NCBI RefSeq assembly: GCF_021462415.1 | Contig: NZ_JAKEDS010000001.1 | Span: forward strand, 654,273-718,272 | DNA: 64,000 nt | Direction of reading: 5' to 3' | Origin: Rhodohalobacter sp. 614A | Lineage (GTDB): Bacteria; Bacteroidota; Rhodothermia; Balneolales; Balneolaceae | Shown here: positions 1 to 64,000 of the stretch, one piece after another | Layout of the letters: each line of letters starts with the position of its first letter | How positions within the stretch are numbered: the stretch's first letter is position 1 | Position numbers and translations under genes: made by a program | The notes under the pieces: model-generated | Seen by the model: the letters and a program-made list of their open reading frames with translations, nothing else | What the model was told of the DNA's origin: nothing | Database searches by the model: none

Positions 1-926
1 TGAAAAAATGATCCGCCAATGTTGGCCATGCCCAGCCCAATGAGTTCCTGGTTGGCGTCCACTTTATAACCATGTTTTTTGGCGATTGCTTTTGCAACGG
101 CAATGGATTCCATATAACTGACAAGAGAAATAACCAGAATAATCGGGATCAAAAGCCTCATATCACTGAAACTCACAAATCCTGCATCAAAAGAAGGAAG
201 GCCTTTGGGAACCTCGCCTACAATTTTAACGCCTTCATCAGCCAGTCCCAGCCCGAATGTTACAAGTGTTCCGGCAGCCACGACAAAGAGTGCAGAAGGA
301 AATGTTTTTTTCCACTTTCTGATAAAGATGATTGCAGCAATAGCCCCGATTCCGATTGCAGTTGTGATGGACTCTATCTCTGATATCTGCTGAGACAAAC
401 CTGCAATTATTTCGTGAACATAGTTTGTCCGCGGCAGGTTTACTCCCAAAAGATTTTTGATTTGGCTGGCCCCGATAATAAGCGCCGCCGCCGAAGTAAA
501 TCCGCTTAAAACAGGATGAGACAGGAAATTAACCAGGAATCCCATCCTGAAAAGCCCCATCAAAAATTGGACAATTCCTACACCTAAAGCAGTTAAAACT
601 GCCAGTTGTATAAACCGATCGCTTCCAACTTCGGTAATTTCGCCAACGCCGGCTATAATCAGCAGAGAGACCATTGCCACCGGTCCAACCGCGAGCTGCC
701 GCGATGTACCGAAAAGGGCGTAGATCAGAAGAGGTATTATGGATGCATACAAGCCATAAACCGGCGGCATTCCTGCCAGAAGCGCGTACGCCATTCCCTG
801 CGGAATCAGCATAATTCCAACAGTAATCCCTGCATTGAGGTCGCCTTTAAAAATTTGGCTGTTATATCCCTGAAAGGTTCTTAAAACCGGGAATATCTTA
901 CCGGCTTTTTTGATAAGTGTACTCAT
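1..926 (-). CDS. SulP-family anion permease (partial, C-terminus outside window)
   Basis: The leftward reading frame starts at an ATG at 926 and runs off the window edge, giving about 308 residues. Seen: a cytoplasmic N-terminus, then successive hydrophobic segments with the SulP hallmarks near the start (an IPQGMAYA motif, PPVYGLY, then GTSRQLAVGPVA) and a later YMESIAVAKAIAKKHGY stretch. These are the core motifs of SulP/SLC26 sulfate or bicarbonate permeases of the inner membrane. The C-terminal STAS domain would lie beyond the window. It is the distal gene of a leftward sulfur-related set, separated from the MBL-rhodanese gene by a strong hairpin. Sulfate or sulfite is the likely substrate from context, but bicarbonate transport cannot be excluded. 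Confidence 0.9.
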   Translation of the reverse strand, partial: MSTLIKKAGKIFPVLRTFQGYNSQIFKGDLNAGITVGIMLIPQGMAYALLAGMPPVYGLYASIIPLLIYALFGTSRQLAVGPVAMVSLLIIAGVGEITEVGSDRFIQLAVLTALGVGIVQFLMGLFRMGFLVNFLSHPVLSGFTSAAALIIGASQIKNLLGVNLPRTNYVHEIIAGLSQQISEIESITTAIGIGAIAAIIFIRKWKKTFPSALFVVAAGTLVTFGLGLADEGVKIVGEVPKGLPSFDAGFVSFSDMRLLIPIILVISLVSYMESIAVAKAIAKKHGYKVDANQELIGLGMANIGGSFF

Positions 927-934
927 AATAAATA

Positions 935-964
935 AACGGCCGATAGCTCAAACTATCGGCCGTT
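935..964 (-). terminator. Hairpin after the MBL-rhodanese gene
   Basis: A perfect 12-bp inverted repeat (935-946 with 953-964, arms AACGGCCGATAG and CTATCGGCCGTT) lies 5 bases past the stop of the MBL-rhodanese gene and just before the SulP start. In the leftward direction it is followed by a T-rich but interrupted tract, so termination may be partial and SulP could still be reached by read-through. Confidence 0.6.
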
Positions 965-969
965 CCCCA

Positions 970-2379
970 TTAAGCCGGTTGATGGCGTTTGTAATTTTCG
1001 AAATCATCATCAATAAGAACCACATCATATCCATTTTTCATGAGCAGTGCAGAGGCAACCGCCGAGCGTGCTCCAGCCTGGCAATGAACATAGATTTTCT
1101 TATCCGACGGAACTTCATCCATTCTGGGGAGCAAACGGGTATGAGCGATATTCATAGCTCCTTCAACATGCCCTTCATTAAACTCGGTAGCTTTTCGGAC
1201 ATCGAGAACAACTGAATCGTCATCAACATCTTCAAGTGCTTCAAAAGTTTCTGTTTGGACGTTTTCGAGTGGGCCTATTTTTTGCTCGCCGTACATCTCT
1301 ACATCATGAGGGGTTACGTATCCTACAATTCTGTCGTACCCGATTCTGTAGAGGTCCCGGACGGCTTCATCCAACTGATGCTCTTCAACCACCAGGTAGA
1401 TATCTTCATCTTCTGTGATATATGAACCGGCCACCGTATTGAACTGCTTGTTCAGGGTAGAAAGAAGAGAACCCGGGATATGATTCAATGAAAAATCCTC
1501 GCGGCTTCTTGTATCCAGCAGAACAGCATCGTCTTGTTTGCTGACTTTCTCCAGCTCCTTCAACGTAAGCCGTTTTGGTTTTGGGAGACCGCCGGTAATT
1601 GCCGGGCCCATCTTGTTATCTCGCTTCATTCTGGCGAAATAGAGAGGCGGTTCCGGCTGACCTTCCAGAATAAATTTCACAAAGTTGTCTTCTGAAGTCG
1701 CGGATTTTAAGGAATTATTATATCGGAGCTCGTAACCGACAGTTGATTCCGGAATCGCTCCGAGCGCCTTTCCACATGCACTGCCCGCTCCATGACCAGG
1801 CCATATTTGCATATACTCGGGGACCGACTTGAACTCTTCTACAGATTTGTAAAGGGTGCGGGCCGACGGTTCCATAACATTTTTTTGTCCTGCTGCGGAT
1901 TCCAAAAGGTCCGGACGTCCGACATCTCCGACAAAGACAAAATCGCCCGTGGCAATGCCCATTGGCTCATCAGCGGCGGCTCCGTCTGTAATAAAATAAC
2001 TTAAATGTTCCGGGGTGTGGCCGGGTGTATGCCATGCTTTGAACGTGATATTTCCAATCTTAAATGTATCACCATCCTTGAGAAGCTGGTAATCATAATC
2101 ACTGTTTTTCAGCCATTCATATTTCCAGTCTTTGTCGCCTTCATCTGAGGCATAAACTTTTACGCCTCGCTCGGCAAATTCTCTCAATCCGGAAATATAA
2201 TCGGCATGAATGTGTGTATCTGCTGCCGCAACAATGGTCAGGTTTTCATCAGAGGCTGCATCGATATATTGATCGATATCTCTCATTGGGTCAATAATCA
2301 GGGCGGTTCCATTGGCCTGACACCCGATGAGATATGAATATTGTGCTAATTTGTTATCAAAGAATTGCTTGAAATACAT
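970..2379 (-). CDS. MBL-fold persulfide dioxygenase-like protein fused to two rhodanese domains
   Basis: 469 residues. The N-terminal metallo-beta-lactamase fold carries the ETHE1/CstB-type metal motifs: HIHAD at 56-60, HTPGH, a GDVGRPDLL stretch and WPGHGAGSACG. Two rhodanese domains follow. The first (about 270-365) lacks an active-site cysteine, having VEEHQ where the loop should be. The second has CQAGARSA with catalytic Cys433. By family knowledge such proteins oxidise persulfides (glutathione or low-molecular-weight thiol persulfide) to sulfite and move sulfane sulfur in the cytoplasm. It lies downstream of two YeeE/YedE genes, which fits a sulfane-sulfur uptake and detoxification route. 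The start at 2379 leaves a 34-base gap to the upstream gene. The exact substrate is inferred. Confidence 0.92.
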   Translation of the reverse strand: MYFKQFFDNKLAQYSYLIGCQANGTALIIDPMRDIDQYIDAASDENLTIVAAADTHIHADYISGLREFAERGVKVYASDEGDKDWKYEWLKNSDYDYQLLKDGDTFKIGNITFKAWHTPGHTPEHLSYFITDGAAADEPMGIATGDFVFVGDVGRPDLLESAAGQKNVMEPSARTLYKSVEEFKSVPEYMQIWPGHGAGSACGKALGAIPESTVGYELRYNNSLKSATSEDNFVKFILEGQPEPPLYFARMKRDNKMGPAITGGLPKPKRLTLKELEKVSKQDDAVLLDTRSREDFSLNHIPGSLLSTLNKQFNTVAGSYITEDEDIYLVVEEHQLDEAVRDLYRIGYDRIVGYVTPHDVEMYGEQKIGPLENVQTETFEALEDVDDDSVVLDVRKATEFNEGHVEGAMNIAHTRLLPRMDEVPSDKKIYVHCQAGARSAVASALLMKNGYDVVLIDDDFENYKRHQPA

Positions 2380-2413
2380 GTTGATTCTCCTTCGTGTTTA
2401 TTTTTAAAAATCT

Positions 2414-2833
2414 TTAATGCGGTAATTTGTGTCGAACGGCACCGTACAGCCAGGTTCCCAATATGGCTGTGGCTATTGGTATTAACATAATGGTTAAACC
2501 TGTGCCTAACAGTGCAAATATGGGCCCGGGGCATGCTCCTAAAAGTGCCCATCCAAGGCCAAACATCGAACCCCCTATGATATATCTCTTCCATTGGGAT
2601 GTATCTTTTGGCGGAATAGAAATCGGGTTTCCTTCAATATCCGGGATATTCAATCTTTTTATGATCTGTATTGAAATAATCCCTACAATAATTGCCGATC
2701 CGATAATTCCATACATATGAAAATCCTGGAACCGGAACATCTCCTGTATTCTGAACCATGATACTACTTCTGATTTCACCAAGATAAAACCAAAGTATAC
2801 ACCACCTAATAAATATCTTAAATTACTTAACAT
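2414..2833 (-). CDS. YeeE/YedE half-transporter, second subunit (DUF6691-like)
   Basis: 139 residues with about four hydrophobic segments and the conserved motif LLGACPGPIFALLGTG, whose cysteine corresponds to a sulfur-relay cysteine of YeeE/TsuA thiosulfate channels. It is half the length of fused YeeE proteins and lies 11 bases behind the other half, the split arrangement common in Bacteroidota and Proteobacteria. The two halves probably form one inner-membrane transporter for thiosulfate or another sulfane-sulfur compound. The substrate is inferred from family and from the MBL-rhodanese neighbour. Confidence 0.88.
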   Translation of the reverse strand: MLSNLRYLLGGVYFGFILVKSEVVSWFRIQEMFRFQDFHMYGIIGSAIIVGIISIQIIKRLNIPDIEGNPISIPPKDTSQWKRYIIGGSMFGLGWALLGACPGPIFALLGTGLTIMLIPIATAILGTWLYGAVRHKLPH

Positions 2834-2844
2834 GATGCTTCTTT

Positions 2845-3405
2845 TTATGAGATGATGAATGGTAAAATGAAGTGTGTCATAATCAGCCCGCCGGCAAAAA
2901 ATGATATGGTTGCAATCACGCTGGCAATCTGCAAATCAGATATTCCCGTAATGGCATGACCAGATGTGCAACCGCCTCCATACCGGGTTCCAAAACCCAC
3001 AAGAAATCCGCCAACAGCCAAGACCATCAAACCTTCAAAGGTTCCAATATTCGCCCAGCTAAACAGATCGGCGGGTACTAATCCTTCAAAGGAAGTAATA
3101 CCTAATGCCTTCAAATCGGCTACGGTTTGCGCAGAAATTGCAACCGGCTCCGGATTTGCCCACACATAACCTGCTAAAAATCCACCGAATATAATTCCGG
3201 CAAGGAAAATCATATTCCAGGTTCCTTCTTTTTTCCAATCATAATGGAAGAAATCCACATCTCCGGGAAAACAGGCTGCACAGACATGCCTGAAATTGGA
3301 AGAGATTCCGAATTTCTTTCCACCCAAAATCAAGAGGCCGGGTACGGTCAGCCCGATCAACGGACCAGCTATATACCAAGGCCAGGGTTCAATCAAAAAA
3401 TCCAT
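2845..3405 (-). CDS. YeeE/YedE half-transporter, first subunit
   Basis: I prefer the ATG at 3405 ([14 protein letters not shown]..., 186 residues) over the in-frame ATG at 3468, because family members begin just before the first membrane segment and because the longer form would run into the palindromic operator at 3460-3475. Seen: several transmembrane helices, an [12 protein letters not shown] loop, and the diagnostic [15 protein letters not shown] motif with its sulfur-handling cysteine. It is the first gene of the leftward sulfur operon, divergent from the GntR regulator, and partners the next gene in a two-subunit YeeE/YedE transporter. Confidence 0.9.
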
Positions 3406-3459
3406 ATTTATTCTTTTTTTGTTTTGTGTTATTTCAATCAAGATATGACAATTGTATGT

Positions 3460-3475
3460 ACTTGTCAATACAAGT
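3460..3475. promoter_or_regulatory. Candidate operator for the divergent GntR regulator
   Basis: The sequence ACTTGTCAATACAAGT is an inverted repeat (ACTTG/CAAGT, 6-base spacer) in the intergenic region between the YeeE gene and the GntR gene, about 55 bases upstream of the YeeE start. The half AATACAAGT recurs at 3587-3595. A repressor binding here would control the sulfur operon. Binding is inferred. Confidence 0.5.
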
Positions 3476-3574
3476 TGTATTTCTTTATTTAACCTGCAAA
3501 AAATGTTTCTTGAACTATCCTTTTAACTCATTGAGAAGCCTTTTGACATCATCTTTAAGAAGAATTCATCAAAC

Positions 3575-3595
3575 ACTTAACATGTAAATACAAGT
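3575..3595. promoter_or_regulatory. Second candidate GntR operator
   Basis: The stretch from ACTT at 3575 to AATACAAGT at 3587-3595 repeats the half-site of the 3460-3475 palindrome and ends 49 bases before the GntR start. It is placed for autoregulation. Only the shared half-site is seen; protein binding is inferred. Confidence 0.4.
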
Positions 3596-3644
3596 ATTGA
3601 TGTTTTGATTATCATTGCGTAGCTTTCTGAAAAGAGATTAGAAA

Positions 3645-4451
3645 ATGATGTTGAAAAAAGGAATACCACGACACTCACAAATTTCGCAATGGCTTCGTAA
3701 TCAAATAGACAAGGGTGTTTATGAAGCTGACGAAAAATTGCCTTCAGAGAATGAACTAGCCAAAAAGTTTGATGTAAGCCGGGTAACCATTCGCCGGGCG
3801 CTGCAATCCCTCGAAAATGAATCTATTATTTACCGCTGCCAGGGACTCGGTTCTTTTGTGAGCGACGAGCGCGCCTCACATGACCTGGTGAAACTTACAG
3901 ACTTTAATGAAGATATGGCCAAGGCCGGCCTGGAGCCTTCTTCAGTCGTTAAAAAATTCGAAACAGTAGACGCCCCGGATTGGCTCGTGTCACTTCTGAA
4001 TATTGACGAAGGGAGTAAAGTGCTTCAAATCGACCGATTGAGACTTGGTGATGACGAACCGATAGCCTTCGACAGTACATGGCTTCCAATTTTGTATGGT
4101 CAGCTGCTGGATAAGAAGAAACTTACGGAGTCTACTATCTACAATCTGCTCGAAAAAAATTATGATATCCCGGTTATTCGGGGATGCTACCGGCTATCTG
4201 CAGAAATTGCTGACGAAAATCTTGCAGATGTGTTAAAGGTAGATGAGAATTCACCGTTGTTTGTAATTGACCGGCTTTCTTATACCATCGGCGAAAAACC
4301 GCTCTATTATCAAAAACGGTATTACCGAAACGACAAGGTTGTCTATGAAATGACTCTTGAAAGGACTCCCGGAAACCAATTCGGAAACATGCCTTTAAAA
4401 GAATTTATACCGGTTTTCAGCTCGATTGAAAAATCAAATGAGAATACTTAA
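3645..4451 (+). CDS. GntR-family regulator, HutC/UTRA subfamily
   Basis: 268 residues. The N-terminal winged helix-turn-helix shows the GntR signature (LPSENELAKKFDVSRVTIRRA, then LENESIIYRCQGLGSFV). The C-terminal UTRA ligand-binding domain spans roughly residues 90-235 (an LQIDRLRLGDDEPIAFDSTW stretch and the closing PLYYQKRYYR). The family usually senses small organic ligands such as sugars or histidine intermediates. Here it stands divergent from a YeeE/MBL-rhodanese operon and is followed by two small membrane protein genes. Two copies of an AATACAAGT half-site in the divergent promoter are its likely targets. Sensing of a sulfur compound is inferred only from context. Confidence 0.9.
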   Translation: MMLKKGIPRHSQISQWLRNQIDKGVYEADEKLPSENELAKKFDVSRVTIRRALQSLENESIIYRCQGLGSFVSDERASHDLVKLTDFNEDMAKAGLEPSSVVKKFETVDAPDWLVSLLNIDEGSKVLQIDRLRLGDDEPIAFDSTWLPILYGQLLDKKKLTESTIYNLLEKNYDIPVIRGCYRLSAEIADENLADVLKVDENSPLFVIDRLSYTIGEKPLYYQKRYYRNDKVVYEMTLERTPGNQFGNMPLKEFIPVFSSIEKSNENT

Positions 4452-4453
4452 AA

Positions 4454-4555
4454 ATGCTTCAAGAGAAACCAACATGGGTAAAACTGATTATTTTATGCGG
4501 AATATGCATCCTCATTGTATCCATGATTGGCTTGCTTGTACAACAAATCACTTAA
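4454..4555 (+). CDS. Short single-pass membrane protein (33 aa)
   Basis: ATG at 4454, two bases after the GntR stop, gives 33 residues: a charged start (MLQEKPTWVK), one hydrophobic helix of about 20 residues with two cysteines (CGIC), then a short polar end. It lies between the GntR gene and a DUF2892 gene in a tight row, so translational coupling is likely. I do not recognise the family. It could be a spurious small frame, but its spacing and clean helix argue for a real gene. Confidence 0.5.
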   Translation: MLQEKPTWVKLIILCGICILIVSMIGLLVQQIT

Positions 4556-4571
4556 AAAACGGAGAAATAAA

Positions 4572-4778
4572 ATGAAAAAGAACATGGGATCTGCTGACCG
4601 AACCGTCCGAATAATTGTTGCGGTAATAGTTGCAATACTCTATTTCACAGGCCAAATTAGCGGTACGGCAGCCATTATCTTAGGAATACTGGCAATTGTG
4701 TTTCTACTGACCAGCTTCATTGGTACGTGCCCGTTATACCTTCCTTTCGGACTTTCAACCCGGAAAGGAGCCAAATAG
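4572..4778 (+). CDS. DUF2892 (YgaP-like) small membrane protein
   Basis: The start at 4572 (MKKNMGSADRTVR...) is preferred over an upstream in-frame ATG at 4527 because a GGAG ribosome site lies at 4561-4564. 68 residues: the typical N-terminal NMGSADRTVRI motif, two hydrophobic segments, and TCPLYLPFGLSTRK with the conserved cysteine near the C-terminus. This is the DUF2892 domain that follows the rhodanese in E. coli YgaP and is frequent in sulfide and persulfide loci. It is the third gene of the GntR unit and probably serves in sulfane-sulfur handling at the inner membrane. Confidence 0.88.
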   Translation: MKKNMGSADRTVRIIVAVIVAILYFTGQISGTAAIILGILAIVFLLTSFIGTCPLYLPFGLSTRKGAK

Positions 4779-4932
4779 CGAAACCTATTTCTTCTTTGAT
4801 ATCTTTTGTAACGATTTTGTCGTCATTGGATTCGTATGAACCGGCTTACAATTCGGCTTCAATTAATTGCTCAACGGCTTAGAATACGGTATCTTTGAAG
4901 TCTGAAATTTTTTTAAACTCTATAATCAGATT

Positions 4933-5253
4933 ATGACTTTTTCCCAGATATTTTTCATGATGGCACCTCCCGGCGGAGACGGTGGCGGAGCCATGATTAA
5001 TTTGCTTTTTCTCGGTGCCATTTTCTTTGTGTTCTACTTCTTTATCATCCGGCCACAAACCAAACGCCAAAAAGAAATTCAGCAGAAAGTAAGTGACCTG
5101 AAAAAAGGCGATAAAGTTGTTACCGGTGGCGGACTCATCGGCGTCGTGAATTCCATTGATGAAGATACTGTTCTTTTGGAGATTGACAGCGGAGTAAAAG
5201 CCCGTTTCCAGAAGAGTTCAATCACCGATGTAAATCCCGGCAAGAACAAATAA
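4933..5253 (+). CDS. yajC: Preprotein translocase accessory subunit YajC
   Basis: 106 residues: a short N-terminus, one transmembrane helix (LLFLGAIFFVFYFFIIRPQ) and the signature RPQTKRQKEIQQ followed by the small basic domain with KKGDKVVTGGGLIGVV. YajC associates with SecDF and the SecYEG channel in the inner membrane. It stands alone here, with a ribBA-like gene downstream and no tgt or secD next to it. Confidence 0.95.
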   Translation: MTFSQIFFMMAPPGGDGGGAMINLLFLGAIFFVFYFFIIRPQTKRQKEIQQKVSDLKKGDKVVTGGGLIGVVNSIDEDTVLLEIDSGVKARFQKSSITDVNPGKNK

Positions 5254-5291
5254 TTGACTCTTATCACCGTTCGTTAGCCGGTTTTTATTTC

Positions 5292-5314
5292 CCTGTAAAC
5301 CAATTATTTACAGG
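5292..5314 (+). other. Inverted repeat between yajC and the ribBA-like gene
   Basis: CCTGTAAA (5292-5299) pairs with TTTACAGG (5307-5314) across a 7-base loop, 38 bases after the yajC stop. No U-run follows, so it is a weak terminator candidate. It has no resemblance to an FMN riboswitch. Confidence 0.35.
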
Positions 5315-5350
5315 CCCGATTGGAGTTATTCATCGAATAAACTGATTTTT

Positions 5351-6574
5351 ATGTCAGAATTTTCATTCCATACTATTCCCGAAGCCATTGATGATATTCG
5401 GGAAGGAAAAATGATAATCGTAGTAGATGATGAAGATCGCGAAAACGAAGGCGATTTTCTCATGGCTGCGGATAAGGCAACCCCGGAAGCCATCAACATT
5501 ATGGCCAAATATGGCCGGGGATTAATCTGCGTACCCATCACAAAAAATAAAGCCAGAGAACTGAACCTGGACTTTATGGTTACCGAAGGGGCCGATCCCG
5601 ATGAAGCTGCATTTACCATTTCGGTGGATCACAAACGGAAAACCACCACCGGAATTTCTGCTCCCGATCGCGCCAATACAATCAAAGAGCTTATCAATCC
5701 CGAGGCCAACCCAGACGACTTCCGAAAGCCGGGACATATCTTTCCACTTGTAGCGGCTGATGGCGGTGTACTTCGTCGCGCAGGCCATACTGAGGCTGCA
5801 ACAGATTTAGCCCGATTGGCCGGCTTACAACCCGCAGGCATTATCTGTGAGATCATGAAAGACGACGGGGAGATGGCACGCCTTCCTGATCTTATGAAGA
5901 TGGCGGAAGAATTCGACATGAAGATCATCACCATCAAGGATTTGATTGCCTACCGGATGAAGCATGAATCCCTGGTTAAGGAAGATGTGGTTGTAGAAAT
6001 GCCAACTATTTATGGTGATTTTAATCTGCACGTTTTTTCCGAAACTACTGGAAATGATGATCATCATCTTGCTTTTGTGAAAGGAACCTGGGAGCCATCC
6101 GAACCGGTTTTGGTTCGCGTTCACTCATCCACGCCACTTGCGGATATTTTTGGAAGTAAACGAAGCGACAAGACCGAGTTACTACACCAGGCTATGAAAA
6201 TGGTGAACAATGCGGGAAAAGGCGTTGTTTTGTACATGGACCAGATGAACCGCGACTACGGAATCATCGAGCAACTCAAAGCGCTGAAACTACAGGAAGA
6301 GGGGCTGAATAAAAATGAGATTCAGAAAAAGCTAGGCATTCGCATGGATTACAGGGATTATGGAGTTGGCGCACAGATTTTGCACTCACTTGGCGTACGA
6401 AAATTGCGCCTGCTTACCAACAATCCCGTAAAACGCGTTGGTTTAAAAAGCTTTGGATTGGAAATGATTGAAGAAGTATCGATCCCACTACACCACAATC
6501 CCGATCATTCGGAAGAAAAGCTCGACAAACCACACACAAGAGAAGGCTTTCTGAAAAAACTGATGTTAGAGTGA
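5351..6574 (+). CDS. RibBA-like protein: DHBP synthase with degenerate GTP cyclohydrolase II domain
   Basis: 407 residues. The N-terminal half is a complete 3,4-dihydroxy-2-butanone 4-phosphate synthase, with [11 protein letters not shown] at 26-36, GHIFPLVA at 128-135 and [13 protein letters not shown] at 146-158. It makes the four-carbon precursor of riboflavin. The C-terminal half aligns with GTP cyclohydrolase II, but the zinc-binding cysteines are replaced: the canonical CX10CXC positions read Thr261, Ser272 and Lys274. The usual RQEGRGIG loop reads DQMNRDYGI (297-305). Cyclohydrolase activity is therefore unlikely, and the gene is better read as ribB with a RibBX-like C-terminal domain. 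The frame is intact, so this is not a recent pseudogene. It overlaps the lspA 3' end by 9 bases. Confidence 0.93.
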
Positions 6575-7219
6575 GGGGGAATCATCCTTTTTTTCCGGGG
6601 AATCACTCTCCGAATTTGGATAATCCGTTTCTACAAATTCTTCCTCTGAACTGAAATAAAGCTGTCCGGTCTCAACCTCTTCAGGCGTTTTAACACTCTC
6701 TTCTACAGGCATAATTTTCTTGTGAAAGAGAATGAGGATAATGATAGACGTGCTTATGGCCACGTCAGCCACATTAAAAATGTATGGAAATACCGGTGTC
6801 TCGCCGATCATCAGGTCAAAATGAATAAAATCAACTACGTGCCCATCCAGCACACCGCCGTATCCTCCAACAATTCCCATAAAAATTCGATCGGTAATAT
6901 TTCCAAGTGCACCTCCTAAAATCAATCCCATGCACATCAGGTACGGAAAGGTGGATTGTTTGAGATTGAAAAGCACGTATGTTAGAATACCAATCGTGGC
7001 AACAATGGCAATAGAACTGATAACCGGGGTAGAAAGCCAGTCCATACCCAAGGCCATTCCGGGATTTTTGGTAAAGTTAAATTGCAGCCATCCCTCTATT
7101 AGTTCAAACCGATGAAGTTCGGGAGTTGTGCGCACCCAATACTTCGAAATCTGGTCGAGAATGAGTACCACAACAATCGGCACAAAAAGGGTAACAATTT
7201 TTTTTCTTTTCTGAGACAA
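6566..7219 (-). CDS. lspA: Lipoprotein signal peptidase (signal peptidase II)
   Basis: 217 residues with four transmembrane segments and the aspartyl-protease motifs GNITDR and FNVADVAIS carrying the two catalytic aspartates. It cleaves the signal peptide of diacylglyceryl-modified prolipoproteins in the inner membrane. It is longer than the usual 160-170 residues because of an acidic, low-complexity C-terminal tail of about 50 residues. It follows the DksA-like gene by 11 bases in the order ileS, DksA-like, lspA, a classic bacterial grouping. The window encodes several lipobox proteins as substrates. Confidence 0.95.
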   Translation of the reverse strand: MSQKRKKIVTLFVPIVVVLILDQISKYWVRTTPELHRFELIEGWLQFNFTKNPGMALGMDWLSTPVISSIAIVATIGILTYVLFNLKQSTFPYLMCMGLILGGALGNITDRIFMGIVGGYGGVLDGHVVDFIHFDLMIGETPVFPYIFNVADVAISTSIIILILFHKKIMPVEESVKTPEEVETGQLYFSSEEEFVETDYPNSESDSPEKKDDSPSL

Positions 7220-7230
7220 ATCTCACTCAA

Positions 7231-7635
7231 TTAACGCCGTTTCAGTTTTGCTTCAATGCTTAATTGAGTATGAGGTACAGCCTCCAGGCGTCCCTTGGCA
7301 ATTTTTTTACCTGTCACCTTACACACGCCGTAAGTTTTGTTTTCGATGCGTTTGAGAGCTTCATCGAGATACCGAATAAATTTCTTTGTCCGGTTAAACA
7401 GCATATATGTTTTTTCTCTCTCCTGTGCGTCGGTACCGGCATCTGCCATATGAAAGGAGTATGCCGATTCATCCGAAGCATTTTCCATACTTTCGCGAAG
7501 CAAATTCTGGAGTGTAGTCAACTCCTGTTCGGCTTCGTCTCTTTTTTTGATGATGATTTCCCGGAAATATTCCAGCTCTTCATCATTGTATGGAGAAACT
7601 CTTTCATCGTTTTTGGATTCTTTTGCAGCTGCCAT
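7231..7635 (-). CDS. TraR/DksA-family protein with degenerate zinc finger
   Basis: 134 residues: a long helical hairpin (about 15-95) with an ADAGTDAQERE stretch at the tip, then the C-terminal globule. In DksA this part holds a four-cysteine zinc finger. Here only one cysteine remains (YGVCKVTGKKI ... EAVPHTQLSIEAK), as in other Bacteroidota-type relatives. By family it should bind RNA polymerase through the secondary channel and tune transcription during stress. It lies 11 bases after the ileS stop and 11 bases before lspA, and is probably cotranscribed with both. Confidence 0.9.
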   Translation of the reverse strand: MAAAKESKNDERVSPYNDEELEYFREIIIKKRDEAEQELTTLQNLLRESMENASDESAYSFHMADAGTDAQEREKTYMLFNRTKKFIRYLDEALKRIENKTYGVCKVTGKKIAKGRLEAVPHTQLSIEAKLKRR

Positions 7636-7646
7636 AACGCTAATTA

Positions 7647-10600
7647 TTAATTGTTAATAGTTCGGCGTATCGATATTTCGGTTTCATTTCCTTCAATTTC
7701 CCAGGTTTTTATGAAATCCGATACTTCCAGTAAATTTGTATTAATTTCTTCGGCTAAAATCTCGGTTTTAATACCGTCTACATTTTTCTTTACCGCATCC
7801 GTCAGTTCAACAGAACCGGAAAAACCTACTACAATCCGGTCGGTCACTTCGAAGTCGGCTTCTTTACGCATGTTTTGTATACGGTTTACAAATTCGCGCG
7901 TTAAACCCTCCTGAATTAACGCCGGAGTTAACTCTGTATCGACAGCAACGGTAATTCCTTTTTCGGTCTCTACAGACCAGCCTTCCAAGCCGGTTCGCTG
8001 TATCTCAAGTTCATCAGATGATATTCGAACAGTCTCCCCGCCGTCCAGACTCAATTGAATCACACCGCTTTCTTCAAACTTAGTGATTTCTTCGTTACCA
8101 AGATGTTTAATTTTTTCGGCAACGGGTTTCATTTTGCTGCCGAGGCGCTTTCCAAGTACCGGAAAGTTCGGTTTAGCGGATTTACTAACGATTCCTGACT
8201 CGTCTTTAACGTATTCAATTGCTTTAACGTTAACTTCATCCAATATAATATCTTTAACCGATTCTACGACAGATTTCTCGTCTTCATCAATCGGCAAAAT
8301 AATCCTTGAAAGAGGCTGGCGTACATTCACATCTATTTGATTTCGAACCCGGAGCACCACCGAACTGATGGTTCTGGCAATTTCCATTCTATGCTCGAGC
8401 TGCTTGTCGATCGCCGTTTCTTCTACAGCCGGGTAAAATGAAATATGCACCGATTCCTCATCTTTCTCAGCTACCTCATTCAGCCGTTGGAAAAGCCATT
8501 CGCCCATAAACGGTGCAATGGGCGACATGATTTTCGCCAAGCTCAGCAGACATTCAAACAATGTTTGATACGCTGCTGTTTTATCGAGGCTTTTCCCTTC
8601 TTTCCAGAACCGTCTGCGGTTTCTGCGAATATACCAGTTGCTGAGTTCCTCAACAAAATCCTCAATTTCTCTTGCCGCTTTGGTCGGTTCGTACTCATCA
8701 AAATATTCATCCACTTGTTTGATTGTGGAGTTCAACCTGGAAATAATCCAGCGATCCATCTCGGTTCGCTCAGAGCTTGGCAAAGAGGCTCCTGAATAGG
8801 AAAATCCATCAATGTTGGCATACAGGGCAAAGAAAGAGTATGTATTGATGATGGTATTGAAAAACTTTCTTTGAACCTCTTTGAGTCCTTCTTCGCTGAA
8901 TTTCAGATTTTCCCACGGCGATGAATTACTCATCATATACCAGCGAACCGTATCGGCGCCGAACTTCTGGATGACTTCGGTGGGATCCACACTGTTGCCT
9001 TTGGTCTTGCTCATTTTTTCGCCGTTGGCGTCCAGAACCAGACCGTTAGATACAACATTCAGATACGCCGGCTTATCAAAAAGCATTGTTCCAAGAGCGT
9101 GCAGTGTATAAAACCAACCACGCGTCTGGTCAACGCCTTCAGCAATAAAGTCTGCCGGGAAGTTTTCTTTGAATTTCTTTTTGTCCTCAAACGGATAGTG
9201 CCATTGCGACCACGGCATGGAGCCGGAATCAAACCAAACATCCAACAAGTCCGGAATGCGTCTCATTGTTCCACCGTCGGGACCTTCCCATGTAAATTCA
9301 TCGATATAAGGGCGGTGCAAATCCAACTCTTCGCCTTCCTCAATTCCTGCTTTTTTGCGAAGTTCTTCTACACTACCAATACACTCTATGTAGTCGGGGT
9401 TTTTGTCGCTGACCCAAATAGGAATTGGAGTTCCCCAATAACGCTGGCGTGAAACCGCCCAATCCACATTGTTCTCCAGCCATGTTCCAAATCGGCCCGT
9501 ACCGGTGCTTTCCGGCTTCCAGTTTATCTTCTTATTGAAGTCTACCATCTTATCTTTGACGGCCGTTGTGCGAATAAACCACGATTCAACCGGGTACGAC
9601 ATCAGAGGAGTTCCCTTTCGCCAGTCAAATGGATAGTTGTGGAGATAGGTTTCGTGCCAATACATCCTGTTTTTGTCTTTGATGGCACGGGCAATCTCTT
9701 TATCGGCATCTTTAAACCACTGCCCCTTGAATTCCGGAACCTGGTCTGTAAAACGCCCATCTTCAGAAATCGGGTTGTAAAGAGGAATTCCGGCTTTCTG
9801 GCAGGTATCATAGTCATCCGCGCCAAATGCCGGGGCTGTATGAACAACGCCGGTACCTTCATCGGTGGTCACATAATCGGCCTCCAAGACACGCCACGCC
9901 TCTTTTTTATCAATCTCATTGAGGGCGTAATCAAAAATAGGATTGTATACCCATCCGATAAGATCTTTACCCTGGTATGATTCTACAATTTCATAATCAT
10001 GTTTGATGGCATCATCCAGGCAATCTTTCGCCAGGATATAATATTCTGTATCACCATCATCAGAAACCTTGATTTTTACATATTCCAGTTTCGGATTTAT
10101 AGCCAGAGCCATATTGGAGATAATTGTCCAGGGCGTTGTTGTCCAGGCCAGGAAAAATACATTTTGATCGGCTTCCAACGGAAACTTCACATATATGGAT
10201 GGATCCTGTGTTTCTTCATACCCAAGACTCACCTCGTGTGATGAAAGCACGGTTCCGCTTCCCGGAGAATACCATTGAATTTTGTATCCCTTATAGACAA
10301 GTCCTTTATCGTAGAGCTGTTTAAATGCCCACCAAACGGATTCTATATAGTCATTTTCGAACGTGATATACGGATCATCCAAATCCACCCAGTAGCCAAT
10401 TCGCGCCGTTAGTTCGTCCCAGAGGTCTTTATACTTCAATACGCTTTCCCGGCACATGGCGTTGTATTTGGCAAGGCCATATTCTTCCACCTGGGAACGC
10501 CCTTCCAGGCCGAGTTCTTTTTCTACTTCAATTTCCACCGGCAGGCCGTGCGTATCCCAGCCGCCTTTTCTCTCAACCCGAAAACCCTTTAGTGTCTTGT

Positions 10601-10817
10601 AACGGCAAAACAAGTCTTTGACTGTCCGGGCCAAAACATGATGGATGCCCGGTTTTCCATTGGCCGTTGGGGGACCCTCAAAAAAAGTGAACGGAATCCC
10701 GTCATCCCGGGAATCAAGGCTTTTTTTGAAAATTTGATGTTCTTCCCACCAATTTAAAATTTCAACTTCTGCCTTTGGGTAGGCAAGTTGTTTAATTTCT
10801 CTGAATTTTTTACCCAT
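7647..10817 (-). CDS. ileS: Isoleucyl-tRNA synthetase, type 2
   Basis: 1056 residues, the length of eukaryote-like type-2 enzymes. Seen: the class I signature region at 47-64, where the HXGH motif reads G-I-H-H (57-60); the editing-domain threonine-rich peptide TTTPWT (226-231); KMSKT (601-605); and an anticodon-binding part with WYIRRNRRRFW. It charges tRNA-Ile with isoleucine and clears valine. The long C-terminal region has no cysteine-based zinc site. Type-2 IleRS enzymes are the mupirocin-tolerant class, and the GXHH variant is reported to raise tolerance further. It is the first gene of a leftward set with the DksA-like gene and lspA. Confidence 0.97.
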   Translation of the reverse strand: MGKKFREIKQLAYPKAEVEILNWWEEHQIFKKSLDSRDDGIPFTFFEGPPTANGKPGIHHVLARTVKDLFCRYKTLKGFRVERKGGWDTHGLPVEIEVEKELGLEGRSQVEEYGLAKYNAMCRESVLKYKDLWDELTARIGYWVDLDDPYITFENDYIESVWWAFKQLYDKGLVYKGYKIQWYSPGSGTVLSSHEVSLGYEETQDPSIYVKFPLEADQNVFFLAWTTTPWTIISNMALAINPKLEYVKIKVSDDGDTEYYILAKDCLDDAIKHDYEIVESYQGKDLIGWVYNPIFDYALNEIDKKEAWRVLEADYVTTDEGTGVVHTAPAFGADDYDTCQKAGIPLYNPISEDGRFTDQVPEFKGQWFKDADKEIARAIKDKNRMYWHETYLHNYPFDWRKGTPLMSYPVESWFIRTTAVKDKMVDFNKKINWKPESTGTGRFGTWLENNVDWAVSRQRYWGTPIPIWVSDKNPDYIECIGSVEELRKKAGIEEGEELDLHRPYIDEFTWEGPDGGTMRRIPDLLDVWFDSGSMPWSQWHYPFEDKKKFKENFPADFIAEGVDQTRGWFYTLHALGTMLFDKPAYLNVVSNGLVLDANGEKMSKTKGNSVDPTEVIQKFGADTVRWYMMSNSSPWENLKFSEEGLKEVQRKFFNTIINTYSFFALYANIDGFSYSGASLPSSERTEMDRWIISRLNSTIKQVDEYFDEYEPTKAAREIEDFVEELSNWYIRRNRRRFWKEGKSLDKTAAYQTLFECLLSLAKIMSPIAPFMGEWLFQRLNEVAEKDEESVHISFYPAVEETAIDKQLEHRMEIARTISSVVLRVRNQIDVNVRQPLSRIILPIDEDEKSVVESVKDIILDEVNVKAIEYVKDESGIVSKSAKPNFPVLGKRLGSKMKPVAEKIKHLGNEEITKFEESGVIQLSLDGGETVRISSDELEIQRTGLEGWSVETEKGITVAVDTELTPALIQEGLTREFVNRIQNMRKEADFEVTDRIVVGFSGSVELTDAVKKNVDGIKTEILAEEINTNLLEVSDFIKTWEIEGNETEISIRRTINN

Positions 10818-11094
10818 ACTGAACGATTTCGCTCATCTTCAAAAAATTTGATGTAAGCCCTCAATATACGAAAAGCTACACAATCAAAATACTTTGCTAT
10901 TTATAGATTTTTTACTCTTACGTTCGAAGGCATTGAAGATAGAATCAATCCCAAAGAAAATCAGATTAAATTTTGATGATACTGAACTCTGATTTTTGAA
11001 AAATCCTTATAGGAGTGAATTTATTCCAGATGGTTTTTAAGTGAGTTTAACCATCGTATTTTTACAGGAATTATAGAAGTTTAAATCTCTGAAA
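10818..11094. other. Intergenic region between ileS and the phosphatase gene
   Basis: 277 AT-rich bases between two divergent transcripts. It must hold both promoters, but I see no clear repeat, hairpin, T-box-like element or RNA gene. Confidence 0.5.
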
Positions 11095-11598
11095 ATGAAT
11101 CGAAAAATAACCAAAGAAAATCCTTATAAAATCTGTTTTGTATGCCTTGGCAATATCTGCAGAAGCCCTACAGCCGAAGGTGTTTTTCAACATTTGGTAA
11201 ATGAACGGGGACTGCAATCATATTTTTTTGTGGATTCAGCCGGTACTTCAGCCTATCACATCGGTGAACCCGCTAATAGTAAAAGCCAGTGGGTGGCCAA
11301 TCAAAAAGGCGTTCAACTGCATTCCAAAGCCCGCAGATTTGAACGAGCGGACCTTGACGACTTTGACCTGGTTCTGGCTATGGATCATGAAAATCTTAGA
11401 AACATCCAACAGCTAAATGGAAAGATCCCTTCTTCGGAGAGAGTAAAACTCTTGCGTGAATATGATCCCAATCCTGAAGACAAAGCCGTACCCGACCCCT
11501 ATTATGGCGGTATGGACGGATTTCAGCGGGTTTTTGATGTGATTAAACGAAGCAGCGAATCTCTTCTTGATGAGCTTGAAGAATGGATTGAGAAATAA
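11095..11598 (+). CDS. Low-molecular-weight protein-tyrosine phosphatase family
   Basis: 167 residues. The N-terminal P-loop CLGNICRS is the CX5R signature (Cys17 nucleophile, Arg23), and the general-acid motif is DPYYGG with Asp134. The family removes phosphate from tyrosine, and the human homologue is also known as a protein-ribulosamine-5-phosphatase. The gene stands 8 bases upstream of a fructosamine-kinase gene, an arrangement known from several bacteria and linked to protein deglycation. I therefore favour a role in repair of glycated proteins over tyrosine signalling. No kinase for capsule export lies nearby. Confidence 0.93.
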   Translation: MNRKITKENPYKICFVCLGNICRSPTAEGVFQHLVNERGLQSYFFVDSAGTSAYHIGEPANSKSQWVANQKGVQLHSKARRFERADLDDFDLVLAMDHENLRNIQQLNGKIPSSERVKLLREYDPNPEDKAVPDPYYGGMDGFQRVFDVIKRSSESLLDELEEWIEK

Positions 11599-11606
11599 AT
11601 CAAAAA

Positions 11607-12473
11607 ATGATACCCAAATCAATTCGAGAGGCTTTAGAAGATCAATTTAATATCGATATTACCTTGGAAAACTCCGTCTCCGGCGGGAGTATCAACCAGG
11701 CTCATAAACTGGAAACAAATCAGGGGACATTTTTTTTGAAATGGAACCAATCTGCCCCGGATAATTTTTTTGAAGCGGAAGCAAAAGGGCTGGAACTACT
11801 CAAATCAGCTGATTCCGGCCCTCGAATTCCTTCCGTAATCGCCTGGCAAAAACCGGTAGCGGAAACTCCCGGATTTCTCTTGCTGGAATTTATTCACGAA
11901 GGAGCTGGAAACTCTTCAGACTCTTTTCACTTTGGCGAGAAACTGGCAACTCTTCATTCCACACGATCTGAAAAGTTTGGACTGACGTATGACAATTACA
12001 TCGGCAGTCTCCCTCAGCAAAATAAGCCGTACGACGATTGGAATACTTTTTTTGTTGAAAAACGTATCAACCCGCAATTAAAAATGGCTATTGATTCCGG
12101 AAAGCTATCCCAAGGCATACTTGCTAACTGGAAACGTTTAATCCATAGACTAGATGATCTGTTGCCACCTGCTAAACCCTGTTTAGTGCATGGCGATTTG
12201 TGGGGAGGAAATTATCTGTTTGATGAAAATGGAAATGCTGTTTTGATCGATCCGGCCGTTTACTATGGGCATCCTGAAATGGATCTGGCATTTAGTAAAA
12301 TGTTCGGCGGTTTTTCGAATTCGTTTTATGATGGATACGAGTCTGTAAATCCCCTGCCGAAAAATTTTTCTGAACGAGTACCTGTTTACAACATGTATCC
12401 ATTATTGGTGCACGTAAACCTTTTTAGCGGCCATTACACGTCTCAGTTCGAGCAGTTTATTCGAACATTTTGA
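11607..12473 (+). CDS. Fructosamine/ribulosamine 3-kinase family protein
   Basis: 288 residues with an aminoglycoside-phosphotransferase-like fold: SGGSINQAHKL near the N-terminus, the nucleotide-binding Lys45 (FLKW), catalytic VHGDLWGGN (His195-Asp197) and the magnesium motif VLIDPAVYYG (Asp215), then EMDLAFSKMFGGF, which is typical for FN3K. The enzyme phosphorylates ketoamines on glycated proteins at C3, so that they fall off. Bacterial members prefer ribulosamines or erythrulosamines. It forms a two-gene unit with the preceding phosphatase. Confidence 0.93.
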   Translation: MIPKSIREALEDQFNIDITLENSVSGGSINQAHKLETNQGTFFLKWNQSAPDNFFEAEAKGLELLKSADSGPRIPSVIAWQKPVAETPGFLLLEFIHEGAGNSSDSFHFGEKLATLHSTRSEKFGLTYDNYIGSLPQQNKPYDDWNTFFVEKRINPQLKMAIDSGKLSQGILANWKRLIHRLDDLLPPAKPCLVHGDLWGGNYLFDENGNAVLIDPAVYYGHPEMDLAFSKMFGGFSNSFYDGYESVNPLPKNFSERVPVYNMYPLLVHVNLFSGHYTSQFEQFIRTF

Positions 12474-12489
12474 ATAGCGAGCAAAAAAA

Positions 12490-12516
12490 AGCCTTCCATT
12501 AAAAAAATGGAAGGCT
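12490..12516 (-). terminator. Terminator of the small PID-CTERM-like gene
   Basis: An 11-bp stem (AGCCTTCCATT at 12490-12500 with AATGGAAGGCT at 12506-12516) is preceded on the plus strand by eight A residues, which become the U-run for the leftward transcript. It probably also stops the rightward fructosamine-kinase transcript weakly. Confidence 0.8.
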
Positions 12517-12536
12517 TAAGCTTAACAATTTTACAA

Positions 12537-12737
12537 TTACTTTTTCTTATCTCTTAGCCTTTTGATAGCATAAGCTCCACCGGCTACTGCCAAAACACCC
12601 AAACCACCATCAATAGGTGTTTGTGATGGTTTTCCCGGCGGCGGGGGTGGTGCTTGCGCCTGAGATAATTCAGGAAGCAGGATCAAAACCCCGATTACAA
12701 TAATGATAGCTGTAAGTATAAAAATTCCTTTCTTCAT
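12537..12737 (-). CDS. Small exported protein with a PID-CTERM-like sorting tail
   Basis: 66 residues: an N-terminal signal sequence ending around SQAQA, a proline-rich linker (PPPPPGKPSQ), then PIDGGLGVLAVAGGAYAIKRLRDKKK, that is, a PIDGG motif, a hydrophobic segment and a basic end. This tripartite tail matches the PID-CTERM class described for small proteins of Bacteroidota (recognised from memory). The real function is unknown. It has its own terminator and stands alone upstream of the CRTAC1-like gene's 3' end. Confidence 0.75.
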   Translation of the reverse strand: MKKGIFILTAIIIVIGVLILLPELSQAQAPPPPPGKPSQTPIDGGLGVLAVAGGAYAIKRLRDKKK

Positions 12738-12849
12738 AGCCTTAATAAATTAGAGCAGACTGATATTACTACTTAGTCCCAATCCTGCCAAATTAGATTT
12801 TTTAAATATATTCCACCGCAATATTATTAAATATTTCATCCTAATACTG

Positions 12850-15800
12850 TTAGTCTTTTTTAAACCCCTGATAAAAGTACACCAAAACAGGCTCTTCATT
12901 TCTCCCAAGGATAAAAAGAGGGCCCATCTGGCTTGGGATAAAAGCCATACTTCTAACGTCACCGGCCGCATAAAAACCACTTTCAGAGGATGGGATTATC
13001 TCGTATTCATCTTTGGCATTCATTCTAAGAAATACTCCGTGGCTTGCCAAGGGACCTAATTCAGGCCTTGTTCCATAGTTATTTCCAACTGCGAGAATGT
13101 CGGACTTTTCCTCCCCAAAAAAGTCTCCTACAAAAAAATCATAAACAGGTGCCATTTGCACCTCTGCCGGTAAGCTTTTCGATTCAAAGCGCCCGTTACC
13201 CATATTCATAAAAAGGGTGGAGGCAAATGTATGAGCTTCGTATTTGTAAGCATCTTCTATCTGATTTCTGCTCAGAATATCTTCAACTGTTGCTTTAGCC
13301 CAGGATTCATAATCCGGGAATTTATCTTCATATCCGGAAACCTGTCTCAAAAAAAGATCGCGCCCCGGAAACGGGACGCGTTTTCCATTCAACACATAAG
13401 TAATAAGCGGATCTCGCAATCCATTACCATTGAAATCTCCGTAGTAAACAATCGCCGGGTTTTCTTGAGAAGCTTTTAAAAAGTGGTTTAATCCAATATT
13501 GCCAGCCAAAAGATCCGGAAGCCCATCACTGTTGACGTCTGCAACTTCCAAAACATTCCACCATCCGGCAGTATGTTCCAAGCCTGCACTCTTTGTGATT
13601 TCCCGGAATGAACCGCTTCTGTTTTCGAAAACCCGAACAGGCATCCATTCACCAGCTATAACCAATTCGTTATTGCCATCGCCATTTGTATCAAACCAAA
13701 CAACATCTGTTACTAATCCCGGCCTTACTAATCCCGGCGCAACATCTTCCGTCACTTCGGTAAATACGCCGCTATCGTTTCGCAACAGATAGCTTCGTGG
13801 CGGCATTGGATATTGTCCTGTCAACGTTCTGCCGCCCACAAAAAGATCGGCGTCTCCGTCGCCTTCAATATCCAGAACCGTTACAGCCCCTCCACTGGCG
13901 TTCATTTTTGGCAAGGAATTTTGAGCGTACCGAAAGGTTCCAAAACCATCATTAAGATAAAGACGATCCTGGTATTCGTGGCTATTCATTTGATCGAAAT
14001 TTCCACCAGAGACTACATAGAGATCCGTTGTACCATTGCCATCAGCATCAAAGAAAAGAGCGTCTACATCTTCATAACCGGCATGAAATTGTAAGTGACG
14101 CTGAGTGGTAAGAAGAAACGTGCCATCGGTTTGTTGAAGATAAACTCTGGCCGCCTGTTCTTGTCCACCGCCAATAAAAAGATCCTGTAATCCGTCTCCA
14201 TTAATATCACCGACAGCCGTAGCAGGCCCCAGGTTAGAAAGGGTGTAAGGCATTAACGGACTGAAAATCTTGTCGCGAAATACATTTCCCTGATGACCTT
14301 CAACAATACCAAGTGCTTCCGGATTGAGTTGCACAAATAGAGGTTCCGGTTTCGGCTCGTCATTTAAATTCTGAGCTCCGTTTTTACGAAGTACGAGTGT
14401 CTGATTTGCATTAACACTTTGAATAACCTGCCGGGTTTGATCGGGCCAAATGATTTCAATATCAACATTTTGAAGTGTACCTAATCCAAAATGAAGGATT
14501 GGATCCACGGAAGACTGAAACCCTCTTGTCTGGAAAACTTCACGATAAAAAATCTCGCCATCCGGGCCGGTTACTTTCACTTTGGAACCAATCCCATACC
14601 TGTTTGAGCCACTGCCTTCGAGAATCACTTTAAGGTAATTTGCATTCCCTGTTTCGCGGGCACGGTTTCGGAATACTGACGGTGAATCATTCCAATTATT
14701 CACGACCAGATCGAGATCGCCATCATTATCCAAATCAGCATAAGCCGCCCCTCCGGATACTGAATATTTGTTGATACCCCATTTACTGCTCACATCTTCA
14801 AATGAATAATCTCCAGCATTTCTAAATGCAAAATTGTGCATCTCAACAGACTTCATTTGCCTTGTGAGATTATATTTCAATTCGGGATCATCCGGCAGAT
14901 CAACATCCGGAAATTGCTTCCAGAGTATGTTATTCAGGTAATCAAGGTCCGTATAAAACCGTGGAAAACCATTTGTGATGAACACATCTTTTTTTCCGTC
15001 ATTATCAAAATCGGCCATAAGGGTTGCCCAGCTCCAGTCAGTTGCAGAAATGCCTGCAAGCTGGGCAACTTCTGTAAATAACCCCTCACCATTATTAATC
15101 TGAAGTGCATTACGCATGTTCTTGCGATGATAACCATTTGCCGCAAGGCGTTCATAAATGGAGTAATCGGGCGTCTTGAACATTGTTCTTCGTTCGTACT
15201 CAGCGGGCAGCATATCTGCTGTCAAAATATCCGGAGTGCCGTTGTTATCAATATCCGAAATATCGGAACCCATAGAAAAATAGGAGGTGACATTTGTTCG
15301 TACCAGAATTTCATCGGCAAAGGTTCCATCTCCCTGGTTGATATACATGTAATCCCGTTCCATGTAGTCATTGGTAACATAGATATCAGGCCATCCATCC
15401 ATGTTGAGGTCTGAAACTGTAGCACTCAAACCAAAACCAATTGGATTCTGAAAAATTCCGGCTTCCTCACTGACGTTGGTAAACGTTCCATCACCATTAT
15501 TTCGGTAAAGTTTATCTCCGGCATATCTATCTCTTTCATTTCTGATAGTTTTGATATCAAACCGGGTAAAATCCCTGGTATTGTAATTGACGATAAACAG
15601 GTCCAGAAGGCCATCCCTGTTGTAATCAAACAAAGCAGACTGTGTGCAATACCCGGGATCGTTTAACCCATATTCTGCGGCCATTTCGCGGAATTCCGGG
15701 AATCCCTGACTGTTAAATCCCTGGTGAATAAACAATTTATTTCTTCGCGCACTCTCCTCAATTTTTCCCGCTTTACACACATATAGATCTAGCAATCCGT

Positions 15801-16149
15801 CGCCGTTGATATCGCCCATGGTTACCCCTGCGGACCATCCCCCCGTATCACTTACACCCCCTTCTTGTGTAATATTTCTAAATCGAAAATTGCCCTGATT
15901 TAGATAAAGTGCATTTTCTCCCTGGTTGGCAGTAAAGTAAATATCCGTTAAACCATCACTGTTTACATCACCAACGGCTACACCACCTCCGTTATAAAAA
16001 AATTCGGATTCTAGGATATTATTTCCCGGCCCTTCAACCAATGTATTTTCGAACTCAATTCCTGTTTGATTAGGAGGAAGCTCTTCAAAAAGTGGCTGGA
16101 CTGATTGTAAAACCTGGAGGATTAGAAAAAAAGAAATGGCATACAACAT
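12850..16149 (-). CDS. CRTAC1-like secreted protein (FG-GAP/VCBS repeats, ASPIC/UnbV domain)
   Basis: 1099 residues with an N-terminal signal segment. Repeats of the form GDxNxDGxxDLxV occur in two arrays (about 50-490 and 630-1090); they are calcium-binding FG-GAP blades that would form beta-propellers. Between them, at about 500-610, lies an ASPIC/UnbV domain (GSGSNRYGIGSKVKV ... VFQTRGFQSS ... HFGLGT). Such proteins commonly sit beside SusC/SusD pairs and are thought to bind polymers at the cell surface. The gene lies 3' of a SusC-SusD pair but beyond its terminator, so it may be transcribed separately. The ligand is unknown. Confidence 0.92.
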   Translation of the reverse strand: MLYAISFFLILQVLQSVQPLFEELPPNQTGIEFENTLVEGPGNNILESEFFYNGGGVAVGDVNSDGLTDIYFTANQGENALYLNQGNFRFRNITQEGGVSDTGGWSAGVTMGDINGDGLLDLYVCKAGKIEESARRNKLFIHQGFNSQGFPEFREMAAEYGLNDPGYCTQSALFDYNRDGLLDLFIVNYNTRDFTRFDIKTIRNERDRYAGDKLYRNNGDGTFTNVSEEAGIFQNPIGFGLSATVSDLNMDGWPDIYVTNDYMERDYMYINQGDGTFADEILVRTNVTSYFSMGSDISDIDNNGTPDILTADMLPAEYERRTMFKTPDYSIYERLAANGYHRKNMRNALQINNGEGLFTEVAQLAGISATDWSWATLMADFDNDGKKDVFITNGFPRFYTDLDYLNNILWKQFPDVDLPDDPELKYNLTRQMKSVEMHNFAFRNAGDYSFEDVSSKWGINKYSVSGGAAYADLDNDGDLDLVVNNWNDSPSVFRNRARETGNANYLKVILEGSGSNRYGIGSKVKVTGPDGEIFYREVFQTRGFQSSVDPILHFGLGTLQNVDIEIIWPDQTRQVIQSVNANQTLVLRKNGAQNLNDEPKPEPLFVQLNPEALGIVEGHQGNVFRDKIFSPLMPYTLSNLGPATAVGDINGDGLQDLFIGGGQEQAARVYLQQTDGTFLLTTQRHLQFHAGYEDVDALFFDADGNGTTDLYVVSGGNFDQMNSHEYQDRLYLNDGFGTFRYAQNSLPKMNASGGAVTVLDIEGDGDADLFVGGRTLTGQYPMPPRSYLLRNDSGVFTEVTEDVAPGLVRPGLVTDVVWFDTNGDGNNELVIAGEWMPVRVFENRSGSFREITKSAGLEHTAGWWNVLEVADVNSDGLPDLLAGNIGLNHFLKASQENPAIVYYGDFNGNGLRDPLITYVLNGKRVPFPGRDLFLRQVSGYEDKFPDYESWAKATVEDILSRNQIEDAYKYEAHTFASTLFMNMGNGRFESKSLPAEVQMAPVYDFFVGDFFGEEKSDILAVGNNYGTRPELGPLASHGVFLRMNAKDEYEIIPSSESGFYAAGDVRSMAFIPSQMGPLFILGRNEEPVLVYFYQGFKKD

Positions 16150-16248
16150 AGCACTAATTTATTCATCACATGATATAACCAATTTATGAAATTGAATGAT
16201 GGGCTGTAGAACATTCTTGCTCATTTGAATGAAGAAAGGAATAAAAAA

Positions 16249-16268
16249 ACCCGGCACAAAGGCCGGGT
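16249..16268 (-). terminator. Terminator of the first susC-susD operon
   Basis: Stem ACCCGGC (16249-16255) and GCCGGGT (16262-16268) with a 6-base loop. Seven A residues stand just left on the plus strand, giving a U-run for the leftward transcript. It lies 28 bases past the SusD-like stop. Confidence 0.85.
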
Positions 16269-16295
16269 CTTACTATCGATTACACGAACATAATT

Positions 16296-17819
16296 CTATT
16301 GTGCAACATCCCACCACATGCGTGTTGTAAACCTGTCTGGTCCCTGTCGGCTGATGGCAGCCTGGTAACCTTCGGGGTTATTACTTGCTTCACTGGTTGG
16401 GTAAATTAATCGTCGCGGAATCTGGCCGTCAGATTGATTTCCCGGATAATCAACAGGTACCAATTCAGGATAACCGGTTCGTCTCCAGTTGGCATAGGTT
16501 TCATACCAATTCAGGAATGTTACCATCCAGTACTGTTCGCCAATCATTTCAAGCCCGTTGGCTGAATTATAGGGATTGGCTGCCAGATATGCATCAATAT
16601 CAGCAGATGCGACTTCAACTGCAGGATCATAAATGGAATACAACTCCATCGCAGCGCGAACTCCGGCGTTGTAATGCTCTGCTGCACTACCCGTTGCCCA
16701 GCCTCGTTCTATGGCTTCAGCAACCATGAATTCAACCTCTGCATAAGTTTGAAATACCATGGGTGACTCATTCAGCACAAATCTTGGCTCCACACGACTG
16801 TAGTCGTCTTTGACATAATCAGGATCATAATTCGCGAGGGATGCCACGTCTAACCCATTTGGCAATCCTTGTGCAGGCCCACCATTAGCAACCCAGCTCA
16901 ACTTCTCTAAACGTGGGTCATTATGCTCGGTCATCCAATCTACCAAGGTTTTACTCAAGAGAGAAGAATCGTCATTGGTGAAAGCTGTTCCGTTCCACAG
17001 GAATACTTCGCCAATTCCATTCTTATTAATCCCTTCTGGTCCGTCCGTATGCTGAACGTAGCTGATGTCTGCATTACTGGTCATTACGCCACCGGCAATA
17101 GCTTTTTGAACCCATTCCTGGGCGGCTGCCGGATCCACTTTAACCATTCGCAGACCGAGACGCAGCATCATAGAGTATGCATATCGTCGCCACTGTTCTA
17201 TATCACCTCCATAGATCAAATCCTGATTACCCGGATTGGTAGCACTGCTGGTTAATAATCCAGCGGCTTCTTCCAGTTCATTCAGCATATCCATATAGAT
17301 CTCTGATTGTGGATCGTAGGCCGGGAAGAAATCCCGTTCACTGAATCCTTTACCTGCATTGAAGTAAGGAATATCACCATAAATATCAGTAACGCGCTGA
17401 AAAGCTACTACTTTCCAAATGCGTGCAATGGCATGATAGTTCACAAACTCTTCCTGTCCTTCAACCGTTGGATCTGTAATATCTACCAACGTCACCAATT
17501 CTTTGATGTAGTTGGTAAAAGCCCTGTCCCAAAGTGCCGCAGAATATGCAGAATCATATGTATACTTGTCACCAGCCCAATAGCCAGCAGTGGTGGCTAA
17601 ATGCTGGATCATGGTGGACTGATAAATCAACTGGGTACGCCAGTTTTCATATCGCTCACCCGATACTTGCAGTTGTGTGTAGGCCAGTATAAAGCCAGGG
17701 TCTATATCTTCTGCAACGGTCGGGTTTTCATTCAATTCATGTAAGTTGGTCGTATCGCAACCAGAGAGAAACAGCAAAACTGTTAAAGTAACGGCTGCCA
17801 AATAATTGAAATATTTCAT
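16296..17819 (-). CDS. SusD/RagB-like outer-membrane lipoprotein (first pair)
   Basis: 507 residues. Signal peptide with lipobox LFLSGC (lipidation at the Cys followed by DTTN), then a SusD-like-2 type helical TPR protein: NPTVAEDIDPGFILAY near the start, MVAEAIERGWATG and VRAAMELY around 350-390, and the closing FTTRMWWD. It binds a polymer or peptide at the cell surface and hands it to the SusC channel encoded 13 bases upstream. The substrate cannot be read from the sequence. Confidence 0.93.
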   Translation of the reverse strand: MKYFNYLAAVTLTVLLFLSGCDTTNLHELNENPTVAEDIDPGFILAYTQLQVSGERYENWRTQLIYQSTMIQHLATTAGYWAGDKYTYDSAYSAALWDRAFTNYIKELVTLVDITDPTVEGQEEFVNYHAIARIWKVVAFQRVTDIYGDIPYFNAGKGFSERDFFPAYDPQSEIYMDMLNELEEAAGLLTSSATNPGNQDLIYGGDIEQWRRYAYSMMLRLGLRMVKVDPAAAQEWVQKAIAGGVMTSNADISYVQHTDGPEGINKNGIGEVFLWNGTAFTNDDSSLLSKTLVDWMTEHNDPRLEKLSWVANGGPAQGLPNGLDVASLANYDPDYVKDDYSRVEPRFVLNESPMVFQTYAEVEFMVAEAIERGWATGSAAEHYNAGVRAAMELYSIYDPAVEVASADIDAYLAANPYNSANGLEMIGEQYWMVTFLNWYETYANWRRTGYPELVPVDYPGNQSDGQIPRRLIYPTSEASNNPEGYQAAISRQGPDRFTTRMWWDVAQ

Positions 17820-17832
17820 TGGTTTTCTATCC

Positions 17833-20800
17833 TTAAAATTTAAGATTCACATTCAAACCAAAACTTCTGGTTTGGGGAACTCCAAACCATTCCAGTCCCT
17901 GGCCGTTACTTGTGTTGTAGGTGGACTCAGGATCCACATTATCTACTTTGCTGTGAATTAACCAGAGGTTACGTCCTACTAAAGAGACTGAGGCATCACT
18001 AAATGGCAGGTTGCTGAGATATCTTGCCGGAATTTGATAACCCACGGTTAAGCTTCTTAACTTCACAAAGTCAGCATCTTCAACAAAGTATTCCGAAATT
18101 TGTGACAGCCGGCCGTAGTAATTTTGTACAGTTATTTCTTCCGCATTTTCAGCAGTATTAGGAAGAATATTCCATGTCTGTGCATTGCCATCCTCATCAA
18201 CACCATTGATTGTTAAGCCGGTTTCACGGCCTTCAAGAGTGGCTTTGTGCATACCGCTTGAGTATGCTGTGGAATTGGTTCCGGTAAAAATATCTCCACC
18301 AAATTTGAAGTCCACCAGGAATCCAAAATTGAAGTTTTTGTATGAGAAGTTATTCTGAATACCGCCACCCCATGGATGGATACCGCTGCCAAGGACTCGC
18401 ATTTTAGGATCCCAAACAGGAAGCCCATCTGCATCATACACTTTCTGGCCGTTAATTCTCAGGTGCTCTCGTCCAACAATTACACTGTAGCCACCTTCAA
18501 AATACTCACCGTCTGCATCGGTAAAAGCAATACGGTGTTGAGAGGATGTATATTGATTTCGGGCATCCTGCACATTCAGAATACTGGCATCCTGATACAG
18601 CTGCTCTACCTTATTGTCGTTGTAGGAAAAGTTAACTGTTACATCCCAGTTAAAATTAATATTTCGAACAGGGTTTACATTAATGAGAAACTCATGACCG
18701 GTGTTTGATACTTCACCAACATTCACAGTAGCTCCCGAATAGCCGGAAGTACCTGAAATGGTGGCGTCAAGGATATCATCGGTCGTTTTCTTGTTATAGA
18801 ATGCATAATCAATCCCTACACGATTATCGAATAACCGTATATCAAACCCAATTTCGTATTCTTCAAGTGTAAGTGGTACGAGGGCATTGTTAGGTACGTT
18901 ATCTTGGGTAATTTGCCCTAAAGCTGCTCCATTATGTCCCTGGCCTACCAAACTATAATTCAAAGCCAGTTTATAGGGATCTGTACCACCGCCTACCTGT
19001 GCCCAGGATGCTCTGACACGTCCAAAGGTAATTGCTTCCGGAAGATCAAACGCATCTGAGAAGACAAAGCTGGCACCAATACTTGGATAAAGAATACTGT
19101 TTGAATCTATTGGCAGTGTGGAGAACCAGTCATTTCTTGCAGTAGCTGTTACATACACAAGATCTCTCCAGGAAAATTCTGCAGAACCGAACAGAGAGTT
19201 AATTCCATATTCGCTGAATTCGTACGTAATACTTTGTGCTCCACCGTTTGAAATGGTATGAAGGAATGGAATATTAAATTCAGCACCTCTTCCGTTCAAC
19301 TGCTCGTAACTGTGTCTCATCCAGGTACCACCAAACAATCCACTGACGCCAAAATCGCCGAAGGTTTGATCTAAACCAACCATATATTCGAGATTGATTT
19401 CACGAACTCGTTGCTCAATCTCGTTCATAGCACCTTCTGTGATGTAAGCGGTGCCATAAGGTTCAATATTTGTTCGTCTGTTGGTATACCAGTCCATACC
19501 TGCTCGTCCCCGAACATACAACCACTCCGTAATATCAAAACGAAGGGTTCCAGAGCCCATAAACCGGTCACGTATGTTATCATTCACAAACTGATAAGTT
19601 GCCCAGTATGGATTTTGTGAGAAATTATTATTGGTATAGAGCATTTCTGTTCCATCTGCCAATGCACCCAATTTATCGGTAGGCCCTTTCAGGTCTAAAA
19701 CATTGATACTTGGAGGTAATACCGCAAGCGTATAGTTAGCATTACCAGGGGCATCTGATAATCGGGCACGGTTTTTTACATCTTCACGTGTATACTGAAG
19801 TTTTGTATCTACGCTTAAACGGTCTGCCCATCGCCCATTTGAACTCAGCATTACAGTTTGTCGGTTCATGCCTGAGTTCGGTACAATTGACTCATTTCTT
19901 AAATCAGATAGTGATAACCGGAAAGACTGGTTGGTTGTACCACCTGTTAATGCAACTGTATTGGTATTTGTATAGCCGGTATTATAGAAGTTTTTGTAGT
20001 TATCATCGTTGGCTACATATGGTCTTTGAACACCATCAAACTGGTACACATTAGACCCGTCAAGTCTTGTTCCCCACGCAGAAGCACCATATTCAAAACC
20101 TTCGATAGCATCCCGTGGTGCGATTCCATCGGTTCCATGGCCATATTCATTTTGGAAATCGTAGGTGTTAATGAAAGACTCAACCGTAACGTTTGAGTTG
20201 ATCTCTACCCCAATACCTTGACCCTGAGCACCGGAACCGTCTTTGGTTGTAATCAAAACAACACCATTAGAAGCTCGTGAGCCCCAAAGTGCAGCAGCCG
20301 TTCCTCCTTTCAAAACACTAATGCTTTCAATATCATCAGCATTTAAGCTTGTCAGACCGTCACCCCAGTCAGAGCCACCCCACATACTTGCAGAACCCAG
20401 TTGGGTGTTATCCATCGGGATACCGTCAATCACATAAAGAGGTTCATTATTCCCACTGAGAGAAGTATTACCACGAATAACAACACGGCTTGATCCGCCA
20501 ACACCTGAACCGATATTGCTAACATTCACACCCGCAACACGGCCCTGAAGAGCGTCCCCAAGGTTTACTTCACGGGCCTGGGCTAATTCGGCTCCCTGGA
20601 CCTGTGATACGGAATACCCGAGAGCTTTTCGTTCTCTCTCCATACCAAAGGCTGTTACCACAAGGTCATCAAGCAAAGCAGTAGACTGCTGCAGATTTAC
20701 TGTAATATTCGCCCTGTTATTCAGAGCAACTACCTGTGGCTCATAACCAACAAATGAAAATCTTAATTCTACGTCGGATCCAGATACTGTGAGGCTAAAC

Positions 20801-21021
20801 TCACCATCCGGATCGGTTACCGTACCCGTTTGGGTCCCAACTTCTACGATGTTTACACCTGGAATAGGCTCACCAGAATCAGCATCCAATACCTGACCGG
20901 TTACCTCAAATCCCTGCGCTAACGCAGAATCTGTAATACTAAAAGCCAAACAAAACACCAGACTGAGTAGTCCCAGTGCCCTGATCAACCTTTTAAGGAA
21001 GTTATTGTACGGACTGTGCAT
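17833..21021 (-). CDS. SusC/RagA-type TonB-dependent transporter (first pair)
   Basis: 1062 residues. A signal peptide ends near SALAQ. A carboxypeptidase-regulatory-like domain follows (GQVLDADSGEPIPGVNIVEV), then a plug with ALQGRVAGVNVSN and VLKGGTAAALWGSRASNGVV, then a large C-terminal beta-barrel ending in an aromatic-rich strand (RSFGLNVNLKF). It imports oligomers across the outer membrane using TonB energy, with the SusD-like protein as lid. An 18-bp palindrome about 180 bases upstream is a likely operator shared with the divergent CBM9-like gene and with the second susC. Confidence 0.96.
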   Translation of the reverse strand: MHSPYNNFLKRLIRALGLLSLVFCLAFSITDSALAQGFEVTGQVLDADSGEPIPGVNIVEVGTQTGTVTDPDGEFSLTVSGSDVELRFSFVGYEPQVVALNNRANITVNLQQSTALLDDLVVTAFGMERERKALGYSVSQVQGAELAQAREVNLGDALQGRVAGVNVSNIGSGVGGSSRVVIRGNTSLSGNNEPLYVIDGIPMDNTQLGSASMWGGSDWGDGLTSLNADDIESISVLKGGTAAALWGSRASNGVVLITTKDGSGAQGQGIGVEINSNVTVESFINTYDFQNEYGHGTDGIAPRDAIEGFEYGASAWGTRLDGSNVYQFDGVQRPYVANDDNYKNFYNTGYTNTNTVALTGGTTNQSFRLSLSDLRNESIVPNSGMNRQTVMLSSNGRWADRLSVDTKLQYTREDVKNRARLSDAPGNANYTLAVLPPSINVLDLKGPTDKLGALADGTEMLYTNNNFSQNPYWATYQFVNDNIRDRFMGSGTLRFDITEWLYVRGRAGMDWYTNRRTNIEPYGTAYITEGAMNEIEQRVREINLEYMVGLDQTFGDFGVSGLFGGTWMRHSYEQLNGRGAEFNIPFLHTISNGGAQSITYEFSEYGINSLFGSAEFSWRDLVYVTATARNDWFSTLPIDSNSILYPSIGASFVFSDAFDLPEAITFGRVRASWAQVGGGTDPYKLALNYSLVGQGHNGAALGQITQDNVPNNALVPLTLEEYEIGFDIRLFDNRVGIDYAFYNKKTTDDILDATISGTSGYSGATVNVGEVSNTGHEFLINVNPVRNINFNWDVTVNFSYNDNKVEQLYQDASILNVQDARNQYTSSQHRIAFTDADGEYFEGGYSVIVGREHLRINGQKVYDADGLPVWDPKMRVLGSGIHPWGGGIQNNFSYKNFNFGFLVDFKFGGDIFTGTNSTAYSSGMHKATLEGRETGLTINGVDEDGNAQTWNILPNTAENAEEITVQNYYGRLSQISEYFVEDADFVKLRSLTVGYQIPARYLSNLPFSDASVSLVGRNLWLIHSKVDNVDPESTYNTSNGQGLEWFGVPQTRSFGLNVNLKF

Positions 21022-21200
21022 ATATTTACCGTTTAATTATTGTTTTTATGAGTGTAAGGGCCCTCACGGGCTGTAGTTTTTTAGGAAAAAACTGTACAAG
21101 TGCCTTTCTATATGTCGTTCTTGTACCCGAGACTAATGACCTTTGCAGAATTTACAATTTCCTAATACTGCAATTATACACATCATACATTTAGAAACAA

Positions 21201-21218
21201 TTTGGTACCGGTTCCAAA
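21201..21218. promoter_or_regulatory. LacI-type palindromic operator, copy 1
   Basis: The sequence TTTGGTACCGGTTCCAAA is a near-perfect 18-base palindrome centred on CCGG, the form of LacI/PurR-family operators. It stands between the leftward susC gene and the rightward CBM9-like gene, so one site could control both. A twin with the same downstream ATATCA lies at 31573-31588. Confidence 0.7.
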
Positions 21219-21308
21219 TATCAAACCGGCTTCACTTTTATTGGATAGAGATTGTATATAGAAGTGAAAGACTATGTATCCGGAATCTGAGTATTCAATC
21301 TTCTAACT

Positions 21309-22451
21309 ATGATTTTGATGTATATTAAACCGCTGGGGAAAAAGCTTTCTGTTTTTGGTCTGTGCGGAATTCTTGTTTTCATCTCGCTGGAAACAAGAAG
21401 GACCTTTGCTTTCCAAGGCAAGAACTTTTCTTCTCATTTTTCTCCGGAAACCTATGTCATTCACAAAACTCAAAGCGCTTTAACCATTGACGGAATCCTG
21501 GATGAAACCGCATGGAAACAGGCTAACTGGACAGATCCTTTCCTGGATATCCAGGGAGATCACCTGCCAACTCCCCGGTTTGAAACAAAAGCCAAAATGT
21601 TGTGGAATGCCGACTATTTGTATCTCGCGGCGCAATTAGAAGAACCCCACCTCTGGGCCACAATTGATGAACGCGATGCCGTCATTTTCATGGAGAATAA
21701 TTTTGAAATTTTTATTGATCCCGATGGCGATACTCACCACTATTACGAGCTGGAAGTAAATGCTCTGGGTACGTTTTGGGATTTGATGCTCACCCAACCC
21801 TACCGAACCGGAGGAAAACCACTCAACGCCTGGGATATTAAAGGATTGGAAATCGGGCTTGATATCAGAGGAACGTTGAATGATCCTTCGGATACCGATG
21901 TGGGCTGGACGATAGAAATAGCTATTCCATTAACTGTTCTCAATCAAACCATTCGCGGAAATCAGCCTCGGGATGGCTCTCAATGGAGGCTGAATTTCTC
22001 GCGGGTTGAATGGCTGACCGATGTTGAGAATGGGAAATATATCAAACGGATAAATTCCGAAACGGGAAGACATTTCCCGGAAGACAACTGGGTATGGTCG
22101 CCCCAGGGCGTGATTGATATGCACCTTCCCGAACGATGGGGCATCGTTCAATTTTCCGAGGAACCTCCCAGAAGTGACGTTCTTTTTGTTCCTTCCGAAG
22201 AGATGGATGCGGAAAGGTTGCTGAGGGAATTGTACTACCGCCAGCGTGCTTATCGGGCCGAGCATGGCAAGTATGCAGAAAGTATTACGCAATTGAATGC
22301 AGCTCAGCTTTTTGAGGAGTTTGACTTTCAGCCGGATGTAAAAATCCAGGTTCTGGGAAACGCTTACATCATGCAACTGACTGTCCACAATCTTAATCAC
22401 ATCTTTTATATCCGCGAAGACAGCCGGACGTGGAAGGAGTTAAAGAATTGA
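21309..22451 (+). CDS. Carbohydrate-binding family 9-like secreted protein
   Basis: 380 residues with an N-terminal hydrophobic export segment. Seen: the CBM9-like start (LTIDGILDETAWKQANW), the central NNFEIFIDPDGDTHHYYELEVNA region, DVGWTIEIAIPL, WRLNFSRVEW and a closing WVWSPQGVIDMHLPERWGIVQF. This is the single-domain periplasmic or surface CBM9-like family found with polysaccharide genes. The extra 80 C-terminal residues contain a YYRQRAYRAEHGKYAESI motif that I do not recognise. Start choice between 21309 and 21318 is open because no clear ribosome site is visible. It diverges from the first susC gene. Confidence 0.85.
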   Translation: MILMYIKPLGKKLSVFGLCGILVFISLETRRTFAFQGKNFSSHFSPETYVIHKTQSALTIDGILDETAWKQANWTDPFLDIQGDHLPTPRFETKAKMLWNADYLYLAAQLEEPHLWATIDERDAVIFMENNFEIFIDPDGDTHHYYELEVNALGTFWDLMLTQPYRTGGKPLNAWDIKGLEIGLDIRGTLNDPSDTDVGWTIEIAIPLTVLNQTIRGNQPRDGSQWRLNFSRVEWLTDVENGKYIKRINSETGRHFPEDNWVWSPQGVIDMHLPERWGIVQFSEEPPRSDVLFVPSEEMDAERLLRELYYRQRAYRAEHGKYAESITQLNAAQLFEEFDFQPDVKIQVLGNAYIMQLTVHNLNHIFYIREDSRTWKELKN

Positions 22452-22537
22452 ACGTTTGGCAATCCCTCCATCAAAAACTACTTGAATTTTCCCTCAAAGG
22501 AATGACCTTCAAAAATTAAATACAATCAAAAAACATT

Positions 22538-23626
22538 ATGAACAGAAAATCATTTCTTAAAAAATTTGGAACCGGGGCTGTTGCACTCACAACCTTGCAG
22601 GCGTTGCCATTTCAAACAGCAAAAGCTTTTCAGGGCCAAAAATGGACTTCTAAAAATTACGCCTGGGTTTCAAACCATAATGGAACGGACGATGAACTTC
22701 GAGCTCGTCTCGAGCTCATGAAAAACGCCGGGCTTGACGGTATTTTACCTTCCGGAAATTATGAAAAGTGGATTCGTTTGTCTGAAGAGTTTGAGCTGGA
22801 TGTCCATGCCTGGTTTGTTACGCTTCAACGTGGTGGCGATCAGTGGTTGATCGAAAATCATCCCGAATGGTTTATGGTGAACCGAAATGGAGAATCATCC
22901 GTAACCAATCCCGCTTATGTGGATTACTACAAATGGCTTTGCCCGACCCGGCCGGAAGCACAGGAATATATTCTCGGCAAACTGGATGAAATTCTTAAGC
23001 TGTCTGAAATCAAAAGTGTTCACCTCGATTACATTCGTTATCCCGATGTGATTTTACCGATCCAGCTCCAGCCAGGATATGGAATTGTTCAGGATAAAGA
23101 ATATCCTGAATATGATTATTGCTTTTGTGATGCGTGCCGAAGCAAATATGAGAAACTATACGGCGAAGACCCGATGGACCTTGAAAACCCAACCGAACAC
23201 GAAACCTTTAGTCAGTTCCGCTATAACCAGGTGACTCATCTTGTGAATAAAATTGCTATGAAAGTGCACGATCATGGCGTGAAACTGACGGCCGCTGTTT
23301 TTCCCACTCCGGATATCGCGCGATCTCTTGTCCGCCAAAACTGGCCTGATTGGAATCTTGACGCCGTTTTCCCAATGCAGTACAATCACTTTTATCATAA
23401 ACCTGTAGAGTGGATTGGTCACGCCGCAGCTGAGGCGAGGAAAGAATTACCGGCAACAACAGAAATGTACAGCGGGCTATTTGTCCCGGAAATGACTCCC
23501 GTGGAAGTCTCTCAAGCTTATGAGTTTGCGATGGAAAATGGCGCGAACGGAATTTGCATTTTTTCCGATCACAGTATGACTCAAGAACACTGGGATTTTC
23601 TTAGCCGGGTTTTGTTGAAGGGGTAA
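22538..23626 (+). CDS. GHL10-like family glycoside hydrolase-type protein
   Basis: 362 residues. The N-terminus MNRKSFLKKFGTGAVALTTLQAL resembles the export signal of many Bacteroidota hydrolases. The rest is a TIM-barrel-like chain with LMKNAGLDGILPSG, DVHAWFVTLQRGGD, LCPTRPEAQEYILGKL, SVHLDYIRYPD, a cysteine-rich insertion (YCFCDACRSKYEKLYG) and LDAVFPMQYNHFYH. The DYIRYPD motif is typical of the GHL10 (formerly DUF187) glycosyl-hydrolase-like group. No substrate can be assigned. It follows the CBM9-like gene by 86 bases and is probably cotranscribed with it. Confidence 0.78.
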   Translation: MNRKSFLKKFGTGAVALTTLQALPFQTAKAFQGQKWTSKNYAWVSNHNGTDDELRARLELMKNAGLDGILPSGNYEKWIRLSEEFELDVHAWFVTLQRGGDQWLIENHPEWFMVNRNGESSVTNPAYVDYYKWLCPTRPEAQEYILGKLDEILKLSEIKSVHLDYIRYPDVILPIQLQPGYGIVQDKEYPEYDYCFCDACRSKYEKLYGEDPMDLENPTEHETFSQFRYNQVTHLVNKIAMKVHDHGVKLTAAVFPTPDIARSLVRQNWPDWNLDAVFPMQYNHFYHKPVEWIGHAAAEARKELPATTEMYSGLFVPEMTPVEVSQAYEFAMENGANGICIFSDHSMTQEHWDFLSRVLLKG

Positions 23627-23631
23627 CTAAG

Positions 23632-23665
23632 AAGACATGGCATTCTTCAAAAAATGCCATGTCTT
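23632..23665. terminator. Bidirectional hairpin between convergent genes
   Basis: AAGACATGGCATT (23632-23644) pairs perfectly with AATGCCATGTCTT (23653-23665) across an 8-base loop. It lies between the stops of the GHL10-like gene and the convergent esterase gene and probably ends both transcripts, although U-runs are short. Confidence 0.7.
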
Positions 23666-23676
23666 ACTAAAAATCA

Positions 23677-26175
23677 TCAATTGGAAATAATCTGGAATAC
23701 AGCGTTTCCGGAATCCAGCTTCCACTGGTTATCAAAAAAGCCTGCGCCGATCACGGAATTTTCTCCATCTTTCAGCATGGATGATTTAAAGATGAAGAAA
23801 TCCGGGAATCCGCTTCCGCCGGCAAAATATTGGTTGGCCGCCGTGGCTTTCATTCCTTTTAACCCGGTTCCGCTGATAACCGCTACGCTTGCCACGTCGC
23901 TATCGGACCTTGGGTAGAGGAATAACGCACCTAAATCGTCGCCTTCAAATGTTTGATTTCCAACCTTGATCGCATTACGGGTAACCTGGATTGGGCTTTC
24001 CTCCAAAAGATCATCCCATGCTGAGTTTGTATCGCTGTTGCCGTAAAGAATTACTCCCCGGTCTTTATATTCTTCGGGATCAAAATCCCGATCAGGAATC
24101 ATATCCACAGCACCGTTTCCGCGATAGTACCAGGTTTCGATATCATAGCGGGCCTTGTTGTAATTGGCTTGATCTTCCTCCCTGTTTCCCGCCGTCCCGT
24201 AAACGAACACCATATTGTGTTGAAATGCCTCTTTAAAACCGCCGGAACGATGGGGGCCTTTTTCTTTGGCGGACAGTTCGCCTGCTTCACCCCAAACAGA
24301 TCCATTTCGGGTGAACGAAACAGTTTTGGAGCCCGGCACCGAAACTTCAAGCGTATCGCTTTCATCAAGTTTAATTTTAACGGTTTCGCCGTTCTCAAAA
24401 GAGCTCAGGTCGAATGTTAATCTTGCAATATTTTCAGTTGTACCGCCGATACTGTTTTCCTCTTTATTTCTTTTCAGATCAAACCGGCTTAACTCAAGCG
24501 ACTTGAGCTGCTGATCAACTGAAGCCCATTTAAATTTGTGAGAAATTCCAGGGTTCGCAGTAATAAACTGAATATCGTCCGTTTCTTCTGATGGCTTAAT
24601 AGTGTGATTTCTGAAAAATTCAAACATTGGGGGCCAGTCGACACTTTCATCTCCATACCAGTGAGACCCTCCGGGATATTCGTAATATGCAAAATCAGAA
24701 TGAAATTTCCCTAATCCCTCCCGCATCGTTCGTGCAAATTCTACGGGTACTACCCGGTCCGCATCGCCATGAAGTATGTAAACGCCATGCGCTTTATAAT
24801 TGGGAATCAAGCTCATCACATCTGCAGGATTGCTGGAACGCAACAACATTTTTTCCATCGGTGGGCGATCCTGGTCAGATGGAACAGTTCCATCATGGGA
24901 TCCATACATTCGAAGCGAAGGATACCCAGCAGCGGGAGCAATTGCCGCCCAATTACCGGGATAGGTTGCACCCAGGTACCAGGTTCCGTGTCCTCCCATG
25001 GAGTGCCCCGTTAGATAAATTCGCTGAGGATCTGGCTTGAACTCTTCTTTCGCAATTTCAAAAACTTCAAGAGCATCCATTCGTCCCCAATCTTCCCAGT
25101 TAAAGCCACGCGGCCTTCGGTTTGTTGGCGTAACAAGCGTACCCCAGTCTTTGGCATCGTATGCACGCGCCTGGCCAATAGCCTCCACTCCGGCACCGTG
25201 TACAGACAAGAACAACGCACTATTCTCTTTATTGTCATTTTGCTGGGGAGCTACACCGTAGTACTGAACACTTCCATCGATATTGCTGATAAAAGTTCGG
25301 CTGTAATGTTGATCGGGCTGGCCTACGCTAACCTGGATTGTAGTTTCATCCACCTGCCTGCCTTTGAAAGTCAGTTCAAGTTCAACATCCACAGACTCAG
25401 AACCCGTACCTGCTTCTGAAGGATCGAATTCAAAGGGCACTTTACGTATTGTCAGCGGGGGAATGGACGGGATATCAGCCGTGATTTCTTTACCATTCAA
25501 TCGACTCTTTATTGTCCCTCCTTCAAGAAATTCCTTGGTACTGTTTACCAGTCGAATAGCGCCCAGCAGTGGTTCCTTCTCACCCGCGATAATTGAAGGC
25601 AGGGTCAAATCCTCATCCAAAAAACCAACTTCCACTTTTGGCACAATATAATCTATAGCTATTCCACCCCACCGGGCACTTCTTAACAAAAGGTCGTTGT
25701 TGCCCTTTTTTACGATAAACGGCAGATAGACATTTCCATAGCCATAAATATCGCCTGCTCGCGGAACTCCGTTTACATATGCCATATTATGGCCAGCTGC
25801 ATTGAGCCAAAAAACTAGGTCTTCGTCAGCACCGGAATAGATAGTGACATAGAGGTAACCCGAACGTAATTCCCCGCCAGAAAACCGCCCTTCCTCATTT
25901 ATTTCAACTTTTTGCCACTGTAGCGTATCGCCTGACTCCGTGATATCCACGATTTTTCCTTCCGCAGGCGGTTCAAATTGGTTGTGAATCAACTGCCATT
26001 CTATAGGGTCGGTGTAAACTGCCGTCCGCGAATAGTTATGGCTCATCGGCAGAGCCAAGGCTTCTTTGAACTTTAAGGTACTCTGATTCTGACTAAAGGA
26101 TGGGCAGGGCACAGTCCATAAGACGAGGAGAATCAGGAAGAAAAATAACCCGACCTGAATTTTTTTTGTTCTCAT
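23677..26175 (-). CDS. Secreted multidomain esterase/peptidase (prolyl-oligopeptidase-like alpha/beta hydrolase)
   Basis: 832 residues with a signal peptide ending near PSFSQ. The first 300 residues look like beta-sandwich domains. The alpha/beta hydrolase core follows with GHSMGGHG (Ser392), LHGDADRVVP (Asp473) and GGSHWYGDE (His505) as the catalytic triad, then a C-terminal extension of about 320 residues. The fold suits a carbohydrate or feruloyl esterase or a peptidase. It follows the second susC-susD operon beyond a terminator and is convergent with the GHL10-like gene, which places it with polymer breakdown. The substrate is unknown. Confidence 0.87.
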   Translation of the reverse strand: MRTKKIQVGLFFFLILLVLWTVPCPSFSQNQSTLKFKEALALPMSHNYSRTAVYTDPIEWQLIHNQFEPPAEGKIVDITESGDTLQWQKVEINEEGRFSGGELRSGYLYVTIYSGADEDLVFWLNAAGHNMAYVNGVPRAGDIYGYGNVYLPFIVKKGNNDLLLRSARWGGIAIDYIVPKVEVGFLDEDLTLPSIIAGEKEPLLGAIRLVNSTKEFLEGGTIKSRLNGKEITADIPSIPPLTIRKVPFEFDPSEAGTGSESVDVELELTFKGRQVDETTIQVSVGQPDQHYSRTFISNIDGSVQYYGVAPQQNDNKENSALFLSVHGAGVEAIGQARAYDAKDWGTLVTPTNRRPRGFNWEDWGRMDALEVFEIAKEEFKPDPQRIYLTGHSMGGHGTWYLGATYPGNWAAIAPAAGYPSLRMYGSHDGTVPSDQDRPPMEKMLLRSSNPADVMSLIPNYKAHGVYILHGDADRVVPVEFARTMREGLGKFHSDFAYYEYPGGSHWYGDESVDWPPMFEFFRNHTIKPSEETDDIQFITANPGISHKFKWASVDQQLKSLELSRFDLKRNKEENSIGGTTENIARLTFDLSSFENGETVKIKLDESDTLEVSVPGSKTVSFTRNGSVWGEAGELSAKEKGPHRSGGFKEAFQHNMVFVYGTAGNREEDQANYNKARYDIETWYYRGNGAVDMIPDRDFDPEEYKDRGVILYGNSDTNSAWDDLLEESPIQVTRNAIKVGNQTFEGDDLGALFLYPRSDSDVASVAVISGTGLKGMKATAANQYFAGGSGFPDFFIFKSSMLKDGENSVIGAGFFDNQWKLDSGNAVFQIISN

Positions 26176-26210
26176 GTTGCCTTTGATTATTTCAAATTGA
26201 ATGATAAAAA

Positions 26211-26238
26211 AGGGTGCCGTTCACTAAACCGGCACCCT
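26211..26238 (-). terminator. Terminator of the second susC-susD operon
   Basis: Stem AGGGTGCCG (26211-26219) with CGGCACCCT (26230-26238), loop 10 bases, with an A-run to its left that gives the leftward U-run. It lies 35 bases after the SusD-like stop and upstream of the esterase gene. Confidence 0.85.
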
Positions 26239-26272
26239 CTTCAAGAGTTATTGTTGAGATCTTGCTGGTTAG

Positions 26273-27988
26273 TTAAAAGTTTCCAGTTCCAAAGTCGGGA
26301 TTGTTTTCATCCCACCACACGCGTTCTTGGTTTAAAATCCTTCCTTTGTTATAATCACTACCGCTGAAAGTCCAACCCAGACTTTGCATAGCACTAAGAA
26401 AGTTAGACTTATTAATTTCATTATCTGGTTCATTAATAGGGAAACGTCTGGGAATTGGAAGCTCATTGCCACCGGTAGTTATCGTTTCCCACATCAGGAT
26501 ATTGCCATTCTTGCTTGGAAAGCCAGTTCTTCTCACCAAAGCAAATTGTTCCGTTGGATACCGGAAGAAATTGATGTATTGCTGGAAGTAAATCTTTTCG
26601 AGATTATCTATTCCGTTAAGAGCTACTTCATCCTGTGCAAGGTACTCGTCAATTTGACCGCCTTCCAGTCGCACTTCATCGTAATCGTAAATCTGTGCAA
26701 CGCGGGCAATATCATCCACTGTTTCGATGGATGCACGAACTCCTTTTTCATACCATTCCTGGGCTGATCCTTGTCCGGTAACGTATCCTTTTTCAATGAA
26801 TTCAGCTATGTAAAGAGCAATTTCTCCAGCAGATACAAGTGCATCTTTATAGTAGCCTGTTCCATTATCATACCCGGGATTAAAGAACCGTCTGTTGATA
26901 TGAGATAGCTGATTATAGCCGTTTCCTTCTGCATCGGTATAGCTTCCGTACCATGGATATGTATTTGCCATAGCAGGGCTTGCCGGCCCCCCTCTGTACC
27001 GATCCCAACGGATAACAGGTTCTTCAGGATTAATCCAGCCGGGCAACGCTCTTTCTTCTGCCACAAAGGTATCTACCGCATCCTGATCGAAATCATTCGG
27101 CTCAAAATAGAAATGGGTTCTTGGGTCCTGCAGTTCCACAAGCTTGGTCATAAAATTGATCGCTGCGGAAGGGTTCCCGGCAAAGTCGTGGGCTTCGCCG
27201 GTATACTCGCCCGAAGGAGCCCATACAAACTCTTCATCCCGGGTTTCGATAATTCCGGCCGGACTGCCGAGTACATCATTTATGATTTCCTGTGCCCATT
27301 GCGGGTCTTTGTTTTCAACGCGAACTGCAATTCTCAATTTCAGTGAGTTTGCAACTCTCGCCCACTTTTTTGAATCTCCCTGGTAGATAAAATCCTGCTG
27401 CCCAAAATCAAGCTGGCCGGATTCATCGCCCATGAGAACGTCAATGGCACCATCCAGCTCATTCAGCCACTGCTCGTAAAGTTCTGACTGAGTGTCGTAC
27501 TTGGGAGTATAATTGTTTTCATATCGCCCCTGCATGGCTTCACTCCATGGCATGGAGCCGTATAGATCCGTTGCCCGAATCCCTTGTAAAACAGCGGGAA
27601 TGTAGGTTATGGCCCGCATATGAGTTCGTGTGACCTGATCGTCAGTTCCCATATTGTCAATGATTCGTCGTATTTCAAACAAATTCCTTGAAATAAAGTA
27701 GGTTTGTGTATAACGATTACCCACAGCACCCACATCATTGAATTGAGCCCCGTTTCCATTGATACTCACCACGGACTGGTTCCATCGAAGGAAATATTGG
27801 TAGTTATCATAAAACCACTCGGTATATTTGTAATGATCCATCTGATAAATGGACTCCGTAAACAAATGAGCCGGGTTCGGATTGTTGATTTGTGCCGGAT
27901 CCTCATTAATGGCGGCAAAATCATCCGTACATGAATTCATCATCGCTGTAAATACGATGACAGCCAATAAAAAAATTAGTTTTTTCAT
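26273..27988 (-). CDS. SusD/RagB-like outer-membrane lipoprotein (second pair)
   Basis: I choose the ATG at 27988 (MKKLIFLLAVIVFTAMMNSC...), which gives a normal lipoprotein signal with the lipobox cysteine at residue 20 and an AAGAA ribosome site. An in-frame ATG at 28012 would add eight residues. About 571 residues of SusD-like-2 type: NEDPAQINNPNPAHLFTE, ATDLYGSMPWSEAMQG, LYEQWLNELDGAIDVLM, YIAEFIEKGYVTGQG and a closing WWDENNPDF. It captures ligand for the SusC channel encoded just upstream. It is clearly diverged from the first SusD-like protein, so a different ligand is likely. Confidence 0.92.
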   Translation of the reverse strand: MKKLIFLLAVIVFTAMMNSCTDDFAAINEDPAQINNPNPAHLFTESIYQMDHYKYTEWFYDNYQYFLRWNQSVVSINGNGAQFNDVGAVGNRYTQTYFISRNLFEIRRIIDNMGTDDQVTRTHMRAITYIPAVLQGIRATDLYGSMPWSEAMQGRYENNYTPKYDTQSELYEQWLNELDGAIDVLMGDESGQLDFGQQDFIYQGDSKKWARVANSLKLRIAVRVENKDPQWAQEIINDVLGSPAGIIETRDEEFVWAPSGEYTGEAHDFAGNPSAAINFMTKLVELQDPRTHFYFEPNDFDQDAVDTFVAEERALPGWINPEEPVIRWDRYRGGPASPAMANTYPWYGSYTDAEGNGYNQLSHINRRFFNPGYDNGTGYYKDALVSAGEIALYIAEFIEKGYVTGQGSAQEWYEKGVRASIETVDDIARVAQIYDYDEVRLEGGQIDEYLAQDEVALNGIDNLEKIYFQQYINFFRYPTEQFALVRRTGFPSKNGNILMWETITTGGNELPIPRRFPINEPDNEINKSNFLSAMQSLGWTFSGSDYNKGRILNQERVWWDENNPDFGTGNF

Positions 27989-28031
27989 AATATTCTTGAT
28001 TTGAGAATGCATAGTGTAAACATCCTATAGG

Positions 28032-31000
28032 TTAAAATTCGATATCCAGGTTTACACCAAGTGTTCTTACATATGGCATCACTCCCCATACGTGTGCAGC
28101 ACCGGCATCCGTGCTTCGTACTGAAAACGGATGAATATTATCGGGCATGGTTTTGTAGAGGAAACCAAGGTCTCGGCCAAATACAGAAACTCTCAAATTA
28201 CTTACCTGCAGTTTCTCTGTAATCTGGACTGGCAGATCGTAGCCAAGCGTAATTTCCCGAATTCCGATATAGGAATTTTCATGAACTACATTTTCGTTAA
28301 TCACACCGGAGCCCCACGAATTATTCCAATAATGCCAGCCACCGGCATGCGTCGGTTCAACCAATCCTTGATCGTAAGCAGCCTGGTAGGTCATTCCACC
28401 AACATCTACTCCGTCGATAGTGGTACCATCCACAAAAACTCCATCGGGAATTACACCGTCATGATAGGTGATTCCGTCATACTTGGAGGTCCATGTAACA
28501 CCACCGTGTTCTTCGTCGCGGTATTCCAGGGATGATTCGAGATTGCCATAGGCTACACCGTATCGGCCTACATAGTTTACAACGTCCCCGCCAATTTTAA
28601 GATCCAGCAATACGCTGAGACTAAATCCTTTGTAGTACAGGTCTGATGAAATACTACCAAGAAAGTCAGGGTTCATGTTCCCAACTTCTTCTTGTTCCCC
28701 AGATCGTACATAGTAAGCCGAGCGATAGGCACTAGTCCAGTTAAGAAGTTTCTTTTTAGTTCCTTCTTGATTCTCTTCATCCCAGTCTATTGCAGGAGCG
28801 GAGTCGGAGTAGAGCACGCCCCACTCTTCGCCTACAAAGGCAACGGTTCCAACCCGGGTATTTCCGTAGGTTGCACTTTCATACAGATTATACCGGCTAA
28901 TGTCTTCGTGCAGGGATTTGATTTTATTCCTGTTTCGGGTATAGGTAAGATCTATTCCCCATCTCAAATCAGTGGTTTCAATAATTCGTGTATTAAGAGC
29001 GATTTCAATACCCTGATTTTGAATGTTTCCGGCATTAATCAGTTGCGATTCTACACCCGTTTCGTACGGTACAGGTATTTCAAGAATTTGATTGATGGTA
29101 TTCTCTTTGTACCAAGTTACATCCAAGCCGATTCTTTCATCAAGCAATCGAATGTCTGCGCCAAGTTCCCATGCTTTTTTGCGTTCCGGTTGTAAATCCA
29201 GGTTTGGTACCTTATGGTCTGTATAACCAACACGAACAAGGTTTTGTCCGGTTAACGATTGTAAGTTACCTTGGTGAGAAAAGCCCGGGTTGATTGAGTA
29301 AATATCGTAGTCGTTTCCAACTTCGGCATAAGAAAGACGAAGCTGTGCGTACGATACAAAGTCAGGCAGCTCGAACGTTTGAGTTGCCAGCCATGACAAG
29401 CTTGCAGACGGATAGAAATAGCTGTTATTTCCAGATCCATCTGAATAGGTCAATGTTGAGGTCCAGTCATTTCTACCTGTAATATTCAGGAAAAGCTGGT
29501 TTTTATACTCAAGGTTGGCGTAACTTAATACAGAGTTGAGCTGCTTGGTTCCAAAAATGTCAGCCCTCGCTGTTGGTGTATTGATACTATTGTCAAGGAA
29601 ATATTGACCCGGCACGGTTAATCCTCCTTCGGTATTTGAACGGGTAGACGAAGCTTCCGCATTCAAATGCTCGGCACCGAGCGTTAATGATCCAAAAAGG
29701 TCTTCAGTCAGCTGTCCTAAAAAGTTAAAGAACACTTTTCCGTCGTACTCTTCCCGTCTTTCGTGGCCAAGAGCATAGAGACCTCCGGAATTTGCAAAGC
29801 CTTGCCCAAGTTCTTTGTCTTCACTTTTTATGTAATAATTATTGATGTAGCCATCCAAGTTAATATTAAACCAATCAGCAATATCAAATCGAACTTTTGT
29901 AGTAAGCCGAAGTGTTTCTTCAATCCGTTCATAATCGTTTTCATAGAGTGTAAAGAAGCTGCCTAAACCCGGAACAGACCCAAGTGGATCTCCATAATCT
30001 GTGGATGGTACTCCACCGTGGTCGGCCATATAAAGATCTTCCCATTTGTCTGTGTCATAATTTCTGAAAAATGAGGAAGTAATGAATGACTGCTGAAAAT
30101 CAGCGCGAGGCGGATTTTTTGCTTTCGCATGAGAGTAACTCAGGCCTACATCCGCGCTGATAAAATCATTCATCTCATGAGTAACCCTAGAAAAAATAGC
30201 TGATCTGTTGAAGTCGTTGTTTGGAGTTGTTCCCGTTTCTGCGGTATTTGTACCGGAAACCAAGAAGGTTGTGGTTTCGTTACCCCCATCAAACTGAAGG
30301 TTTGTGTTGCTGTAAAATCCACGCTCGTACAGATCAAGAAAGTTATCCGGAGTTGGATTGTTGGGGATCATTGTTTGACCGTCAAGGTCCAAAACCATGG
30401 TATTTCCATCCATTCGTGGACCATAAGACAGGTCCGTTCTTTGATAATAGGGACGGCCTTCAGAATCCATATAAAATTCATTGCCAACATTAAACGGATG
30501 CTCTAAACCACTTGCTGCACCGGGTATGGTTCCGGGTCCATATTCATTTTGAAATGCTGGTCCGTCATAAGGATCTTTTATGTGAATCCGCTGACTAAAC
30601 CGTACCCCGATACCAGGCCGTGCAGAACCTTTCTTAGTTGTAATTTCCACAACACCGTTAATGGCGCGTGAACCGTACAGAGCGGTAGCAGCAGCTCCTT
30701 TCAGAACCGTTACAGATTCAAATTCATCTGGATTTAGGTTTTTAAGTTGGTTACCCCAGTCATCACCACCAACAGACCACTGAGACCCCCCCGAAACCTG
30801 GTTGTCATAAACAACGCCGTCCACTACAAATATAGGCTGGTTATTAGATCCCAAAACAGAATTGCCACGAAGGGTTATACGGCTACCGCCAAAAGTACCA
30901 CCGTCTGTCTGTTGAATATCCACCCCGGAAACCCTGCCCTGAAGTGCATCTACTGGGTTAATAGCAGATGAAAGTGTAACATTATCTCCTGTTAATGCAG

Positions 31001-31388
31001 TCGAGGAGTATCCAATAGTTCTTTTTTGCCGTTCAATACCAAGTGCTGTAACCACCAGTGCATCCATGGCGCTCGACTCGGCTTCCATTACCACATCCAA
31101 CACATCACTTGTGGGAATGGCCAAAACCTGTGGCTTCATCCCGATAAATGAGAACCGTATCTGTTCTGCCCCTTCGGGTATTTGTAGTGTATAAAATCCG
31201 TCAACGTCTGTTACGGTACCTCTTTGGGTTCCAACCACTAAAACGTTTACGCCCGGTAACACTGAGCCATCTTCGGTAAATGTTACCGTTCCTGTTAAAG
31301 TTCGTTGTTGTGCATTTGCTGGAATGTTAAGTACAAACAACAAAAGCACGCACAAACTGAACAGTCTAAAGTATCTATTTTGTCGCAT
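28032..31388 (-). CDS. SusC/RagA-type TonB-dependent transporter (second pair)
   Basis: 1118 residues. A signal peptide ends at PANAQ. A regulatory-like domain follows (GTVTFTEDGSVLPGVNVLVVG), then a plug with DALQGRVSGVDIQQ and VLKGAAATALYGSRAINGVVEITTKKGSA, then a barrel ending in VNLDIEF. Same architecture as the first SusC but with many differences in the barrel. Its upstream region holds the exact 16-bp palindrome at 31573-31588, so both pairs may respond to the same regulator. Confidence 0.96.
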   Translation of the reverse strand: MRQNRYFRLFSLCVLLLFVLNIPANAQQRTLTGTVTFTEDGSVLPGVNVLVVGTQRGTVTDVDGFYTLQIPEGAEQIRFSFIGMKPQVLAIPTSDVLDVVMEAESSAMDALVVTALGIERQKRTIGYSSTALTGDNVTLSSAINPVDALQGRVSGVDIQQTDGGTFGGSRITLRGNSVLGSNNQPIFVVDGVVYDNQVSGGSQWSVGGDDWGNQLKNLNPDEFESVTVLKGAAATALYGSRAINGVVEITTKKGSARPGIGVRFSQRIHIKDPYDGPAFQNEYGPGTIPGAASGLEHPFNVGNEFYMDSEGRPYYQRTDLSYGPRMDGNTMVLDLDGQTMIPNNPTPDNFLDLYERGFYSNTNLQFDGGNETTTFLVSGTNTAETGTTPNNDFNRSAIFSRVTHEMNDFISADVGLSYSHAKAKNPPRADFQQSFITSSFFRNYDTDKWEDLYMADHGGVPSTDYGDPLGSVPGLGSFFTLYENDYERIEETLRLTTKVRFDIADWFNINLDGYINNYYIKSEDKELGQGFANSGGLYALGHERREEYDGKVFFNFLGQLTEDLFGSLTLGAEHLNAEASSTRSNTEGGLTVPGQYFLDNSINTPTARADIFGTKQLNSVLSYANLEYKNQLFLNITGRNDWTSTLTYSDGSGNNSYFYPSASLSWLATQTFELPDFVSYAQLRLSYAEVGNDYDIYSINPGFSHQGNLQSLTGQNLVRVGYTDHKVPNLDLQPERKKAWELGADIRLLDERIGLDVTWYKENTINQILEIPVPYETGVESQLINAGNIQNQGIEIALNTRIIETTDLRWGIDLTYTRNRNKIKSLHEDISRYNLYESATYGNTRVGTVAFVGEEWGVLYSDSAPAIDWDEENQEGTKKKLLNWTSAYRSAYYVRSGEQEEVGNMNPDFLGSISSDLYYKGFSLSVLLDLKIGGDVVNYVGRYGVAYGNLESSLEYRDEEHGGVTWTSKYDGITYHDGVIPDGVFVDGTTIDGVDVGGMTYQAAYDQGLVEPTHAGGWHYWNNSWGSGVINENVVHENSYIGIREITLGYDLPVQITEKLQVSNLRVSVFGRDLGFLYKTMPDNIHPFSVRSTDAGAAHVWGVMPYVRTLGVNLDIEF

Positions 31389-31779
31389 GATTTTACCTCT
31401 TAATATTAAATTAGAAAAGTCAAAAGAGCTGTTGAGCTATTTTGAGTTTTCATTTTTAAGACTCCGATGCCTTATATAGATAAAGCGTAACTCCTTTGGC
31501 ATCTAAATGAATTGTCTTTTTATCTTCATTTAATTTACTAAACGAGGCAATGATGCAGAAGCGCCGCACGTCTTGGAACCGGTTCCAATATCATTAGATC
31601 AGTTCTTTTTCTGTAAAATCAATGAGATAACCAATTTCTTAATAAGAGAATCTTTTGGTTGCTGAAAATGAAGCCAGATTCAAGTTCTCACATACAATTC
31701 CTCCCTGAATTTTCTTACTTTCACATTGGAATGAAAGAAAGGCAAAACCCTTTTGAAATAAGTAAATAAACAAGGCATC
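31389..31779. other. Intergenic region between second susC and kbl
   Basis: 391 bases between divergent genes. Apart from the palindromic operator at 31573-31588 I see no gene, RNA or repeat. The remaining sequence is AT-rich and must carry the promoters of susC and kbl. Confidence 0.5.
31573..31588. promoter_or_regulatory. LacI-type palindromic operator, copy 2
   Basis: The sequence TTGGAACCGGTTCCAA is a perfect 16-base palindrome followed by TATCA, matching the copy at 21201-21218 at 15 of 16 positions. It lies 185 bases upstream of the second susC start. This form is typical of LacI-family operators. No LacI-family gene is in the window. Confidence 0.72.
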
Positions 31780-32970
31780 ATGTACACATTTTTAAAAGAC
31801 AACCTGCGCGACGAATTGGATCAGATCAAGAAAGACGGACTCTATAAAGACGAACGGGTCATTACCACTCCGCAGGGTGCAGTTATCAAAACCACTCAGG
31901 GAAAAGAGGTTATCAATTTTTGTGCAAATAATTATCTCGGTCTTTCTTCTCATCCACGGGTGATTGAAGCCGCGAAAAAGACCGTTGATGAGTATGGATA
32001 TGGGATGTCTTCTGTACGATTTATTTGCGGAACCCAAACCATTCACAAAGAACTTGAAGAGAAAATCGCTGAATTCCTGGGAATGGAAGATGCCATTCTT
32101 TACGCGGCGGCATTTGATGCAAACGGCGGCGTTTTTGAACCGCTTTTGGGACCTGAGGATGCGATTATTTCCGACCAACTTAATCATGCCTCCATTATTG
32201 ACGGCGTCCGGTTGTGCAAAGCTCAGCGATATGTGTACAAGCACAACGACATGAATGACCTTGAGGAGAAATTGAAAGAAGCCTCGGATGTCCGAACCAA
32301 AGTGATTGCTACCGACGGTGTTTTCTCGATGGATGGAACCATTGCCCAACTGGACAAAATTTGTGATCTGGCTGATAAATATGACGCTTTGGTAATGTCT
32401 GACGAATGCCACTCCACAGGATTTGTCGGAAAAACCGGCCGCGGCGTTCATGAGTACAGAGATGTAATGGGACGCATTGATATCATCACCGGAACATTGG
32501 GCAAGGCTCTTGGCGGGGCTTCAGGTGGATTTACCGCATCACACAAAGAAGTTGTTGAAATTCTTCGCCAGAGATCACGTCCGTATCTGTTTTCAAATAC
32601 ACTTGCGCCGGCGATTACCGGAGCCTCAATTGAAGTGCTCAACCTGCTCAGTGAAACAACCGAACTGCGGGATAAACTTGAATCCAACACCACATATTTC
32701 AGAGAAAAAATGACCGATGCAGGATTCGATATCAAGCCGGGATCACATCCCATTGTACCGGTAATGTTATACGAAGCGAAACTGGCCCAAGACTTCGCCG
32801 AAAAACTTCTTGAGAAAGGCATTTACGTCATCGGATTTTTCTATCCGGTTGTACCCAAAGGCCAAGCCCGAATTCGCGTTCAGCTTTCCGCAGCCCACGA
32901 AAAAGAGCATTTGGATCAGGCGGTTGAAGCGTTTTCGGAAATTGGACAGGAACTTGGAGTGATCAGTTAG
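31780..32970 (+). CDS. kbl: 2-amino-3-ketobutyrate CoA ligase (glycine C-acetyltransferase)
   Basis: 396 residues, normal length for an alpha-oxoamine synthase. Seen: [13 protein letters not shown], the substrate-site [18 protein letters not shown] and the PLP lysine in [14 protein letters not shown] (Lys242). It cleaves 2-amino-3-ketobutyrate with CoA into glycine and acetyl-CoA. The threonine 3-dehydrogenase that makes this substrate is encoded 334 bases downstream, so the pair forms the threonine-to-glycine route. 8-amino-7-oxononanoate synthase is a relative, but the pairing supports kbl. Confidence 0.95.
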
Positions 32971-32971
32971 C

Positions 32972-33211
32972 AGGGCAATCGGTGAGGGATACCGGAAAAG
33001 GCAGTATCCCAAATACTTTGTCAATAAAATCAGTGATGCAGACATGGAAAATACCGAAACTCAAATATCACTCGATTTCGCTGAATCTTGCGGATATATT
33101 GAACCTGAGTTGAATACGAAACTTCGCAAGAAGTCAGAAGAAGTTGGAGGGTTGTTAAATCACATGATACACCATCCTGAAAAGTACCGAAGAAAATCAT
33201 CTGGGTCTTAA
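32972..33211 (+). pseudogene. Remnant of a four-helix-bundle (S23/IVP-type) protein gene
   Basis: Read in the frame from 32972, the sequence gives AIGEGYRKRQYPKYF, NKISDADMENTETQISLDFA, CGYIEPELNTKLRKKSEEVG and LLNHMIHHPEKY up to a TAA at 33211. This matches helices 2-4 of the small four-helix-bundle family related to the 23S rRNA intervening-sequence protein. The N-terminal third and start codon are missing, because an in-frame TGA lies inside the end of kbl. The remaining 80 codons have no internal stop or frameshift, so the truncation looks fairly recent. It lies between kbl and tdh. Confidence 0.7.
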
Positions 33212-33304
33212 TATGTTAAAAATTTGCCGACTGCATATTGTCAACTGCCAACTTTTGATAAATAACGAAAAGACTCAAAACGATTTAAAATTTAGAAACA
33301 AAGA

Positions 33305-34285
33305 ATGAGCAAGATCTTAATAACCGGCGCGTGCGGACAACTCGGGAGTGAACTTACGTCCGAGCTTCGGCGGATCCATGGAAATGATCAGGTGATTGCA
33401 TCGGACATTTCTGAACCGAATGACCGACTTGGTGAAGGACCATTTGAGCAGCTGGATGTACTGGATGAATCCAAAATCAAAGAGATTGTCGACAAGTACG
33501 AGATCAAAATCATTTATCATCTTGCCGCACTTCTGTCTGCCAATGCAGAAAAAAATATCTATCTGGGGTGGAAGCTGAATGTGAACGGGCTTTTGAATGT
33601 GCTGGAAGTTGCAAAAGACAAATCTTTGGAAAAGATTTTCTGGCCGAGCTCGATTGCCGTTTTTGGTCCGGATGCAAAGAAAAAAGGCACTCCGCAAAAC
33701 AGTGCATGTAATCCCACAACGGTTTATGGAATCAGCAAGATGGCCGGGGAGCAGTGGTGTGCGTATTATCATCGAAAATTTGGGGTGGATGTGCGAAGTC
33801 TTCGGTATCCCGGTCTGATTGGGTATAAAGCAATGCCCGGCGGCGGCACAACCGATTATGCTGTGGATATTTACCACAAAGCGATTAAAGGCGAACCGTT
33901 CGAATGTTTTCTCGAGAAAGACACCAAACTCCCCATGATGTACATGCAAGATGCCGTAAAAGCTACCATCATGTTGATGAATGCACCAGCTGAGAAGATT
34001 TCAGTTCGAACCAGTTACAATATCGGTGCGATTAGTTTTTCTCCGGAGGAAATTGCCGAATCGATCAAACAGAAACTTCCCGATTTCGAGATTCAGTACA
34101 ATCCCGATCATAGACAAGATATCGCATCCACGTGGCCCGACAGTATCGACGATTCCGCCGCACGAACCGATTGGAAATGGAAACCCGGTTTTGATCTCGA
34201 CAACATGACAGCCGACATTCTTAAGCATCTGCCGGAATTTTGGGATTTGGATGTACCGGACACGATAAATGTGGATAAAATATAA
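33305..34285 (+). CDS. tdh: L-threonine 3-dehydrogenase, SDR (epimerase-like) type
   Basis: 326 residues of the extended SDR fold: N-terminal ILITGACGQLGSEL nucleotide loop, DVLDES, YHLAALLSANAE, the catalytic Ser in WPSSIAVFG, and YGISKMAGE with the Tyr-Lys pair. The stretch RYPGLIGYKAMPGGGTTDYAVDIYHKA is characteristic of the bacterial epimerase-like TDH group rather than of sugar epimerases. It oxidises threonine with NAD+ to 2-amino-3-ketobutyrate, the substrate of the kbl product encoded upstream. Start codon 33305 follows an AAAGA tract. Confidence 0.93.
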   Translation: MSKILITGACGQLGSELTSELRRIHGNDQVIASDISEPNDRLGEGPFEQLDVLDESKIKEIVDKYEIKIIYHLAALLSANAEKNIYLGWKLNVNGLLNVLEVAKDKSLEKIFWPSSIAVFGPDAKKKGTPQNSACNPTTVYGISKMAGEQWCAYYHRKFGVDVRSLRYPGLIGYKAMPGGGTTDYAVDIYHKAIKGEPFECFLEKDTKLPMMYMQDAVKATIMLMNAPAEKISVRTSYNIGAISFSPEEIAESIKQKLPDFEIQYNPDHRQDIASTWPDSIDDSAARTDWKWKPGFDLDNMTADILKHLPEFWDLDVPDTINVDKI

Positions 34286-34304
34286 CGTGAAAACTTTATC
34301 GATC

Positions 34305-35870
34305 ATGACATGTGATAAAAGAATTCTCACTCCCTTCGCTCTAATTTTTGTTTTCCTGTTCTCCTGCTCCAAACCGACTCAATCCCAAACCGAGTTCGAC
34401 CTCCTCATCACGAATGCTAAGATTGTAGACGGAACCGGATCAGAAGCTTTTTCCGGTAATATCTTGATTGATGACGGAATCATCCAAAAAGTGGGAGCGT
34501 TTGATACGGATACCATTCAAGCTGTTCAAACTATTGATGCAAACGGCCGCGTGGTTTCATCCGGTTTTATTGATACGCACTCGCATGGCAATCCGATTGA
34601 AACGCCCCGATTTGATAATTTTCTTTCGATGGGAGTCACAACCATCAGCCTGGGGCAAGATGGAAACAGTCCGGCTACTGAAAATCTGTCTGAGTGGATG
34701 GATCAGGTGGACTCGATTGGAACCGGGCCGAATATCCTTCACTTTATGGGCCATGGAACACTCCGGCGATTGACGAATACTCCCCAACAACCCATACTTG
34801 CAGATGCAAATTTAGAAGCGATGGTTGGCCTGATGAATAATGCAATGCAGGCCGGATCCTTTGGTCTGACCACTGGCCTTGAGTACGAATCCGGTCGGTA
34901 TGCTACAATGCCAGAACTGGTGGCATTGGCTGAATCTGTAGCCAATCACAACGGATTGGTGATGAGCCATGTTCGCAGTGAAGATGACACTGAAATTGAA
35001 GATTCTATCCGTGAATTGATTGAGCAGGGGAAAAAATCAGGCGCCAACATTCAGGCCTCACACATTAAAGTTGTATATGCAAATAATCCGACCCGTGCTG
35101 AAGCTGTTCTGCAATTGATGAATGAAGCTCGCGAAAAAGGAATTCAAATTACGGCTGATGTTTATCCTTATACGGCCAGCTTTACCGGAATCGGGATTGT
35201 GTTTCCCCATTGGGTAACGCCCGCTAATTTCAATGAAGTAAAAGAATCGCGGCGTACCGAACTGGAAGAATATCTTCGCAATCGAATCGCCATGCGAAAT
35301 GGCCCCGAAGCCACGCTTTTCGGAACGGCTCCCTGGGCAGGAATGACACTTGCGGAAGTGGCCGATTCTCTTAACAAACCATTTGAAGATGTATTAATTG
35401 ACGATATTGGTCCTACAGGAGCCAGCGCAGCCTATTTTGTGATGAATGAAGAAGTAATGAAACGCTTCTTACAAGATCCTCATGTGATGGTCAGCTCCGA
35501 TGGCAGTCCAACCATGCGTCATCCCCGGGGATACGGCAGTTTCGCCAAAATCATTGATAATTACGTGAATACAGAATCTGTGTTAACGCTCGAAGAAGCC
35601 ATTCATAAAATGACTGGACTTCCTGCAGAAATACTTGGTTTGTCCGATTCGAACCAGGTTGAAATTCCACGCGGACTCCTTCACGAAGGCTTCGCCGCAG
35701 ATCTTCTGATTTTTACCCCACAAAACATCAACGATACAGCCGATTTTGAAAATCCTCATCAATACGCCGAAGGATTTGATTGGGTGTTTGTGAATGGAGA
35801 GCCTGTGATTGAAGAGGGAGAACGAAATGAAATTCGTCCAGCGGGTATCATCAGAAAAATATCCAAATAA
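34305..35870 (+). CDS. D-aminoacylase/N-acyl-D-amino-acid deacylase-like amidohydrolase lipoprotein
   Basis: I place the start at 34305 (MTCDKRILTPFALIFVFLFSC...), which gives a lipoprotein signal and leaves 19 bases after tdh; an upstream ATG at 34269 would overlap tdh. About 521 residues. Amidohydrolase features: LITNAKIVDGTG, FIDTHSHGNP (metal motif DTHSH), MSHVRSEDD, ASHIKVVY, VSSDGSPTMRHPRGYGSF and a C-terminal FAADLLIFTP. The DAA family removes acyl groups from N-acyl-D-amino acids. The exact substrate is open. It lies in a rightward run with tdh and a phosphatase-superfamily gene. Confidence 0.88.
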   Translation: MTCDKRILTPFALIFVFLFSCSKPTQSQTEFDLLITNAKIVDGTGSEAFSGNILIDDGIIQKVGAFDTDTIQAVQTIDANGRVVSSGFIDTHSHGNPIETPRFDNFLSMGVTTISLGQDGNSPATENLSEWMDQVDSIGTGPNILHFMGHGTLRRLTNTPQQPILADANLEAMVGLMNNAMQAGSFGLTTGLEYESGRYATMPELVALAESVANHNGLVMSHVRSEDDTEIEDSIRELIEQGKKSGANIQASHIKVVYANNPTRAEAVLQLMNEAREKGIQITADVYPYTASFTGIGIVFPHWVTPANFNEVKESRRTELEEYLRNRIAMRNGPEATLFGTAPWAGMTLAEVADSLNKPFEDVLIDDIGPTGASAAYFVMNEEVMKRFLQDPHVMVSSDGSPTMRHPRGYGSFAKIIDNYVNTESVLTLEEAIHKMTGLPAEILGLSDSNQVEIPRGLLHEGFAADLLIFTPQNINDTADFENPHQYAEGFDWVFVNGEPVIEEGERNEIRPAGIIRKISK

Positions 35871-35893
35871 CGGTTACCGCTATTCTTCTAATA

Positions 35894-37141
35894 ATGAACC
35901 GATTTAAAAGTATTCTCCTTTTTTATTCATTTCTATTTCTTTGCGCAGGCTGCTCCGGCACAGATTCCCATCCTGAAAAGAAAACCATTTTTATTTTGGT
36001 GGATGGAATTTCCGCTGAAGTCATCGAATCCGTTGAAACGCCAAATCTTGATTCGATCATTGCCGCCGGATCGTACAGCCGGGCGTACGTCGGAGGTGAA
36101 GTGGGTGGATATTCCGAATCGCCTACAGTTTCAGCGGTTGGCTACAATCATCTTTTAGCCGGGGTGTGGTCGAACAAACACAATGTGTATGACAATGACA
36201 TCGAAAACCCCAATTACAATTATTGGAATATATTTCGGCTTTTTAAAAATCAATATCCGGAAAAGAAGGTTGCCATCTTCTCCTCCTGGACGGATAACCG
36301 TACAAAACTGATCGGGGAGAAACTTCCTGAAACCGGTAATTTCGAAATGGACATCGCCGTTGACGGGCTGGAGCTTGATTCTCTTAACTATCCTCACGAA
36401 GACGGATATATCCAAAAAATTGATGATGAGATTTCAAAGCAAGCTGCGGAGAGTTTAGCGAATGAGTCTCCCGATCTTTCCTGGGTGTATCTCTGGTATC
36501 CAGATGATACCGGCCACAATTTTGGTGAAACGGAGGAGTATTTTGAATCAATCCGGGTGGCTGATCAACAAATCGAGAGAATCCGGAAAGCTGTTCAGGA
36601 GCGTGAGAAGAATTACAACGAGGATTGGTTGATGGTTGTGACCACCGATCACGGCCGCAGTTTGCCGGACGGAAAGGGTCACGGCGGCCAAAGTGAGAGA
36701 GAACGAACCACGTGGATCGCAATCCATGCGGATAATCTGAATTCCTATTTCCATGAATCCAAACCGGCCATGGTGGATATTTACCCGACCATTGCGAGAC
36801 ATATGGAAATCGATATTCCGCCACATATCCAAAGGGAACTGGATGGGGTTCCTCTTACGAATGAAATTTCCATTTCGGACGCCTCCGCAGATTTTAACCC
36901 GGAAAATCAATCCATCTCACTGAAATGGAAGTCATGGGAAAATAGCGGAAACGTAAATATTTACCTGACAACGACGAATCATTTCAACGCCGGAGAAAAG
37001 GACTCTTATACACAGGTTGCCGATGTACCTGTCTCCTCAGAAGAAGCAATTATTGATGTAAGAGATCACTCATCAGAGTTTTACAAAGTAGTTTTGGAAG
37101 CTCCGAACAATACCTTAAACCGCTGGGTCATCGTGAATTAA
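35894..37141 (+). CDS. Alkaline-phosphatase-superfamily lipoprotein (NPP-like)
   Basis: 415 residues. Signal peptide with lipobox LCAGC. The catalytic core begins IFILVDGISAEVIE (metal-binding Asp), then SPTVSAVGYNHLLAGV with the Thr/Ser nucleophile region, YPDDTGHNFG, TTDHGRSLPD and GHGG, the metal ligands of nucleotide pyrophosphatase/phosphodiesterase-type enzymes. A C-terminal beta-sandwich of about 90 residues follows. It should hydrolyse a phosphomono- or diester in the periplasm or at the surface. The substrate is unknown. It begins 23 bases after the deacylase stop, so they are probably cotranscribed. Confidence 0.88.
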   Translation: MNRFKSILLFYSFLFLCAGCSGTDSHPEKKTIFILVDGISAEVIESVETPNLDSIIAAGSYSRAYVGGEVGGYSESPTVSAVGYNHLLAGVWSNKHNVYDNDIENPNYNYWNIFRLFKNQYPEKKVAIFSSWTDNRTKLIGEKLPETGNFEMDIAVDGLELDSLNYPHEDGYIQKIDDEISKQAAESLANESPDLSWVYLWYPDDTGHNFGETEEYFESIRVADQQIERIRKAVQEREKNYNEDWLMVVTTDHGRSLPDGKGHGGQSERERTTWIAIHADNLNSYFHESKPAMVDIYPTIARHMEIDIPPHIQRELDGVPLTNEISISDASADFNPENQSISLKWKSWENSGNVNIYLTTTNHFNAGEKDSYTQVADVPVSSEEAIIDVRDHSSEFYKVVLEAPNNTLNRWVIVN

Positions 37142-37590
37142 ATCCCTTTGAAAAGCTGACTCAGATCAAGGGATTTCAACTGCTTTTTACTGGATACAAG
37201 TGACAAGTACGTTACAGCGAGTGATTCTTTCCCAAAACCCAGAACCGTACTCACCAAACCGAAGGATCGCGGATATTCTGCCGGATCGGTTTTTTCGGTG
37301 ATTTTCTCCCAGATCACTTCCTCCAAAACGTTGAAAGCCGTGTGAACTTCATGCAGGTCAAAATGCTGGCGATATCTCTCGTTCGCAATTTTTTCGGCAA
37401 ACTCTACCATGGGAATCAGGTTTTTGGTACGGATACATTCCACGGAAATATCAAAAAGGCGGGTTAATCGCTCCCTGTTCGTCTCTTCATCGCTTTCCCT
37501 GTAATGCTTCAGCGGACTTCGGGCAAGTCCCTCGGTGGCCAATGCTAAAATACTCTCTCGTTCTTGTTGCAAAAAATGATGTAAATGCAT
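37138..37590 (-). CDS. RsbRD-N-terminal-like helical protein
   Basis: 150 residues, all-helical by composition, without export signal. The pattern ERLTRLFDISVECIRTKN, FAEKIANERYRQHFDLHEVHTAFNVLEEVIW, and the final SLVSSKKQLKSLDLSQLF resembles the globin-like N-terminal domain of RsbR/RsbRD sigma-B regulators, here as a stand-alone protein. A sensory or regulatory role is possible; the assignment rests on the helix pattern only. It converges on the phosphatase-superfamily gene with a 4-base overlap. Confidence 0.65.
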   Translation of the reverse strand: MHLHHFLQQERESILALATEGLARSPLKHYRESDEETNRERLTRLFDISVECIRTKNLIPMVEFAEKIANERYRQHFDLHEVHTAFNVLEEVIWEKITEKTDPAEYPRSFGLVSTVLGFGKESLAVTYLSLVSSKKQLKSLDLSQLFKGI

Positions 37591-37665
37591 CTTTCATCTC
37601 CTGTTGTTAATGATTGCACTCATTAAAACGTTAGGAGAGTTTGATGAAGATGATGTGAAAGTCAG

Positions 37666-38577
37666 TTATTCAAATATCTCAAGTAATTCGTAGTTTATTT
37701 TTTCTTTTCCTGTCACAAATTTAGTTCGATGCTTTTGCAAATGTAATTCACATGTTTCATTGAGAAACTTTCGATCATACTCAATTAATGTTTCTTCATC
37801 AAGATCAGGATTTATAAATCCTGATCTTTTTTTTCCAGAAATTGTCTGTATTTCAAATTTGCCAGAGTCCAACAAAATACCTCGCAGTATACCTGTTAAA
37901 AAAACATCCTCAGATTCATCACTAGTCTTAGTTACTCTTTGGTAAGCCTCTGCTACCTTTGGTTCCTTAATTTCAAGACCTAGATCATGACACTCTATTT
38001 TTAACATTGAATTTTCGTCATATAATTCTTCTAAGAAGTTTTTTAAATGAGATAAGTTACGTTTTGGGGTGTTTTCAATCGCTTTTTCAAATGTATTGTC
38101 ATCTATAGAAGTATCTTGTATTAATTTTGCAACATTTTTCATTGCTTCAGTCATATCTTGAGCATCAAATAAGTCTTCAGACTCAATCTGACTTAGTTCT
38201 ACTCCAAAAGACCCAATGGGAAGCGCTGTTAAATATAAATCACTTGCTATGCCTTTCTTTGGAGCACCTCTTTTACCAACTTTTCCAAAGCGAATTAAAG
38301 CTGCTTGGGTTCTTACCATTTCTTGAAATGGCTTCAGTGTTTTACCAAGAAAAGTAGATTTTATGCCCATTGAACCCACGACAGCATCACCACTGAATAA
38401 CAACCTTACTTTTGCCTCGTAACTTTCGGAGGAAAGCGATTTTAATTCGCTTTCTAACTCATTAAGCTTCTCCTTCAAGCTTTCAGCCATTATGGGATGA
38501 TCAACAACCATTTCTAATAATCTTTCAGTATCGATTATTTGGGCTTTAATATTCTCTATTTTTTGGTAGAGGCTCAT
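37666..38577 (-). CDS. Coiled-coil protein paired with a nucleotidyltransferase-like gene
   Basis: 303 residues, not recognised. Seen: a predicted coiled coil at the N-terminus (about 1-55, with KLNELESELKSL), a conserved-looking centre (KVRLLFSGDAVVGSMGIKS, then LYLTALPIGSFGVEL), an acidic helical part, and a C-terminal segment containing GILLDSGKFEI and SGFINPDLDEETL. No signal or membrane helix. Its start overlaps the stop of the nucleotidyltransferase-like gene by four bases (ATGA), so they are translated together. Sampled lines here are 30-35% GC, against about 43% in the phosphatase gene to the left. This suggests acquisition by transfer. A toxin-antitoxin or defence role is only a hypothesis. 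Confidence 0.6.
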   Translation of the reverse strand: MSLYQKIENIKAQIIDTERLLEMVVDHPIMAESLKEKLNELESELKSLSSESYEAKVRLLFSGDAVVGSMGIKSTFLGKTLKPFQEMVRTQAALIRFGKVGKRGAPKKGIASDLYLTALPIGSFGVELSQIESEDLFDAQDMTEAMKNVAKLIQDTSIDDNTFEKAIENTPKRNLSHLKNFLEELYDENSMLKIECHDLGLEIKEPKVAEAYQRVTKTSDESEDVFLTGILRGILLDSGKFEIQTISGKKRSGFINPDLDEETLIEYDRKFLNETCELHLQKHRTKFVTGKEKINYELLEIFE

Positions 38578-39134
38578 ATCTGCAACTGATTTAAATAATC
38601 CATCGCATGCTTATCATCTATAGGTGTATTAAGTGAAATTCTTAAAATACCTTTCCATACCTTATTTCTGTTATGCGAGAATAGTTGAAGCCAATATCGC
38701 GTTGCTTCTACTGTTACATCTGGTTTAAAACTATAATCAATTGGATAATGATCAACATTAAATGATTGTTTAGACAATGCAGGATTAACAAATTCTGGAA
38801 ATGATTGACGAATACTTGCTTGTTGTGACATATCTAGTTTTCCAAAAAATGTTACCACATCAATGTCATTTGGTGATCGATTCTCTGATACTTCAACGTT
38901 TTCAAGAAAACTTCCGTCTATCCATTGGAAACCATAAATGATTCCTAATTGATTCATTCTTTCACGAAAACTTATAAATCCTTTGAGGATCTCAATCCTT
39001 TTATAATTGATAGCAAACTTATGACAAAGTTCCAATATGCTGCATGAATAGGGGGATAAGTCACTACGATCTACTGGATTGCCTAAATGTGGTGGCAAAA
39101 CATGATTATGATCAAAGTCAGGAATTGGACTCAT
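38574..39134 (-). CDS. DUF6932-like nucleotidyltransferase-fold protein
   Basis: 186 residues. The N-terminal IPDFDHNHVLPPHLG and the motif FQWIDGSFLENVEVSENRSPNDIDVVTFF fit a minimal nucleotidyltransferase (GS followed after a loop by DID metal ligands), as in proteins annotated DUF6932. The C-terminal half has HYPIDYSFKPDVTVEATRYWLQLFSHNR and may be a substrate or partner domain. It is the first gene of a two-gene unit with the coiled-coil gene. It could transfer a nucleotide to RNA or protein, in the manner of MNT toxins or antitoxins. The activity is inferred. Confidence 0.65.
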   Translation of the reverse strand: MSPIPDFDHNHVLPPHLGNPVDRSDLSPYSCSILELCHKFAINYKRIEILKGFISFRERMNQLGIIYGFQWIDGSFLENVEVSENRSPNDIDVVTFFGKLDMSQQASIRQSFPEFVNPALSKQSFNVDHYPIDYSFKPDVTVEATRYWLQLFSHNRNKVWKGILRISLNTPIDDKHAMDYLNQLQI

Positions 39135-39549
39135 GATAGTGATGGAATGATTTAATTATTGCTGTACCAATATGGTGATGAATTGCTTTGATTTTCATCA
39201 ATTATAATCTAACACAATTGTTTTAACAAATTTACTACATAAACCGGAACACCCCGAAATTCTGTATTTCATAAAAATTCTCATCAAACGGACTCCATGA
39301 CCAAAGGGTTTCGCCTTCATCATGATCAATTCTATAGAGGTGGGCGTGCCATATGCTATCGGATTTGGGGTAGATGTTCTTCAACAGATACATCAGGTTA
39401 AACGGAAAAAACATTTCAGACTATCCATAAATTGGGTTTAGTAGTTAACTTTCCTTTCAAAATAAATGGATTTCAAAAGAGGGAATTTGATCGAAAATTG
39501 ATTTCTCTTTGTTATCCTTTAAAATTCATAAAAACAAAAACCATTTATT
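39135..39549. other. Intergenic region left of the NmrA-like gene
   Basis: 415 bases. The right of the AT-rich patch holds the CBM9 fragment described at 39235-39414; the remainder, including the promoter of the NmrA-like gene, shows no further gene, RNA or repeat. Confidence 0.5.
39235..39414 (-). pseudogene. Fragment of a CBM9-like carbohydrate-binding protein gene
   Basis: A leftward frame of 59 codons from an ATG at 39414 encodes IWHAHLYRIDHDEGETLWSW, then SPFDENFYEIQNFGVFRF, matching the C-terminal end of CBM9-like domains. Compare WRLNFSRVEW ... WVWSPQG ... ERWGIVQF in the complete gene at 21309-22451. Everything N-terminal is missing and the ATG is probably fortuitous. It lies beside the AT-rich accessory patch, so it is likely a leftover of a gene broken by insertion or deletion. 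Confidence 0.6.
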
Positions 39550-40422
39550 ATGATTTTAATTACAGGAGCAAACGGACACCTGGGCTCAGCAGCAATCGAT
39601 CAACTTCTTAAGAAAAATCCGGATGCGGATATTGCCGGATTGGTGAGAAGCGAAGAAAAAGGAAAAGAATTGAAAGCCAAAGGAGTGGAATTGAGGTTCG
39701 GGGATTATTTAGATCCGGCCTCTCTTGAAAAAGCATTTGACGGAATAGACGTTCTGGCATTTATTTCATCAGGTACGCTGAAGGACCGGCAGGCGCAACA
39801 TAAGAATGTGGTTGATGCGGCGAAGAAAAAAGGAATCAGACACATATTTTATACCGGAATCAGCAAGGCAGACGAGCGGTTGAGTCCGCTTGCGTTTGAT
39901 CACGATGCCACGGAAAAAATGATTAAAGACGCCGGCATTCCATTTACCATTTGCCGAAATACCATTTACCTCGAGTTTTTCCCTATGTTTTGGGGCAATG
40001 CGATTGAAACCGGAATGTGGACGTTTCCCGGCGGCGGTTACAAACAAAACCTTGCTCTCCGCTCCGAAATGGCTGAAGCCCTTGGAAATGCTCTGGCCGA
40101 TCATGAAAAGCATCAAAACAAAATTTACGATTTTGCCGCCAGCCAGGCGTACACGTTTGATGAATATGCCGATGCCATGAGCGAGGCCGCCGGAAAGAAA
40201 ATCACTTATACGGATGTATCGGTTGATGCATTCGTGGAACAACTGAAAAAAGCCGGACTGCCGGATGAACAGATTGGAATGACCCAGATTGTTTCCACAC
40301 TTTTTGCCAATGGCGGCGCCCATCTTGAAAGCAACGACATGGCAAATCTTTTGGGACGCCATCCCAAAAACATCCTGAAATTCGTGAAGGAAGCTGTAAC
40401 ATCAAAAAATGAAAATAAGTAA
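39550..40422 (+). CDS. NmrA-like/QorB-type NAD(P)-binding oxidoreductase
   Basis: 290 residues, atypical SDR. The N-terminal ILITGANGHLGSAAIDQLL nucleotide loop, LRFGDYLDPASLEKAF, VLAFISSGTL, and FTICRNTIYLEFFP fit the group of NmrA/QorB quinone-oxidoreductase-like proteins, which often lack the catalytic Tyr-Lys of classic SDRs. It may reduce quinones or act as a redox sensor. Its TAA shares a base with the ATG of the DinB-like gene, so the two are coupled. Confidence 0.87.
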   Translation: MILITGANGHLGSAAIDQLLKKNPDADIAGLVRSEEKGKELKAKGVELRFGDYLDPASLEKAFDGIDVLAFISSGTLKDRQAQHKNVVDAAKKKGIRHIFYTGISKADERLSPLAFDHDATEKMIKDAGIPFTICRNTIYLEFFPMFWGNAIETGMWTFPGGGYKQNLALRSEMAEALGNALADHEKHQNKIYDFAASQAYTFDEYADAMSEAAGKKITYTDVSVDAFVEQLKKAGLPDEQIGMTQIVSTLFANGGAHLESNDMANLLGRHPKNILKFVKEAVTSKNENK

Positions 40423-40934
40423 TGTCCAATTCAGCGCTAACCGATGAAATTATTGATCATGCTGTTTACCGTTTGAATGAAAATACTCCACGAATCAAAA
40501 AGTGTCTGGATCAATTGACGGAAGAAGAAATCTGGAAAAGGCCGAATGAATCCTCCAATAGTGTGGGGAACCTGATTCTTCATCTCTGTGGGAATATTAC
40601 CCAGTATACAATCTCATCTCTCGGCGGCAAAAAAGACAGTCGCAAACGGGATATGGAGTTTGATACGAGAGGCGGTTATTCCAAAGCCGAATTGTTTGAG
40701 AAGTTGAGTTCAACGGTAGATGAAGCTGTTGAAGTCATCAAAAACCTGAATGAAGATGCCTTGATGAAAATTCGAAGCGTACAGGGATTCGAATATTCTG
40801 GCGTTGGAAATATTATTCACGTGGTGGAGCATTACTCGTATCACACCGGACAAATTGCATTCTGGACCAAACTGTTGAAGGACCAGGATTTGGGATTTTA
40901 TGACGGCGTGGATTTGAATGCAAAGAATAAGTGA
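40422..40934 (+). CDS. DinB/DUF1572-like metal-binding helical protein
   Basis: 170 residues of the DinB four-helix fold. Three histidines in the expected spacing, in LILHLCGNITQY and VVEHYSYHTGQIAFWTK, form the metal site. Members of the superfamily include thiol transferases, but most have no known reaction, and none can be named here. Translation starts at the ATG overlapping the previous stop (TAATG). Confidence 0.85.
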   Translation: MSNSALTDEIIDHAVYRLNENTPRIKKCLDQLTEEEIWKRPNESSNSVGNLILHLCGNITQYTISSLGGKKDSRKRDMEFDTRGGYSKAELFEKLSSTVDEAVEVIKNLNEDALMKIRSVQGFEYSGVGNIIHVVEHYSYHTGQIAFWTKLLKDQDLGFYDGVDLNAKNK

Positions 40935-40947
40935 TAAATGACGTAAG

Positions 40948-40980
40948 CCATTGCGAGCGAGTGTAGCGACCGCAGCAATC
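40948..40980. repeat. Half copy of a dispersed palindromic repeat
   Basis: CCATTGCGAGCGAGTGTAGC followed by a run ending in GCAATC matches the left arm of the complete element at 45711-45798 (GTCATTGCGAATGAAATGAAGCAATC). It lies between the DinB-like gene and the convergent beta-barrel gene. Confidence 0.6.
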
Positions 40981-41040
40981 CTCAAACTTTTTGCCGGATG
41001 GAGATTACACCAAAAGCATCCCTTTGGGGTGATCACAAAC

Positions 41041-42288
41041 TCAATAACTCCATTTCAACCGAAAATAGATGACATTTGGCGTTCTCACAAAATCAGAAAA
41101 AGCAGAGCCTTTCAACAACTGGGCAAGTACCATAAAATCAATATTATTCGACAGAGAATGGCTTACCTGAGGAATGAGAATCACCATTTTTTTTGTAAAA
41201 CTGCCGAGTATTCCACCGCTGATAGTTGTTAAAGGAGTAAACGGATAGGAGGCATTGAAAAAATAACCTGTTTTGGAAATAAACAGATTATTCGCTGTGG
41301 GTGGCTGAGTGAGCTCAAACAGGCTGTTTCCCTGGTCATCATGCCCTCCATTGTATAAGAATTCCGTCTGAGCGTAAACGGAATTGGAAAACATGTAATC
41401 AAAACCTATGGTTGAAGTTATATTTCCCCTTTGATTTAGCAGATCTTCCTCGGGGCGGAAATAGGTTATTTCTCCTTTAAATCCGGCATCTTCAATATAT
41501 CCGGCCCAACCAAACCCCAGCGCAACCTTGTCGAGATAGTGCCCGCCAATAAACTGCAGATCGTATTGATTCCAATTGGTCCGGTACATGCCGGCAATCA
41601 CCATTTGCTCAAAATCATCAGCCATGCTAAACCCAACTTCAATACTTGATGCGAAATCGAGATTGTATATCAGGTTGGCCCCGTCTATTCCGGGACGTTC
41701 TTCGTAATCAAAATCAAGAAAAGCGTAGTTGTTGAACAGGTCATTCGGGTTCCATACATAAGTTTTCCCCCAGTTAATTCGCATGCGTCCTGCGTAGGCT
41801 TCAACAGGACCATTAAAATAACTGAGGTGCAGGCGGTCGATCTGGGAATGTAGCAATGATTTTCCATCATCAATCCACACCCAGGATAGATCCGCATAGT
41901 TGACATCCCTCTCATATAAAAATTCCAAACCCAGGGTATTTTCAACATTAAAGCCGTTTAGCAGACGGGTTCTGAGGTCTGCATTCAGCTCAAGATTTGG
42001 GGTGAATCTCCACTCAGTCTCAAACCTGTGATGCAAAATATTATCGTATCGTACGGTGGATAAGCTGTTACTTAATGATACCTGCCCCAGCTCTTTTAAA
42101 TATCCGCTGATGTCCAGAAATTTTTCCTGGGCATGCGCTGTGAAAGGTGAGTGAATACAAAACAGAAAGAAAAGCAGGACAAGAATTTTCCTGTGAGACC
42201 TGGTCAACACTTTTAAAAAAATGGACTGAATTTCCGTCTCACCATCATCCTCGCTAAATTCTTCTTTGCATTGAAAAAAAGTACTCAT
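41041..42288 (-). CDS. Outer-membrane beta-barrel protein of the ABC-transport cluster
   Basis: 415 residues. After a polar N-terminus of about 33 residues comes an export signal (ILVLLFFLFCIHSPFTAHAQ); a GTG at about 42210 would give a more usual length. The mature part is rich in alternating beta strands, with SQIDRLHLSYFNGPVEAYAGRMRINWGK and a terminal aromatic strand (VIYFRLKWSY), as in porin-like barrels. No family was recognised with certainty. Its start overlaps the ATPase stop by four bases (ATGA), linking it to the ABC set as an outer-membrane component. Confidence 0.78.
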   Translation of the reverse strand: MSTFFQCKEEFSEDDGETEIQSIFLKVLTRSHRKILVLLFFLFCIHSPFTAHAQEKFLDISGYLKELGQVSLSNSLSTVRYDNILHHRFETEWRFTPNLELNADLRTRLLNGFNVENTLGLEFLYERDVNYADLSWVWIDDGKSLLHSQIDRLHLSYFNGPVEAYAGRMRINWGKTYVWNPNDLFNNYAFLDFDYEERPGIDGANLIYNLDFASSIEVGFSMADDFEQMVIAGMYRTNWNQYDLQFIGGHYLDKVALGFGWAGYIEDAGFKGEITYFRPEEDLLNQRGNITSTIGFDYMFSNSVYAQTEFLYNGGHDDQGNSLFELTQPPTANNLFISKTGYFFNASYPFTPLTTISGGILGSFTKKMVILIPQVSHSLSNNIDFMVLAQLLKGSAFSDFVRTPNVIYFRLKWSY

Positions 42289-42968
42289 CTTCGTTCATCC
42301 GAATCGATTTTGCCATCCACCAGTGTAACAACTCTCCTTGCACGATCAATAACCCGCTGATCGTGCGTAGAAAACACAAAGGTCATCTGTTCCCTTTCAT
42401 TCAACTCCAGCATCATATCAAGCAATTCGGCTGTAGAAACAGAATCGAGATTAGCCGTTGGCTCGTCTGCTAATACAAATGCCGGCCTGGAAGCCAAAGC
42501 CCTGGCCACCGCTACACGCTGCTGCTGTCCGCCGGAAAGTTCGGACGGGCGTTTGTTGATTTTATCCTCCAGACCAACTTCTTTCAACAACTCAATGCTT
42601 TTTTCCCTGCATTCTTTGGAGGGACGGCCCTGCATCTGCATAATAAAAGAGACGTTTTCGAGAGCGGTTAGTACGGGGATCAGGTTGTACGCCTGGAACA
42701 CAAATCCAATATGATTCAGCCTGAAATTGATCAGTTTTCGGTCTGATAATGTGCTTAAGTCTGTGTCCTGAATTAAAGCTGTACCCTCAGTTGGCTCATC
42801 CAATCCGCCAATAATGTTGAGAAGTGTGGTTTTACCTGAACCGGACGGACCCACAATTGAGGTAAATTCACCTTTCTCTATCGTCAGATCTACTCCGCGA
42901 AGCGCATGTACAGGAACCTGATCGGAGTTATAAACTTTCGTTAATCCAGTTGTTGATATGACTGACAT
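42285..42968 (-). CDS. LolD/MacB-type ABC transporter ATP-binding protein
   Basis: 227 residues: Walker A GPSGSGKT (40-47), signature LSGGQQQR (144-151), Walker B LADEPTANLD (DEP at 168-170) and the H-loop FSTHDQRV. The sequence class is that of LolD and MacB, which drive FtsX-type permeases that move lipoproteins or other envelope substrates without crossing the inner membrane in the usual way. Two FtsX permeases are encoded upstream and an outer-membrane barrel downstream. Confidence 0.94.
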   Translation of the reverse strand: MSVISTTGLTKVYNSDQVPVHALRGVDLTIEKGEFTSIVGPSGSGKTTLLNIIGGLDEPTEGTALIQDTDLSTLSDRKLINFRLNHIGFVFQAYNLIPVLTALENVSFIMQMQGRPSKECREKSIELLKEVGLEDKINKRPSELSGGQQQRVAVARALASRPAFVLADEPTANLDSVSTAELLDMMLELNEREQMTFVFSTHDQRVIDRARRVVTLVDGKIDSDERR

Positions 42969-42977
42969 GGCGGTTGA

Positions 42978-43121
42978 GTTACGGGTGGCGGGTTTTATGT
43001 TGCGGGATGAAACTTTGCCAATTCGCGGTTTTGTGTTTGATTGCTATTAATTGGCTCGCAACTGTTTTCATGATGACTTATCTGTTTGATTTCTGGTTAC
43101 GCGAAACACACGACCCGTAAC
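42978..43121. repeat. Intergenic inverted repeat inside the ABC operon
   Basis: GTTACGGGT at 42978-42986 has its exact complement ACCCGTAAC at 43113-43121, enclosing about 126 bases that also hold related GC-rich words (GGCGGG, TTGCGGG, GTTACGCG). It separates the ATPase from the first permease and looks like a small dispersed element. Function unknown. Confidence 0.4.
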
Positions 43122-43134
43122 CTGAAACACGTTT

Positions 43135-44358
43135 TCAATTAAATTTCCTGATGGCCTGCACTGGTTTCAGTTTCAACGTTCGCCAGGCCGGATACAGCGC
43201 AGAAAAAAGCGCAGCTACAGCTATCATCAGCATAATGTTTACATAGTACGGCCACGATAACGAAGGATAAACCACCGTTCCGATTCCATACTGGTTTAAC
43301 CCCTGTGCAAACGCGCTGAGATCAATTCCCACATTCCCGAAATAGGTGATACAAAGCCAGCTTATGAATAATCCAACCGGAGCCCCGACCATCGTCAGAA
43401 ATACGGTTTCAATCATCACCATGCTGAATGTTCTTGCTTTGTTCATGCCAATGGCCCTCAGCATTCCAAGTTCGCGTGTACGTTCTAAAACGGCCATTAA
43501 CATTGTGTTAATTATGCTGAATACTAAACCGATGATGATGATGATCATGACGATGTACAGTGTGAGATCCATCATATCAAAAGTATATCTCAAATCGGGG
43601 GCGATGTCTCTCCATGTTTTTACTTCAACATCGGGAAACTCCTCGCGGATCTGAGCGGCATATGTTTCAGCCATTGCAAGATCTTCGATATCAATTCTGA
43701 TGTTGTGAATGGCATCCATATTTCCAAGCAGGCGATTGAGATCCTCCTGCAGTACAAAAACACTTCCTTCATCAATCTGGTCGACAAAACTATCATAAAT
43801 GCCGGTTACACGGAATGCTCCTCCCGTGATGTCTCCGGTAACATCCTGGAAACTGAGTACCATTCTTGATCTCAAATCCAGATCGAGCCTTTCGGCCAAT
43901 TTTATGCCGATGAGAATCGGGTTCCGAGCCGTGCTGTCCGGCATGGCGCCGGCTGTAATGTACTGTTCAATTGCTACTGATGTATCTGCGCCGACATCGA
44001 TTCCATAAATGGTTACCCCAAAGCTGCTGTGCGGACTTTGGGCCAAACCGGTTGCCACACTTTTTGCGGAAATCCGTTCAACGAATGGTTCGTCCTGCAA
44101 ACTTTGAATCAGTTCGTCTTTATCGGGAATGGAATATTTCGGATTATAAAGATCTCCAAACTGCGGATGCTCAATTTGAATATGCCCGATGTACAATTCG
44201 ATCTGGTTCTGCAGGTAATCCTCCAGCAGGCCATTGAAAAAACCCGCACAAAAAATGCCCGCCCAGGTACCAAGCAGTACGGCAACGATCACGACCCCGC
44301 TGCGCGCCGGATTTCTCCAGACATTTTTCCACCCGAGTTTTATGATATTCACGACCAT
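43135..44358 (-). CDS. FtsX-type ABC permease (second)
   Basis: 407 residues: one N-terminal membrane helix, a periplasmic domain of about 230 residues (MacB-like core), then three C-terminal helices including NTMLMAVLERTRELGMLRAIGM, the diagnostic FtsX/LolC segment with ELGMLRAIG. It starts one base after the stop of the other permease. The two probably form a heterodimer powered by the LolD-like ATPase. Confidence 0.93.
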   Translation of the reverse strand: MVVNIIKLGWKNVWRNPARSGVVIVAVLLGTWAGIFCAGFFNGLLEDYLQNQIELYIGHIQIEHPQFGDLYNPKYSIPDKDELIQSLQDEPFVERISAKSVATGLAQSPHSSFGVTIYGIDVGADTSVAIEQYITAGAMPDSTARNPILIGIKLAERLDLDLRSRMVLSFQDVTGDITGGAFRVTGIYDSFVDQIDEGSVFVLQEDLNRLLGNMDAIHNIRIDIEDLAMAETYAAQIREEFPDVEVKTWRDIAPDLRYTFDMMDLTLYIVMIIIIIGLVFSIINTMLMAVLERTRELGMLRAIGMNKARTFSMVMIETVFLTMVGAPVGLFISWLCITYFGNVGIDLSAFAQGLNQYGIGTVVYPSLSWPYYVNIMLMIAVAALFSALYPAWRTLKLKPVQAIRKFN

Positions 44359-44359
44359 A

Positions 44360-45580
44360 TCAGGACCTCATCGCTTCTACGGGATTTAACCTGCTGGCTT
44401 TAATCAATGGTATTACGCTAAAAATCAATGTGATGATAAACACGGTAACAGCCTGTGTATAGAACACAACCGGATCGGTGGAAAACTGCATGACCGCTTC
44501 CATTCCATAGGATTGATAAACTTCGGCGATATCTCCCGAAAACTGAATTGGATTGACATTGAAGTACCATGCGATTGGAATGGAAATCAGAATTCCAATC
44601 CCCGAACCGACCAAAGCCATTAACAAAATTTCAAAGGCCAGCATCACTGCAATAGCCAGGCGGGGAGTTCCTACGGAGATCATAACGCCAAACTCGTATG
44701 TGCGCTCGGTAATCATCATCAAAACCGTTCCCAGAATTCCAAAGCCAACCACGATGTACAAGATGGCAATCATGATTAACCCGCTTCCGCGATCGGCCTG
44801 AATTGTTTGAACCAATTCAGGCATCATTTCCTGCCATGCCATCACTTCAAATTCGTCCGAAAACTTAGTTTGCAAACGATTCACAGTCGTTTCTACCTGA
44901 TCGGTATCTTCCAGGATGATGGAAAGAGCCGTTACACGATCATCCGCTGCAAGAAAATATTGTGCAGTGTTGAGGGGCAATACCACCAAGCTTCTGTTGA
45001 GTTCGGGATTTGGAAAAGCGATGGTTCCTCTGATTCTATACAAACCGGTAGCACTTTGTCCCCTGAATCCCTGGCCGATTAACACCAGGCTGTCACCGAG
45101 CTGAATGTCGAGCCGTTCCATTAATTCCCTGCCGAGAATGACCGATTGTTCGTCATTGCTTTCAAAATAGGTTCCGGATTGTATGCGCCGTTCGGGATTG
45201 CTTAAATATTTCTCTGCCTCCACATCAATTCCCATAATCATTGCCGGACGGCTCTGATTTTGACCCGCAGCCAATGCAAATGATTCAAGCCGGGGAACTA
45301 CATTTTGAACGGATTCTTCTTCTTTGATTTTGGAATAGATGGAATCCGCAGCAATGAACGAATTATCCAGTGTTTTGTCATCCCAGTAGCCATCGGCATG
45401 AACCTGAATATACCCGGTGAAGGTGCCCACTGTATTTTCGATCATATCTGAATATTGCCCTTCCTGCATCGAGCGCATCACGGATGCAAGAAACACAGCC
45501 ACGATAATAGAGAGCATCGTAATGATCGTGCGCCGTTTATTCCTCCAGATATTTCGCCAGGCCAGATTTAGGTATAGCAT
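44360..45580 (-). CDS. FtsX-type ABC permease (first)
   Basis: 406 residues with the same layout as its neighbour: NIWRNKRRTIITMLSIIVAV at the N-terminus, a periplasmic MacB-like domain with VVPRLESFALAAG, and the C-terminal segment VLMMITERTYEFGVMISVGT where the FtsX signature stands. The periplasmic parts differ between the two, as in LolC and LolE. It is separated from the LolA-like gene by 229 bases carrying a repeat element, so an extra promoter could lie there. Confidence 0.93.
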   Translation of the reverse strand: MLYLNLAWRNIWRNKRRTIITMLSIIVAVFLASVMRSMQEGQYSDMIENTVGTFTGYIQVHADGYWDDKTLDNSFIAADSIYSKIKEEESVQNVVPRLESFALAAGQNQSRPAMIMGIDVEAEKYLSNPERRIQSGTYFESNDEQSVILGRELMERLDIQLGDSLVLIGQGFRGQSATGLYRIRGTIAFPNPELNRSLVVLPLNTAQYFLAADDRVTALSIILEDTDQVETTVNRLQTKFSDEFEVMAWQEMMPELVQTIQADRGSGLIMIAILYIVVGFGILGTVLMMITERTYEFGVMISVGTPRLAIAVMLAFEILLMALVGSGIGILISIPIAWYFNVNPIQFSGDIAEVYQSYGMEAVMQFSTDPVVFYTQAVTVFIITLIFSVIPLIKASRLNPVEAMRS

Positions 45581-45710
45581 TTCAGAGTTCAGTTAGCATT
45601 TATCATTAAACAGGTAATTATACCTTCAATATCATTTAGATTTCTTTGTAAGGAATTTTCATTTCACTGTTCTTACTAATAGAGTGTGTTTAAAATTCAA
45701 ATCTTATATA

Positions 45711-45798
45711 GTCATTGCGAATGAAATGAAGCAATCCCCAAACACTGTCCTAAACTATGAGATTGCCACGTCGTCACTCCGTTCCTCCTCGCAATGAC
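45711..45798. repeat. Complete dispersed palindromic repeat with terminal inverted repeats
   Basis: An 88-base element bounded by GTCATTGCGA (45711-45720) and its exact complement TCGCAATGAC (45789-45798), with inner GCAATC and GATTGC also complementary. It would fold into a long hairpin. Half copies occur near 40948 and 53478. This resembles REP-type or MITE-like sequences common in Bacteroidota and Balneolota genomes. It sits in the 229-base gap between the LolA-like gene and the first permease. Confidence 0.8.
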
Positions 45799-45809
45799 TT
45801 TTGTAAATT

Positions 45810-46565
45810 CTATTGAACCCGCTTCATATTTTGGATGCTGAAAAACTGCTCGGACACATCGATTTCAAATTCAATATCATCATAAATAATGACTGTACTA
45901 TGACCTTCATCATCCATCGGGTTCATTTCCATTCTTGTGGGGATTAAACGACCGCCCATCTCTTGTACTTCCGAGCCTGTCATAACCCGCAACATGTAAT
46001 CGTCTTCATCAAAATATTCTGCCCGCAGATGAAGATAATCGTCTTTAGAAATGTAACTGACCACCCTTGCCCACACAATTGGAGCGTCGGGTTTCGGTAT
46101 CATTTCAATTTTGTAACAATCGTACCCGTTAACCGTGCTGTCACCCAACATTTCATAGGTATAATCGGTTACAATGGAGGACTCCCGCACAAGGTCATTG
46201 TTTGAAAAATCTGATCCCATCCACGATTGACTCATCATAGACGGCGGCATTTTAATGGTACGGTTAACATCAGGCAGCCAGTTCCAGATTTCGTTGTTTC
46301 GCATCAGGAAAGCCGTACCCTCATCTCGGGCAGGAGCGGTAATCAGAATCATGCTGTAATCCTCACCCAGGCTCCAGCTTTTCATCGACACGCTTCGCTC
46401 CCAGCTCGGGCGAATAATTTGCATGGTGATTTCCGCGCGGGAGCTTTCGCCTTCCATTCTCTCATAAGCTTCCTGCACAATTTCCTGCGCTGTTTGCGCA
46501 TAGGCTGAGAGTGTCATCAACCCAAATAAACTAACAGCGACAGCTACTTTTTTAATCAGGTACAT
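45810..46565 (-). CDS. LolA-like outer-membrane lipoprotein-sorting protein
   Basis: 251 residues. A signal peptide ends at AYAQ. The mature protein has the half-barrel lipid-binding pattern of the LolA_like family: ERMEGESSRAEITMQIIRPSW, YSMILITAPARDEGTAFLM, WNWLPDVNRTIKMPPSMM, GYDCYKIEMIPKPD and DVSEQFFSIQNMKRV. These proteins carry lipids or lipoproteins through the periplasm and commonly stand beside RND or ABC exporters, here two FtsX permeases. Its start overlaps the tetR stop by 14 bases. Confidence 0.9.
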   Translation of the reverse strand: MYLIKKVAVAVSLFGLMTLSAYAQTAQEIVQEAYERMEGESSRAEITMQIIRPSWERSVSMKSWSLGEDYSMILITAPARDEGTAFLMRNNEIWNWLPDVNRTIKMPPSMMSQSWMGSDFSNNDLVRESSIVTDYTYEMLGDSTVNGYDCYKIEMIPKPDAPIVWARVVSYISKDDYLHLRAEYFDEDDYMLRVMTGSEVQEMGGRLIPTRMEMNPMDDEGHSTVIIYDDIEFEIDVSEQFFSIQNMKRVQ

Positions 46566-47130
46566 ATTCCTCCAGTATTTTTTGTTTCATCTCCTTTAAC
46601 GGATAATGCTCTCCCATCGTCACACACCCCAACAGAATTCCGTCCATGATGGCCCCAAGTTGATAAGCTTCCAGTTTTGGCTGCTCATAACCCAAATCCC
46701 ACATGATCTCTTTGTATAAATCCAACTGTTGTTCCTGAACTTTATCGAGCTTTGCTTTTAAACTGCTAAATGCTTCCGGTTGAAGTGCCAGGGATACCAT
46801 CAGCCTTCCTGTGTTGCTTTCCGTCTCGATAAATTCGAATGTTCGTTCCAGGGTTTGGCGGATTTTATCGACGGGCGTAAACTCTTTTGGAAAATTTGTT
46901 ACCGCCTCACCCAATTCTATCAACTGATCGAAGATCGCCTCAAGAATGTCTTGTTTACTATCAAAATAGTGATAGATCAGGCCTTTGGATATGCCGGCTT
47001 TTTTGGCGACGGCAGCGATACTTGTTTTTGCATATCCCTCATTGGCGAACAGTTTGAAGGCCGCGTCTATAATTTGATTACGGGTTTGCTGGCGGATCTC
47101 TTCGTTTTGCTCTGGTGTTCGTGGACTCAT
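46552..47130 (-). CDS. TetR/AcrR-family regulator of the ABC/LolA-like set
   Basis: 192 residues. The N-terminal helix-turn-helix reads QIIDAAFKLFANEGYAKTSIAAVAKKAGISKGLIYHYFDSKQDIL, the classic TetR form. The C-terminal ligand domain is helical (YKEIMWDLGYEQPKLEAYQLGAIMDGIL). It heads a leftward set with the LolA-like gene and the ABC genes. A perfect TetR-type palindrome overlaps its promoter, so it most likely represses itself and the downstream transport genes. The ligand is unknown. Confidence 0.93.
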   Translation of the reverse strand: MSPRTPEQNEEIRQQTRNQIIDAAFKLFANEGYAKTSIAAVAKKAGISKGLIYHYFDSKQDILEAIFDQLIELGEAVTNFPKEFTPVDKIRQTLERTFEFIETESNTGRLMVSLALQPEAFSSLKAKLDKVQEQQLDLYKEIMWDLGYEQPKLEAYQLGAIMDGILLGCVTMGEHYPLKEMKQKILEEYVPD

Positions 47131-47136
47131 TTTTAA

Positions 47137-47156
47137 TTGACTAAACGTTCAGTCAA
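47137..47156. promoter_or_regulatory. TetR-type operator upstream of tetR
   Basis: TTGACTAAACGTTCAGTCAA is a 20-base palindrome with outer arms TTGACT and AGTCAA, the consensus form for many TetR/AcrR operators. It lies 7 bases upstream of the tetR start codon, over the likely promoter or leader. Confidence 0.85.
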
Positions 47157-47313
47157 AAATTTACGCATTAAAATCCATAAACCAAAGCATTCTGACTTTT
47201 TTGACAGCAGGATGATTTTACATGTGAGAAATGCTTCTCACCATCATCACTTAAGTCCTCAAAAACCATCGAAGAGTTTGGGACTAATTTTTTTCTATCC
47301 AAACGATCAGGTT

Positions 47314-48582
47314 TTAATTCCCAAAGAATTGAAGACCTGCTGTAAAACCGAGCCAAAGTTTAAAATTATGATCACCCCTGTCGGTATCTATAATGGAATA
47401 CCAGGTGTAATCCTTCTCATCTTCTTCATCAGAAACGAGCAGGTTAAGAGTCGGACCGGCATAGATTCCAAATCCCCGGGTAATTTCCTTTCCAAGCATA
47501 TACCTGAAGCTGTACATGCTGCTCTCCCAGATATCGTCATCTTCTTCCTGAATACTTTGAATGGTGAAATCCTTCATTCGGAAATATCCTCTGTAACGAT
47601 CATTATTCCAGGCTTCCTCAAGCGGAGTATGGGCGCCGATTGACCAACCGAAACTCCAGAGATCCTCGCCATTGAGCGCTGAATTGTAACCAAGTGAAAT
47701 CATGTTATAAATATCCATGGTTCCAAGTTTCAGCCCAAAATTTGTATAACCGCCATCATTCACCCAGATGTCAACATTCTTCCGTCCGTTTCCATATAAA
47801 CTGACCAACCCAACGGGAACACCATCAAAATAATCGCCAATATTTACCAAGCCGATCTGAACACCCTCGGCCCTCTTCGCAACATTCGCAACCCCGGCTA
47901 TCTGGATGCCCTGCATTTCACTCGCCACGTTTAAAATCCCTGCCATTGAGATGCCCTGCATATCGTTTGCAACATTCAGTACGCCGGACATCATAATGCC
48001 CTGGGCGTAGGCCGTGCTGAAATTCCCGATTCCCGACATCATAATTCCTTGCATATCTCCGGTGCCGGCATTCAATATTCCTGCTCCTTGAATTCCCTGG
48101 ATATCGCCACCACCGATGTTCGCGATTCCTGCAAACTGAAGACCCTGGATGCCTTGCAAACCCGTATTAATCAAACCGGCAAACTGGAACCCCTGAACAT
48201 ATCCTTCTGAAATATTTCCAAGTCCGGCAAATTGAAGTCCCTGCATGTCTTCGCGTGCATAATTAACAAGACTGGCAAGATTCAATCCAGCCATATTTCC
48301 ACCGGTGGCATTCAGCACTCCCAGTTGCAAACCCTCTGCATATTTTTTGTTGATATTTACAATCCCGATTTCATATCCATCCAAAGCGCCATGATAACCT
48401 ACCAGGATGTTGAGAGAATATTTCGCCGAATACTCGTGGGCATCCAAACCATTTGTACTGAGACCGGGAACCAGAGTTACCCGGAATTTCCGGTATTTAA
48501 GATCCGGATCGTGCTGTGCTTCGGCAGTTTGTATTCCAACAAAACAGATGAGCAAAACGAGAATAGTAAGAACTTTTTTCAT
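47314..48582 (-). CDS. Surface-repeat protein (LA_2272-like)
   Basis: 422 residues. A signal peptide ends at AEAQ. From about residue 60 to 255 the protein is a row of 14-17-residue repeats of the form [MI]QG[IL]QxAG[IL]xN[IV], for example MQGLQFAGLGNISEGYVQG and MQGIQIAGVANVAKRAEG. A C-terminal part of about 160 residues looks like outer-membrane beta strands ending in AGLQFFGN. This fits the LA_2272 surface-repeat group (recognised from memory). The repeats suggest a regular beta-solenoid. Role unknown; neither neighbour is related in function. Confidence 0.75.
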   Translation of the reverse strand: MKKVLTILVLLICFVGIQTAEAQHDPDLKYRKFRVTLVPGLSTNGLDAHEYSAKYSLNILVGYHGALDGYEIGIVNINKKYAEGLQLGVLNATGGNMAGLNLASLVNYAREDMQGLQFAGLGNISEGYVQGFQFAGLINTGLQGIQGLQFAGIANIGGGDIQGIQGAGILNAGTGDMQGIMMSGIGNFSTAYAQGIMMSGVLNVANDMQGISMAGILNVASEMQGIQIAGVANVAKRAEGVQIGLVNIGDYFDGVPVGLVSLYGNGRKNVDIWVNDGGYTNFGLKLGTMDIYNMISLGYNSALNGEDLWSFGWSIGAHTPLEEAWNNDRYRGYFRMKDFTIQSIQEEDDDIWESSMYSFRYMLGKEITRGFGIYAGPTLNLLVSDEEDEKDYTWYSIIDTDRGDHNFKLWLGFTAGLQFFGN

Positions 48583-48699
48583 AGATAAATTTTTAATTCG
48601 ATTTTATTCTTTTCCCTACGAAATTTCTGTGGCAGAGTTTTAAAAAAGGTGCTTTAAAAAACGTATCTTTGCATTGCGAATCGCAGAACTATCAGAAAG

Positions 48700-49929
48700 A
48701 TGAAAATTAATATTCCATCCGAAACAGCTACCCTCCACGGAGTCATTGTCCACTCGCCCGGTCATGAGGTGTCTTTGGTGAATCCAAGTTTGAAGGAGGA
48801 GCTTCTTTTTGACGACATCATTTTTGAAAGCGATGCCCGTTACGAGCATCTTGATATGCTCAAAATTTTCAATGCAGCCATGCCGTCTGACGGAGAAGTA
48901 TTCGAAATTCTTGATTTGGCTGAAGAGTGTTTTCAATCGGAGGATGTAAAAGCCGAGTTCATTGAATTAATGATCAAAGAACTGCCATTCGAAAACATTC
49001 ACACCATCGAAAAAGATTTACTCAGCCTGGAACCCAAATCTTTCGTCCGCTTCATTGCTGAAGGATCTCTTGGAGAACGGAATTTTAATTTACATCCCGC
49101 ACCTAATCTTTTATTTACGCGCGATCTCGCCGCCGTTGTTGGGAATATGATCATTCTTTCAAGAGCAGCAAAAGAAGCCCGGGCACGTGAATTTTTGTTG
49201 ATGAGGACAATTGTTCGCCACCACCCATTATTTGAAGCCGTAAAGAACAATACCATCACGGTTGGTGGGCATCAAACCATAGAAGGCGGTGATGTATTGG
49301 TAGCCGCTGAAAACATTGTATTGATCGGCATGAGCGAGCGAACTTCTTTTAGCGGATTGATGGGCGTTGCCGAGCAGCTTTTACATCACGGAGTGGAACA
49401 TGTATTGGCTGTAGATATTCCCAAACAACGATCGTCCATGCATCTCGATACCATTTTTACTTTTGCGGATGAAACAGAATGCGTGGTTTTTCCCCCATCT
49501 ATCGAAGAGAAAGAAAACAATGTTGTTGATCTCTTTTCAGACGGAAACTTTGTGCAGTGCCGCCAGTGTAAATCGCTTGAAGGAACCCTCGAAGAGTTGA
49601 CCGGAAAAGAATTTAACTTTATTAAATGTGGCGGCGAAAAACGGATTGATCAGTTCCGTGAGCAATGGACCGACGGGGCCAATTTATTTGCGCTTGCTCC
49701 AGGGGTTGTCGTTGGATACGGCCGCAACACCAAAACCTTTCAGGCGTTGATAGATCACGGCTATCAGCATATGAATCAATATGAATTTGTTGAAGAATTT
49801 GAAAACAGGGATCTTAACCCTGAAAATGACGGAAAGATCGCAATCAGCTTTGAGGGACATGAACTTTGCAGAGGTCGTGGGGGTGCTCGTTGTATGACCC
49901 TTCCAATATCAAGAAGCCATCTGTCATGA
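48700..49929 (+). CDS. arcA: Arginine deiminase
   Basis: 409 residues of normal length. Seen: the substrate and catalytic motifs NLLFTRDLAAVVG, GGHQTIEGGDVLV, MHLDTIFTF with the catalytic His, and RGRGGARCMTLPI with nucleophile Cys398. It converts arginine to citrulline and ammonia in the cytoplasm. No ornithine carbamoyltransferase or carbamate kinase gene stands nearby, so the full ATP-yielding pathway is not shown in this window. The M50 protease gene follows after 36 bases. Confidence 0.95.
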   Translation: MKINIPSETATLHGVIVHSPGHEVSLVNPSLKEELLFDDIIFESDARYEHLDMLKIFNAAMPSDGEVFEILDLAEECFQSEDVKAEFIELMIKELPFENIHTIEKDLLSLEPKSFVRFIAEGSLGERNFNLHPAPNLLFTRDLAAVVGNMIILSRAAKEARAREFLLMRTIVRHHPLFEAVKNNTITVGGHQTIEGGDVLVAAENIVLIGMSERTSFSGLMGVAEQLLHHGVEHVLAVDIPKQRSSMHLDTIFTFADETECVVFPPSIEEKENNVVDLFSDGNFVQCRQCKSLEGTLEELTGKEFNFIKCGGEKRIDQFREQWTDGANLFALAPGVVVGYGRNTKTFQALIDHGYQHMNQYEFVEEFENRDLNPENDGKIAISFEGHELCRGRGGARCMTLPISRSHLS

Positions 49930-49965
49930 CAGACATTTAATCGAAACGATTTAACCTGAAGTAAT

Positions 49966-51174
49966 TTGCCATTCCCAGAAGTAGAAACCCAGACGCAGGA
50001 ATTCCCGACATTTAAAAAGAAGCCCAAGAATAAGCCTGATGCGTGGACCATCCTCAAACACGTAGCACTGTTTATTGCTACGTTTGCAAGTGTAACATTC
50101 GTAGGAATGTTTTTTTGGGTAGGACAAACCGCCGGGGTTGAATCTTATTGGGAAATGTGGCCAGAGGGAGCGCTCTTTGCAAGCCTGTTACTTGCTTTCC
50201 TTGCTACGCATGAATTCGGGCACTATTTTGCAGCCGTTTATCACAATGTAAAGGTCACACTTCCCTATTTTATCCCTATCCCTATTGGAATTGGCACAAT
50301 GGGGGCTGTTATTAAAATTGAAGAGCAAATCCAGGAGACCAAGAAGTTATTTGATATTGGTATCGCAGGGCCTATTGCGGGTTTTGTTGTTTCATTGATT
50401 GTTCTGCTATATGGGTTTGCAACACTTCCCGAACCAAGTTTTATTGAAAATTTTGCCGGGCATGAAGCAGTAATCAGCCATGTTCAGGAAACCGGAACCT
50501 ATCCCGAAACAGCTCCTGAGATTGAAAATGCACCGGAAGGTTCAACCATCATGCTGGGAAATACACTGCTATATTCTCTGCTTGCCAGTTTTTTTAATGA
50601 CGTTCCGCCCATGTATGAAATGTATCATTACCCATTTCTATTTGCGGGATGGCTGGGCTTGTTCTTTACGGCGCTAAACTTAACGCCAATAGGTCAGCTT
50701 GATGGTGGTCACATTTTGTATTCATTAATCGGATTCAAAAAACACCGGACGGTAGCACGAATCTGTTTTGGCTTCATCGCAACACTTGGCGGTTTAGAGG
50801 CCATTCCGTTTTTGTTTATAAACATTAATGGATGGTATCCCGGTTATGGATTTTTATCGGTGCTCTTGTGGGCATTCATCCTTTTATTCCTGTTTCGAAA
50901 AGCACTGTTCAAAGATCACGTATGGATTGCGCCGATGTGGGCCGTTTCTCTGATTACCAGTGTTGGGTACCTTTATTTTACCAACGGCTTCGCTCAGGCC
51001 GGATCACTGATATGGGTTTTTTGGAGCTTTTTCCTGGTTTATTTTGTTAAGATGGAACATCCACCCGTTCTGTTTGAACGCCCGTTGACTCCCTGGCGGA
51101 AACGCTTGGGCTGGATCAGCATGGTGGTATTTGTACTTTGTATCAGCCCAACCCCCATTTATTTTGTGAATTAA
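49966..51174 (+). CDS. Site-2 protease family (M50) membrane metalloprotease
   Basis: 402 residues. It begins at a TTG (49966); the nearest ATG would remove conserved sequence. Several transmembrane helices; the zinc motif is HEFGH (His82, Glu83, His86) and the second metal motif is LTPIGQLDGGHILYS in a later helix. The family cleaves membrane proteins within the bilayer. No PDZ domain is seen, which is the type found in Bacteroidota, cyanobacteria and plants (EGY-like). The substrate is unknown. Confidence 0.92.
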   Translation: MPFPEVETQTQEFPTFKKKPKNKPDAWTILKHVALFIATFASVTFVGMFFWVGQTAGVESYWEMWPEGALFASLLLAFLATHEFGHYFAAVYHNVKVTLPYFIPIPIGIGTMGAVIKIEEQIQETKKLFDIGIAGPIAGFVVSLIVLLYGFATLPEPSFIENFAGHEAVISHVQETGTYPETAPEIENAPEGSTIMLGNTLLYSLLASFFNDVPPMYEMYHYPFLFAGWLGLFFTALNLTPIGQLDGGHILYSLIGFKKHRTVARICFGFIATLGGLEAIPFLFININGWYPGYGFLSVLLWAFILLFLFRKALFKDHVWIAPMWAVSLITSVGYLYFTNGFAQAGSLIWVFWSFFLVYFVKMEHPPVLFERPLTPWRKRLGWISMVVFVLCISPTPIYFVN

Positions 51175-51266
51175 TAAACCTTGTACTGAAACGTCAGAAC
51201 CAATCTCCTCAAAGATTTTTTTTTGATTCAACATCAATTTTATAACCAAACCCAAATACTTTCTAA

Positions 51267-51701
51267 ATGAGACTTCTTACAATTTCCACTTTCTTATTTC
51301 TTTTTCTCTTGATCTCCTGCGGTGAGTCTGAACCTGAAGTAACGGATGAAAATCTTCCATTGCCGGAAAAAATTGACCAGCTCATCCAACAAAATGAGTA
51401 TGAGACGGCCCTTTCTTTACTGGAAAATGAAAATCAGGACGACCCAAATATTCAACGGCTTCAGGAAAAAACGCATCTCAACTATGGTCTTCACAGTATG
51501 AATACATTCGATCAAACCGAGATGAGAACACGTATGAACCAGGCACTTTTGCAATTTACCGAGGTATTAAAAATCAACCCACAAAATGATGTGGCCCTAA
51601 CCAATATCAACCAGATTCTTTCGATTTATCAAACCATTCCTGATCGCCAACCGGAGACGGAAGTTCTGGAAGGTTTGCGGGAAGTGGGTATTGAATACTA
51701 A
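51267..51701 (+). CDS. Small TPR-like lipoprotein
   Basis: 144 residues. Signal peptide with lipobox LLISC. The mature part is helical, with QNEYETALSLLENENQDDPNIQRLQEK and AVLQFTEVLKINPQNDVAL-like TPR pattern (here ALLQFTEVLKINPQND). Probably anchored to a membrane and involved in protein contacts. No function can be assigned. Confidence 0.8.
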   Translation: MRLLTISTFLFLFLLISCGESEPEVTDENLPLPEKIDQLIQQNEYETALSLLENENQDDPNIQRLQEKTHLNYGLHSMNTFDQTEMRTRMNQALLQFTEVLKINPQNDVALTNINQILSIYQTIPDRQPETEVLEGLREVGIEY

Positions 51702-51811
51702 TTCATTTTCAGATTTAGGGCAAAGACTGACATTCTGAACTTGAATCAGAATCTCCTTACCTTGTTTTACCTGATGAACTTATTCTAACTCTTTTAAACA
51801 GCAGATTTACT

Positions 51812-52297
51812 TTGGCAAAAAAAGGCCAACATACGAACGCGCCGCCAACCATTCAAAACCGAAAGGCTCGCCATGATTATCACATTGATGATACATACGA
51901 AGCCGGAATTGTTTTAAAGGGAACGGAGGTAAAGTCAATCCGGGAAGGTAAAGCAAGCCTCAATGAAGCATTTGCCTATCTGAATAATGAAGAGGTATGG
52001 TTGAAGAATATGTATATCAAGCCGTACAAATTCGGATCGTACGCCAACCATGATGAGCGCCGTGATCGTAAACTGCTTTTGAAAAAAAAAGAAATCCGTG
52101 AAATTGACAAACACATTAATCAAAAGGGGTTTACACTCATTCCGCTGAAACTATACTTTAAGGGAGGCTATGCAAAAGTTTTGGTTGGCCTTGCCCGCGG
52201 TAAGAAGCAGTATGATAAGCGGGAAGATATCAAGGAAAAAGATGTACGCCGCGAACTAGACCGAAAAATTAAAGGGAATTACAGCGTAAATCTGTAA
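51812..52297 (+). CDS. smpB: SsrA-binding protein SmpB
   Basis: 161 residues of normal length, starting at TTG (51812). Seen: IQNRKARHDYHIDDTYEAGIVLKGTEVKSIREGK, the tmRNA-binding barrel with ANHDERRDRKLLL, and the basic C-terminal tail with KKQYDKREDIKEKD, which reaches into the ribosome. It works with tmRNA in rescue of stalled ribosomes. No ssrA gene is in the window. Confidence 0.97.
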   Translation: MAKKGQHTNAPPTIQNRKARHDYHIDDTYEAGIVLKGTEVKSIREGKASLNEAFAYLNNEEVWLKNMYIKPYKFGSYANHDERRDRKLLLKKKEIREIDKHINQKGFTLIPLKLYFKGGYAKVLVGLARGKKQYDKREDIKEKDVRRELDRKIKGNYSVNL

Positions 52298-52303
52298 ACA
52301 ATA

Positions 52304-52339
52304 AAAAAGGCCTGATTCTAGCTGAATCAGGCCTTTTTT
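52304..52339. terminator. Bidirectional terminator between smpB and the DUF4168 gene
   Basis: AAAAAGGCCTGATTC pairs with GAATCAGGCCTTTTT around a 5-base loop, with A-runs left and T-runs right. It ends smpB and the convergent DUF4168 transcript. Confidence 0.9.
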
Positions 52340-52364
52340 TATAAAGTTTAATAAGTAAGGTTAA

Positions 52365-52889
52365 TTATCCTTCGCCATCTCCTTCAGGTCCGCCTTCCTG
52401 TTCCAAACCAAGTTCAGTTTCCACGCGGGCCATCAACTCAGGGTCTTGTTGCGCACCCATGATAATTTGTTGGTATCGCTGCATGGTAAGACCATTTTCC
52501 TCAATTTTAGCACTCATTTGCTGACGCGCTTCCGTCTGGATCTGCATCAACGTTGGCTGAAGAGTCTGAATCTTGGATTTTTCTTCAGCAGTAATATTAA
52601 CCTGCTGGGCCATCTGTGGATTCTGCATTGCCATCATCATCTGCTGAAAGCGTTCAAAAGTAATGTCCTCTTCTTCGACCGCTGATTTAATTTTCTCTTG
52701 AGTTTCAACCTGAATAGGTTCGAGAGCTTCTACTGCATCTCCCAATTGCGTAATTTCTTCATCACTTACATCCTCCGAAGTAGGCAACTCAGGTTGTTGA
52801 GGCGGTTGCTGTTGAACCTGAGCAAACAAAGATCCGGCTGCAAAAAGTGTAAATACAAGCGTAACTGCTACGGGTTTAAATAATTTCAT
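52365..52889 (-). CDS. DUF4168-type exported protein
   Basis: About 174 residues from the ATG at 52889 (MKLFKPVAV...), chosen because it begins the export signal; another in-frame ATG stands at 52907. After the signal (ending SLFAQ) comes a Q/P-rich linker, then helical DUF4168 repeats (ITFERFQQMMMAMQNPQMAQQ and LTMQRYQQIIMGAQQDPELM), with an acidic glycine-rich tail. The family is found in the periplasm of many bacteria and its function is unknown. Confidence 0.88.
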   Translation of the reverse strand: MKLFKPVAVTLVFTLFAAGSLFAQVQQQPPQQPELPTSEDVSDEEITQLGDAVEALEPIQVETQEKIKSAVEEEDITFERFQQMMMAMQNPQMAQQVNITAEEKSKIQTLQPTLMQIQTEARQQMSAKIEENGLTMQRYQQIIMGAQQDPELMARVETELGLEQEGGPEGDGEG

Positions 52890-53001
52890 TATATAATTTT
52901 TGGTCATGTTTATTTGTGTAGTTGGCTAACTACATCGAAGTATTTTTATTATGGTTTAATTCATACAAAGAACCCGTTTTTTTGTTCCAATAACAAAAAA
53001 A

Positions 53002-53027
53002 GGCTGGTCCACCAAAGTGAAACAGCC
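53002..53027 (-). terminator. Terminator of the RNase P RNA gene
   Basis: Read leftward: GGCTGTTTCACTTTGGTGGA followed by CCAGCC, a stem with a 4-base loop, then a run of seven T residues (52995-53001 as A on the plus strand). It lies about ten bases past the 3' end of the RNase P RNA. Confidence 0.85.
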
Positions 53028-53035
53028 AATTTTTT

Positions 53036-53414
53036 AAAGGTTTTCGATAAGCCGAATTCTGTGTCCTTATCCCGTAATTATCGGGGAGGGCGGCAATCAT
53101 TTATCTGGCCTCAACGTTGCCGTTGAGATCTGTTGCATTCTACCCGGTTGTATAGCGACGAGTGGCGCACAACCTGCGCGAACTTGCACCCTGTAAGGTT
53201 TACCATGCCCCCGAATGTCGCCACCGGGGCGGTGAGCTCTTACCTCACCTTTTCACCTTTACCCATCCCGAATAAATCGGAAGGGAAGTTTGTTTTCTGT
53301 GGCACTTTCTATCCCATTGCTGAGATCTTCCCGTTAGGAAGTACAGTACTCGTAGGTGTTCGGACTTTCCTTCCTCCCGAAAAATCGGGAAGACGATTGC
53401 CTGAAAACCTTCTT
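53036..53414 (-). ncRNA. rnpB: RNase P RNA, class A
   Basis: The leftward strand carries the conserved 5' P4 segment GAGGAAAGTCCGAACACC-like (plus-strand ggtgttcggactttcctt at 53357-53374) and the 3' segment ACAGAATTCGGCTTATC (plus strand 53043-53059). The ends pair as P1: AAGGTTTTC near 53403-53411 with GAAAACCTT at 53037-53045. The catalytic RNA trims tRNA 5' ends. Ends are estimated to within a few bases. Open frames across it are chance. Confidence 0.96.
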
Positions 53415-53476
53415 TATTAAAGATACACAATCTTTAGACTTGTAGGTAACGGACGGCAGAAATTGAAATATTACCT

Positions 53477-53558
53477 GTTATTGCGAACGAAATGAATAGA
53501 GTGATTGAAGGCGACAATCTTCCCAGCCTTATTGATAAGAAGGAGATTACGTCACCTT
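53477..53558. repeat. Degenerate copy of the dispersed palindromic repeat
   Basis: GTTATTGCGAACGAAATGAA recalls the left arm of the element at 45711-45798; the following GGCGACAATC and a final GAGATTACGTCACC are diverged counterparts of its inner and right parts. It lies between the RNase P RNA gene and the zinc-ribbon-like gene. Confidence 0.5.
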
Positions 53559-53579
53559 AACCGCAATACTGCTTCAGCT

Positions 53580-54314
53580 TTAAATTTTGAGCTGTTTTTT
53601 GGCTTCATCAAAGAACGACGGATCAATTACAATACGGCCGCTGTTTTCATCGATGATAACTTTGTTCTTACGGCGAACTTCCACCTGTGTTTGCGGCGGC
53701 AATGCCATTCCCAAAGCTGCACCTTTTTCCATCGCTACGACTGCAATTCCATTCGCAAGTCCGTTGCGAAGCCTGTTATAACTGCGAACATATCTGCTGT
53801 CGAGTTCCTCTTCGAGTTCATCGCGTTTATCGAGAAGTTTATCTTCTTCAGCTTTTGTACTCTCGATTACTTCATCGAGATTTTCTTTTTTCTCTCTGTG
53901 AAGCTCTTCCGTTTTTTCCAGCTCTTCTTTGTTCTCGGCTAATTCTTCTTCAAGCTCTTCCTGGCGTTTTTCAATTTCCTCTATTCTTGAAGTAGAATTT
54001 TCCACGAACTGTTTTTGAGCTTCAATCTCTTTCGTAAGGGCATCGTACTCACGATTGTTACGAACGGTTAATTGCTGCTCTTCATACTTCTTGGTTTTTT
54101 CAAGAGAAGATTCAATTTCAAGCTCAAGCTTTTTCTTTTCGGCTGTCAATTCAGCAGCTTCTTCTTCGAGCTGATTGATCTTAGCTTCGTGCCGGTTAAT
54201 GTTGGTTTCAATATCAAGAACCTCTTCGGGTAAATCTCCCCTTAGCTGCCGGATTTCGTCGATTCGGCTGTCGATATATTGAAGATTTGCGAGTTGTTGG
54301 AGTACCTCTTGCAT
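53580..54314 (-). CDS. CT398/zf-RING_7-type coiled-coil protein lacking its zinc ribbon cysteines
   Basis: 244 residues. About 180 residues of antiparallel coiled coil (ESSLEKTKKYEEQQLTVRNNREYDAL), then the C-terminal domain with YNRLRNGLANGIAVV and LPPQTQVEVRRKNKVIIDEN. This is the family of coiled-coil nucleic-acid-binding-like proteins that normally ends in a four-cysteine zinc ribbon. Here no cysteine is present: the first CxxC position reads GAALGM and the second reads DENS. It lies 18 bases after the Nif3-like gene in the same direction, a common pairing in bacteria. Confidence 0.88.
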   Translation of the reverse strand: MQEVLQQLANLQYIDSRIDEIRQLRGDLPEEVLDIETNINRHEAKINQLEEEAAELTAEKKKLELEIESSLEKTKKYEEQQLTVRNNREYDALTKEIEAQKQFVENSTSRIEEIEKRQEELEEELAENKEELEKTEELHREKKENLDEVIESTKAEEDKLLDKRDELEEELDSRYVRSYNRLRNGLANGIAVVAMEKGAALGMALPPQTQVEVRRKNKVIIDENSGRIVIDPSFFDEAKKQLKI

Positions 54315-54332
54315 GGGATTGTCTAAGAAGTT

Positions 54333-55385
54333 TTAGATGTTTTTATTTTCAAATTCAGTGACGTAAATCTCCATTGGGTTGGTTACGTTTTCGGTAGACT
54401 CTACTTCTACGTTTTCAAATGCTTCCGCCAGCTCTTTTCGGATGGCTTCAACTACTGGAAATTCACTTTCGTAATGCCCCGCGTCTACGAGTAAAAAATT
54501 TGGTTTTTCAATAAAGTAGTCGTGGTATTTAATATCTGCGGTAACGAACGCATCCGCTCCGGCTTTAAGGGCTCTTCTCTTCAGGCTCACACCGGCACCG
54601 CCGCAAACCGCTACTTTCTTAATTCGCTCTGCTCTGCCCGAATACCGCAGTGAGGGTACATCTAACGCACGGCAAACAAGATGAAGAAACTCTTTCATTG
54701 CAATACCATCATCCGGATAAAACCCGAGAACCCCCATTCCAAAATTGTTAGTGGGCGTGGACATCTCCATCACCTGGAAACTTCCTTTTTTCAACAGGCC
54801 TTCTTTTTCCAGAGCGTTTCTTAACTGGGAAACGTAGTGTTCGTCAATAATGGCCTCGAAATTCTTTTGCCCGTCTTTTCTGCCATCCACTTCATAAAAA
54901 TGAGCTTCTTCAGCTGAGTAATAGTTCAAAAGTTTCAGAACCGCTTCGGTATCATCATAATCAGTCGTTAAAGATATTTTGCGGCTGATATTATAGCTTT
55001 TGTCCAGAAACTGGAGATTGTCGAGACCGAGATTATTTGCCAGCACAAAAGAAACTCCGTCCAGGGCAGCATCTAAGTTGGTATGGGCGGTCAGGAGGGC
55101 AATATTATTGCGAATCATTTTGTAAATGATTCGTCCTTCCTCATTGGTAGGATTGATACTGGAAATCTTGTTGAAAATGAGTGGATGATGAGAAACAATG
55201 AGCTCACAGTTTTTGTCGATGGCTTCATCAACAACAGGCTCAGTTACATCGAGGCAGACTAAGATTTTGGAAACCGGTGCGTTGGGGTCGCCGAGCAGAA
55301 GCCCAACATTATCATAACTCATCTTTATACCCGGGGGAGCCCATTGGTGTATAAAGTTTGTTATATGACTCACCTGAGTGTTCAA
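54333..55385 (-). CDS. Nif3-like dinuclear metal centre protein (YbgI family)
   Basis: 350 residues, the long form with an inserted domain between the two halves. Metal ligands are in SHHPLIF, HTNLDAALDGVS and DAGHYESEFPVVEAI, and VCGGAGVS begins the second half. The family forms hexameric toroids and may act as a GTP cyclohydrolase 1 type 2-like or other metal hydrolase; no reaction is sure. It precedes the zinc-ribbon-like gene by 18 bases, probably in one operon. Confidence 0.93.
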   Translation of the reverse strand: MNTQVSHITNFIHQWAPPGIKMSYDNVGLLLGDPNAPVSKILVCLDVTEPVVDEAIDKNCELIVSHHPLIFNKISSINPTNEEGRIIYKMIRNNIALLTAHTNLDAALDGVSFVLANNLGLDNLQFLDKSYNISRKISLTTDYDDTEAVLKLLNYYSAEEAHFYEVDGRKDGQKNFEAIIDEHYVSQLRNALEKEGLLKKGSFQVMEMSTPTNNFGMGVLGFYPDDGIAMKEFLHLVCRALDVPSLRYSGRAERIKKVAVCGGAGVSLKRRALKAGADAFVTADIKYHDYFIEKPNFLLVDAGHYESEFPVVEAIRKELAEAFENVEVESTENVTNPMEIYVTEFENKNI

Positions 55386-55727
55386 GTCTGTTCTCCCCCC
55401 TTAATTTGTTGATAAGAAGAATCAGCCTTTCGGGATTTGAACCCTGCGGTTGTCCTATGTTTGGATTTTCGCTGGTGTATCATTGTTTTTTCCACAGACT
55501 TTAAAAATACGAATCATTTTATTCCATTAAAAACAATTTTTCGTCAATTTAAACTCTCATAATATAAATCTGCAAGAATGAACTTTGCATGCTCTCCTCA
55601 TTGATTTCAACCATTTTATATTATCGATTTTAAAAGCAAAGCGATAATTTTGAATTCTTTAGAAATACTTTTTGATTTGTTTGTACAACAAGAGCCAACA
55701 ATAAAACGTGCCAGTTAATTTTACTCC
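55386..55727. other. Intergenic region between the Nif3-like gene and yggS
   Basis: 342 AT-rich bases between divergent genes. A T-arm-like string (55432-55444) is the only notable word, but no tRNA can be folded around it. I see no gene. Confidence 0.5.
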
Positions 55728-56426
55728 ATGAGCGAATCCATACACGAACGATACCAAAACATTAAAACCCGAATAGCCGATGCTTGCAAGAAAGCGGACA
55801 GAGATCCCAGCGAAATTATATTGATTGCCGTCAGCAAGTTGAAGCCGGATGAAGATGTCATTGAATTATTGAAAGACGGTCAACTTCATTTTGGAGAAAA
55901 CCGGGCAAAAGCCCTGGAAGACCGAATGACGGCCATCCCCGATGAATCTATCCAGTGGCACTTTATCGGAAATCTTCAGACCAATAAAATCAAATATATA
56001 GCGCACCGGGTAAACTGGATTCAATCGGTTCACAAGAAGAAAGCCCTCAAAGAGATTGAAAAACGTGCCGCACAGGAGAATCGGACGATAAACACCTTAA
56101 TACAGGTAAATATCAGTGAGGAAGATCAAAAAAGTGGCTGCGCTCCCGAAGATCTTGAAAAAATTCTTCAATACGGCCAGTCTCTAAAACACACCAATGT
56201 TTGCGGATTGATGGGAATGGCGACATATACCGACGATCATGAAGTTGTCCGGCCCGAATTTAAACTTCTGAAACAGTTATCGGAAGAACATCAACATTTA
56301 AATGACGGAGCGGTAAACCTGCAGCATATTTCCATGGGAATGACCAATGATTTTGATGTAGCCATCGAAGAGGGAGCAACGATTGTTAGAATTGGTACAG
56401 CCATATTTGGCGAACGCAACTATTAA
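55728..56426 (+). CDS. yggS: YggS-family PLP homeostasis protein
   Basis: 232 residues. The PLP lysine is in ILIAVSKLKP (Lys37); also seen are HFGENRAKAL, WHFIGNLQTNKIKYI, LIQVNISEEDQKSG, MGMATYTDD and the closing VRIGTAIFGERNY. It is a non-catalytic PLP carrier that balances vitamin B6 and amino acids. In Gram-positive bacteria the homologue (ylmE) heads the sepF-ylmGH-divIVA cluster; here small membrane proteins and a DivIVA-domain gene also follow it. Confidence 0.96.
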   Translation: MSESIHERYQNIKTRIADACKKADRDPSEIILIAVSKLKPDEDVIELLKDGQLHFGENRAKALEDRMTAIPDESIQWHFIGNLQTNKIKYIAHRVNWIQSVHKKKALKEIEKRAAQENRTINTLIQVNISEEDQKSGCAPEDLEKILQYGQSLKHTNVCGLMGMATYTDDHEVVRPEFKLLKQLSEEHQHLNDGAVNLQHISMGMTNDFDVAIEEGATIVRIGTAIFGERNY

Positions 56427-56596
56427 ACGCGTCAAACGTAATAAATACATCTCTCTGACTTGCTATTTACAGATTTGATCGGTTACATATAATCGTGGGA
56501 TTTTTATTAATTTATTTTACTGAAAGTAGCAGAGCGGGAATGGTTTTAGGTAACCTTATAACGTTTACTTCCAATTTCATTTAAATAGACCAAATT

Positions 56597-56908
56597 ATGT
56601 CTGGCACTTTCATTGCGTTGATTATCCTTACAGCTATTATTGGCGGATACCTGATTGACTACCAAAAAAACAAGCTTAAATGGCAATCAACGAATACCAA
56701 ACAGAACGAGGAAGTGGATGATCTTCGCAAACTGGTTCAACAGATGAAAAAAAGGATTGAAAACCTGGAAGCTATTGCCGCACAAAATCCGGATGATTTC
56801 AGAAATAACAATTCAAATCCGCGGGACTTTATCGAAATTGATGATGAAGAATCCGCCAAAAAAGAAAACCAGCAGAAAGTAGCTGATCACGTAAAAACTA
56901 AAGGGTAA
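56597..56908 (+). CDS. Small PspB-like membrane/coiled-coil protein (member 1)
   Basis: 103 residues: a single N-terminal transmembrane helix (FIALIILTAIIGGYLI), then a cytoplasmic coiled coil DDLRKLVQQMKKRIENLEAIAAQNPDDF and an acidic tail. The [KR]RIENLE[AR]I pattern recalls PspB. It lacks the KLRNMLNQ end of the next three genes and stands six bases before the second, so it is a divergent member of the same run. Function unknown; a stress or division role is inferred from context only. Confidence 0.75.
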   Translation: MSGTFIALIILTAIIGGYLIDYQKNKLKWQSTNTKQNEEVDDLRKLVQQMKKRIENLEAIAAQNPDDFRNNNSNPRDFIEIDDEESAKKENQQKVADHVKTKG

Positions 56909-56914
56909 GTACGA

Positions 56915-57286
56915 ATGGAATTTATACAATTATTGGAACCTTGGATGATCCCAATTATAATAATGATTTGTGTAACCATTATTGTAGCCGTTTCTGTTAT
57001 CGGGAATATTATCACCACGTCCATGAAAAGGAAGGATGGGAAGGACCTTTCGGAAAACAAAGAGTTTATAAATGCACTTCGTGAGTTCAAGGAAAATATA
57101 GATCAACGGGTTGCCAACCTCGAAGATGTTGTGCATGCCGAAAGAAAACGAAATGCTTCCCTGAAGGCTAATGAGGGAAAGAAAACGAACATGCAAAGTG
57201 CAATTGAGCTGGAACTTGATGAGGAAAAAACTCAAGAACAGGATGCCAATGAATCTTCAAAACTCAGAAACATGTTAAACCAATAG
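56915..57286 (+). CDS. Small membrane/coiled-coil protein (member 2)
   Basis: 123 residues: a transmembrane helix (MIPIIIMICVTIIVAVSVIG), then DLSENKEFINALREFKENID and QRVANLEDVVHAERKRN, an acidic helical tail and the final KLRNMLNQ. The middle block and the ending are shared with the two genes that follow, so these three are paralogues from tandem duplication. It is 4 bases upstream of member 3. No known family beyond a PspB-like resemblance. Confidence 0.75.
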   Translation: MEFIQLLEPWMIPIIIMICVTIIVAVSVIGNIITTSMKRKDGKDLSENKEFINALREFKENIDQRVANLEDVVHAERKRNASLKANEGKKTNMQSAIELELDEEKTQEQDANESSKLRNMLNQ

Positions 57287-57290
57287 CGTT

Positions 57291-57638
57291 ATGAGTCCTG
57301 ATGAGTTAATTGGTATGTCCATCTTTTTTGGCAGCATTGTAGCCATAATTTTTATTTTTGTGGTGGGTAGCATTATCAAGACATGGCTCAATAAAGGTTC
57401 AACCAAAAATCTTTCTGAAAACAAGGAATTTCTGGATGCTCTTCGCGAATTCAAGGAAAATATGGAGAGAAGAATGTCGAACCTGGAAGAGATCGTTTCT
57501 GATGAACGATCCGTAACAGCATCTGGCAATCAGGAAAGAAAATCGCAGCGTACAATTGAGTTGGAATTTGAGGACGAACCTCAACCCGAAAAGAAAATTG
57601 AAGAGACTGCGAAACTTCGAAATATTTTAAATCAATAA
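57291..57638 (+). CDS. Small membrane/coiled-coil protein (member 3)
   Basis: 115 residues: a transmembrane helix (MSIFFGSIVAIIFIFVVGSI), NLSENKEFLDALREFKENME, RRMSNLEEIVSDERS, an acidic region and the ending KLRNILNQ. Closest to member 4 in the membrane part (FFGSIVAIIFI against VFGSIVSIVFL). It is followed by member 4 after 12 bases. Confidence 0.75.
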   Translation: MSPDELIGMSIFFGSIVAIIFIFVVGSIIKTWLNKGSTKNLSENKEFLDALREFKENMERRMSNLEEIVSDERSVTASGNQERKSQRTIELEFEDEPQPEKKIEETAKLRNILNQ

Positions 57639-57650
57639 TGTAGGCCTATT

Positions 57651-58007
57651 ATGAATGAAGAGGTATTTATTGTTGCCATCGTTTTTGGAAGCATCGTTTC
57701 AATCGTATTCCTTGGAATTATTGGAAGCATTATTAAAGCTTGGGTTAAAAAGGGATCGTCTAAAAATCTTTCGGAAAACCAGGAGTTTTTAGCTGCTTTA
57801 AGGGAGTTTAAAGAAAAGACCGACCGCAGACTTTCCAACCTGGAAGCTATTATTACAGATGAGAAACCACCTGCCAGGGAAAAATCGAACAAGAAAGAAC
57901 TTCCTGAAAAAGAGAAAAAAAGCGCCATTGAAATAGAAATTGAAACCGAAAAAAAGAAAGAGAGTTCTAAAGAAAGCGGAAAATTGCGCAATATGTTAAA
58001 CCAATAA
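57651..58007 (+). CDS. Small membrane/coiled-coil protein (member 4)
   Basis: 118 residues: a transmembrane helix (FIVAIVFGSIVSIVFLGIIG), NLSENQEFLAALREFKEKTD, RRLSNLEAIITDEKP, a lysine/glutamate-rich tail and KLRNMLNQ at the end. The shared ending suggests a conserved interaction peptide. A DivIVA-domain gene begins 96 bases downstream. Confidence 0.75.
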   Translation: MNEEVFIVAIVFGSIVSIVFLGIIGSIIKAWVKKGSSKNLSENQEFLAALREFKEKTDRRLSNLEAIITDEKPPAREKSNKKELPEKEKKSAIEIEIETEKKKESSKESGKLRNMLNQ

Positions 58008-58103
58008 CTGTTAATTTTGGGGACCGTTTGTTTTTAAACCCGCACACTATTTTATTACTCCAAAGCGAGTTCATTTTTTTGAATCCTTATAGAAAAATCC
58101 CCT

Positions 58104-58709
58104 ATGAAATTAACAGCACTCGAGATCAAGCAGCAGCAGTTTGAGAAATCTCTTCGTGGTTATGACCCCGCCGAAGTTCAATCCTACCTGAACCTTATAG
58201 CCAGCGAATGGGAACATATGGTTGGCAAGATCCGTGAACTGGAAACCCAGGTTGATAAGATGAACAACAAGTTGAAACACTATGAACGTGTTGAAGAAGC
58301 GCTCCACGAAACTCTTCAAACAGCCAAGAGTTCAGCCGAAGAGAAATTAAGCGGTGCAAAAAAAGAAGCCAGTATTATTCGCGAAAAAGCTGAAATGGAA
58401 GCCGAAGCTATTATAAAGGATGCAAACCAGGAGCGTCGTGAAATTCGGCAAAGCATTATTCAACTTATTGATAAACGCGAAGAAATCATCAGAAGCATAA
58501 AGTCTTATCTTGAGAATACACGTGAATCGTTAGATCAATTCTCCGATGATGAACGATCTCTTTTTACGGTTCCGGACCAGCCTGAATTCATTTCAAAAAA
58601 AGAGTCAAGAAAAAGCCCGGCACAAAAACCGGAAAAGTCTAATCTTCTTAAAGACAGTGACATTCCCGGCGCTGAGAGAATTGACAGCATTATTGATGAA
58701 CTTGACTGA
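58104..58709 (+). CDS. DivIVA-domain coiled-coil protein
   Basis: 201 residues. The N-terminal segment MKLTALEIKQQQFEKSLRGYDPAEVQSYL is the DivIVA/GpsB membrane-contact domain, followed by a long coiled coil (about 35-150, with EEALHETLQTAKSSAEEKL) and a disordered tail. By family it self-assembles at curved membrane and places division or envelope proteins. It is encoded behind yggS and the small membrane proteins, echoing the ylm-divIVA arrangement of Gram-positives. Confidence 0.9.
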   Translation: MKLTALEIKQQQFEKSLRGYDPAEVQSYLNLIASEWEHMVGKIRELETQVDKMNNKLKHYERVEEALHETLQTAKSSAEEKLSGAKKEASIIREKAEMEAEAIIKDANQERREIRQSIIQLIDKREEIIRSIKSYLENTRESLDQFSDDERSLFTVPDQPEFISKKESRKSPAQKPEKSNLLKDSDIPGAERIDSIIDELD

Positions 58710-58732
58710 CAAACTAATTTTTTTAAAGAATC

Positions 58733-59569
58733 ATGGCATTTGACTCTGTAGAACAGTTTAGAGAAAAACGAGCTGAAGCTTTGAAATTTATTCAGGCCGA
58801 AACTGACCTTCGGCCTAACTATTTATTGATACTGGGCACCGGTTTGGGCCAGCTTGCTGATGAAATGATCGTAGAAAGCGAAATTCCTTATGATCAGATA
58901 CCGCACTTCCCTGTATCAACAGTTGAAAGCCATGCCGGCAAACTACTTTTCGGCACGCTTGGAGACAAGGAAGTAGTTGCTATGCAGGGGCGCTTTCATT
59001 TTTACGAAGGCTACACCATGCAGCAAATCGTTTTTCCCATTCGTGTTTTAAAAGAAAACGGAGCCGATACACTTTTTGTCAGCAACGCCTGTGGCGGCAT
59101 GAATCCCCAGTACCGAAGAGGGGATATCATGTTAATTTCTGACCACATCAACTTATTGGGTGACAATCCGTTAATTGGCCCAAATGATGATGAACTCGGC
59201 CCTCGATTTCCCGATATGAGTGACCCTTATACCGAAAGATTGCGGGAAATCGCCCAAAATGTAGCTCTCGAAGAAAGCATTCCTATGCACCAAGGTGTGT
59301 ATGTGGCGGTCAGTGGTCCCATGCTGGAAACCAAAGCAGAGTACAGGTTTTTGAGGCTACTTGGAGCAGACGTGGTTGGAATGAGTACCATTCCAGAAGT
59401 TATATCTGCCGTGCACATGGGAATGGATGTTTTAGGCATTTCGGCAATTACCGACGAATGTTTCCCGGATGCACTCGAACCTGTAAACATTGAAGATATT
59501 TTAGAAGCAGCCGCAATGGCGGAACCCAAAATGACAAAAATCATGATCCGGGTTCTGGAAAAATTGTAA
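58733..59569 (+). CDS. Purine nucleoside phosphorylase (trimeric type)
   Basis: 278 residues. Seen: LILGTGLGQLADEM (phosphate loop), HAGKLLFGTL, MQGRFHFYEGYTMQQIVFP, FVSNACGGMNPQYRRGD, SGPMLETKAEYRFLRLLGADVVGMSTIPEVI. These match the trimeric PNP class, which splits inosine and guanosine with phosphate in purine salvage. It begins 23 bases after the DivIVA-like gene, probably in the same transcript. Confidence 0.95.
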   Translation: MAFDSVEQFREKRAEALKFIQAETDLRPNYLLILGTGLGQLADEMIVESEIPYDQIPHFPVSTVESHAGKLLFGTLGDKEVVAMQGRFHFYEGYTMQQIVFPIRVLKENGADTLFVSNACGGMNPQYRRGDIMLISDHINLLGDNPLIGPNDDELGPRFPDMSDPYTERLREIAQNVALEESIPMHQGVYVAVSGPMLETKAEYRFLRLLGADVVGMSTIPEVISAVHMGMDVLGISAITDECFPDALEPVNIEDILEAAAMAEPKMTKIMIRVLEKL

Positions 59570-59592
59570 TAAATTAGCATTACGCTTAGAGA

Positions 59593-59637
59593 TTCAATGA
59601 AGCAGGGCGTGGTAAACCAGAGCCCTAAAACATTGAA
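59593..59637. other. Compound stem-loop after the purine phosphorylase gene
   Basis: Three helices nest: TTCAATG (59593-59599) with CATTGAA (59631-59637), AGGGC (59604-59608) with GCCCT (59622-59626), and TGGT (59610-59613) with ACCA (59616-59619), with small internal loops. No U-run follows, so it is more likely an mRNA-stabilising or structured RNA element than a plain terminator. Confidence 0.5.
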
Positions 59638-59780
59638 AACAGACTGATACTTTGATACGAATAATTACGTAAATTATATTAGGTACTGATATTTTTTTAG
59701 AAAAGATTGTATTTTCCTATTGGAATTCAACAATTCTTTTCTTTTAATGCTTTAACCACTTAATCATATAGCGTCACTGC

Positions 59781-60560
59781 ATGAGCTCAGACGGTTTTGA
59801 TGATGGTTCCGTATGGAACGAATTCCAATGGGAGTCTCACCTGAACGAAATTGAACGACGCAGCGAACAACTGCGCCGCTTTATCACATCCGACCCTAAA
59901 GGAAAAACCCCAAGATGGATCACTCTTCTCCAGGAAAGCATGGATGAACTGGATGCTGTTGAAGCATTCATTGAAGAGGAGCTTCTTCTTGATGAGGCCT
60001 ATTTCCCCGAAGATGAAGATGATTGGGAAGATGATGAAGACGAATTTGAAGATGACGATTTTTTCTTCAAAGATTCTTCATTTCCTTTTTATGACGAAGA
60101 AGAAGACGAGGAAGATGATTTTGACTATGGTGAGGAATGGAAGGAATTAAGTGATGATTTTACCCTTTCCGACTACGGATCAATCGAAAATCTGGATATC
60201 TACCAGGAAGCCCGCGCCTACGCTGTGGATGTTCTGAAATGGGCTGAGATTGTCCCCCCGCAAATGCAAACCAAACATATTCATGAGTTTATTACGAATG
60301 TTTTAAAAATCACGGCCAAGCTTGCCGGCGGTTACTCTTTTGGTTTCGAACAGGATGTACTGGGTGGAAATATCGCTTATACTAAAAAAGCACTTTATAG
60401 TGCCAATGCAGCCCTTAGCCATCTACAGCAGATGAGGAGAGAGCCGTTTATTACTTCACTTGTCTATTCAAAATTTCATGGCCGCCTGTTCGAGATGCGC
60501 AACGATATCGGAATTTATATCCAGGAGTTGAGAGACCGTTTTCAGCTTGGGCTTGAGTAA
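59781..60560 (+). CDS. Acidic helical protein of unknown function
   Basis: 259 residues without export signal. An N-terminal helical domain (HLNEIERRSEQLRRFITSDP) is joined by an extremely acidic low-complexity linker (about residues 75-125, runs of Asp and Glu with Phe and Tyr) to a helical C-terminal domain (YQEARAYAVDVLKWAEIVP, then AALSHLQQMRREPF). I do not recognise the family. The composition of the linker fits salt-adapted or nucleic-acid-mimicking proteins; both are speculation. Confidence 0.7.
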   Translation: MSSDGFDDGSVWNEFQWESHLNEIERRSEQLRRFITSDPKGKTPRWITLLQESMDELDAVEAFIEEELLLDEAYFPEDEDDWEDDEDEFEDDDFFFKDSSFPFYDEEEDEEDDFDYGEEWKELSDDFTLSDYGSIENLDIYQEARAYAVDVLKWAEIVPPQMQTKHIHEFITNVLKITAKLAGGYSFGFEQDVLGGNIAYTKKALYSANAALSHLQQMRREPFITSLVYSKFHGRLFEMRNDIGIYIQELRDRFQLGLE

Positions 60561-60892
60561 TTATAAATCTCTTTCATTTCTGAAACCTTTTTCCTGAGAA
60601 CAGACAGTAACTTTTTTGCCTTTTCAAGGTGTATTCTGTCAGGCAAGACTGCTACTCTGGACCATTTTTTCTAATTTCGTGATTGCCGTTATCATTCAAA
60701 TAAATATCGGGGAAAATTTTCCATTTATGATCAAGGGTTCGCTACTTAAAGGTACTGGCAAACACCGATAGCTTATCGTCTTTACCTTTATTACCCGTGA
60801 ACTCATTTTTAAATTATCCTTATAGCTTCATGAATAGGATGTTTATTTATGCATAAATTTTTTAGTATACCTACAACAATCATCAGGTTATT
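60561..60892. other. Intergenic region before the T9SS-cargo gene
   Basis: 332 AT-rich bases between two rightward genes. It should hold the promoter of the downstream gene; I see no clear gene, hairpin terminator or repeat. Confidence 0.5.
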
Positions 60893-63289
60893 ATGTGCAA
60901 AAAAACTATTCTAGCATTAATTATTCTTTTATCTCTCCTGTTTATTTTTCCGTCAATAATTCTTAGCCAGCAAGTTATCTTGTCCTTTGATGATGGTTTT
61001 TTGGGAGACCAGGACGGTAATGGTTGTGTGGCCTGTACAAATACATCCACATTAGGTGTTACCAATCTTCGGTTTGGACAAGCATCTAATACCGGTAACT
61101 TCGCCGCTCAAGGAAATGATATTATTGGATTTGTAAAGTTTAAAGATGTAAACGGTATCGAATATCAAATAAATGGGAATATTCAATATCGTATCACAAG
61201 CGGAAGCACACTACGAGCCTTTGGATTTGTACCAACGAATACCAACCCTGTAACTATTGCTACTAATACAACTACCACCACACCATCAGGCACTTTCGAA
61301 ATTATCGGGATCAATCAAACCAATTCCAGTACATTTGGTTTTATTGCTGAAGGACAAATGATAACATTAAATAATGGTAGCATCAGGGGAAACGCAGCCA
61401 CATCCGGCCTGGTTGATCAACTCAACACCTATTTAGCCAGTCAAATAAATATCTCTGTTACTGGTATTACTGTGAACGAAGGCGATGGTACAGCTACGGT
61501 AACCGTTTCCATAAACTCTGCACCTTCAGAGATAATAACAGTGGATTATATTACGCAAGACTCAACCGCAATTGAAGGTAGTGACTATACCTCAGCAAAT
61601 GGTACGCTAACATTCCCAGCTTCATCTTCATCAAGCCAAACCTTTACGATTCCCATTACAGACGACTCCATTGTTGAGGAAAGTGAGTTTATTAAGATTT
61701 TGCTGTCAAATCCCACCGGAGGTGCGGGAATAACCAATAATACAGCAGTCGTCACTGTTCTGGATAACGACTCAGTACAGGATGAAAATTTAGTTCTAAA
61801 TATTACCCAACGAAATTGCTGGCGTTTTTTATCATCCCCTCTACAAAATCTTACTTACAATACTATCATTGAACCTTTTTGGACCCAAGGAGTTACAGGA
61901 TCCGATTCAGCCCCGCCAGGAACTGATGCAAACCTTTCCAATATATTTATTTGGGATAAAACTACCACTGAAAACTCCCCATCTGGCTGGATAACCACCG
62001 GTTTGGATCTAAATAATGTTGTACCGGAAGGAGAGGGATTTTTAATGAGTTTTTTTGAAGATGATAACTTCGACGGAATCATACAACCAGGTGAACAGTT
62101 CGATAAGCAGACTACTGTATCCGGTACAGCGCACCCTTTTGATGCAACCATCAGTCCTTCAATGAATCCCAATCCAGATGGGTGGACATTGGTTGGCAAT
62201 CCATTTAATGATGCCATTGATTTTGGATATCTAACAGCAAATGGCCTGACTACTGATCTGACAGATGTAGCATATGTATACAATATTAATGCTGCCGGAT
62301 CCAATCCAAATACGAATGGCAATCCTGGAGGCTGGGTTTCCACAAATGGATCTATTGGAGATTTGCACGATGGAAAAATTGCTGTTTTTCAAGGATTTCT
62401 TGTGCAAAACACCTCCTCTGCCACCAATCCCGAAATTACATTTAATAATGCATCCCGAACAACGGGCGCCACTTTTTATGGAAAAGAAAATCGGCAACAT
62501 CAAAATTATGTTCGTTTTGAACTGAACGGTGACCGGGTTCAAAATTCAGCATGGCTCTCCTTTTCTGAAAATGCCAGCGCTGAAAAAATGAAAGGCGATG
62601 CCTATGAACTTGTCCCATTTAAGGATGATTATGCATTATTGGCTTCCAAAAAAGGAGAAGAACTTTTTGATATCGGGCAATTTCCGGTTCAACCCACAAC
62701 CGAAATCCCACTGCATATAGAAACCACCGTTTCGGGTGCATACTCAATTTCTGCTACCGATTTGAACACCTCACCCGGATTGAAACTCATTTTCAAAGAT
62801 AACCAAGAAGGGATTTCAATTCCTGTGGATGAAAATTTTCACTATCAATTTTTTATCGATCAAGCTTCGAAAGCTCTTAACGGTAATACCCATCTCACAT
62901 GCCGGTCAACCGGCGATGAACTTGTGAAAGCATTTACACCCAATCCGGCTAAAATTGCCACGGGAGTCAACAACAGGTTTTCTATTTATATTACTGATAA
63001 AAACGAACCCGGGTTTGAGATACCTGCAAAAGTAGGGCTTAGTCAAAATTATCCGAATCCATTCAATCCCACCACAATTATTAGCTACCAGTTGCCGGCA
63101 AGCAGCGATGTGCTTCTGGAAGTTTATGATTTGGTTGGCCGTAAAGTAGCAACCTTGGTAAATGGCCCAATGCAGGCAGGAATTCATTCTGTCGACTTTA
63201 ATGCGGGGACTCTCTCCAGTGGCGTTTACATTTACAGGCTACAAACAGGCAATAAAACTCTCTCGCGTAAGCTAACCGTTATCAAGTAG
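60893..63289 (+). CDS. Secreted protein with Calx-beta domain and T9SS sorting domain
   Basis: 798 residues. A signal peptide ends near IILSQ. A Calx-beta domain lies at about 190-290 (VTGITVNEGDGTATVTVSIN and SEFIKILLSNPTGGAG). The middle resembles beta-rich adhesion or hydrolase-associated parts with WTLVGNPFNDAIDF. The C-terminal 85 residues are a type A sorting domain (LSQNYPNPFNPTTIISYQLP, LVGRKVATLVNG, SGVYIYRLQTG), which sends the protein through the type IX secretion system to the surface. Cargo function unknown; it is convergent with a GH30-type gene. Confidence 0.9.
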   Translation: MCKKTILALIILLSLLFIFPSIILSQQVILSFDDGFLGDQDGNGCVACTNTSTLGVTNLRFGQASNTGNFAAQGNDIIGFVKFKDVNGIEYQINGNIQYRITSGSTLRAFGFVPTNTNPVTIATNTTTTTPSGTFEIIGINQTNSSTFGFIAEGQMITLNNGSIRGNAATSGLVDQLNTYLASQINISVTGITVNEGDGTATVTVSINSAPSEIITVDYITQDSTAIEGSDYTSANGTLTFPASSSSSQTFTIPITDDSIVEESEFIKILLSNPTGGAGITNNTAVVTVLDNDSVQDENLVLNITQRNCWRFLSSPLQNLTYNTIIEPFWTQGVTGSDSAPPGTDANLSNIFIWDKTTTENSPSGWITTGLDLNNVVPEGEGFLMSFFEDDNFDGIIQPGEQFDKQTTVSGTAHPFDATISPSMNPNPDGWTLVGNPFNDAIDFGYLTANGLTTDLTDVAYVYNINAAGSNPNTNGNPGGWVSTNGSIGDLHDGKIAVFQGFLVQNTSSATNPEITFNNASRTTGATFYGKENRQHQNYVRFELNGDRVQNSAWLSFSENASAEKMKGDAYELVPFKDDYALLASKKGEELFDIGQFPVQPTTEIPLHIETTVSGAYSISATDLNTSPGLKLIFKDNQEGISIPVDENFHYQFFIDQASKALNGNTHLTCRSTGDELVKAFTPNPAKIATGVNNRFSIYITDKNEPGFEIPAKVGLSQNYPNPFNPTTIISYQLPASSDVLLEVYDLVGRKVATLVNGPMQAGIHSVDFNAGTLSSGVYIYRLQTGNKTLSRKLTVIK

Positions 63290-63310
63290 TCGTTCGTTTA
63301 TGGACTTTTC

Positions 63311-64000
63311 TTAATTGATACTTAAGACGGTCGTTGTTACTGATAATCCTTTTAAGGTCAATACGGTATGATTGTTTTGATTGATTTGGAGATAAGGCTG
63401 GGTTTCTAAACTTTGATAGGCATTTCCCGGCGTAAGTGTGTTTCCGCCAATCTGAAATTTCACGTGCACATCCGATTCTGTTGGGTTAACACTGATAACC
63501 GTTAACTCATTACCGCCAGGACTCAGAAAGGCAACCTGATCCAGCGAGCTGTTTGCTGAGGATAAACCGACTCGTACATATCCCTCATCTACAAATTTTG
63601 CATAATGCTTCATCAAAAAATAGAATTCTGTCAATGTATAATTACCGTTGTTTCTATTTATTCGAATCATTGCATCGTTAACGCTTTCATCCCAAATGAG
63701 TTTCCAATATAAATAGGCTGACGAGTTGCCTTCGCGCAGCGTACTGTTGATGAATTGCGCTGTTTTCATCCATCCAAACCCATCGAACTCCGACATGATG
63801 TTGGGTTTATTATTGTATTTTTGGCTCATTTCAGTCAGCACTTGCTGCATATCTGCTATAGATGTGTTATCGCTTCCGAAACTATAGGGGTGATAAGCAT
63901 ACATTCCTAACTTCGGATTATCTTTCAGTTCCTCCGCAAACAGCTCAAAATCCCAATAGTTTAAATTCGGTGATTCTGGACCAATCATTACCGGAGGATT
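63311..64000 (-). CDS. GH30-type glycoside hydrolase, C-terminal part (5' end outside window)
   Basis: The leftward frame stays open to the window edge, giving about 229 residues. Seen: the PESPNLNYWDFELFAEEL region, AYHPYSFG, MSEFDGFGWMKTAQFINSTL with the candidate nucleophile Glu, SSAYLYWKLIWDES and a C-terminal beta domain (VRVGLSSANSSLDQVAFLSP). These fit the GH30 clan of endo-xylanases and glucuronoxylanases. Its catalytic acid and N-terminus lie beyond the window, so the substrate cannot be fixed. Confidence 0.82.
   Translation of the reverse strand, partial: NPPVMIGPESPNLNYWDFELFAEELKDNPKLGMYAYHPYSFGSDNTSIADMQQVLTEMSQKYNNKPNIMSEFDGFGWMKTAQFINSTLREGNSSAYLYWKLIWDESVNDAMIRINRNNGNYTLTEFYFLMKHYAKFVDEGYVRVGLSSANSSLDQVAFLSPGGNELTVISVNPTESDVHVKFQIGGNTLTPGNAYQSLETQPYLQINQNNHTVLTLKGLSVTTTVLSIN

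Follow-up and report, generated by a model that had tools for sequence, protein, structure and literature searches.

In Gram-positive clusters, sepF and ylmGH lie between ylmE (yggS) and divIVA. Small membrane proteins of cell division, such as DivIC (PF04977) and ZapG-like proteins (PF06295), combine one membrane helix with a coiled coil. According to the account in PMC7186360, B. subtilis, S. aureus and S. pneumoniae have yggS upstream of divIVA, and in Bdellovibrio, whose operon reads yggS-proC-divIVA, the product of the middle gene binds DivIVA in two-hybrid tests. Of the phyla surveyed in PMC9239133, 26% have PspB (phage shock protein B); in PMC11237479 it is described as rarely occurring outside proteobacteria, and PspB duplicates are reported inside psp operons. 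The role of DivIVA, a scaffold of cell pole and division, is hardly studied for Bacteroidota/Balneolota in the literature searched.

The window, namely the whole stretch of 64,000 nucleotides of Rhodohalobacter sp. 614A DNA analysed here, carries four short genes (s1-s4, genome coordinates C1:710869-712279) between yggS and divIVA, arranged as follows:

55728-56426, + strand: yggS, YggS-family PLP-binding protein, upstream neighbour (TIGR00044, E 1.7e-55)
56597-56908, + strand: s1, PspB-like membrane coiled-coil protein, 103 aa (PF06667, E 1.4e-5)
56915-57286, + strand: s2, s4-type tandem copy by tree placement, 123 aa
57291-57638, + strand: s3, s4-type tandem copy by tree placement, 115 aa
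57651-58007, + strand: s4, divIVA-proximal copy, 118 aa (PF06667, E 2.7e-5)
58104-58709, + strand: divIVA, 201 aa (PF05103, E 5.7e-29)
58733-59569, + strand: purine nucleoside phosphorylase (pnp), downstream neighbour (NF006054, E 3.5e-112)

An earlier note on this DNA had described four short genes in a row with gaps of 4-12 bases, and the ORF coordinates (56597-58007, + strand) agree, giving gaps of 6, 4 and 12 bases and a further 96 bases from s4 to divIVA. The single N-terminal hydrophobic segment of each protein (hydropathy) and the PF06667 matches likewise bear out its description of each as a PspB-like coiled-coil protein with a single membrane helix. The stretch SENKEFxxALREFKE, ascribed to three of the genes, is exact in s2 and s3, but s4 reads SENQEF; the identical ending KLRN[MI]LNQ of s2-s4 is confirmed by the translations, and s1 possesses neither stretch. 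Tandem duplication, also proposed there, is recovered in the tree: s2 clusters with the second genes of genomes G005 and G015 (support 100/92), s3 pairs with the third gene of G015 (100/99), and the end branch of s4 (0.08) is the shortest of the three (0.27 and 0.30 in the other two copies). Both s2 and s3 are tandem copies specific to their lineage. A promoter match (11/12) was located 5' of s1 at 56466-56493; the mean best match over 89 loci does not exceed that of shuffles (7.98 vs 8.00), and therefore no promoter is claimed upstream of s1.

PspB (PF06667) is the top Pfam match of s1, s3, and s4 (E 1.4e-5, 0.002, and 2.7e-5), and ranks second in s2 (0.0016) after a chance-looking Mre11 match (6.1e-4). 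Against the Pfam cut-off of 25.6 bits, s1 (25.5) and s4 (24.5) fall just under and s2 (18.9) and s3 (18.6) well under, while with NCBIfam TIGR02976 the four proteins score 21.1-25 bits against a cut-off of 51.7. PspB is a recurrent Pfam match at E<=0.01, found in 19 of 57 s4 and 20 of 32 s1 proteins. With each of the profiles A1 and A2, E. coli PspB beats 5000/5000 composition shuffles and 5000/5000 heptad-preserving shuffles, with a narrow margin for A2 (22.7 vs 22.4 for the best shuffle), and hhalign aligns the two family alignments with PspB at probabilities of 88% (34 coil columns) and 80% (33 coil columns). These comparisons point to a remote sequence relation of the s1 and s4 families to characterised PspB.

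The coiled coils of s1-s4 carry the published trimerisation motif R[ILVM]xx[ILV]E:

56753-56770, + strand: RIENLE, residues 53-58 of s1
57107-57124, + strand: RVANLE, residues 65-70 of s2
57471-57488, + strand: RMSNLE, residues 61-66 of s3
57828-57845, + strand: RLSNLE, residues 60-65 of s4

Among the usable family members collected in Balneolales (84 s1-type and 124 s4-type proteins), the motif is present in 84/84 s1 and 120/124 s4 proteins (204/208 in total), compared with shuffled means of 2.2 and 2.3. With the hydrophobic positions of the motif assigned to a and d, the rest of the core is hydrophobic only in part, and the s4 core is imperfect, with N43, K54 and T57 at a/d. A search for relatives of solved structure returned generic coiled coils only, the best PDB match to the s1 profile being C/EBP-alpha, which is a dimer. 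The R-hxxhE motif is also described in some dimers (PMC3653964). Judged from the motif, s1-s4 are probably trimeric. Positive charge is greater after the helix than before it in 122/124 s4 and 62/84 s1 proteins, and hydropathy and charge together predict an N-terminus outside and a cytoplasmic C-terminal part.

The PspB-like family beside divIVA is Balneolales-wide. In 109 of 116 Balneolales genomes DivIVA gives a single match, and 107 divIVA loci, those whose upstream sequence reaches 500 bases or more, were usable. In 102 of these, the 800 bases preceding divIVA hold an s4-type gene, which upholds the expectation of conserved synteny; an s1- or s4-type gene is present there in 106, as s1-type matches occur in four of the five loci missing s4. 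Loci usually have one to four small genes, most commonly s1 plus one s4 (61/109 loci), and packing is tight, with median gaps of 4 bases among small ORFs (107 gaps) and 46 bases to divIVA (105 gaps). The earlier note had asked whether homologues are scattered without yggS or divIVA, and the answer is mixed: in family f4, the small genes remain beside divIVA although yggS is no longer adjacent in 7/8 usable loci (HlyIII and MarC genes are upstream in the one locus scanned), whereas in family f3 an extra member lies away from divIVA in all five genomes looked at. Four genomes of genus g20 retain DivIVA without s4, and genome G095 has no small gene in 578 bases upstream of divIVA. Of two weak s4 matches, the one on contig C4 was dropped, as it sits in a glycosyltransferase-like ORF by reading, and the one on contig C5 belongs to another kind of membrane coiled-coil protein, for which PspB gives no match at E<=0.01.

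The shared ending of s2-s4 is encoded at three positions:

57260-57283, + strand: C-terminal peptide KLRNMLNQ of s2
57612-57635, + strand: C-terminal peptide KLRNILNQ of s3
57981-58004, + strand: C-terminal peptide KLRNMLNQ of s4

Five of the eight codons (L, R, N, M/I, N) differ among the copies, and only the M/I difference alters the residue. The degenerate LRN[MI]Lx[EQ]-stop pattern occurs four times in the 4.69-Mb genome, three of which are s2-s4 and the fourth of which is interrupted by an in-frame stop; the reversed control gave no match in the same genome, and the shared ending thus exceeds chance expectation. In the order, [LIVM]xNx[LIM] is found within the last 16 residues of 123/124 s4-type proteins and 14/84 s1 proteins, while shuffled s4-type tails gave a mean of 3.5 and a maximum of 9, and the background is 26/667 among ORFs of at least 150 aa from the same loci. 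The f3 copies away from divIVA also end in the motif (6/6 fetched, by reading). In a random 50 of the 99 divIVA-proximal proteins, mean pairwise identity is 0.49 for the last 8 residues, 0.36 for the first 35, 0.29 for the coil, and 0.19 for the linker, which precedes the peptide and is barely conserved. The docking-type peptide proposed in the earlier note is thus conserved beyond this genome, so the concern that the ending might be confined to it is removed. The peptide probably grips a partner, and no description of an LxNxL docking peptide was found in the literature searched.

DivIVA itself is one candidate partner. A strict DivIVA tail pattern is present in 102/109 Balneolales loci and 2/33 loci outside the order, and is absent from all four g20 loci that lost s4 (0/4); as g20 is one clade, these four losses count as one event. 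On the other side, G095 keeps the strict tail despite its lack of a small gene, and to the eye many DivIVA tails outside the order, without adjacent s4, look like those of Balneolales (LSLDDILNELD, INIDEILNSLE). The tail patterns point both ways on whether the s4 tail pairs specifically with the DivIVA tail. Over 59 loci, with other genes controlled, the partial correlation of evolutionary distances with DivIVA is 0.47 for s1 and 0.11 for s4, the latter being weak, compared with 0.37-0.50 among the reference genes yggS, nif3 and pnp. The s1-s4 distance correlation is 0.08 (59 loci), so mixed s1/s4 trimers are not favoured.

We tentatively favour, at somewhat less than an even chance, that the s1-s4 family are PspB-like membrane-anchored adaptors of a DivIVA-containing pole or septum machinery. 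The coiled coil would form a parallel trimer, possibly mixed among copies, and such a complex would present as many as three flexible docking peptides beneath the membrane. Their joint avidity may capture a partner in the cytoplasm at the pole or septum, which would be DivIVA or a DivIVA-organised protein, and tandem copies would alter valency or partner choice. This adaptor reading is favoured by the s4-type genes near divIVA (102/107) and the f4 linkage outlasting yggS adjacency, by the tail motif (123/124), the trimer motif (84/84 and 120/124), and the N-out topology, and further by the tight gene packing, the distribution of the strict DivIVA tail and, by analogy, the Bdellovibrio two-hybrid result. 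Against it stand the g20 DivIVA without s4, the f3 copies off divIVA, the weak s4-DivIVA distance correlation, and the 70/84 s1 proteins without the tail motif; linkage alone is explicable by operon inheritance, and the coil evidence is offset by the imperfect core, the generic PDB matches, and the occurrence of the motif in some dimers.

The best surviving alternative, unlikely though with a real chance, is a genuine PspB role, in which s1/s4 would sense envelope stress and signal to PspC/PspA encoded elsewhere, with divIVA incidental or placing the sensor at pole or septum. It draws on the recurrent PF06667 match, the shuffle test (10,000/10,000 per profile) and hhalign (88%/80%), and on PspC and PspA each being present in 56/59 Balneolales genomes. 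However, all four window proteins are under the Pfam cut-off, the 74-aa E. coli PspB ends without an LxNxL tail, and the psp genes of this genome are on other contigs or far off (PspA at C1:276296; PspC at C3:199617 and C2:936392). Co-loss of PspC with s4 was not seen either, as the 12 genomes without an s4-type match, several of them incomplete, hold PspC in 11 and PspA in 8.

Beyond Balneolales, yggS and divIVA are separated by a PspB-like gene in 1/20 class loci and 0/13 other phylum loci. This, together with the null s4 distance correlation and the further family members elsewhere in f3, would also fit passenger genes that entered the yggS-divIVA interval in the Balneolales ancestor or earlier, do something unconnected with DivIVA, and stay beside its gene through operon inheritance only; that history appears improbable against a divIVA linkage that is near-universal in the order and survives yggS separation in f4. 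FtsZ ends in QP[AP]FLR[KNR]xMD in 11 of 12 loci read (9 QPAFLRKIMD, 1 QPPFLRNLMD, 1 QPAFLRRAMD; the twelfth reading frame is incomplete), and it is very improbable that the s4 tail mimics this peptide to engage a receptor of the FtsZ tail, be it FtsA or some other anchor, making the proteins Z-ring membrane tethers and not DivIVA partners: L-R-[KNR]-x-[ML] is common to FtsZ tails and the s4 L[RK]N[MKQR]L-type endings, and SepF is found in 0/21 genomes, but s4 tails are without the QP[AP]F part, their nearly fixed N is present in 1/11 FtsZ tails, and K replaces R in 40/124 (aligned from the end).

Returning to the membrane-anchored adaptor, a more specific version is possible but rather doubtful, namely a clade-specific module in which duplicated PspB-like trimers, docking via LxNxL, give DivIVA of a Gram-negative lineage a multivalent platform at the membrane. 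If true, the module would stand in for the SepF or amphipathic-helix anchors used elsewhere, and would illustrate the conversion of a stress-sensor fold into a polarity/division adaptor. The near-invariant C-terminal peptide beside divIVA across the order is a concrete bait, and an LxNxL partner would reveal the role of the DivIVA locus. A testable claim on PspB itself follows, namely that the PspB core may be trimeric.

Among known systems, SepF and YlmG/YlmH of ylmE-divIVA clusters occupy the same position as s1-s4, between yggS/ylmE and divIVA. The comparison with sepF and ylmGH drawn in the earlier note holds for this position and not beyond it: SepF (PF04472) has no Pfam match in s1-s4 and is found in 0/21 genomes, while 7/14 control genomes, including B. 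subtilis, are positive, and in the majority of the other class and phylum loci read, yggS-divIVA-pnp has no intervening PspB-like genes. The middle gene of the Bdellovibrio operon, as described, is a ProC homologue and not a membrane coiled-coil protein, which makes it an analogy to s1-s4 with no homology. ZapG-like proteins (PF06295) and DivIC (PF04977) resemble s1-s4 in having one membrane helix and a coiled coil, but match at most two members per alignment at E<=0.01, compared with 19/57 and 20/32 for PspB. PspB shares with s1-s4 the N-terminal membrane helix, the short cytoplasmic coiled coil, and R-h-x-x-L-E, with RIQALE at the trimer-motif position in E. coli. Unlike E. coli PspB (74 aa), s1-s4 are 29-49 residues longer, with an extra variable linker, and the s4-type proteins have the LxNxL tail; s1-s4 adjoin divIVA in one to four tandem copies, whereas PspB adjoins pspA/pspC.

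The four short PspB-like genes lie between yggS and divIVA as the earlier note had described, each encoding a single N-terminal hydrophobic segment and a coiled coil:

56597-56908, + strand: s1
56915-57286, + strand: s2
57291-57638, + strand: s3
57651-58007, + strand: s4

A purine nucleoside phosphorylase gene (pnp) is located downstream of divIVA. PspB (PF06667) was the recurring weak Pfam match, with 25.5 (s1), 18.9 (s2), 18.6 (s3) and 24.5 bits (s4) at a cut-off of 25.6. The KLRN[MI]LNQ endings are present as reported (KLRNMLNQ in s2 and s4, KLRNILNQ in s3) and are written in codons that differ among the three genes, while the SENKEF stretch attributed to three proteins does not extend to s4, which has SENQEF. 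The named relative Rhodohalobacter sulfatireducens has the identical s1-s2-s3-s4-divIVA gene order; NCBI assigns it to Balneolota, and the order, class, phylum, f1 (family) and g1 (genus) labels are those of the grouping used in our analysis.

Of the 116 genomes from the order Balneolales, 109 have DivIVA, each as a single match (82 of 83 among good genomes), and 108 other divIVA loci, together with the window's own, were read, many of them from incomplete genomes. According to the profile search, 102 of the 107 loci having at least 500 bases of sequence upstream of divIVA carry an s4-type gene (s2, s3, s4 and homologues mostly ending in an LxNxL-type peptide) in the 800 bases before divIVA, which upholds the synteny with divIVA put forward earlier. 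The five loci without it belong to four genomes of genus g20, where an s1-type match lies upstream of divIVA instead, and to genome G095, with neither an s1- nor an s4-type match within its 578 bases upstream of divIVA.

Gene patterns upstream of divIVA in the ORF survey (109 loci)
s1-s4: 61
lone s4: 19 (one a wrong-frame ORF)
s1-s4-s4: 15
s1-s4-s4-s4: 4
none: 4
s1 alone: 3 (one a short remnant)
s4-s4: 2 (outlying second ORF in both)
s1-s1-s4: 1 (second s1 ambiguous, 46.3 vs 45.6 bits)

The four small g20 genomes (L095, L119, L165, L169) have lost s4 and kept DivIVA with an s1-like gene or remnant; their DivIVA tail is altered, of the DDDFMNTFLDELD type, and they offer a natural test case for the role of s4.

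The tree of 124 s4-type proteins, built on few columns and with many unresolved forks and some long branches, places s2 of the window among second genes from two genomes (G005 and G015); s3 falls next to the third G015 gene, and s4 joins the divIVA-proximal genes from both genomes. Other tandem copies, which come from further g1 species, g16 and relatives of g16, stand apart from these groups. Because of this grouping and the shorter end branch of s4 (0.08, against 0.27 for s2 and 0.30 for s3), the divIVA-proximal gene seems to be the conserved one, with extra copies added repeatedly on its upstream side.

In loci from outside the order, divIVA has yggS as its nearest recognised upstream gene, or as the next but one, in 17/20 class and 10/13 further phylum loci, and pnp is downstream of divIVA in 20/20 and 10/13, respectively. 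Since just one of these class loci (1/20, genome G164) and none of the 13 phylum loci has a PspB-like gene in the yggS-divIVA interval, the small genes were apparently added to an older yggS-divIVA-pnp order, in or before the Balneolales ancestor. The G164 gene (L239:2936-3304, - strand) encodes an s1-like protein that matches PspB at E 0.001, behind DUF7856 at 3.4e-4, hinting at an insertion perhaps older than Balneolales, or gained twice. Of the eight family f4 loci whose upstream sequence is available, seven have lost yggS from the divIVA neighbourhood, and these retain s1 and a second small gene with divIVA; HlyIII and MarC genes lie upstream in the one f4 locus scanned. Family f3 retains a small PspB-like gene beside divIVA and also has an extra member away from it in 5/5 genomes examined. 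The six distant copies fetched have differing neighbours; the s4 profile scores higher for four and the s1 profile for two, their class is unsure, and the protein start appears s1-like by eye. Downstream of pnp, the window encodes a very acidic 259-aa protein (59781-60560, + strand) for which NCBIfam gave no match and Pfam only insignificant ones, and many loci read have an unassigned ORF of similar length there.

Positive charge is higher after the membrane helix than before it in 122/124 s4-type and 62/84 s1-type proteins, which points to a likely N-out/C-in topology. The coil motif R[ILVM]xx[ILV]E, searched in residues 31-100, occurs in 84/84 s1-type and 120/124 s4-type proteins (means of 2.2 and 2.3 with residues 35-90 shuffled), and its R and E are the sole invariant columns in both reference alignments. 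It matches the published R-hxxhE trimerisation motif, for which the cited passages give Ile/Leu/Val/Met at a and Leu/Ile/Val at d (PMC3653964, PMC5940361). Other coil core positions are hydrophobic only in part, and the profiles met only weak, generic coiled coils in the PDB, the s1 profile placing C/EBP-alpha first (E 0.013) and L1ORF1p, coronin-1A and matrilin further down. In 50 randomly drawn divIVA-proximal proteins out of 99, mean pairwise identity falls from the last eight residues (0.49) through the first 35 (0.36) and the coil (0.29) to the linker (0.19), which carries an element [ILV]E[ILVF][EDKNQ] in 54/84 s1 (shuffled mean 3.8) and 79/124 s4 proteins (12.4). The tail [LIVM]xNx[LIM] lies within the last 16 residues of 123/124 s4-type (shuffled mean 3.5, maximum 9) and 14/84 s1-type proteins (1.1, maximum 5), with a background of 26/667 ORFs of at least 150 aa from the same loci; the shuffles ignore relatedness, so these counts overstate independence, and the motif nonetheless spans five families. 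A promoter scan of the loci gave matches at background level. Another membrane coiled-coil protein of the Rhodohalobacter genome (L194:1463-1822, - strand, 119 aa) has RRLENLEAIV and a basic end; it gave a weak DUF948 match and no PspB match at E<=0.01, and no divIVA lies within the 3.5 kb read.

A conserved acidic peptide of the [LI]DDILDEI[DE] kind forms the C-terminus of DivIVA (58662-58706 in the window; fetched loci L233-L265). The strict pattern is found in 102/109 loci of the order, 2/33 outside and 0/4 g20 loci without s4, which are a single clade, and G095 keeps it though no small gene was seen there. Many tails in other class and phylum members are similar by eye (e.g., LSLDDILNELD, EIEKIRRILNDLD), so DivIVA may carry a C-terminal docking-type peptide of its own. 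Tests that might have tied s4 to DivIVA, this tail pattern among them, are mixed; evolutionary-distance correlations are null for s4-DivIVA (partial r 0.11) and s1-s4 (0.08), and reach 0.50 for s4-pnp.

The favoured explanation, built on parts, conservation and linkage observed in these loci, is that s1 and s4 would be membrane-anchored trimers bearing flexible docking peptides for DivIVA-containing machinery; we infer the trimer state, mixed trimers and the partner of s1/s4. Also in play is mimicry of the FtsZ tail by the s4 tail, as 11 of 12 Balneolales FtsZ tails read (L273-L284) have QP[AP]FLR[KNR]xMD, with L-R-[KNR]-x-M in common with the s4 tails. SepF had a match in 0/21 genomes.

As judged from profile comparison, the s1 and s4 families are genuinely, if distantly, related to PspB. 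E. coli PspB beat 5000/5000 composition and 5000/5000 heptad-preserving shuffles against each family profile, the best shuffle reaching 22.4 against 22.7 for PspB on profile A2; hhalign with PspB gave 88% for s4 over 34 coil columns and 80% for s1 over 33, and the two families match one another at 98% probability. By score and gene context, they fall outside PspB sensu stricto. PspC and PspA are each present in 56/59 genomes of the order, pspC and pspA are located elsewhere than s1-s4 in the Rhodohalobacter genome, and of 12 genomes lacking an s4-type match, 11 still have PspC and eight PspA. Two PspC matches per genome are usual in the order; two PspC-domain proteins were read (L190:4109-4291, L191:3931-4602), one of which consists of a lone 60-aa domain, and neither PspC-domain gene of the Rhodohalobacter genome adjoins pspA or PspB-like genes. 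Self-association of E. coli PspB is reported in the cited passages of PMC3068692, and this protein carries RIQALE, like the R[ILVM]xx[ILV]E of the s1/s4 coils.
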